Below are positions 1 to 28,074 of a stretch of 28,074 bases of DNA, piece after piece. Numbering within the stretch: the stretch's first letter is position 1; each line of letters starts with the position of its first letter. A program made the translations under genes and the position numbers. Location: contig NZ_JOGX01000084.1 in NCBI RefSeq assembly GCF_000719555.1, positions 1 to 28,074 of the forward strand. The letters run 5' to 3'. The notes under the pieces are model-generated. The model was not told the origin of the DNA. It ran no database searches and saw only the letters and a program-made list of their open reading frames with translations. This DNA is from Streptomyces sp. NRRL F-5727 (GTDB taxonomy: Bacteria > Actinomycetota > Actinomycetes > Streptomycetales > Streptomycetaceae).

Positions 1-20
1 CCACCCCCCCCCCCGTCACC

Positions 21-1814
21 GTGCCCCCCGGCCCCCGCCCCACCCCCACGGTCGCCGACACGCCGGGACACCCGCGCCCGGCCGCCCCGGCGGAGGAGAC
101 GCCCCCGCCGCCGGCGCCCACCCTCACGGCGGACGCGAGCGGCACGACCCCGGCGCCCGAGCCCCGACGGACCCCGGCGCCCGCGCCCGACGCGCCCCCG
201 GCGCCCGCGCCCACCGGCGAGGCGGCGCCCGCGCCCGACGCGCCGTGGGTCGCCCCCCGGCCGGACGCGGCGCGCCCCACGCCGTCCGGCGTCGCCTCCC
301 CGCTCGGCGTACCGGCCGCCGACGGGTCGGCCCCGGCCACCGTCCGCCCGGAGCCGGAGCCGGAGCCGGAGCCGGAGGCCGGCGCCGCCGCGCGTACGCC
401 GGTCGGCTCCGCCTCCGCCGCCCGCCTGGCCGGCACGGCACAACCGGCACGTACCACCGACACCGCCCCTGCGAACGACCCCGCCCCCGTCCCCGACACC
501 GCGTCCGGTGACGCCGCCGCGGCCGGCAGCTCCGATCTGCCGGGCGCCGTGGGGGTCGGCGTGTTCAAGGAGGAGCGGGACGTGCTCGACTTCGGGCGGA
601 TCACCGGCGGGAAGGTGGCGTCCGTCGCCGTGCCGGTCGCCGCCGTGGGACGGCTGCCGCGCCGGAAGAACGTCATCGGGGCGGAGACCACCGGATCGAT
701 CCCCGTCCACCTGCTCTTCCGCGACGGCGGCGACACCCCCGGCACCGCCGCCGCCACCGACGACGACGGCGGTCCCGACACCGTCGCGATGGCCCCGCCC
801 GCCGTCCGGGCCGCGCGGGCCGCGCAGCCGGCGAAGGCCGCACAGGCCGCGATCCCCAGGCCGGCCAAGCCCGCGCGTACCGCGTCCGCGCGGCCCGCGC
901 CGACGGCCGACCCGGCGCTCGTGGAGCGGGCCGCGGCGGTGCTGCCGGGCTGGGTCGGCGTGGCCGGCGGGCTGCTCGCGCTCGCGGGGTGCGCGGCGGT
1001 CGTGTGGTGGGCGGGCGTCGTGCCCGCCGAGGCCGCGCGGATGCTGCGGCTGCCGCCGCGTCCGTACCACGGGGTCCACCTCGCCCAGTGGGCGCTGCTG
1101 GCGCTCGGCGTGCTGGTCCTGCTCTTCGCGGTGGGCGGGCTCGGCCGCGGCAGGGTCGGGTACGCCTGGGTGCTGACCCTGTTCGGCGAGTACCGCGGCA
1201 CGGTGCGGCGTACCGGCCTGGTCTGGGCGAGTCCGCTGCTGCTGCGCCGCCGGGTGGACGTCCGGCTGCGGCACTGGCGCAGCGAGCCGCTGCCGGCGGT
1301 GGACGCGAAGGGGACGGCGCTGGACGTGACCGTGCTCGTCGTGTGGCGGGTCCGGGACACCGTGCGCGCCGCGCTCGGGGTCGACGGCCACGAGGACTAC
1401 CTGCGCGAGCAGGTGGAGGCGGCGATGGCCCGGGTGCTGTCTCAGTTGCCGGCGGACGCGTTCCACGAGGACGCGCCGACGCTGCGGGACGCGGAGGCGG
1501 TCGGCGAGGCGCTGACGCGGATGCTGTCGGCGGAGTGCGCCCCGGTCGGCCTGGACGTGTTCTCGGCGCAGCCGACGCGGATCGAGTACGCCCCCGAGGT
1601 CGCGGAGGCGATGCGCCGCCGCCGGATCGCGGCGATCGACGCGAAGCACCGGGACAGCGTGCTGACGTCGGTGGTGGACGCGGTGGACGACGTGGTCCAC
1701 CGGCTGACCAGTCGTGGTCTGGTCGAGCTGGACGACTACGAGCGGAAGGCGCTGGTGAAGGACCTGACGGTGGCGTTCTACACGGGCCGTGGGGGTCCGG
1801 GGGAGGGTGCCTGA
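21..1814 (+). CDS. SPFH/band-7 domain membrane protein with long Pro/Ala-rich N-terminus (5' end may be outside window)
   Basis: The frame encodes 597 aa from the first visible GTG, but it is open to the window edge, so the true start may lie upstream. Residues 1-180 are low-complexity Pro/Ala/Glu sequence, including an EP-repeat encoded by hexanucleotide repeats. Two hydrophobic segments follow at about residues 310-335 and 355-375. After them comes a band-7/SPFH-like region (about 385-560) with the usual pattern: a tract that turns into the membrane, a TALDVTVLVVWRVRD strand pair, a helix ending in VLSQLP, and a C-terminal coiled segment rich in Arg, Glu and Ala. SPFH proteins oligomerise at membranes and scaffold microdomains; which partners this one has cannot be seen. 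A strong hairpin follows the stop codon. The domain call is good, the cellular role unknown. Confidence 0.75.
   Translation: MPPGPRPTPTVADTPGHPRPAAPAEETPPPPAPTLTADASGTTPAPEPRRTPAPAPDAPPAPAPTGEAAPAPDAPWVAPRPDAARPTPSGVASPLGVPAADGSAPATVRPEPEPEPEPEAGAAARTPVGSASAARLAGTAQPARTTDTAPANDPAPVPDTASGDAAAAGSSDLPGAVGVGVFKEERDVLDFGRITGGKVASVAVPVAAVGRLPRRKNVIGAETTGSIPVHLLFRDGGDTPGTAAATDDDGGPDTVAMAPPAVRAARAAQPAKAAQAAIPRPAKPARTASARPAPTADPALVERAAAVLPGWVGVAGGLLALAGCAAVVWWAGVVPAEAARMLRLPPRPYHGVHLAQWALLALGVLVLLFAVGGLGRGRVGYAWVLTLFGEYRGTVRRTGLVWASPLLLRRRVDVRLRHWRSEPLPAVDAKGTALDVTVLVVWRVRDTVRAALGVDGHEDYLREQVEAAMARVLSQLPADAFHEDAPTLRDAEAVGEALTRMLSAECAPVGLDVFSAQPTRIEYAPEVAEAMRRRRIAAIDAKHRDSVLTSVVDAVDDVVHRLTSRGLVELDDYERKALVKDLTVAFYTGRGGPGEGA
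351..380 (+). repeat. Hexanucleotide repeat (GAGCCG)4 plus one imperfect unit
   Basis: Four exact GAGCCG units (351-374) and an imperfect fifth run in frame and encode the Glu-Pro repeat of the SPFH protein. Such tracts can change length by slippage in whole codons without breaking the frame. Confidence 0.8.
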
Positions 1815-1845
1815 GGCCGGTCGGGGCCGCGGGTCCCCGCGGCGC

Positions 1846-1882
1846 GGCGAGGGCGGTCGGGGTCTCCCCGGCCGCCCTCGCC
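1846..1882 (+). terminator. Hairpin terminator after the SPFH gene
   Basis: A 17-bp stem (1846-1862 with 1866-1882) closes on a 3-nt TCT loop, with a single G:U-type wobble. It starts 31 bases after the SPFH stop and ends just before the LPMO promoter region, so it separates the two transcripts. There is no long T tract, as is common in Streptomyces. Confidence 0.75.
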
Positions 1883-1884
1883 GT

Positions 1885-1936
1885 TGGTATGGACATGTTC
1901 AACTTCCCTCCCTACCTTGGTACTTGGTCTAGACCT
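1885..1936 (+). promoter_or_regulatory. DasR-type (dre) site and imperfect 12-bp repeat upstream of the LPMO gene
   Basis: TGGTCTAGACCT at 1925-1936 contains the perfect palindrome GGTCTAGACC (1926-1935). It matches the core of the known DasR-responsive element and the 12-bp direct repeat of Streptomyces chitinase promoters. A weaker copy, TGGTATGGACAT at 1885-1896, matches 9 of 12 positions. The site lies 79 bp before the LPMO start. The family expectation is repression by DasR, relieved by amino-sugar phosphates when chitin is being degraded. I do not assign -35/-10 boxes. Confidence 0.75.
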
Positions 1937-2015
1937 AGAGCGGTTCCCTCCGCACGCGTGCAGCACAGCCCACGGGCATCACAGAACTCCCCCACGTTCT
2001 CCCTGGAGCGACAGC

Positions 2016-2606
2016 ATGCGCAAAAAGACAGGGCTGGCCGCCGTGGCGCTCGGCGTCACGGCCGCCTCCCTCTTCGCCACCAGCACCGCGAACAGCCACG
2101 GCTACACCGACTCGCCCATCAGCCGCCAGAAGCTCTGCGCCAACGGCACGGTGACGAACTGCGGCGACATCCAGTGGGAGCCGCAGTCGGTCGAGGGGCC
2201 CAAGGGCTTCCCGTCCGCCGGCCCCGCCGACGGCACCCTCTGCGCCGGCGGGAACTCCCGCTTCGCGCAGCTGGACGACCCGCGCGGCGGCACCTGGCCG
2301 ACGACGAGGGTCACGGCCGGTCAGAGCTACACCTTCCGCTGGCAGTTCACGGCCCGCCACCGCACCACGGACTTCCGGTACTACATCACCAGGAACGGCT
2401 GGAACCCGGCCGCCAAGCTCACCCGGGCCCAGCTCGACCCGCAGCCGTTCCTCACCGTCCCGTACAACAGCCAGCAGCCGCCGTCGACGCTCTCGCACTC
2501 CGGGACCCTCCCGGCGGGCAAGACGGGCCGCCATCTGATCCTGGCGGTGTGGACGATCGCGGACACCGCGAACGCCTTCTACGCCTGCTCGGACGTTCAG
2601 TTCTGA
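2016..2606 (+). CDS. Secreted AA10 lytic polysaccharide monooxygenase (chitin-active type)
   Basis: This 196-aa copper enzyme cleaves glycosidic bonds in crystalline polysaccharide by oxidation. The start ATG is preceded by GGAG (2005-2008), and the longer open frame upstream has no signal sequence. Residues 1-27 form a signal peptide (MRKK, then a hydrophobic core), cut so that His28 becomes the first residue, as the copper histidine brace requires. His115 (in TARHRTTDF) fits the second ligand and Phe188 (in NAFYACSDV) fits the axial residue. Cys41, 49, 76 and 191 can form disulfides. No extra carbohydrate-binding module is present, as in the small Streptomyces CHB-type proteins. The dre-like site upstream and the HGY...SPISR start favour chitin as substrate; cellulose activity cannot be excluded. 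Confidence 0.93.
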   Translation: MRKKTGLAAVALGVTAASLFATSTANSHGYTDSPISRQKLCANGTVTNCGDIQWEPQSVEGPKGFPSAGPADGTLCAGGNSRFAQLDDPRGGTWPTTRVTAGQSYTFRWQFTARHRTTDFRYYITRNGWNPAAKLTRAQLDPQPFLTVPYNSQQPPSTLSHSGTLPAGKTGRHLILAVWTIADTANAFYACSDVQF

Positions 2607-2624
2607 CGTATCGTCAGTTACAGT
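2596..2624 (+). promoter_or_regulatory. Candidate repressed leaderless promoter of the acyl-CoA ligase gene
   Basis: A perfect inverted repeat, CTGACG-TAT-CGTCAG (2603-2617), overlaps the LPMO stop codon. It fills the 17-nt spacer between a possible -35 (TTCAGT, 2596-2601) and a -10 (TACAGT, 2619-2624). The -10 lies 7 nt before the ATG at 2632, so transcription would begin at or next to the start codon. An operator placed this way would block RNA polymerase. TetR-type repressors often control acyl-CoA metabolism genes, but which regulator binds is inference. Confidence 0.55.
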
Positions 2625-2631
2625 CCGGGCC

Positions 2632-4311
2632 ATGACGGCCACACCACGGGCAGGCGCGGACACCGTCGCGGAGCTGATACGGCGCCGCTGGGGCGACCAC
2701 CGGACCGGGCTGCGGGACGAGCACCACACCCTCAGCCACCACCGGGCCACCGCGGGCGCCGCCGCCCGGGCCGCCCTGCTCGTGGACCTGATGCCACCCC
2801 GGTCGGGGGGCGAGCCGCACCTCGGCCTGCTGCTGGACAACACGCCGGAGTACCCGCTCTGGCTCGGCGCGGCGGCCCTCGCGGGGGCCGCCGTCGTCGG
2901 GATCAACCCCACCCGGCGGGGCGCCGAACTCGCCCGCGACATCACCCACACCGCCTGCCGGGTCCTCGTCACCCAGCGCGCCCACCTGCCGCTCCTCGAC
3001 GGTCTGCCACTGCCCGGGGTCCGCCTCCTGGTCACCGACACCGCGGCGTACCAGGACCTCCTCGCGCCCTACGCGGACGCCCGCCCCGGCGACGCCGTCC
3101 TCGGCCCGGTGACCCCCGCCACCCGCTACCTCCTCACCTTCACCTCCGGCTCCACCGGCGCGCCCAAGGCCGCGCTCCGCAGCCAGGGCGCGGTCGCGTC
3201 GGCCGGTGCCGCGCTGGCCCGCGCGTTCTCCGTCGGTCCCGACGACACCCACTACATCTGCATGCCGATGTTCCACGGCAACGCCGTCATCGCCGACTGG
3301 GCCCCGGCGCTCGCCGCCGGCGCCGGGACCGCCCTCCGCGCCCGCTTCTCCGCCTCCCGCTTCCTCCCGGACGTCCGCCGCTTCGACGCCACCTACTTCA
3401 CCTACGTCGGCCGGGCCGTCCAGTACCTCCTCGCCACCCCGCCCGGCCCCCACGACCGCGACCACCGACTCCGCCTCGGCTTCGGCACCGAGGCGGGCGC
3501 CGTCGACGCGGCCCGCTTCCGCGAACGCTTCGGGGTGCCGCTCGTCGAGGGGTACGGCTCCTCCGAGGGCGGCGCGTCGGTCCAGCGCACGGCCGACACC
3601 CCGGCCGGCGCGATCGGCCGCGCGGCACCCGGCGACGACCTCGCCGTCGTCGACCCCGAGACCCTCCGCGCATGCCCGCCGTCCCGCTTCTCGCCCACCG
3701 GCCGCCTCCTCAACGCCGACGAGGCCGTCGGCGAACTCGTCAACCGCGGCGGCACCGGCACCTTCGAGGGCTACTGGCGCAACCCGGACGCCGAGGCGGC
3801 CCGCCGACGCGGCGGCTGGTACTGGACCGGCGACCTCTTCCACCGCGACGAGGCCGGCTTCCTCTACTTCGCCGGCCGCACCGACGACCGGCTCCGCGTC
3901 GACGGCGAGAACCTCGCCGCCGCCATGATCGAGGCGATCCTCTCCCGCTGGGACCGCGCGGCCGGCGTCGCCGTCTACGCCGTCCCCGACCCGGTCTCGG
4001 GCGACCAGGTCATGGCCGCGCTCGCCCTGCGCCCCGGCGCGACCTTCGACCCGACGGCCTTCGCCGCCTTCCTGGCGGCCCAGCCCGACCTCGGCACGAA
4101 GATGCCCCCGCGCTTCGTCCGCGTCACCCCCGCCCTCCCCCTCACCGCCACCCACAAGATCCACCGCGTGGCCCTCCGCCGAGCCTCCTTCCTCTGCGAC
4201 GACCCGGTCTGGTGGCGCCCGGCACCCGGCGTCCCGTACGAACCCCTCACCGCCTCCGCCCTCACCGACCTCCGCGCGGAATACACCCGCCACGGCCGCA
4301 CCCCGACGTAG
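2632..4311 (+). CDS. AMP-forming fatty acyl-CoA ligase (ANL superfamily)
   Basis: This 559-aa enzyme would activate a carboxylic acid, probably a fatty acid, to acyl-AMP and then to acyl-CoA. The ATP-binding loop TSGSTGAPK is at residues 171-179. The A5 motif is present as EGYGSSEGG, the adenylate/hinge region as YWTGDLFHRDEAGFLYFAGRTDDR, and the catalytic C-terminal Lys is K509 in THKIHR. Length and motif order are complete for the FadD family. The ATG has no Shine-Dalgarno sequence and a -10-like TACAGT lies 7 nt upstream, so the mRNA is probably leaderless. The start is 25 bp after the LPMO stop, but the private promoter and palindrome argue against a shared operon. The substrate cannot be read from sequence. 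Confidence 0.9.
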   Translation: MTATPRAGADTVAELIRRRWGDHRTGLRDEHHTLSHHRATAGAAARAALLVDLMPPRSGGEPHLGLLLDNTPEYPLWLGAAALAGAAVVGINPTRRGAELARDITHTACRVLVTQRAHLPLLDGLPLPGVRLLVTDTAAYQDLLAPYADARPGDAVLGPVTPATRYLLTFTSGSTGAPKAALRSQGAVASAGAALARAFSVGPDDTHYICMPMFHGNAVIADWAPALAAGAGTALRARFSASRFLPDVRRFDATYFTYVGRAVQYLLATPPGPHDRDHRLRLGFGTEAGAVDAARFRERFGVPLVEGYGSSEGGASVQRTADTPAGAIGRAAPGDDLAVVDPETLRACPPSRFSPTGRLLNADEAVGELVNRGGTGTFEGYWRNPDAEAARRRGGWYWTGDLFHRDEAGFLYFAGRTDDRLRVDGENLAAAMIEAILSRWDRAAGVAVYAVPDPVSGDQVMAALALRPGATFDPTAFAAFLAAQPDLGTKMPPRFVRVTPALPLTATHKIHRVALRRASFLCDDPVWWRPAPGVPYEPLTASALTDLRAEYTRHGRTPT

Positions 4312-4314
4312 CCG

Positions 4315-4464
4315 TCAGGCCGGGCGGCAGACCAGGTGCCCGGTGAAGAACACGGCCGCCGCCTCGCCCCGCACCGGCCGAGGCCGCCCCGGCTCCCGGT
4401 AGTCCTCGCGCGTCTCGTCGGACAGCACCCGCACGCATGGCCCGACGCCCCCGTTGATCGTCAT
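4315..4464 (-). CDS. Possible small protein, 49 aa, unknown
   Basis: A 49-aa frame from ATG at 4464 ends at 4315, converging on the acyl-CoA ligase (stop at 4311). The product begins MTINGGVGPCVRVLSDE and ends AVFFTGHLVCRPA, with two Cys and no signal peptide or membrane segment. The composition looks protein-like, with mixed hydrophobic, acidic and aromatic residues rather than the Arg/Ala/Pro-rich noise of antisense frames. It fills a gap that would otherwise be empty. No clear ribosome binding site is seen and I do not recognise the family, so it is tentative. Confidence 0.45.
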   Translation of the reverse strand: MTINGGVGPCVRVLSDETREDYREPGRPRPVRGEAAAVFFTGHLVCRPA

Positions 4465-4546
4465 GGCCGGTAGGCCCAGCCCCACCCCCGCCACACCCAC
4501 CCGCCCCCTCGCCCCGGCGAGTCGGCCCCGCCTACGGTGGGCGCTC

Positions 4547-5842
4547 ATGGAAGCCCGTGACGTGCGGCAGGCGCTGGTGCGCCGCCCCTGGCAGTACCCG
4601 TTCGGCGCGTGGCCGTGGCGGGCCGCCGCGTATCTGGTGGGCGGGGCCCTCGGGGGCGCCCTCGCCTGCGTGGTCCTGCTCGTGCTGCTCCTCGCCTCGC
4701 TGCTCCTCGTCGGGATCCCGCTGCTGCTGTCCGGCGGGGTCGCGCTCGGCGGGATCGAGCGGCTGCGGCTGCGGCTGGTGGACCGGCGGCCGGCCGCCGA
4801 CCCGCACCGGCTGCCCGCCGCGCCGGGGCTCGGCGCCTGGGTGCGGACGCGGGCGGGGGAGCGGGCGACCTGGCGGGAGCTGGCGTACGCGCTGCTCTTC
4901 GCCACCGTCCTGTGGCTCCTCGACGCCCTCGTGCTCGCCGTCGCCGTCGCCGCGCCCGGCACCCTGCTCGCCGCGCCGCTGCTGCTCGCCGCCGACGGCA
5001 GGGAGACCAAGCTCCTCAAGAGCGTGCTGGTGACCTCGTACCCGGGGGCGTTCGCCGCCGTCGTCGTCGGCGCGCTCGCCCTGGTCGTCCTCTCCTACCC
5101 CCTCGGCCTGTACGCGGCCGGGCGCGGCGCGCTCGCCCGGGCGCTGCTCACGTCCGGCGAGCGGGACGGGCTCGGCGAGGTCATCGCCTCCCGGGCCCGG
5201 CTGGTCGACGCCTTCGAGGCCGAGCGCCGCCGCATCGAGCGGGACCTCCACGACGGGGCCCAGCACCGGCTCGTCGCGCTCACCATGACGCTGGGCCTGG
5301 CCCGGCTCGACGCGCCGCCGGGCGGGCCGCTGGCCGAGCGGCTGGCGCAGGCGCAGGAGGAGGCCGGGCAGGTCCTCGCCGAGCTGCGCGAGCTGATCCA
5401 CGGCATCCATCCGCAGGTCCTCGCCGACTACGGCCTCGGCCCGGCCCTCGCCGACGCCGCCGACCGCACCGCCGTCCCCGTCGACGCCGACCTCGACGGG
5501 CTGCCCCGGCTGCCGGCCGCCGTGGAGAGCGCCGCGTACTTCACCGGCCGCGAGGCGCTCGCCAACGTCGACCGGCACAGCGGCGCCGGCCGCGCCCGCC
5601 TCACCGGCCGCCACGACGGCAGGGTCCTCGTCCTGACCGTGGAGGACGACGGGCGCGGCGGCGCCGACCCGGCCGGGGGCTCGGGGCTCACCGGACTCGC
5701 CGACCGGCTCGCCGTCCTCGATGGCACACTGACGATCACCAGCCCGCCGGGCGGGCCGACGGTCCTACGAGTGGAGATCCCGTGCCGCGTGCGCTCCGAG
5801 TCGTCCTCGCCGAGGACGGCGTCCTCCTCCGGGAGGGCCTGA
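4547..5842 (+). CDS. Sensor histidine kinase (HisKA_3 type) with N-terminal membrane sensor
   Basis: This 431-aa kinase partners the regulator that overlaps its 3' end. The N-terminal region has hydrophobic segments at about 27-62, 111-149 and 165-192, resembling the actinobacterial membrane sensor domain found before HisKA_3 kinases. The dimerisation helix carries the phospho-acceptor His235 in ERDLHDGAQHR. The ATPase domain shows N340 in REALANVDRHS and a DDGRGG box at 367-372. I chose the ATG at 4547: a longer frame from TTG 4454 adds low-complexity Pro-rich sequence, and a -10-like TACGGT (4533-4538) 8 nt before this ATG suggests a leaderless mRNA. The C-terminal tail of about 15 residues is only the overlap with the next gene. 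The signal sensed is unknown. Confidence 0.9.
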   Translation: MEARDVRQALVRRPWQYPFGAWPWRAAAYLVGGALGGALACVVLLVLLLASLLLVGIPLLLSGGVALGGIERLRLRLVDRRPAADPHRLPAAPGLGAWVRTRAGERATWRELAYALLFATVLWLLDALVLAVAVAAPGTLLAAPLLLAADGRETKLLKSVLVTSYPGAFAAVVVGALALVVLSYPLGLYAAGRGALARALLTSGERDGLGEVIASRARLVDAFEAERRRIERDLHDGAQHRLVALTMTLGLARLDAPPGGPLAERLAQAQEEAGQVLAELRELIHGIHPQVLADYGLGPALADAADRTAVPVDADLDGLPRLPAAVESAAYFTGREALANVDRHSGAGRARLTGRHDGRVLVLTVEDDGRGGADPAGGSGLTGLADRLAVLDGTLTITSPPGGPTVLRVEIPCRVRSESSSPRTASSSGRA

Positions 5843-6435
5843 TCGGGCTGCTGTCCCGTTTCGGCCACGAGGTGGTGGCCGCGGTCGGCGACGCGGAGGC
5901 GCTGCGCGCGGCGGTCGCCGCCCACGACCCGGACGTGGTCCTCACCGACGTGCGGATGCCGCCGGGCTTCCAGGACGAGGGGCTGCGGGCCGCCGTCGCC
6001 CTGCGCGCCGAGCGGCCCGGCCTGCCGGTCCTCGTCCTCAGCCAGTACGTGCAGCGGGACTACGCCTCCGACCTGCTCGACTCGGGCGACGGCAGCGGCG
6101 TCGGCTATCTGCTGAAGGACCGGGTGGGGCAGGTGGAGGAGTTCGTGGACGCCCTGGACCGGGTCGCCGCCGGCGGCACGGTCGTCGACCCGGAGGTCGT
6201 ACGGCAGCTGCTGCGCCGCCGCCGGGACCCGCTGGCCGCGCTGACCCCGCGCGAGCGGGAGGTTCTGGCGCTGGTCGCGGAGGGGCACTCGAACGGCGAG
6301 GTGGCCCGCCGGCTCGTCGTCACCGAGGCCGCCGTCGGCAAGCACATCGGCAACATCCTGGCCAAGCTCGACCTGCCGCCGGCCGAGGACACCCACCGCC
6401 GGGTCCTCGCCGTCCTCGCCTATCTCCAGGCGTGA
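5782..6435 (+). CDS. NarL/LuxR-type response regulator
   Basis: This 217-aa DNA-binding regulator is the cognate partner of the preceding kinase. The receiver domain has the acidic ED pair (11-12), phospho-acceptor Asp56 in VVLTDVRMPP and Lys in YLLKDRVG. The C-terminal LuxR helix-turn-helix is LTPREREVLALVAEGHSNGEVARR followed by VGKHIGNILAKL. The start is GTG 5782, with GGAG at 5773-5776 and the residues VPRALRVVLAED. It overlaps the kinase gene by 61 nt in another frame, implying co-transcription and probably translational coupling. A hairpin follows the stop. Confidence 0.92.
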   Translation: MPRALRVVLAEDGVLLREGLIGLLSRFGHEVVAAVGDAEALRAAVAAHDPDVVLTDVRMPPGFQDEGLRAAVALRAERPGLPVLVLSQYVQRDYASDLLDSGDGSGVGYLLKDRVGQVEEFVDALDRVAAGGTVVDPEVVRQLLRRRRDPLAALTPREREVLALVAEGHSNGEVARRLVVTEAAVGKHIGNILAKLDLPPAEDTHRRVLAVLAYLQA

Positions 6436-6456
6436 GGGCCCCCGGGGCATGCAGAA

Positions 6457-6484
6457 GAGGCCCCTCGCTTTCGCGAGGAGCCTC
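6457..6484. terminator. Bidirectional terminator between the response regulator and tRNA-Lys copy 1
   Basis: A 12-bp stem (6457-6468 with 6473-6484, one mismatch) with a TTTC loop lies between convergent genes, 21 nt after the regulator stop and 10 nt beyond the tRNA 3' end. It resembles the hairpin next to the second tRNA-Lys copy, with a shared AGGCCCCTC core. Confidence 0.75.
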
Positions 6485-6487
6485 CTC

Positions 6488-6576
6488 CTGTCGGTGCGCC
6501 GCCAGGGACTCGAACCCCGGACCCGCTGATTAAGAGTCAGCTGCTCTAACCAACTGAGCTAGCGGCGCCTGCTGAC
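6488..6576. repeat. 89-bp perfect repeat, copy 1 (tRNA-Lys)
   Basis: This stretch is identical to 14522-14610. It covers the whole tRNA gene plus 7 bp on the 3' side and 8 bp on the 5' side. Identity stops sharply on both sides, although the adjoining hairpins are still similar. Confidence 0.9.
6495..6568 (-). tRNA. tRNA-Lys (anticodon CTT), copy 1
   Basis: The minus strand folds as a 74-nt cloverleaf. The acceptor arms are GCGCCGC and GCGGCGC with discriminator A; the D arm contains AGCTCAGTTGGTTAGAGC; the anticodon loop is CTCTTAA (anticodon CTT, reading AAG); the T arm contains GGTTCGAGTCC. CCA is not encoded, since ACC is followed by G. A -10-like TAGTAT lies at 6584-6589, 15 nt before the mature 5' end. 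The second copy is identical in sequence. Confidence 0.97.
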
Positions 6577-6583
6577 AGAGAAA

Positions 6584-6589
6584 ATACTA
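6584..6589 (-). promoter_or_regulatory. -10 box (TAGTAT) of tRNA-Lys copy 1
   Basis: TAGTAT on the minus strand sits 15 nt before the mature tRNA 5' end, the same distance as TAATGT in the second copy. No good -35 is visible. The upstream bases belong to the terminator hairpin of the IclR gene. Confidence 0.5.
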
Positions 6590-6592
6590 CCT

Positions 6593-6629
6593 GGTCCCGG
6601 GGGGTGCTCGTGACCACCCCGCCGGGACC
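6593..6629 (-). terminator. Terminator of the IclR-family gene
   Basis: Inverted arms 6593-6606 and 6615-6629 pair over 14 bp with one bulged base, around an 8-nt loop. On the minus strand the hairpin is followed by a short T run that overlaps the tRNA-Lys promoter region. It begins 28 nt after the IclR gene stop. Confidence 0.75.
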
Positions 6630-6656
6630 GCTCCGCCGGACCCCGGTCCGCGCGCC

Positions 6657-7415
6657 TCAGATCGCCAGCGACAGCACCACCGGGGCCGCCCGCCGGTTCA
6701 GCGTGTCGGCGGCCGAGCGCAGCCGGTGCGCGTGCTCGATCGGGAGGGAGAGCGCCAGGCAGCCCACGGCGGAGCCGGCCGTCAGCGGGACCGCGGCGCA
6801 GACCGTGCCGACCGCGTACTCCTGGAGGTCGAGGACCGGGACGGTGGGCGGCTGGCTGTCCAGCTTGGAGAAGAGCACCTTCTCGTTGGTGATCGTCCGG
6901 GAGGTGAGCCGGGCGATCTTGTGCCGGGAGATGTGGTCGCGCCGCCCGTCGAGGTCGAGCTGGGTGAGCAGGCACTTGCCGACGGCGCTGGCGTGGGCCG
7001 CGGAGCGGAAGTCGACCCACTCGTGCACCTTGGGGGTGCGCGGGCCGTCGGCGAACTGGGTGATCTTCACCTCGCCGTCGATGTACCGGCTGATGTAGAC
7101 GGCGGCGCCGACGGAGTCCCGCAGCTCGGTGAGGGTCTCCTGGAGCTTGGCCTCCAGGGCCTCGCGGCGGGTCGAGCCGGAGCCGAGGAGGACGAGGGAG
7201 TCGCCGATGACGTACGCGCCGTCGGAGACCTGTTCGACGTACCCCTCGCGGCGGAGCATGAGGAGCAGCGACGACAGATGGGCGACGGGCAGTCCGGCCT
7301 CCCGTGCGATCTGCACGTCCGACACCCCGCCGCCGTGGCGCGAGACCGTCTCGAGGACGCGCAGGGCGTACTGCACCGAGTGGAACGGCGCGGTGGGCTC
7401 GGGCTTCAGCGCCAC
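6657..7415 (-). CDS. IclR-family transcriptional regulator
   Basis: This 252-aa protein has an N-terminal winged helix-turn-helix (about residues 12-70: SVQYALRVLETVSRHGGGVSDVQIA...LLLMLRREGYV). An effector-binding domain follows (about 85-250), with the family features HASAVGKCLL and VCAAVPLTAGSAVGCLALSLP. IclR proteins bind small organic acids or aromatics and act as repressors or activators. The start is GTG 7415 with AGGGGG 7 nt upstream. It is divergent from a flavin monooxygenase across 375 bp, the usual position for a local regulator that controls itself and its neighbour. The ligand is unknown. Confidence 0.93.
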   Translation of the reverse strand: MALKPEPTAPFHSVQYALRVLETVSRHGGGVSDVQIAREAGLPVAHLSSLLLMLRREGYVEQVSDGAYVIGDSLVLLGSGSTRREALEAKLQETLTELRDSVGAAVYISRYIDGEVKITQFADGPRTPKVHEWVDFRSAAHASAVGKCLLTQLDLDGRRDHISRHKIARLTSRTITNEKVLFSKLDSQPPTVPVLDLQEYAVGTVCAAVPLTAGSAVGCLALSLPIEHAHRLRSAADTLNRRAAPVVLSLAI

Positions 7416-7790
7416 GGTTTCCCCCTACCAGGTTGTGACCGCAAGCTTCCGTACCACGATAGCCGCCAAGGGCCCTTTACGGGGCGGCTGTTGGCGAGAA
7501 TCATGCGGGGGATCCCCGCCCTGTACTGGGGCGCGCCACCCTGGCATATGACAGGGGCATGGCCAGCTGTAAGAGTCGGAGGTCAGAAGCGTGCGGGCGT
7601 GCGCTCGCGCGGGTGTTCGGCCCGCGGGGAAGCGAGGAATTCCTGGGGGGATCCGGACCCGGAATCCGCCGCTCCGTTGGCCGGAATGTGACTCCGGTCA
7701 CCCGGATCGCCCCGAACGCCCCGGAATAAGGGCCGGAGCACCCCTGTTGGCGATCCGATGGACGTACCCGCGCGGAGGAAGGACCGGACG
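7416..7790. promoter_or_regulatory. Divergent intergenic region (375 bp) with several palindromes
   Basis: This gap between the IclR gene and the luciferase-like gene contains no convincing reading frame. It holds GCGGGG-GAT-CCCCGC (7505-7519), the perfect 10-bp palindrome AGGAATTCCT (7635-7644), CCGGA-N7-TCCGG (7681-7697) and GTGAC-TCCG-GTCAC (7688-7701). IclR-family operators are often GGAA...TTCC-type palindromes, so 7635-7644 is the best operator candidate. I cannot place -35/-10 boxes with confidence. Confidence 0.4.
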
Positions 7791-8894
7791 GTGAGCGAGA
7801 CCGGCACCCAGGAAGAAGCGGCCACGGCGGACCACGCCATACGCGGAGAGGCCCTGGGCAGCGCCCCCGTACCGCTCTCCGTGCTGGACCTGGTGACGGT
7901 CGGCAGCGGCTCCACCGCGAGCCGCTCGCTCGCCACCAGCGTGGAGCTGAGCCGGCTCGCCGAGCGGCGCGGCTACCACCGGCACTGGGTGGCCGAGCAC
8001 CACTCGATGCCCGGGGTCGCCTCCTCCTCCCCGGCGGTGATCCTCGCCCACCTCGCCGCCCACACCCGCCGCATCCGCCTCGGCTCCGGCGGCGTGATGC
8101 TCCCCAACCACGCCCCCCTGGTGATCGCCGAGCAGTTCGGCACCCTGGAGGCGCTCGCCCCGGGCCGGATCGACCTCGGCCTCGGCCGCGCCCCCGGCAC
8201 CGACGGCGCCACCGCCGCCGCCCTGCGCCGCAGCGACACCCTGAACGAGGGCGCCGACGACTTCCCGGAGCAGCTCTCGGAGCTGACCCGGTTCCTGGAC
8301 GACGACTTCCCGGACGCGCACCCGTACTCCCGGATCCACGCCGTGCCCGGGCCGGTGCAGGGCCCGAAGGGGCGCCCGCCGGTCTGGCTGCTCGGCTCCT
8401 CCGGCTTCAGCGCCCGGCTGGCCGGCCTCCTCGGCCTGCCCTTCGCCTTCGCCCACCACTTCTCGGCCCGCAACACCCTCCCCGCCCTCGACCTCTACCG
8501 GGAGTCCTTCCGTCCCTCCGCGGTGCTGGACGAGCCCTACGCCCTGATCGGGGTCGCCGCCCTCGCCGCCGACGACGAGCGGGAGGCGCACCGCCAGGTC
8601 CTCACCGGCGCGCTGTCGATGCTGCGGCTGCGCACCGGCCGCCCCGGGCTCATCCCGACCCCGGAGGAGGCGGCGGCGTACGGTTTCGCCCCGGCGGAGC
8701 GGGAGTTCGTCGACGGCTGGCTGGCGAACGTCGTGTACGGCACCCCGGACGCGGTCCGGACGGGCCTGGACGAGCTGGTGAAGCGGACCGGCGCGGACGA
8801 GCTGATGCTCACCGCCAACGTGCACGGCGGGGCGGCGCGACTGCGGAGCTACGAACTGATCGCGGACGCCTACGGCTTGCCCGAGCTCGACTGA
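7791..8894 (+). CDS. Luciferase-like (LLM-class) flavin-dependent oxidoreductase
   Basis: This 367-aa protein matches the bacterial-luciferase-like family. The N-terminal strand is PLSVLDLVTVGSGSTA. It is followed by GYHRHWVAEHHSMPGVASSSP, the RIRLGSGGVMLPNHAPLVIAEQFGTLEALAPGRIDLGLGRAPG core and a C-terminal NVYGTPDAVRTGLDEL region; these are the family's flavin and barrel landmarks. Such enzymes use FMNH2 or F420H2 to oxidise small organic substrates; the substrate is not evident. I prefer GTG 7791, preceded by GGAGGAAGGA, over the in-frame ATG 7758, which lacks a ribosome binding site. The divergent IclR gene is the probable regulator. Two hairpins separate it from the chitinase. Confidence 0.9.
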   Translation: MSETGTQEEAATADHAIRGEALGSAPVPLSVLDLVTVGSGSTASRSLATSVELSRLAERRGYHRHWVAEHHSMPGVASSSPAVILAHLAAHTRRIRLGSGGVMLPNHAPLVIAEQFGTLEALAPGRIDLGLGRAPGTDGATAAALRRSDTLNEGADDFPEQLSELTRFLDDDFPDAHPYSRIHAVPGPVQGPKGRPPVWLLGSSGFSARLAGLLGLPFAFAHHFSARNTLPALDLYRESFRPSAVLDEPYALIGVAALAADDEREAHRQVLTGALSMLRLRTGRPGLIPTPEEAAAYGFAPAEREFVDGWLANVVYGTPDAVRTGLDELVKRTGADELMLTANVHGGAARLRSYELIADAYGLPELD

Positions 8895-8904
8895 ATCCCG
8901 GATT

Positions 8905-8942
8905 CCGGCGGGGAGCGGTTCCTTCCCGAACCACCCCGCCGG
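8905..8942 (+). terminator. Terminator hairpin 1 after the luciferase-like gene
   Basis: CCGGCGGGG (8905-8913) pairs perfectly with 8934-8942, with an inner GGTT/AACC extension (8917-8920 with 8929-8932). It begins 10 nt after the stop codon. Confidence 0.7.
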
Positions 8943-8961
8943 CTTCCCTAAGTGAACCTTA

Positions 8962-8999
8962 AACCGCTCGTCACCGATGGTGGCGGGCGGTTCCGTTTT
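8962..8999 (+). terminator. Terminator hairpin 2 with T tract
   Basis: A 14-bp stem (8962-8975 with 8979-8992, two G:U wobbles) closes on GAT and is followed by CCGTTTT. This classical intrinsic terminator insulates the chitinase promoter that starts at 9038. Confidence 0.75.
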
Positions 9000-9037
9000 G
9001 TGCTGCACGCCGCTGACAAGGGCTTTCTCCGCCCAAT

Positions 9038-9096
9038 TGGTCTAGTCCTCAATCTGGTTCAGACCATTGACGCGCCGTTCACGCGGGGGCTATCAC
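9038..9096 (+). promoter_or_regulatory. Chitinase promoter with a pair of 12-bp direct repeats
   Basis: TGGTCTAGTCCT (9038-9049) and TGGTTCAGACCA (9055-9066) form the direct-repeat pair known from Streptomyces chitinase promoters, and they resemble the DasR consensus. The second repeat abuts a -35 (TTGACG, 9067-9072). An 18-nt spacer leads to a possible -10 (TATCAC, 9091-9096). Binding at the repeats would control polymerase access. Expected behaviour is induction by chitin oligomers and repression by glucose. Confidence 0.8.
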
Positions 9097-9147
9097 TGCT
9101 CCAACTCCTGTACGGCACCACCAGTACCCCCCCATCGGAGGACGCTC

Positions 9148-10863
<1,716 letters not shown>

Positions 10864-10898
10864 ACCCCTGACCGCCCCGCGTAGAACCGCATGAACCG

Positions 10899-10935
10899 CT
10901 GCCCCCGCCCGGAATGTCCCTCCGGCCGGGGGCAG
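10899..10935. terminator. Bidirectional terminator between the chitinase and the GGDEF-EAL gene
   Basis: A 14-bp stem with one mismatch (10899-10912 with 10922-10935) and a 9-nt loop lies between the two convergent stop codons. Confidence 0.8.
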
Positions 10936-10963
10936 TCCCATGCCCGGGTGCTCCCGCGCGGCC

Positions 10964-12859
10964 TCAGACCCGCAGCGGGGTCGTGCCCTCCAGCATCGCG
11001 GCGATCCGGTCCGGGCCCACCGCCCGCGAGTACAGCCAGCCCTGCCCGGTGTCGCAGCCGATCCGCCGCAGCCGGGCCGCCTGCCCGGCCGTCTCCACGC
11101 ACTCGGCGGTGACGGTGAGCCCGAGCCGGTGGGCGAGCTGCACCAGCGCCTCCACGATCAGCTCGTCCGCCGGGTTGGCGTGCTCCTCGTCCTGGAAGCC
11201 GCGCACGAAGGAGCCGTCCAGCTTCAGGACGGAGACCGGCAGCCGGCTCAGATAGGCCAGGTTCGAGTAGCCGGTGCCGAAGTCGTCGATGGCGATCCGC
11301 ACCCCCATGTCGCTGAGCGCCTGGAGCGCCTGGAGCGGCCGGCCGGCCGAGCCCATCACCGCCGACTCGGTCAGCTCCAGCTGGAGCAGGTGCGGGGCGA
11401 GCCCCGTCTCGGCGAGGATCCCCGCCACGTCCGCCACCAGGTCCGAGTCCCACACCTGACGGACCGCCACGTTCACGCTCACGAAGAGCGGCCGCTCGCG
11501 CGGATGGTCCTTCTGCCACTGCCGGGCCTGCTCGCAGGCGGTCCGCAGCACCCACCGCCCCAGCTCGACGATCGAGCCGTCCTCCTCGGCGATCCCGACG
11601 AACCGATTCGGCGGCAGCACCCCGAACTGCGGGTGGTTCCAGCGCACCAGCGCCTCCACCCCGCGCACCGCCCCGCCCGCCAGATCGACCAGCGGCTGGT
11701 ACTCCAGGGCGAACTCCCCGCGCTCCACGGCCGGCCGCAGCGTCGAGGAGAGCGCCTGCCGCGTCATCCGGTGCGCGTTGCGCTCCGGGTCGAAGAGCGT
11801 CCACCGGGCCTTGCCGTCGGCCTTCGCCCAGTACAGCGTGGTGTCGGCGGCCTGCATCAGACAGGTGGCGGTGGCGCCGGCGGCGGCGCGCTCGACGACG
11901 CCGATCGAGGCCGAGACGGAGAGCCGCTGCCCGCCGAGGTCGAAGGGCCGCTCCAGTGCGCGCAGCACCGAGCGGGCCAGATCCGCGAGTTGTTCCGTAC
12001 CGGTGGAGTCCTCGACGAGGAGGGCGAACTCGTCGCCGCCGAGCCGGGCCACGAGGTGGCCGCCGCTGCGGGTGTAGCCGGCGCTGTCCGCGCACTCGGT
12101 GAGCCGCCCGGCGACGGCGGCGAGCAGCCGGTCGCCGATCCGGTGCCCGAGCGTGTCGTTGACCGCCTTGAAGCCGTCGAGGTCCAGGTAGCAGAGGCCG
12201 ATCCGCCCTGTTCTGCCATGGCCGTGCGACTGATACGACCGCGGGGTGCGGTGGGCCCGGTACGGCTCCGGCGCGTCGGCCTGCCCGAGCGGCCCGCCCG
12301 CGCCGGCGGTTGCCTCGGCGCTCTCCGCCGCCGCCGTCTCCAGGGCGGCCGAGAGGCGCTCGAAGAAGAGCGCCCGGTTGGGCAGCCGGGTCACCGGATC
12401 GTGCATCTGGAGGTGGCGCAGCCGGGCCTGGAGCTCGCGCCGCTCGCTGATGTCCGCGACGGAGAGCAGCACCCGGCCGGTGTCGGGGACCGGGGCGACG
12501 GTGACCTCGGCCCACAGCCTGCGCCCGTCCGGGTGCTTGAGCCGGCGGGTGCAGCGGAAGCGGGAGCGGCGGCCGCGCAGCACCTCGCGGTAGGCGTGCC
12601 AGGTGCGTCCGTCGGCGGCGAGGTCCACGAGGTCGGCGGCGGCCTGCTCGCGCAGGGCGGCGCTGTCGGTGCCGAGGAGGGTGCCGAGCGAGTCGTTGGC
12701 GGCGATCACCAGGCCGTCCCGGTCCACCAGGGCCATGGCCAGCCGGGAGACGCGGAAGGCGGCCCGGTAGTCGCGGAGTTCACGCTCCGTGAGTGCCGGG
12801 CGGGCCGGCGGGATGCCGGGCGGTTCTGGGTGTGCCGGTCCTTCGGGGGTTCCGCTCAC
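10964..12859 (-). CDS. PAS-GGDEF-EAL cyclic-di-GMP turnover protein
   Basis: This 631-aa cytoplasmic protein has a PAS domain (about 30-140) and a diguanylate cyclase domain with LDLDGFKAVNDTLGH and an intact GGDEF at 274-278. Its EAL phosphodiesterase domain has all expected metal/catalytic positions: EAL 402-404, N463, E496/E498, DDFGTGYS 525-532, K546 and E586. Both activities look possible. The RxxD product-inhibition site before GGDEF is absent (SGGH instead). The cyclase domain has an extra Ala/Gly/His-rich stretch (about 172-218) before its first strand. I chose GTG 12859 because GGGAG lies 6 nt upstream; the frame runs on to 13036 but that extension is low-complexity. In Streptomyces such proteins tune development. 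The closest family members may be CdgA or RmdA, not resolved here. Confidence 0.92.
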   Translation of the reverse strand: MSGTPEGPAHPEPPGIPPARPALTERELRDYRAAFRVSRLAMALVDRDGLVIAANDSLGTLLGTDSAALREQAAADLVDLAADGRTWHAYREVLRGRRSRFRCTRRLKHPDGRRLWAEVTVAPVPDTGRVLLSVADISERRELQARLRHLQMHDPVTRLPNRALFFERLSAALETAAAESAEATAGAGGPLGQADAPEPYRAHRTPRSYQSHGHGRTGRIGLCYLDLDGFKAVNDTLGHRIGDRLLAAVAGRLTECADSAGYTRSGGHLVARLGGDEFALLVEDSTGTEQLADLARSVLRALERPFDLGGQRLSVSASIGVVERAAAGATATCLMQAADTTLYWAKADGKARWTLFDPERNAHRMTRQALSSTLRPAVERGEFALEYQPLVDLAGGAVRGVEALVRWNHPQFGVLPPNRFVGIAEEDGSIVELGRWVLRTACEQARQWQKDHPRERPLFVSVNVAVRQVWDSDLVADVAGILAETGLAPHLLQLELTESAVMGSAGRPLQALQALSDMGVRIAIDDFGTGYSNLAYLSRLPVSVLKLDGSFVRGFQDEEHANPADELIVEALVQLAHRLGLTVTAECVETAGQAARLRRIGCDTGQGWLYSRAVGPDRIAAMLEGTTPLRV

Positions 12860-13216
12860 CGCTCGCTCCCGTGGTGCAGGGGGGCCGTTCACATGTGGTC
12901 GGGATGGTCGGCCTGGGACAAGTGTGCCGATCATAGAGCCAGCGCGGGTGGCCGTTCCAGCGACGGAGCGGGTGGCCGGGGCCCCGGACGGTGTGAGGCT
13001 GACCACCGGACGCCGACTCCGCGACCGTTTCCGCACGGGTCTGACGTGCGACGGCGCCGGGATGACCGAAGGTGACTGTCCGTGAGCTGAAGTCCGATCG
13101 TCTCGTGTCCACCCGGCGCCGCGCTCTCACCCGACCGGGGCAGCGGAAACATGCGAAACACCGCGAACCATCACAAGGTGGTGGAGGTGTCCCGCACTCG
13201 CGAACCGGAGGTCCAC
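12860..13216. other. Divergent intergenic region (357 bp)
   Basis: The region lies between the GGDEF-EAL gene (leftward) and the M6-like protease gene (rightward). On the minus strand TATGAT (12930-12935) is a good -10 candidate for the GGDEF-EAL gene; the -35 is unclear. The part 12860-13036 is open in frame with that gene but looks non-coding (Arg/Pro-rich product). On the plus side a frame in phase with the protease extends back to ATG 13151. No RNA gene or strong palindrome is seen. Confidence 0.45.
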
Positions 13217-14467
13217 GTGGAGGGTCAGCAGCCACCCGAGGGAGTGGAGCGCTCCCGGCTGCGCGCCGGAGCCGCCTCGTTCACCGCGCTCGTCGCGCTC
13301 GCGGCCACCGGCCTGGTCACCGGGCCCGCCGTGGCCGCGTCCTCGGCCGGCCCCTGCGCCCTGCCCCGTACCGCCGCGCACCACTCGCTCGGCCTCTCCA
13401 GCTGGAACGGCTCCTATCCGCGCCCCGAGCGTGCCCTCGACGCGGTGATGATCTTCCTGTCGTTCCCGGACGCGGCACCGCTGACCACTCCGGAGCAGCT
13501 GACCGCCGACCACTTCCCGGCGACCACCGAGTTCTTCCAGCGGGCCTCCTACGGGCGGTTCACCCTGCGGCCGCACCCCCGCACCGCCTGGACGGAGATG
13601 CCCCGCCCCTCCACGGAGTACGACATACGGCGTGACTGGGACGCCGGGAAGCGGGCCGCCTACCTGCGGGACGCGATCGCCGCGGTCGACGACTCCGTCG
13701 ACTTCTCCCGGTACGACATCGTCTACCTGGTCGCCGACCCGGACGCGCCCGGCGTGGACTCGGACGCCACCAAGGTCGTCAACCTGGAGCGGCCGCTGGA
13801 GGCCGACGGCACGCCGATCCGGCGGGTCGTCACGGTCTTCGAGCGGCATCCGCCGGACCGGAACGTCCTCGCCCACGAGACCGGCCACGTCTTCGACCTG
13901 CCCGACCTGTACCGCCGGCCCGCCGACGGCAAGGGCGACTGGGACACCCATGTGGGGGACTGGGACGTCATGGGCAGCCAGTTCGGGCTCGCCCCGGACC
14001 CCTTCGGCTGGCACAAGTGGAAGCTGGGCTGGCTCGACCGCTCCCAGGTGGCCTGCGTCCAGGGCGGCGAGCCGCGGGTGGTCGGCCTGGAGCCGGTCTC
14101 CGCCGCCCCGGCGACCCCCACCACGCGCTCCACCCGGCTCGCCGTCGTCCGCACCGGCCGGGACAGCGTCCTCGCGATCGAGGCCCGCGCGGCCACCGGT
14201 AACGACGCCGACACCTGCACGGAGGGCGTCCTCGTCTACCGGGTCCGGGCCGGCGCGCCCTCCGGCGACGGCCCGGTCGAGGTCGTCGACGCCCACCCGG
14301 ACACCGAGGCGTGCTGGGAGCGCTCGGTCTACCCGCCGCTCGCCGACGCGCCGATGGAGGTGGGGGAGACGCTCACCGTGCCCGGCACGGGCGTCCGCGT
14401 CGAGGTCGCCGACCGCAGCGAGGCCGGCGTCTGGACGGTGAGGATCACCCCGCCGATCACGGAGTAG
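13217..14467 (+). CDS. Secreted M6-like (immune inhibitor A-type) zinc metalloprotease
   Basis: This 416-aa protein starts at GTG 13217, right after GGAGG (13207-13211); an ATG at 13151 in the same frame lacks a ribosome binding site. Residues 12-41 form a signal peptide (RSRLRAGAA...VTGPAVAA). The zinc site is HETGH (220-224) followed by VFDLPDLY. The Met-turn region WDVMGSQ (around Met252) and FGWHKWKLGWL follow, as in M6 peptidases. It has four or more Cys that could form disulfides. It would degrade extracellular protein. It is shorter than typical InhA enzymes, with a small C-terminal beta-rich domain. A perfect hairpin follows the stop. Confidence 0.85.
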   Translation: MEGQQPPEGVERSRLRAGAASFTALVALAATGLVTGPAVAASSAGPCALPRTAAHHSLGLSSWNGSYPRPERALDAVMIFLSFPDAAPLTTPEQLTADHFPATTEFFQRASYGRFTLRPHPRTAWTEMPRPSTEYDIRRDWDAGKRAAYLRDAIAAVDDSVDFSRYDIVYLVADPDAPGVDSDATKVVNLERPLEADGTPIRRVVTVFERHPPDRNVLAHETGHVFDLPDLYRRPADGKGDWDTHVGDWDVMGSQFGLAPDPFGWHKWKLGWLDRSQVACVQGGEPRVVGLEPVSAAPATPTTRSTRLAVVRTGRDSVLAIEARAATGNDADTCTEGVLVYRVRAGAPSGDGPVEVVDAHPDTEACWERSVYPPLADAPMEVGETLTVPGTGVRVEVADRSEAGVWTVRITPPITE

Positions 14468-14490
14468 ACCGGACCCGTCCCGGCACGCAA

Positions 14491-14520
14491 GAAGGCCCCT
14501 CACTCGCGTGAGGGGCCTTC
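14491..14520. terminator. Bidirectional terminator between the M6-like protease and tRNA-Lys copy 2
   Basis: A perfect 13-bp stem (14491-14503 with 14508-14520) with TCGC loop serves the protease gene on one strand and the tRNA on the other. Its GAAGGCCCCTC arm is related to the hairpin beside the first tRNA-Lys copy. Confidence 0.9.
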
Positions 14521-14521
14521 T

Positions 14522-14610
14522 CTGTCGGTGCGCCGCCAGGGACTCGAACCCCGGACCCGCTGATTAAGAGTCAGCTGCTCTAACCAACTGAGCTAGCGGC
14601 GCCTGCTGAC
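14522..14610. repeat. 89-bp perfect repeat, copy 2 (tRNA-Lys)
   Basis: This stretch is identical to 6488-6576, in the same orientation, 8034 bp away. Confidence 0.9.
14529..14602 (-). tRNA. tRNA-Lys (anticodon CTT), copy 2
   Basis: The 74-nt gene is identical to the one at 6495-6568, with the same cloverleaf, CTT anticodon and no encoded CCA. Its first 10 nt overlap the 3' end of the upstream same-strand coding gene, whose TAG stop is formed by tRNA bases. A promoter-like TTCACT-N17-TAATGT lies inside that coding gene. Confidence 0.97.
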
Positions 14611-15237
14611 GTCGTAGACATTAGCATCCTGAGCGGCGGGAGTGAAAATCGATACCCGCACGTCGGCCGCGGAAACCGTCCGGGCCGCCCGCACAGAGGC
14701 CCACAGCATCACCTCGGGCCCGGGCAGCCACGGCCTCCGGGTGTCCGGGGCGACCAGCCAGCGCGGCCCGGACCCGCTCCCGCCCGGCACCAGCGCCGGC
14801 ACGGTCACCGCGTCGCCGGTGCCGTGACAGAGCGGCCGCGGCACCGCGTCGCCCCACTCCTCCCAGTCGAGCAGCGCGGGCAGCCGCTGCGCCGTGCCGG
14901 GCGCGGCGAAGAGCAGCATCCGCCCCCGGTGCGCGGCGACCGGGCCCGAGCCCGGACCCTCCTCCCAGAGCCGGTCCAGCATCCGCCGCCCGAAGACCGG
15001 GTCCACGCTGACCACGTCGAAGACCGTCCCGCACGGCAGCACCGCCGGCGACTCCGGCCGCGCCTCCCAGCGCGCGAGCGACGCCCCGGGGTCCCCGCTC
15101 GCCGCCGAGGCCAGCCAGGCGGCGCCGTCCGCCGTCACCCGGGCGGTCTGGTGCCGGTCCTCGTCCCCCGTCCGCAGGAAGCGGAAGACGTCGGGGGTGT
15201 ACGGGGTCTCGTCGCGCATCCAGGTCGTCGTCGTCAT
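14593..15237 (-). CDS. Prim-Pol-like small protein (bifunctional primase/polymerase N-terminal-like)
   Basis: This 214-aa protein resembles the small Streptomyces proteins annotated as primase/polymerase-like. It contains WLASAASGDPGASLARWEARP, then LPCGTVFDVVSV, GSGPVAAHRGRMLLFAAPGTA, LCHGTGDAVTVP and RWLVAPDTRRPWLPGPEVMLWA. It is much shorter than replicative Prim-Pol enzymes and I do not see a full catalytic Asp/Glu set, so polymerase activity is not implied. The start is ATG 15237, with no Shine-Dalgarno but TAGACC 6 nt upstream, suggesting a leaderless mRNA. The stop codon lies within tRNA-Lys copy 2. A related protein is encoded at 22192-22650. Confidence 0.7.
   Translation of the reverse strand: MTTTTWMRDETPYTPDVFRFLRTGDEDRHQTARVTADGAAWLASAASGDPGASLARWEARPESPAVLPCGTVFDVVSVDPVFGRRMLDRLWEEGPGSGPVAAHRGRMLLFAAPGTAQRLPALLDWEEWGDAVPRPLCHGTGDAVTVPALVPGGSGSGPRWLVAPDTRRPWLPGPEVMLWASVRAARTVSAADVRVSIFTPAAQDANVYDVSRRR
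14618..14646 (-). promoter_or_regulatory. tRNA-Lys copy 2 promoter inside the Prim-Pol-like gene
   Basis: On the minus strand TTCACT (14641-14646), a 17-nt spacer and TAATGT (14618-14623) precede the tRNA 5' end by 15 nt. The bases also encode the last residues of the Prim-Pol-like protein. Confidence 0.55.
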
Positions 15238-15403
15238 GCGACAGGTCTACCGCCGGTGACGAAGCGAAAGCCGAGAGTTCCGGAAACGCGGACAGCGGCG
15301 CCGCGGGAGGAGTATCGTGCGCCCCGCATATGCCGAACGCCTGTTCCGGCCCGGCCGTGCCGATCCGCCGGGGGCCGCCGGCCCACCCCACCGAGGCCGC
15401 CCG

Positions 15404-15760
15404 TCAGTCCTCCGCGGGCCGCCCGTTCGTACGGATCAGATCCCGCCCGAACTCGATCATCTTCCGCGCGTAGTCCTCGGTCCAGGCCGCCCGCTCGGCC
15501 ACGTCCGCCGCCGTCAGCCGGTCGAACCGCTTCGGATCGGCGAGCTGCGCCGCGGCGACGGCCTGGAACTCGATCGCCCGGTCCGTCGCCGCCCGGAACG
15601 CCAGCGTCAGCTCGGTCGCCCGGGACAGCAGCTCCTTCGGGTCCTCGATCGACTCCAGGTCGAAGAAGTGCTCCGGGTCGGCGGTCGCCTCGGCAGGCTC
15701 GAAGATCAGGGGCGCGGGACGCAGCCGCCGCTGTCCGCTCCGCTCCGCGGGTTCCGCCAT
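15404..15760 (-). CDS. Conserved hypothetical protein, 118 aa
   Basis: The start ATG 15760 has a strong ribosome binding site (GGAGGA about 8 nt upstream). The product is soluble and mostly helical-looking: an N-terminal charged, Arg/Pro-rich stretch (1-20), an acidic segment (DPEHFFDLESIEDPKELL), then two amphipathic helices including RAIEFQAVAAAQLADPKRF and AERAAWTEDYARKMIEFGRDL. It has no signal peptide, membrane segment or known motif. It lies between the Prim-Pol-like gene and the nuclease/helicase operon on the same strand, 92 bp after the helicase stop, and could be a distal member of that transcript. Function unknown. Confidence 0.75.
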   Translation of the reverse strand: MAEPAERSGQRRLRPAPLIFEPAEATADPEHFFDLESIEDPKELLSRATELTLAFRAATDRAIEFQAVAAAQLADPKRFDRLTAADVAERAAWTEDYARKMIEFGRDLIRTNGRPAED

Positions 15761-15852
15761 CGTTCCGCTCCTCCTCGCACACGCAGATGACCCGGACACC
15801 CGGACCACCCCCCATTGTCCCGCGCCCCGCAAGACCGCCCCGCGGCCGCCGC

Positions 15853-17199
15853 TCAGGGCGTCCAGGGCACCCGGTGCTCCGCCAGGTGGGACAGGACCGC
15901 GTGGTTCGCCTCCCACCCGTCGGGGAACTTCACGGTGACGCCCAGCTGGACCGGTTCCGTGGAGGGGTGCTCGTCGAGGAGGTCCGTGACGCCGGCGCGG
16001 CAGACGACGACGCAGGCGTGGCGGTGGCGGGAGGCGAGGACGCAGAGGCGGCCGGTCTCCAGGTGGAAGGCGGTGGCGTCGGGCCGGCCCGACAGGGGGT
16101 GGAGGACGACCGTGACGTCGTACTCGCGGCCCTGGAGCCGGTTGGCCGTGTCGACCGTCACCCCTGACACGCCGAGGTCCGCCAGGGCCGCGCGGACGGC
16201 CGCCGCCTGGTCGCGGTGGGCGGTGCCCACCGCGATCCGGTCCGCGGTCAGCGGCACGGGCGTGTCGGAGCGCTCGCTGACCGCCGCGCCGCCCCGGTCC
16301 AGCAGGCGGCGGACCACCAGGGCGACCGCGTGGACGGCCTCCGGGTCGGTGCGCGGGGTGTGCCGGGCGGGCAGTTCGAGCAGACCCCAGCCGGACTCGG
16401 CCGCCTCGTCCAGGACCCGGTCCGGGGCGGAGCCGTCCGAGGCCGTGCCGAAGGCGAGCCGGCGGTCCCCGGGGCCGGTGCCCGAACGGAACGGCGTGTA
16501 CGGGTAGAAGGCGTCCGACACCAGCGGCGCCGCCGACGCGGGCAGCCGCCAGGAGACCGGCAGCCGGTGCTGCGGCAGCTCCGGGTTGTGCGCGAGCAGC
16601 GTCGAGACCGCCGAGGCGGACGGGTCGTACGAGAGCCCCGCCCACTGGTCCGCGCCGACCACCGAGAACGGGTCCAGCTGCCCCGGGTCGCCCACGAACA
16701 GCGCCCGCTCGAACAGCCCCGCCACGGCGAGCAGCGCGTCCGAGCGCATCTGGTACGCCTCGTCCACGATCGCGTGCGCCCACGGCTCCACGTTCTTCAC
16801 GTGCGCCCACTTGGCGGCCGTCGAGATCACCACCGGCAGCCCGGCCAGGTCCCCCGCCTTCGCCGACTTCCGTACGTGTTCCAGCGCGTCGAGCGCCCGG
16901 TCGTACGGGTCGCTGTCGCTGGAGTGCAGCCGGCCCACCTCCAGGTCCGGCTCCTTCTCGGCGAGCCGCAGCACCAGGTCGTCGACCTGCGCGTTGGTCT
17001 GCGCCACCACCATCAGGGGGCGCCCGGCCGCGGCCAGTTCGAGCGCGGCCCGCACCACCAGCGTCGACTTGCCGGCGCCGGGCGGGGAGTCGACGACGAC
17101 GCCCCGGGCGGTGCCGTGCAGGGTGCTCTCCAGGATCGCGGCGGTCGCCGCCGCGGCGGCCGCGCCCGGGTCGGGCACGGCGGGGTCGTACAGGGTCAC
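15853..17199 (-). CDS. SF1 (UPF1/Dna2-like) helicase, AAA_11/AAA_12 type
   Basis: This 448-aa ATPase carries helicase superfamily 1 motifs in order. Walker A is SPPGAGKST (38-46), Ia is VVAQTNAQVDDL, and Walker B is IVDEAYQM (DEAY 146-149). Motif III is VGDPGQLDPFSV (about 169-180), a motif IV region includes PVSWRLP, motif V is DTANRLQGREYDVTVV and motif VI is ASRHRHACVVV. The DEAY and GDPGQLDP sequences are typical of the UPF1/Dna2 branch rather than UvrD. Walker A lies close to the N-terminus, so the domain 1B barrel usual in this branch is missing from this polypeptide. The start GTG 17199 overlaps the upstream stop by 4 nt (GTGA), implying translational coupling. Confidence 0.9.
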   Translation of the reverse strand: MTLYDPAVPDPGAAAAAATAAILESTLHGTARGVVVDSPPGAGKSTLVVRAALELAAAGRPLMVVAQTNAQVDDLVLRLAEKEPDLEVGRLHSSDSDPYDRALDALEHVRKSAKAGDLAGLPVVISTAAKWAHVKNVEPWAHAIVDEAYQMRSDALLAVAGLFERALFVGDPGQLDPFSVVGADQWAGLSYDPSASAVSTLLAHNPELPQHRLPVSWRLPASAAPLVSDAFYPYTPFRSGTGPGDRRLAFGTASDGSAPDRVLDEAAESGWGLLELPARHTPRTDPEAVHAVALVVRRLLDRGGAAVSERSDTPVPLTADRIAVGTAHRDQAAAVRAALADLGVSGVTVDTANRLQGREYDVTVVLHPLSGRPDATAFHLETGRLCVLASRHRHACVVVCRAGVTDLLDEHPSTEPVQLGVTVKFPDGWEANHAVLSHLAEHRVPWTP

Positions 17200-18785
17200 A
17201 GCAGGTCCTCGGGGGTCACGGCGTCGGGCAGCTCGGCGTCGGCGGAGCGCGGCGGGCCGCCGTGGGTCCACGGCGTCTCCTCCGGGTCGGGCAGCTTCGG
17301 CCCCACCCGCTGGTCGTGCTCGAAGAGCGTCCAGGCGATCCGCTCGCCCTTCTCCGGCACCGTGCCCTCCGCGGGCTCCTTCGACCGGCCCATCTTGTCC
17401 AGCAGCCGCAGCACCAGGGAGCCGTCCTCCTCGCGGCGGACGAACTCCGCCGACTGCGGCTTGCCGCCCAGCGAGCGGTACACCTTCACGCCCTCGTCCA
17501 GATGCGGCCGGTCCTCGGTGCGGACCGTCAGCAGCGGGCGCGGCGCGGGCCGCTTCGACTCCGTCCACGCCATGGTCACCTCGGTGACCTCCCCGGTGAA
17601 CGCCTCCCCGGAGAGCCGCCGGCCGGCGAGCACCAGCGGATCGTCCAGCGCCTCCTGGGCGTCCAGCTGCCCCTGCGCCTGCTCGCGCGCGGCGAGCTTG
17701 GCGGCGGCGGTCACGGCGTCGTCGCGGCGCGGCTGCGGCGGCTCCCCGGCGGTGATCCGGTCCCGGTGCGCCGTGAAGGACCAGCGGTCCCGGGTCCACC
17801 GGTCGGCGACCCGGGCCCCCTCGGGCAGCTCCCGCAGCAGGCCGAGCGCCCGCCAGGTCGCGTCCCAGACGGGCTTCAGCTGGGAGCCGACGAGCCGCCG
17901 GATCTCCCGCTCGGCCCGGTGCAGGCCGGCGAGCGCCGCGTCGGCCGCCTCGCCGTCCTCGGCGGCGCCGACGGCCTGCCGGGCCCGGTCGTACGCCTCG
18001 ATCGCGGGCGCGAGGAGCCGGTTGTCGAAGGCAGGGTCGGTCGCGGGCCCGGCCGGCGGGCACAGCAACTGCCCCTCCGCGTCCCGCCCCAGCTCGGCCC
18101 GGTACGCGGCGCGGGCGCCGGACTCGCCCTCCGGCGGGTCGATCCAGGCGAGCAGCGCCCCCAGGTGCTGGTCCTCCAGGGAGGACTGGCCGGTCGCCCA
18201 GTGCCGGTTGAGCAGGTCGGTCGCCGCGAGCAGCAGCGAGGAGCCCGGCACCCGGGCCCGCTCGCCGTAGTGGGTCAGCCACCGCCCGAGCAGCGGCACG
18301 CGCGGCGGCGCCGGGTACGGCGTGTCGGGGTCCTGTTCGGCGGTGCGCCGGAACCGCGTGGACCGCCCCAGCAGCCGTACGTACTCGATCCCGGCCCGGC
18401 TGGGCACGATCAGCTGCGGCGCGTCGGCGCACAGCTCGACCTCGACCTTCGCCTTCTTCCCGGTCTCCGGGTCCGTCTCGTTCCGCTCGACGAGCTCGAC
18501 GGCGTCCGCGTACCCGTCGACGTACGGCAGCACCTCCTCGGCCAGCTCGGCGAGGAACGCGAACCGCAGCTCCCGGTCGCGCGGCTGGGGCACCACCAGG
18601 AGCCGCGGCTCCTCCGGGTCGGTGCCGACCAGCGCGCCGAGCGGGGCGCCCGCCTCGCCGGCCGTGGTCAGCGGCACCAGGACGAGCGGCCGCGCGCCGA
18701 GGTGCCGGTGCCGGACGGTCGCCAGCGGTTGCGCCCGGCCCGCCTCCACGGCCTCCATCCGGGCCAGGTGCGCGATCAGCGACAT
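17196..18785 (-). CDS. Unassigned 529-aa protein of the nuclease-helicase operon
   Basis: The middle gene of the operon begins at ATG 18785, overlapping the nuclease gene by 10 nt, and its stop overlaps the helicase start by 4 nt. No catalytic motif is recognised. The N-terminal part (about 1-200) looks mixed alpha/beta (MSLIAHLARMEAVEAG; RPLVLVPLT; AFLAELAEEVLPYVDGY). The centre (about 215-385) is helical, with GRWLTHYGERARVPGSS and many Glu/Arg/Ala residues. Residues 387-497 are strand-rich (FTGEVTEVTMAW; LLTVRTEDRPHLDEGVKVY; GSLVLRLLDKMG; GERIAWTLFEHDQ) and could be the beta-barrel 1B domain that UPF1-like helicases carry before Walker A. That assignment is inference. It is probably a structural partner linking nuclease and helicase. 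Confidence 0.85.
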   Translation of the reverse strand: MSLIAHLARMEAVEAGRAQPLATVRHRHLGARPLVLVPLTTAGEAGAPLGALVGTDPEEPRLLVVPQPRDRELRFAFLAELAEEVLPYVDGYADAVELVERNETDPETGKKAKVEVELCADAPQLIVPSRAGIEYVRLLGRSTRFRRTAEQDPDTPYPAPPRVPLLGRWLTHYGERARVPGSSLLLAATDLLNRHWATGQSSLEDQHLGALLAWIDPPEGESGARAAYRAELGRDAEGQLLCPPAGPATDPAFDNRLLAPAIEAYDRARQAVGAAEDGEAADAALAGLHRAEREIRRLVGSQLKPVWDATWRALGLLRELPEGARVADRWTRDRWSFTAHRDRITAGEPPQPRRDDAVTAAAKLAAREQAQGQLDAQEALDDPLVLAGRRLSGEAFTGEVTEVTMAWTESKRPAPRPLLTVRTEDRPHLDEGVKVYRSLGGKPQSAEFVRREEDGSLVLRLLDKMGRSKEPAEGTVPEKGERIAWTLFEHDQRVGPKLPDPEETPWTHGGPPRSADAELPDAVTPEDLL

Positions 18786-19933
18786 GCCGCGGCCTCCGTC
18801 AGCGCTTCCTGCCGCAGCGCCCGCGCCCGGCGCAGCGCCGCCACCGCCGGGTCCCGCGGGTCGCCGTCCTCCCCGCGCGCGGCGGCCAGCACCGCGCCGA
18901 CCGTGGTGAGCCCGCCCAGCTCGCCCCGCACCGACCGTCCCAGGGTCTGCACCGCGTCCGCCTCCCGGGCCCGCGACCGGCAGTGGAAGCCCAGCTCGCA
19001 GGCGGCCAGGCACTCCGGCGCGTACGCGTGCGGGACCGCCTCCACGGCGGCCGCCAGCTCCTCCGCCGAGCATCCCCGCACGTCGAAGCTCAGCCCCTCG
19101 GGCAGCGCGTCGGCGATCTCCTCGATCCGGGTCAGCCGCGCCAGCTGGCGCCGGGTCACCGCCCGCTGCCTGCGCACGTCCACCACGGAGGCCGTCGGCA
19201 GGTTCGAGAAGTCCTTCGGGCAGACCAGCAGCACCGCGTGGCCGACCTCGGCGCCCTCGGTGAGCGCCGCGACCCGCTCCAGCGCCAGCACGTACACGGC
19301 CGCCTGCCGGGCCGCCGCGCCCACCTTCGCCGCGTCCGCGGCCCCGTCCACCATCGGGAACGACTTGATCTCCACGACCGTCCACCGCCCGGCCGGGTCC
19401 ACCACCACCGCGTCCGGCTCCAGGTGCACGGGCGACCCCGCCACCTCCAGCGTCAGCAGCGGATGGTCGAGCAGCGTCCACCCGCCGGCCGCGGTCGCCT
19501 CGCGCAGCGCGAGCGCCGTCCGCGCGGTCCGCCCCTCGGGCCCGGACGCCGACAGGTCCGGTACGGAGACGGCCCCCGGGTCCTCGACGCCGAGCAGCCG
19601 CAGCAGCTCCCGCCCGCCGTCCGCCTTGACCTTCGCCTCGAAGCTGTTGCCCCGCACGATCGCGAACTGCGACTGGCCGAACGGCGCCGGCGAGCCGAGC
19701 CGCGACGCGAGCGCCCCCTTGTCCACCCCCGCGCCGTCCAGCAGCGCCCGGCGCCTGCACCCCGGGTTCGCGGCGAGCGCGGCCAGCGCCCGCGCGTCCA
19801 GCGGGCGCGGCGGAACGGCCGGCCCGCGCAGTTCGGCGAGTCTCTCCCGCGTCCTGCGCCGGCTCGCCGGGGTCGGCTCGGGGTCCGTCGTGTGCGGCGG
19901 CCGTGACCCGCCGTCGTCCAGGGATGCGCTCAC
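18776..19933 (-). CDS. RecB/Cas4-like PD-(D/E)XK nuclease with probable Fe-S cluster
   Basis: This 385-aa protein has a RecB-type nuclease core. FEAKV around Glu99 fits the first motif, Asp174 in HLEPDAVVVD and E188-I-K190 in TVVEIKSF form the metal site, and QAAVY (Q210-Y214) matches the QxxxY motif. Cys59 (NPGCRRR) and the trio Cys308-x3-Cys312-x5-Cys318 are spaced like the Fe-S ligands that staple Cas4, AddB and Dna2 nuclease domains, with one residue more between the first two of the trio. It would cut single-stranded DNA ends. Start: GTG 19933 is the conservative choice; an in-frame ATG at 20041 has GGAGGG 10 nt upstream and would add 36 aa. First gene of a three-gene operon. Confidence 0.85.
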   Translation of the reverse strand: MSASLDDGGSRPPHTTDPEPTPASRRRTRERLAELRGPAVPPRPLDARALAALAANPGCRRRALLDGAGVDKGALASRLGSPAPFGQSQFAIVRGNSFEAKVKADGGRELLRLLGVEDPGAVSVPDLSASGPEGRTARTALALREATAAGGWTLLDHPLLTLEVAGSPVHLEPDAVVVDPAGRWTVVEIKSFPMVDGAADAAKVGAAARQAAVYVLALERVAALTEGAEVGHAVLLVCPKDFSNLPTASVVDVRRQRAVTRRQLARLTRIEEIADALPEGLSFDVRGCSAEELAAAVEAVPHAYAPECLAACELGFHCRSRAREADAVQTLGRSVRGELGGLTTVGAVLAAARGEDGDPRDPAVAALRRARALRQEALTEAAACR

Positions 19934-20071
19934 CCGCGGAAGTGTCGCATCCGCCACTGACAACGCGGGCGCGTTCCGGCCCGGGGACACCGGGAGTTCG
20001 CGCCCGGGCCGCCTGCGCGATGATGAGGAGACCCGTCCCATCCGCGTCGCACCCTCCGGAGAGCCCCACCC

Positions 20072-20668
20072 ATGGCACCGCGCATCCTGCTCGCCCGTCA
20101 CGGCCAGACCGAGTGGTCGCTCCTCGGCCGCCACACGGGCAGGACCGACATCCCGCTGCTCGACGAGGGCCGGCGCGGCGCCAAGCTGCTCGGCGAGCGC
20201 CTGCACCGGGGCCCCTGGCAGGGGCTGCCCGGTGTCGAGGTGCGCACCAGTCCGCTGGTCCGGGCGCGCGAGACCTGCGACCTGGCCGGCTTCGGCGACC
20301 GCGCGGAGCCCTGGGACGCCCTGATGGAGTGGGACTACGGCGCCTACGAGGGCCTCACCCCGGCCCAGATCCACGCCACCCGCCCGGACTGGCTGATCTG
20401 GCGCGACGGCGTCCCGGAGGGCGAGTCGCTGGCCGGGCTGTCGGCCCGCGCCGACGAGGTCGTCGAGTGGGCCCGCTCGGCCGACCGGGACGTCCTGGTC
20501 TTCGCCCACGGCCACATCCTCCGCTCCATCGGTGCCCGCTGGCTCGGCGAGGACGTGTCCTTCGCCGCCCGCATCCGCCTGGACCCGACGAGCCTCTCGG
20601 TCCTCGGCTGGGCGTACGGCGCGCCGGCGATCGAGCGCTGGAACGACACCGGGCACCTGGAGGGCTGA
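20072..20668 (+). CDS. Histidine phosphatase family protein (phosphoglycerate-mutase-like)
   Basis: This 198-aa protein has the RHG signature [11 protein letters not shown] with the phospho-acceptor His10. A second catalytic His lies in VFAHGHILR, and the acid residue region is [16 protein letters not shown]. The clade includes phosphoglycerate mutases, acid phosphatases and small-metabolite phosphatases; the substrate is not determined. GGAGAG lies 9 nt upstream of the ATG. It is divergent from the nuclease operon and converges on the XRE-TPR regulator, leaving 11 bp between stops. Confidence 0.9.
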
Positions 20669-20679
20669 CCCCGGGCGGC

Positions 20680-21966
20680 TCACGCACCCGTCAGGATGAG
20701 GCGGGTCTCGGCCAGCAGCCCCCGGATCCGCGCCGACGCGATCCCGTCCATCGAGTCCGCCACCCGCCGCGCCTCCGCCTCCGCCTCGTCGCGGCGGCCG
20801 GCGCGGGCGAGGTTGCCGGCGAGCTGGGCGCGGTAGAGGGCGAGGTTGCGGGCGAAGCGGGGGTGCTGGAGGACGGTGGCCCGGTGGGAGTGGCGGGCGG
20901 CGCGGCTCCAGTCGCCGAGGGCGGCCCAGCAGTGCGACTCCAGGGCCTCCAGTTCGGGTTCGCCGAAGAAGGACATCCACTCGGGGTCCTGTTCGGCGTG
21001 GCCGCGGCCGAAGTGGTCGTGGGCGCGGCCGAGGCACTCCTCCGCGGAGGACCGGTCGCCGAGCCCGGCCCAGGCGGCGGCCTCGCGCAGGGAGAGCAGG
21101 GCGAGCAGCCGGGGGGAGGCGAGCGGCGCGGCGGCCCGCAGTCCGGCCTGGGCGGCGCGGACGGCCTCGCGGTAGCGGCCGGTGTCGCGGGCGAGGAAGG
21201 AGGTGTTGCAGAAGGCGTGCGCCTCCAGGGCCGCGTTCCCGGAGACCCGGGCGGTGGCGAGGGCCTCGGCGTAGTGGGAGCGGGCGTCCTCGTGGCGGCC
21301 CGAGTCGTGGGCGAGCCAGCCGACGGAGAGCGACAGCTCGCCGGCGCCGGCGAGCAGCCGGTCCTCGGTGGAGCGGCGGGCCGCGGTGCCCTGGTCGAGC
21401 AGCGCGTAGGCGGTGCGGAGCGGCTGGGCGGCGACCTTGTAGAGCCCGTCGGCGCCGTGCCGGTCGTCGAGCAGGCGGATCTGCCGTACGGCGTCCTCGA
21501 CGGCGAGGACCTCGGCCTCGCCGATGCGGTGGGTGCCGCGGGGGCTGGGGATCGCGGCGGCGGTCGAGCCGAGTCCCCAGGAGGCGGCCGCCAGGGTGGC
21601 GGTGCCGCTCGTCATGAATGCGCGACGCAGCACGTCGCTCTCCTCATCGTTCCGGGTCGGGAGGGCGGGGGGCCCCGAGGCCCCGGCCGGGGCGGCCTGC
21701 CGTCGGCCGCGTACCGCCTCCCGTGCGGAGAAACCCAGGTCGGCAAGGGTCAGCCCGGGGAACATGTGCAGGAAGACCCGCTCGTACGCGTAGTTCGGGC
21801 AGCGGATCTCGCCCGCCTCCACGCGACCGATGTAGCGGGCGTCGCACGCGACCTGTTCGCCGATCTCCCGTGCCGCCCGGCGGACCGAGGCGGCGAACTC
21901 CGCCGGCGAGTGCTGTCCGCGGAGCCGTCGGAAGGCGAGATTGGGAACTGCCCGTGACATGGCCAT
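20680..21966 (-). CDS. XRE-type HTH and TPR regulator, NsdA-like
   Basis: This 428-aa protein begins with a Cro/C1-type helix-turn-helix (about 12-80: LRGQHSPAEFAASVRRAAREIGEQVACDARYIGRVEAGEIRCPNYAYERVF). A Ser/Ala-rich link (RRAFMTSGTATLAAASWGLG) and about 270 residues of TPR-like helical repeats follow (e.g. GWLAHDSGRHEDARSHYAEAL, CNTSFLARDTGRYREAVRAA). It resembles the Streptomyces NsdA group, which restrains antibiotic production and sporulation, but orthology is not shown. ATG 21966 is chosen because GGAGAG lies 9 nt upstream; ATG 21960 is also possible. It is divergent from the small gene at 22192. Confidence 0.85.
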   Translation of the reverse strand: MAMSRAVPNLAFRRLRGQHSPAEFAASVRRAAREIGEQVACDARYIGRVEAGEIRCPNYAYERVFLHMFPGLTLADLGFSAREAVRGRRQAAPAGASGPPALPTRNDEESDVLRRAFMTSGTATLAAASWGLGSTAAAIPSPRGTHRIGEAEVLAVEDAVRQIRLLDDRHGADGLYKVAAQPLRTAYALLDQGTAARRSTEDRLLAGAGELSLSVGWLAHDSGRHEDARSHYAEALATARVSGNAALEAHAFCNTSFLARDTGRYREAVRAAQAGLRAAAPLASPRLLALLSLREAAAWAGLGDRSSAEECLGRAHDHFGRGHAEQDPEWMSFFGEPELEALESHCWAALGDWSRAARHSHRATVLQHPRFARNLALYRAQLAGNLARAGRRDEAEAEARRVADSMDGIASARIRGLLAETRLILTGA

Positions 21967-22075
21967 GGCCGAGCCCTCTCCTGGTGCTGCCGGGTGTTCC
22001 GGCGGCATGAACGTACCTGCTGTGACCGGATGCGTACGCTGAGTTTGGCTACAAATCGGATATCTCGCCTGCGAT

Positions 22076-22150
22076 CTGCCATGAACTGCCATCCTTTGCG
22101 GCGGCGTGCCGCCGTAGCCGTTGACGCGCACGGGCGTTGAACCGTATGGG
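22076..22150. promoter_or_regulatory. Divergent promoter region with a 10-bp-phased direct repeat
   Basis: CTGCCAT occurs twice (22076-22082 and 22086-22092), exactly one helical turn apart. Downstream lies the palindrome CGGCGG-CGTG-CCGCCG (22099-22114). A promoter TTGACG (22121-22126), N18, TATGGG (22145-22150) fits the rightward gene at 22192. The direct repeat is a candidate operator for the NsdA-like regulator or another factor. Confidence 0.4.
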
Positions 22151-22191
22151 AGAGACGGAACGTGTCTCCTCTGGGAAGCGAGGAGGGGTCC

Positions 22192-22650
22192 ATGTCCGAG
22201 AACGCCGCGCCATTCGAGACGACCGTGACGACCGCGACGCCCACGGCGACCGTGCCGACCACACCCGCCACCGGGCCCGAGGAGCCCTGCGACCTGGTGA
22301 CCGTGCCCGCCCGGCAGGGCCTGGAGGCCGTCGACATCCTCCGCCGCCGCGGCGCCCCCGCCGTCGGGCCCGTGCTGCACGACGGCGCCTGCGACACCCT
22401 CGGCTTCCTCGTCCCGCCGGGCACCGCCGCCGGCTGGGACCTCCCGGGCAGCGCCTGCACCCGCACCTCCGGCCGCGGCCTGCGCCTCCCCGAACTCCCC
22501 GAACTTCCCGAGCCCGCGGGCGACGCCCCCCGCCCGGCCGGCTGGCTGCTGCCCCCCGGCGACACCGGACCGGTCACCGACCCCGCCGTCCTGCGCCGCG
22601 CCCTCGGCGAGGCCGCCCGCCTCATCGAGGCGGCCGACGGCTGTCACTGA
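22192..22650 (+). CDS. Small hypothetical protein related to the Prim-Pol-like protein of this window
   Basis: This 152-aa protein starts at ATG 22192 after GAGGAGGGG. A Thr/Pro/Ala-rich N-terminus (1-30) is followed by PCDLVTVPARQGLEAVDIL, GPVLHDGACDTLGFLVPPGTAAGWDLPGSACT, GRGLRLPELP and GWLLPPGD, then a C-terminal helix ending in EAADGCH. The order of motifs parallels the protein at 14593-15237 (FDVVSV; GPVAAHRG; LLFAAPGTA; GDAVTVPAL; RWLVAPD), suggesting a shared fold. Catalytic residues are not evident. It is divergently transcribed from the NsdA-like regulator, a possible functional pair. Function unknown. Confidence 0.75.
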   Translation: MSENAAPFETTVTTATPTATVPTTPATGPEEPCDLVTVPARQGLEAVDILRRRGAPAVGPVLHDGACDTLGFLVPPGTAAGWDLPGSACTRTSGRGLRLPELPELPEPAGDAPRPAGWLLPPGDTGPVTDPAVLRRALGEAARLIEAADGCH

Positions 22651-22683
22651 GGCCCCCGGCCGGATCCGTCCGATAATGGGCGG

Positions 22684-23547
22684 ATGGCCAGGAACAAGCA
22701 GCGCGAGCGGGCGGCGGCCGACGCCGTCTCCGAGACCGTCGACGGCGGGCTCGCCGAACTCATACCCGACCGCGACCGCCCGCGCGCCTGGACGCTGCTC
22801 CTGGACGGCGCCCCCCAGTCCCACGTGGACCTCGACGACCCCGCCGCGCTCACCTTCGAGTACCAGCGCCGGCTCGGCCACGTCGCCGACCTCGCCGCCC
22901 CGCCCGGCCGCCCCCTCCAGGCCGTGCACCTGGGCGGCGGCGCCTTCACCCTCGCCCGCTACGTCGCCGCGACCCGGCCCCGCTCCACCCAGCAGATCGT
23001 CGAGATCGACGAACCCCTCGTCCGCCTCGTCCGCCGCGAGCTGCCGCTCGACCCCGGCGCCCGGATCCGGGTCCGCGCCACCGACGCCCGCGCCGGACTC
23101 GCCAAGGTCCCGGACGGCTGGGCCGACCTGATCATCGCGGACGTCTTCCGCGGCGCCCGCACCCCCGCCCACCTCACCAGCACCGAGTTCCTGGACGAGG
23201 TGCGGCGCGCGCTGCGGCCCGGCGGCACGTACGCCGCCAACCTCGCCGACGGCCCGCCGCTCGCCCACCTCCGCGGCCAGATCGCCACCGCCGCCGCCGT
23301 CTTCCCCGAACTGGCCCTGATCGCCGACCCGACCGTGCTCCGCGGCCGCCGCTTCGGCAACGCGGTCCTCGTCGCCTCCGGCCGCGAGCTGCCCGTCGCC
23401 GACCTGACCCGCCGGGTCGCCACCGACCCGCACCCCGGCCGCGTCGAACACGGCCGCCCGCTGGCCGACTTCACCGGCGGCGCGGCCCCGGTCACCGACG
23501 CCACCGCGAAGGCGTCACCCGCCCCGCCGCCCTCCGTCTTCCGCTAG
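22684..23547 (+). CDS. Spermidine-synthase-fold (Rossmann methyltransferase-like) protein
   Basis: This 287-aa protein shows the aminopropyltransferase/SAM-binding fold. VHLGGGAFTLARY matches the glycine-rich loop, QQIVEIDEPLV the acidic residue that holds the ribose, and ATDARAGLAKVPDGWADLIIADVF the third motif. The length and these motifs fit spermidine-synthase-like proteins without a membrane part. The usual polyamine-binding residues are not verified, so it may be a paralogue with another function. ATG 22684 has no ribosome binding site; GATAAT (22672-22677) lies 6 nt before it, indicating a leaderless transcript. The last 35 residues are Ala/Pro-rich and probably disordered. The stop is 6 bp from that of the convergent gene. 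Confidence 0.85.
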   Translation: MARNKQRERAAADAVSETVDGGLAELIPDRDRPRAWTLLLDGAPQSHVDLDDPAALTFEYQRRLGHVADLAAPPGRPLQAVHLGGGAFTLARYVAATRPRSTQQIVEIDEPLVRLVRRELPLDPGARIRVRATDARAGLAKVPDGWADLIIADVFRGARTPAHLTSTEFLDEVRRALRPGGTYAANLADGPPLAHLRGQIATAAAVFPELALIADPTVLRGRRFGNAVLVASGRELPVADLTRRVATDPHPGRVEHGRPLADFTGGAAPVTDATAKASPAPPPSVFR

Positions 23548-23553
23548 GGCGGC

Positions 23554-24147
23554 CTAGGTCCTGTCGTCAAACTCCCGTCGTCGCCCGAAGGGCGGCCCCG
23601 CGGCGTCAGGTGCGTGCTCTCGGCGTGCCGGGTGGAAGTCCTCGTACTGGGTGAAGGTCACCCGGATCCACGTCGGCTGCTTCCACACCTGCATCTGCCA
23701 GCCCGCGGCCGGCACCGCCGAGACCAGCTCGGCGGAGGTCTCGCCGAGGTCGAACGTCACCCGGCCGCCCTCGGACGGATAGCTCTCCACCCCCGAGGAC
23801 GAGCCCGAGGGGGCCGGGGGAGCCGTGGTCGCAGCGGGGGTGGTCCGGGGCGGGGCGGCCGGGCGGGTGGACGCCGGGGCCGTCGGGGCCGCCGCGGACG
23901 GCGGGGGCGTGGTGGTCCGGGGCGGGGCCGCCGGACGGCTGGTCGAGGACGTCACCGGGTTGCCGATCGCCGTCTCGGCGGGGACGGGACCGTCCGGGGT
24001 GCCGACCGGCAGCGGCAGGGCCCGCGGCGGGTCGTAGACCGTGCCGGACAGCACCGTGTGCACTCCCCACCAGGAGAGCGTGACCGCCGCGCCGGTGGCG
24101 AGCGACCAGGCCAGGGCGTGAACGAGTCCTCTTCGCATCCGGGCCAT
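23554..24147 (-). CDS. Membrane-anchored or exported proline-rich protein, unknown
   Basis: This 197-aa protein starts at ATG 24147 (or 24138). An N-terminal hydrophobic helix (about 8-32, GLVHALAWSLATGAAVTLSWWGV) acts as signal or anchor. A Pro/Thr/Ala/Ser-rich linker (about 60-115) with repeated PAAPPRTT units leads to a small C-terminal domain of about 70 residues (ESYPSEGGRVTFDLGETSAELVSAVPAAGWQMQVWKQPTWIRVTFTQ), probably beta-rich. It is divergent from an OmpR-type regulator/kinase operon, so it may belong to that signalling unit as a sensor partner or target; this is inference. The extreme C-terminus is charged. Confidence 0.8.
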   Translation of the reverse strand: MARMRRGLVHALAWSLATGAAVTLSWWGVHTVLSGTVYDPPRALPLPVGTPDGPVPAETAIGNPVTSSTSRPAAPPRTTTPPPSAAAPTAPASTRPAAPPRTTPAATTAPPAPSGSSSGVESYPSEGGRVTFDLGETSAELVSAVPAAGWQMQVWKQPTWIRVTFTQYEDFHPARREHAPDAAGPPFGRRREFDDRT

Positions 24148-24226
24148 AGTGCACCACGCCCGGCGGGCGCGGACCGGAAGGTGGGGAGTGACCGAGGTGT
24201 CCCCCGAATGGCGTACGGTGCCGCCC

Positions 24227-24928
24227 ATGGCAAGTGTGCTCGTGGTCGAGGACGACCAGTTCGTGCGCTCCGCCCTCATCCGGCAGCTGACGGAAGCCTC
24301 CTACACGGTACGGAGCGTCGGCACCGCCCTGGAGGCGCTGCGCGAGGTCGCCCATTTCCGCTTCGACGTGGTCGTGCTGGACCTCGGACTGCCCGACCTG
24401 GACGGGTCCGAGGCGCTGAAGATGCTGCGCGGCATCACCGACGTACCGGTGATCATCGCGACCGCCCGGGACGACGAGGCCGAGATCGTCCGGCTGCTGC
24501 ACGCCGGCGCCGACGACTACCTCGTCAAGCCGTTCTCCGTCGAGCACCTCACCGCCCGGATGGCCGCCGTGCTCCGCCGCGCCCGGTCCGTCTCCGGGGA
24601 GCCCGCGCCGCCGACGGAGCTCCGGGTCGGCGGGCTCGCCATCGACCCGCTGCGCCGCCAGGCAGAACTCGACGGCGTCCCCCTCGACCTGACCCGCCGC
24701 GAGTTCGACCTGCTCGCCTTCCTCGCCGGCCGGCCCGGCGTCGTCGTCCCGCGCAAGGAACTGCTCGCCGAGGTGTGGCAGCAGGCGTACGGGGACGACC
24801 AGACCATCGACGTCCACCTGTCGTGGCTGCGCCGGAAGCTGGGCGAGACGGCCGCCCGGCCCCGCTACCTCCACACCCTGCGCGGCGTCGGCGTGAAGCT
24901 GGAACCGCCCAGGGAGCCGCAGCCGTGA
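24227..24928 (+). CDS. OmpR/PhoB-type response regulator
   Basis: This 233-aa protein has a receiver domain with the acidic pair E8-D9-D10, phospho-acceptor Asp52 in VVVLDLGLPD, Thr79 and Lys101 in DDYLVKPF. A winged-helix DNA-binding domain follows (about 130-225), with LTRREFDLLAFLAGRPG, DDQTIDVHLSWLRRKL and YLHTLRGVGVKL. ATG 24227 is chosen since the receiver starts directly there and a -10-like TACGGT (24214-24219) lies 7 nt upstream, suggesting a leaderless mRNA; the frame continues upstream to 24149. It overlaps the histidine kinase by 4 nt. Its target may be the direct repeat at 26337-26354. Confidence 0.93.
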   Translation: MASVLVVEDDQFVRSALIRQLTEASYTVRSVGTALEALREVAHFRFDVVVLDLGLPDLDGSEALKMLRGITDVPVIIATARDDEAEIVRLLHAGADDYLVKPFSVEHLTARMAAVLRRARSVSGEPAPPTELRVGGLAIDPLRRQAELDGVPLDLTRREFDLLAFLAGRPGVVVPRKELLAEVWQQAYGDDQTIDVHLSWLRRKLGETAARPRYLHTLRGVGVKLEPPREPQP

Positions 24929-26313
24929 GATGGGCGCTCGTGAAGGTGTCGCTGGCCGTCACCGCCATGGTCGTCATCGCCTTCGCCGTCCCCCTCGGCC
25001 TCGTCGTCAAGGAGATGGCCCGCGACCGGGCCTTCTCCAACGCCGAGCGGCGGTCGTCCGGGCTCGCCCCGGTCCTCGCGATCACCACCGACCGGGCGGA
25101 GCTGGAGAAGGCCGTCGCCTCCACCGAGGACGGCGCCGCCGGCCGGCTCGCCGTGCACGTCCCGCCCGCCACCCCGGACGGCCAGGCCCTGGAGATCGGC
25201 ACCCGCCGGGCCGACCCCGGCGAACTGACCGCCACCCGCACCCTCGGCCGCGCCTCCATCGCCGAGGTGCCCGGCGGCTACGCCCTGCTCCAGCCCACCG
25301 CGCTCAGCTCGGGCGAGGTCGCCGTCGTCGAACTCTTCGTCCCCGAGGCCGAGGTGACCAACGGCGTCGCCACCGCCTGGCTCGTCCTCGCCGGCGTCGG
25401 CGTCGCCCTGATCGTCGGCTCCCTCGCCGTCGCCGACCGGCTCGGCGTCCGCATGGTCCGCCCCGCCCAGCGCCTGGCCGGCGCCGCCCACGAGCTGGGC
25501 GAGGGCCGGCTCGGCGTCCGGGTCGCCGAGGAGGGCCCGCCCGAACTCAAGTCGGCGGCCGTCGCCTTCAACTCCATGGCCGACCAGGTCGTCCAGCTCC
25601 TCGCCAACGAGCGCGAACTCGCCGCCGACCTCTCCCACCGGCTCCGCACCCCGCTCACCGTGCTCCGCCTCAACGCCGCCTCGCTCGGCTCGGGCCCCGC
25701 CGCCGACCAGACCCGGGCCGCCGTCGAGCAGCTGGAGCGCGAGGTGGACACCATCATCCGTACCGCCCGCGAGGCGAAGCCGCAGACCACCCCGCCGACC
25801 GGGCCCGGCACGGGCTGCGACGCCGCCGAAGTGGTCCGCGAGCGCATGGAGTTCTGGTCCGCGCTGGCCGAGGACGAGGGGCGGCTCGTCCGCCTCGCCG
25901 GGGTGGAGCGGCCGGTACGCATCCCGGTGGCGCGGCCCGAACTCGCCGCCGCCCTCGACGCCCTGCTCGGCAACGTCTTCCGGCACACCCCGGAGGGCAC
26001 CGCCTTCTCCGTCGACGTCCACAACGGCGAGGACGCGGTCATCGTCCTCGTCTCGGACGCGGGCCCCGGCATCGCCGACCCGGACGCCGCCCTCGCCCGC
26101 GGCAACAGCGGCACCCGCGCCGGCTCCACCGGCCTCGGCCTCGACATCGTGCGCCGCATGGCCGAGGCCACCGGCGGCGACGTCCGGATCGGCCGCTCGG
26201 TCCTCGGCGGCACCGAGGTGCGCGTCTGGATCGGGCTCGGCGGACACCGCCCCGGCGCCGAGGGCCGCCGCTCGCACCGCCCGGCCCGTCGCCGCAAGGC
26301 CCCGCGCCGCTGA
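24925..26313 (+). CDS. Sensor histidine kinase (HisKA, two transmembrane helices)
   Basis: This 462-aa kinase pairs with the preceding regulator. GTG 24925 overlaps its stop (GTGA), with GGGAG upstream. Transmembrane helices lie at about 6-28 and 149-171, enclosing an extracytoplasmic sensor of about 120 residues. A HAMP-like region (about 172-228) follows. The phospho-acceptor is His238 in ADLSHRLRTPLTVLRL. The ATPase domain has the N-box LLGNVFRHTPEGT, the G1 box VSDAGPGI and the G2 box GSTGLGLDIVRRMAEATGGDV. The C-terminal Arg-rich tail is unusual in charge. The signal sensed is unknown. Confidence 0.93.
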   Translation: MRWALVKVSLAVTAMVVIAFAVPLGLVVKEMARDRAFSNAERRSSGLAPVLAITTDRAELEKAVASTEDGAAGRLAVHVPPATPDGQALEIGTRRADPGELTATRTLGRASIAEVPGGYALLQPTALSSGEVAVVELFVPEAEVTNGVATAWLVLAGVGVALIVGSLAVADRLGVRMVRPAQRLAGAAHELGEGRLGVRVAEEGPPELKSAAVAFNSMADQVVQLLANERELAADLSHRLRTPLTVLRLNAASLGSGPAADQTRAAVEQLEREVDTIIRTAREAKPQTTPPTGPGTGCDAAEVVRERMEFWSALAEDEGRLVRLAGVERPVRIPVARPELAAALDALLGNVFRHTPEGTAFSVDVHNGEDAVIVLVSDAGPGIADPDAALARGNSGTRAGSTGLGLDIVRRMAEATGGDVRIGRSVLGGTEVRVWIGLGGHRPGAEGRRSHRPARRRKAPRR

Positions 26314-26331
26314 ACCTTTGCCCCTGGTGAT

Positions 26332-26357
26332 GGCTCCCTTAAGCGGAGCCTAAGGAT
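26332..26357 (+). promoter_or_regulatory. Direct repeat/palindrome upstream of the CBM2-GH18 gene
   Basis: CTTAAG (26338-26343) and CCTAAG (26349-26354) are spaced exactly 11 bp, the spacing typical of OmpR-family regulator sites. The surrounding bases also form GGCTCC...GGAGCC (26332-26337 with 26345-26350). The site lies between the histidine kinase stop and the GH18 start at 26465, so the neighbouring regulator is a natural candidate binder. A -10-like TAGCGT occurs at 26403-26408. The hairpin could alternatively act as a weak terminator. Confidence 0.45.
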
Positions 26358-26464
26358 CCCGACCACCGCCCCCGGTGCGGCGATTGTCCGTTTCCCCGGC
26401 GCTAGCGTGCTGCCCGCACCCCCCCACCGCACCCCGGATCCCCCGCACCACGGAGGCAGCACCC

Positions 26465-27955
26465 ATGGGCAGCAACGCGCACCGGCGCAGGACCAGCGGC
26501 CGCACGAAGGCCCTCGGCGCGGTCGTCGCGGCCGCGATCACCGGGGGCACGGTCTTCGCCCTCACCGGCACCGCCCAGGCCGCCGCCGTCGGCGCCGCCT
26601 ACACCCGGACCTCCTCCTGGACCGGCGGCTACACCGGCCAGTACGTGATCACCAACGAGACCTCCGCCGACCAGTCCGACTGGACGCTGGAGTTCGACCT
26701 GCCCGCCGGGACCACCATCGGCTCCCTGTGGAACGGCGACCACACCGTCTCGGGCCGGCACGTCACTGTGAAGCCCGCGAGCTGGAACCGCCGGCTCGCC
26801 CCCGGCCAGTCCGTCACCGTCGGTTTCGTGACCTCGGCGGCCGGACAGGCCGGGGACCCCTCCGGCTGCCTCATCAACAAGGTCGGCTGCTCCGCCGGCG
26901 GCCCCGCCCCCACCCCCAGCGGCCGCCCCACCGACCAGCCCACCGCGACCGCGAGCCCGAAGCCCACCGCGACCGCCACCACGACCCCGAAGCCGACCCC
27001 GACAACGGCGCCCCCCACCACCGCGCCGCCCACCACGGCACCCCCGACCGCCCCGCCGACCGCCGCCGCCCGGTACGCCCCGTACGTCGACACCTCGCTC
27101 TACCCCTCGTACGACCTGCTCGCCACCGCCGACGCCACCGGGGTGAAGGAGTTCAACCTGGCCTTCATCACCTCCGGCGGCTCCTGCGCCCCCCTGTGGG
27201 GCGGCGTCACCGACCTCGCGTCCGACAAGGTGGCCGCCCAGATCGGCGCCCTGCGCGCCAAGGGCGGCGACGTGCGGGTCTCCTTCGGCGGCGCCGCCGG
27301 CCACGAGCTGGCGCTGAACTGCGCGAGCGCCGCCGACCTGGCGCAGGCGTACGGCAAGGTCGTCGACCAGTACAAGCTGACCAAGGTCGACTTCGACGTC
27401 GAGGGCGCCGCCCTGCCCGACACGGCCGCCAACACCCGCCGCTCCCAGGCGATCGCCCAGCTCCAGAAGACCCACCCGGGCCTGAACGTCTCCTTCACCC
27501 TGCCGGTGATGCCCGAGGGCCTCACCCAGCCCGGGGTGAGCCTGCTCGCCGACGCGAAGAGGAACGGCGTCCGGATCGACGCCGTCAACATCATGGCGAT
27601 GGACTACGGCCCCGCCTACAGCGGCGACATGGGCGGCTACGCGATCCAGGCGGCGACCGCGACCCAGGCCCAGCTCAAGGGCGTCCTCGGGCTCTCCGAC
27701 GCGGCCGCCTGGAAGACCGTCGCCGTCACCCCCATGATCGGCGTGAACGACGTGGTCAGCGAGGTCTTCCGGGTCGACGACGCCACCCAGCTGGTCGACT
27801 TCGCCCGGTCCAAGGGGATCGGCTGGCTGTCGATGTGGTCCTCGACCCGGGACAAGCAGTGCGCGGCCGGCGCCGTGAACTACGCGGACGCCACCTGCTC
27901 CTCGATCCTCCAGCAGCCGCTGGCGTTCACGAAGGCGTTCGCCGCCTACCGGTAG
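26465..27955 (+). CDS. Secreted CBM2-GH18 chitinase-like protein
   Basis: This 496-aa protein starts at ATG 26465 with GGAGG 8 nt upstream. A signal peptide (1-40, Arg-rich start, cleaved after AQA or AQAA) is followed by a CBM2-type module (about 43-142: WTGGYTGQYVITNE, DWTLEFDLP, SWNRRLAPGQSVTVGF, with Cys135 and Cys142). A Pro/Thr linker follows (about 145-205), then a GH18 domain (206-496). The catalytic motif reads LTKVDFDVEG with Glu313; the first Asp of the family DxxDxDxE motif is Thr here. MAMDYGPAYSGDM and the C-terminal GWLSMWSSTRD match short bacterial GH18 chitinases. It probably degrades chitin together with the GH18 at 9148 and the LPMO at 2016, but no 12-bp chitinase repeat is seen upstream. 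Confidence 0.92.
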   Translation: MGSNAHRRRTSGRTKALGAVVAAAITGGTVFALTGTAQAAAVGAAYTRTSSWTGGYTGQYVITNETSADQSDWTLEFDLPAGTTIGSLWNGDHTVSGRHVTVKPASWNRRLAPGQSVTVGFVTSAAGQAGDPSGCLINKVGCSAGGPAPTPSGRPTDQPTATASPKPTATATTTPKPTPTTAPPTTAPPTTAPPTAPPTAAARYAPYVDTSLYPSYDLLATADATGVKEFNLAFITSGGSCAPLWGGVTDLASDKVAAQIGALRAKGGDVRVSFGGAAGHELALNCASAADLAQAYGKVVDQYKLTKVDFDVEGAALPDTAANTRRSQAIAQLQKTHPGLNVSFTLPVMPEGLTQPGVSLLADAKRNGVRIDAVNIMAMDYGPAYSGDMGGYAIQAATATQAQLKGVLGLSDAAAWKTVAVTPMIGVNDVVSEVFRVDDATQLVDFARSKGIGWLSMWSSTRDKQCAAGAVNYADATCSSILQQPLAFTKAFAAYR

Positions 27956-27980
27956 CCCCTCCGTCCCCCCACACCGCGTG

Positions 27981-28013
27981 CCCCGGCCGGGGGGGGGGGG
28001 GGTCCGGCCGGGG
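27981..28013 (+). terminator. Hairpin with poly-G loop after the CBM2-GH18 gene
   Basis: CCCCGGCCGG (27981-27990) pairs perfectly with CCGGCCGGGG (28004-28013). The 13-nt loop is 12 G and one T, continuing the last two G of the stem to give a run of 14 G (27989-28002). It begins 26 nt after the stop codon and is the probable terminator. Further G runs at 28019-28030 and 28049-28056 follow; run lengths here may be sequencing-sensitive. Confidence 0.6.
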
Positions 28014-28074
28014 GACGCGGGGGGGGGGGGCGGAGGGGGTACCGGGAGGGGGGGGACGGCCTCGTGAACGCCAG

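Follow-up and report, generated by a model that had tools for sequence, protein, structure and literature searches.

AddAB, AdnAB, and RecBCD have UvrD-like motors with the nuclease fused to the helicase, while Cas4 and Exo5 work alone or with Cas1-Cas2. In Dna2, the cysteines are spaced C-x2-C-x5-C, and eukaryotes pair Mre11-Rad50 with this enzyme. Dna2 consists of an Fe-S RecB-type nuclease, followed by a stalk with a beta barrel and by a UPF1-type motor, and AddB is also an Fe-S protein (PMC4716839). End resection in Streptomyces has been described as atypical, the deletion of adnAB, coding for a presumed helicase-nuclease complex, being reported as not viable in S. ambofaciens (PMC5124664). 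A second, damage-inducible end-processing enzyme of the core genome would thus be directly relevant in this genus.

The DNA analyzed here, referred to as the window, is a stretch of 28,074 nucleotides from Streptomyces sp. NRRL F-5727 (contig NZ_JOGX01000084.1), whose genome is a 7.95 Mb assembly of 187 contigs. The window carries an operon of three genes coding for a nuclease, a middle protein, and a helicase (Table 1). The operon likely codes for one DNA-damage-induced, Dna2-type DNA-end-processing enzyme in three chains, for which a complex, a polarity, a substrate, and control by PafBC can be proposed. A preliminary description of this DNA had suggested a divided Dna2-like enzyme with a possible anti-phage role. 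The first part was supported by the parts list (nuclease fold, stalk and barrel match, and a helicase closest to DNA2) and by the co-occurrence of the genes, whereas the anti-phage role was not supported at this locus.

Table 1. Features of the window and of the proteins encoded by the operon.
Feature	Position	Strand	Description	Basis
Nuclease gene	18776..19933	-	385 aa, GTG start; PD-(D/E)XK (RecB/Cas4/Dna2-type) nuclease subunit, predicted Fe-S	motifs, cysteines, fold match
Middle gene	17196..18785	-	529 aa, ATG start; middle subunit	AlphaFold model, conservation
Middle protein domains	residues about 1-240; 251-391; 394-486; 505-508		alpha/beta; long helices; beta barrel; PWTH tail	
Helicase gene	15853..17199	-	448 aa, GTG start; SF1B UPF1/Dna2-type helicase, two RecA domains	Pfam, motifs, profile
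RecA-NDp/PafBC-like box	19941..19963	-	TTGTCAGTG-N8-GACACT	7 nt ahead of nuclease start codon
tRNA-Lys (CTT) genes	6493-6568; 14527-14602		two genes on the same strand, 8 kb apart	

The structure model of the nuclease resembled Cas4, Exo5, AddB, AdnA, and Dna2, and the Pfam match to PDDEXK_1 was weak and below the cut-off. Sequence profile matches were set aside, because they involved engineered proteins only, over 30 positions. Four cysteines (C59, C308, C312, and C318, with a C-x3-C-x5-C spacing) were present without exception in the 11 divergent relatives compared, in all 79 aligned proteins, and in all 44 scored loci. The L119 nuclease, a reading frame with one stop, was replaced by that of L121 in the alignment, and its tblastn fragment entered the clade grouping and the 44-locus residue scoring. 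The fold matches and invariant cysteines agree with the RecB/Cas4-like nuclease and Fe-S cysteine set noted in the preliminary description, and the nuclease is predicted from these residues to carry a four-cysteine Fe-S site. The catalytic H-D-ExK-QxxxY motifs were present in the nucleases of the canonical lineage and not in those of clade C, one of three clades (A, B, and C) whose labels were coined in the present analysis.

The helicase matched AAA_11 and AAA_12 of Pfam above the cut-offs, its motifs were invariant in nine of nine divergent relatives, and its best solved relatives in the profile search were DNA2 (1.2e-11), SMUBP-2, and UPF1. The L135 helicase, with columns misaligned owing to two overlapping pieces, was excluded from these statements. 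Walker A is located at residues 38-44, with the lysine at 44, so no barrel-like part is encoded ahead of RecA domain 1. The earlier assignment to the UPF1/Dna2 branch, with Walker A near the start, was therefore correct, and the helicase is, as judged from its sequence, a protein of two RecA domains without an N-terminal stalk or barrel. It is also weakly similar to the Mokosh and PLuB helicases; the PLuB lead was dropped, since no paper was found in the literature search.

The helicase gene lacks a stalk and 1B barrel, and the middle protein seems to supply them. Its AlphaFold model was confident (pLDDT 87.6) and ended in helices followed by a barrel, with strands at residues 395-486, in line with the strand-rich C-terminus already noticed for this protein and with the barrel fold predicted for it. 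The five best VIA-align rows were the stalk and 1B barrel of Ighmbp2, Senataxin, and Sen1, and Foldseek by itself gave no significant match. No match to the protein was found in Pfam, NCBIfam, or PADLOC, and its sequence profile had no useful match in the PDB. The WTH tail was kept in 44 of 44 scored loci, and the mean pLDDT of residues 501-510 was 58. Such conservation within a low-confidence stretch fits the expectation for a docking peptide.

As described before, the nuclease and middle genes overlap by 10 nt and the middle and helicase genes by 4 nt (GTGA). Among the Streptomyces loci, the three genes were adjacent on one strand in 75 of 80, the other 5 being truncated at the end of a contig. 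An overlap of 10 nt recurred in 59 of these 75 loci and one of 4 nt in 52, the latter count being biased upward because the script chose the start codon nearest a 4-nt overlap; two intergenic distances in this survey (-1608 and -667) were artefacts of the stop/start search. The adjacency and the recurring overlaps indicate that the arrangement is more than chance. Another 18 distinct relatives with all three genes showed the same order, with overlaps typically of 4 to 11 nt; exceptions were L133, whose genes are separated by 25 and 156 nt, and L119, in which the nuclease end could not be placed. L132 had no adjacent helicase.

The middle gene was matched in 115 of 121 Streptomyces genomes, mostly once each, as in the source genome, and the trio of the window is core in Streptomyces. 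Of the two settings named in the preliminary description, defence island and core genome, the window's copy has the latter. The gene was matched in 71 of 394 genomes and 16 of 137 genera of the class (one match, G575, was weak, E 9.8e-5), and in 14 of 396 genomes and 3 of 236 genera of the phylum. Protein searches, each listing 120 entries, named Streptosporangium, Micromonospora, Nonomuraea, Nocardia, and Frankia among others. In 24 genomes without the middle gene, the nuclease was absent in 23 and a helicase match (E 1e-8) in 18. The six helicase matches in such genomes comprised pieces close to the start of a contig in fragmented draft assemblies (G847 and G856), a remnant with three stops (G235), and three that are 29-35% identical and are probably other helicases. 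The genes thus co-occur, as the divided enzyme suggested earlier would have them do, and they were linked nearly everywhere sampled, with the exception of G204 and G554, both of a single genus (f6/g8), where the helicase and middle genes were 36 and 49 kb apart. The nuclease and middle genes of G204 are adjacent and its helicase match holds one stop, while the middle-gene match of G554 holds one stop.

RecA-NDp is the promoter through which PafBC acts on the DNA-damage genes of actinobacteria, and in Streptomyces it has been reported ahead of recA and SCO6735 (PMC8223512, PMC6789036, PMC5087735). In the source genome, the pattern TTGTCRGTG-N8-KANNNT occurred at 28 sites, compared with 0 for the reversed control. 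The genes behind these sites include those coding for RecA (with the same 7-nt spacing as in the operon), RarA/MgsA, uracil-DNA glycosylase (ung), a Macro-domain protein, and two WGR proteins, and a good part of the sites had no convincing gene behind them. The letters by which the box was identified are presumably those of the RecA-NDp consensus, as backed here by the sites before recA, rarA, ung, and the macrodomain gene; the -10 element, GACACT, departs from TAnnnT. The exact TTGTCRGTGG was found upstream of the nuclease in 35 of 77 loci, its only exact occurrences in the 80 loci; most others were one base off, and 9 of the 77 had no match with one mismatch in the stretch searched. The full TTGTCRGTG-N8-xA[CG]ACT was kept in 61 of the 77 extracted leaders (the window and 76 of 79 loci; the truncated L035, L044, and L048 are missing), a count obtained with a filter that itself required the -10 core and TGTCRG. 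Because conservation is high in the spacer too, further elements besides a RecA-NDp-like promoter may lie in the block. A predicted RecA-NDp-type box, the sequence mark of the PafBC regulon, is thus present just upstream, and the operon is apparently switched on by DNA damage.

The surroundings of the window's operon were scanned with Pfam over 10 neighbouring ORFs. Five matched, coding for GGDEF-EAL, histidine phosphatase, spermine-synthase-like, response regulator, and histidine kinase proteins, and no defence family was among them. Wadjet (JetABCD) and SbcCD genes do not adjoin this copy, and no cas genes were seen beside it in a general look. The PADLOC-DB models recognized no system in the three proteins; the helicase had weak and partial matches, and the nuclease, like the middle protein, had none. 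Outside the window, the same genome has a pPIWI_RE_Y match over the family cut-off (G000:C5:205440-205808, 38.8 bits), much weaker than the matches next to clade C.

Defence contexts are a feature of paralogous lineages, in which an extra upstream gene makes a four-gene unit. This gene, U (about 280 aa; L137:2318-3163 and orthologues), lies ahead of the nuclease gene in the majority of non-canonical lineages and had no family match above the cut-off, with a weak UVR motif at E 0.077. It had no match in the window's genome or in 80 Streptomyces loci (L002-L081, a few cut short upstream), and G837, G999, and G1000 (E 2.5e-4 to 6.8e-4) were excluded from its carriers. A gap of ~950 bp between the histidine phosphatase and nuclease genes of many relatives was considered as a missing fourth gene and rejected; one such gap inspected by eye held a PAP2-like membrane protein. 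U and all three genes of the trio also occur in an 11.85 Mb Nonomuraea gerenzanensis record (L140, NZ_LT559118.1), which has 10 annotated features and is listed as a plasmid but is probably a chromosome.

Clades A and B formed one group (support 1.0). In 21 of 21 distinct A/B loci (20 from Streptomyces and one from another genus; L125 and L137 hold only a piece of sbcD), sbcD was divergent from the unit U-nuclease-middle-helicase, the SbcD match being above the NCBIfam cut-off and the SbcC match below it. The jet genes followed in 7 of the 20 Streptomyces loci (L118, L124, L137, L138, L141, L145, and L150), with a TtrA-like gene in between in L118. The cassette was located within 25 kb of a contig end in five of six chromosomes of one or two contigs (G839, G1035, G873, G799, and G706), at both ends as inverted copies in three of these five, and 523 kb from the end in the sixth, G854; G706 entered via the class-level middle-gene search and the others via the gene U search. 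Two plasmid records carried the cassette 4 and 13 kb from an end, the first being labelled circular, and a third carried a remnant about 1 kb from an end. TtrA-like helicases, labelled by domain content and position rather than by comparison with TtrA itself, were found beside the cassette in L118, L126, and L127 and outside it at both G1035 ends; such helicases are similar to known terminal genes (PMC8743542). The orientation relative to the replicon end differs between clades A and B. A TTGTCAGTG-type box was seen just upstream of jetA (L124:12507, L138:15682, L141:11684, L145:8855(-), and L118:5724(-)), so DNA damage may induce the Wadjet genes of these cassettes. The Streptomyces chromosomes G799 and G873 have a DnaB-C-domain protein near their left ends (L169:3714-5591 by Pfam and L170:3166-5043, alike by eye), and the gene called first on the G706 chromosome (L168:344-3283) codes for a predicted 979-aa protein with a sub-threshold AAA_16 match, possibly a telomere-associated gene.

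In clade C (L128-L131 and L151-L154), the unit was divergent from PprPDDEXK-PprRE-PprDinG in 8 of 8 fetched loci, and these neighbours include a PD-(D/E)XK nuclease of their own. The pPIWI-RE gene itself lay downstream in both loci fetched for it. A strong pPIWI_RE_Y match was found near U in 11 of 13 clade C genomes; G1067 and G1096, assigned by U identity, had none. Catalytic residues were lost in all eight nucleases (H157R and K190R in 8, E188L in 5, D174Q and Y214S in 3), with the four Fe-S cysteines and the scored helicase residues intact, which suggests that the nuclease subunit may be needed structurally even without catalysis. On long contigs, none of six clade C copies was within 1 Mb of a contig end.

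Based on these parts, DNA damage would be expected to switch on the operon through PafBC, and the motor (1A and 2A), the stalk/1B barrel of the middle protein, and the Fe-S nuclease would be separate subunits of one complex. Judging by its SF1B membership, the motor would move along single-stranded DNA in the 5'-to-3' direction. The barrel subunit would bridge the motor and the nuclease, and the strand would feed through the Fe-S nuclease and be cut, so that ends and flaps would be resected or cleared for repair by the RecA-dependent route.

It is unlikely that the operon serves primarily in anti-phage or anti-plasmid defence and became fixed in Streptomyces, with the damage box responding to invader-caused damage. 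Related cassettes do adjoin Wadjet JetABCD and SbcCD, as well as pPIWI-RE genes, and the weak similarity to Mokosh and PLuB points the same way. However, the window's copy is core and mostly single per genome, has no Pfam defence family among the 10 neighbouring ORFs scanned (5 of them matched), and has a promoter pattern common to recA, rarA, and ung, and relatives of the middle protein were absent from 50,697 phage records, with none of 42 pattern matches in viral contigs confirmed. The anti-phage role proposed in the preliminary description is therefore not upheld at this locus.

That the three proteins are co-regulated repair factors rather than one enzyme, with the middle one a separate DNA-binding or scaffold protein whose barrel is a generic small one, appears quite unlikely: what the helicase gene is missing is just what the middle protein seems to provide, the nuclease-barrel-motor order is that of Dna2, the genes overlap and are lost together, and the WTH tail is conserved as for a docking peptide. 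It is very unlikely that the trio serves the linear chromosome, acting on terminal-protein-capped telomere ends or replication intermediates and not on breaks in general. The near-terminal A/B cassettes, at both ends in some chromosomes, and the TtrA-like helicases near several of them favour such a role, but the lineage of the window belongs to the chromosomal core and is found as well in families without evidence here of linear chromosomes, and a terminal position may reflect only the exchange of plasmid ends.

Beyond the proposed Dna2-type enzyme of the window, we tentatively suggest that the trio might be an interchangeable three-chain DNA-end engine, with the stalk and 1B barrel in trans, used in three settings of Actinomycetes: a PafBC-type DNA-damage response for the core copy, an SbcCD and often Wadjet module near the ends of linear replicons, and an Argonaute-like pPIWI-RE island in which nuclease catalysis is lost and only the helicase functions. 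Wadjet cuts circular and not linear DNA (PMC10586767). If the suggestion is true, Wadjet would linearise circular competitors, SbcCD and the trio would degrade them, and protein-capped linear replicons would be spared. The end-patching proteins of linear replicons are unknown for several telomere classes (PMC8743542), and the terminal lineage places an Mre11-Rad50 and Dna2-like pair, sometimes with Wadjet, on such replicons. If the 1B barrel is a separate protein in a Dna2, the role of this domain could be tested by mixing subunits. The pPIWI-RE lineage is a natural set of nuclease-degenerate enzymes.

No published description of the trio was found in a literature search that covered few subscription journals, and a SiwR paper followed as a lead concerns a different operon (PMC10693628). 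Among the described systems, Dna2 has, in the same order, the parts predicted for the trio. Dna2 is one chain, whereas the trio is encoded by separate genes in the window and the loci examined; the trio also differs in its C-x3-C-x5-C spacing and in the additional domain formed by roughly the first 240 residues of the middle protein, and no OB domain was identified in the trio. AddAB, AdnAB, and RecBCD are likewise multi-subunit, with a RecB-family nuclease coupled to an SF1 helicase, whereas the motor of the trio is an AAA_11/AAA_12 UPF1-like protein encoded by its own gene. Cas4 and Exo5 have the PD-(D/E)XK fold in common with the nuclease and were among its best structural rows. The genes of the pPIWI-RE system adjoin the third lineage of the trio, clade C; the 2013 description gives this island as three genes, pPIWI-RE, REase, and DinG helicase, and its accessible text has no mention of a nuclease-barrel-helicase neighbour (PMC3702460). 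Wadjet (JetABCD) and SbcCD, whose proteins are of other families, are encoded downstream of the paralogous cassette or divergently from it, and the placing of trio relatives beside SbcCD parallels the eukaryotic pairing of Mre11-Rad50 with Dna2.
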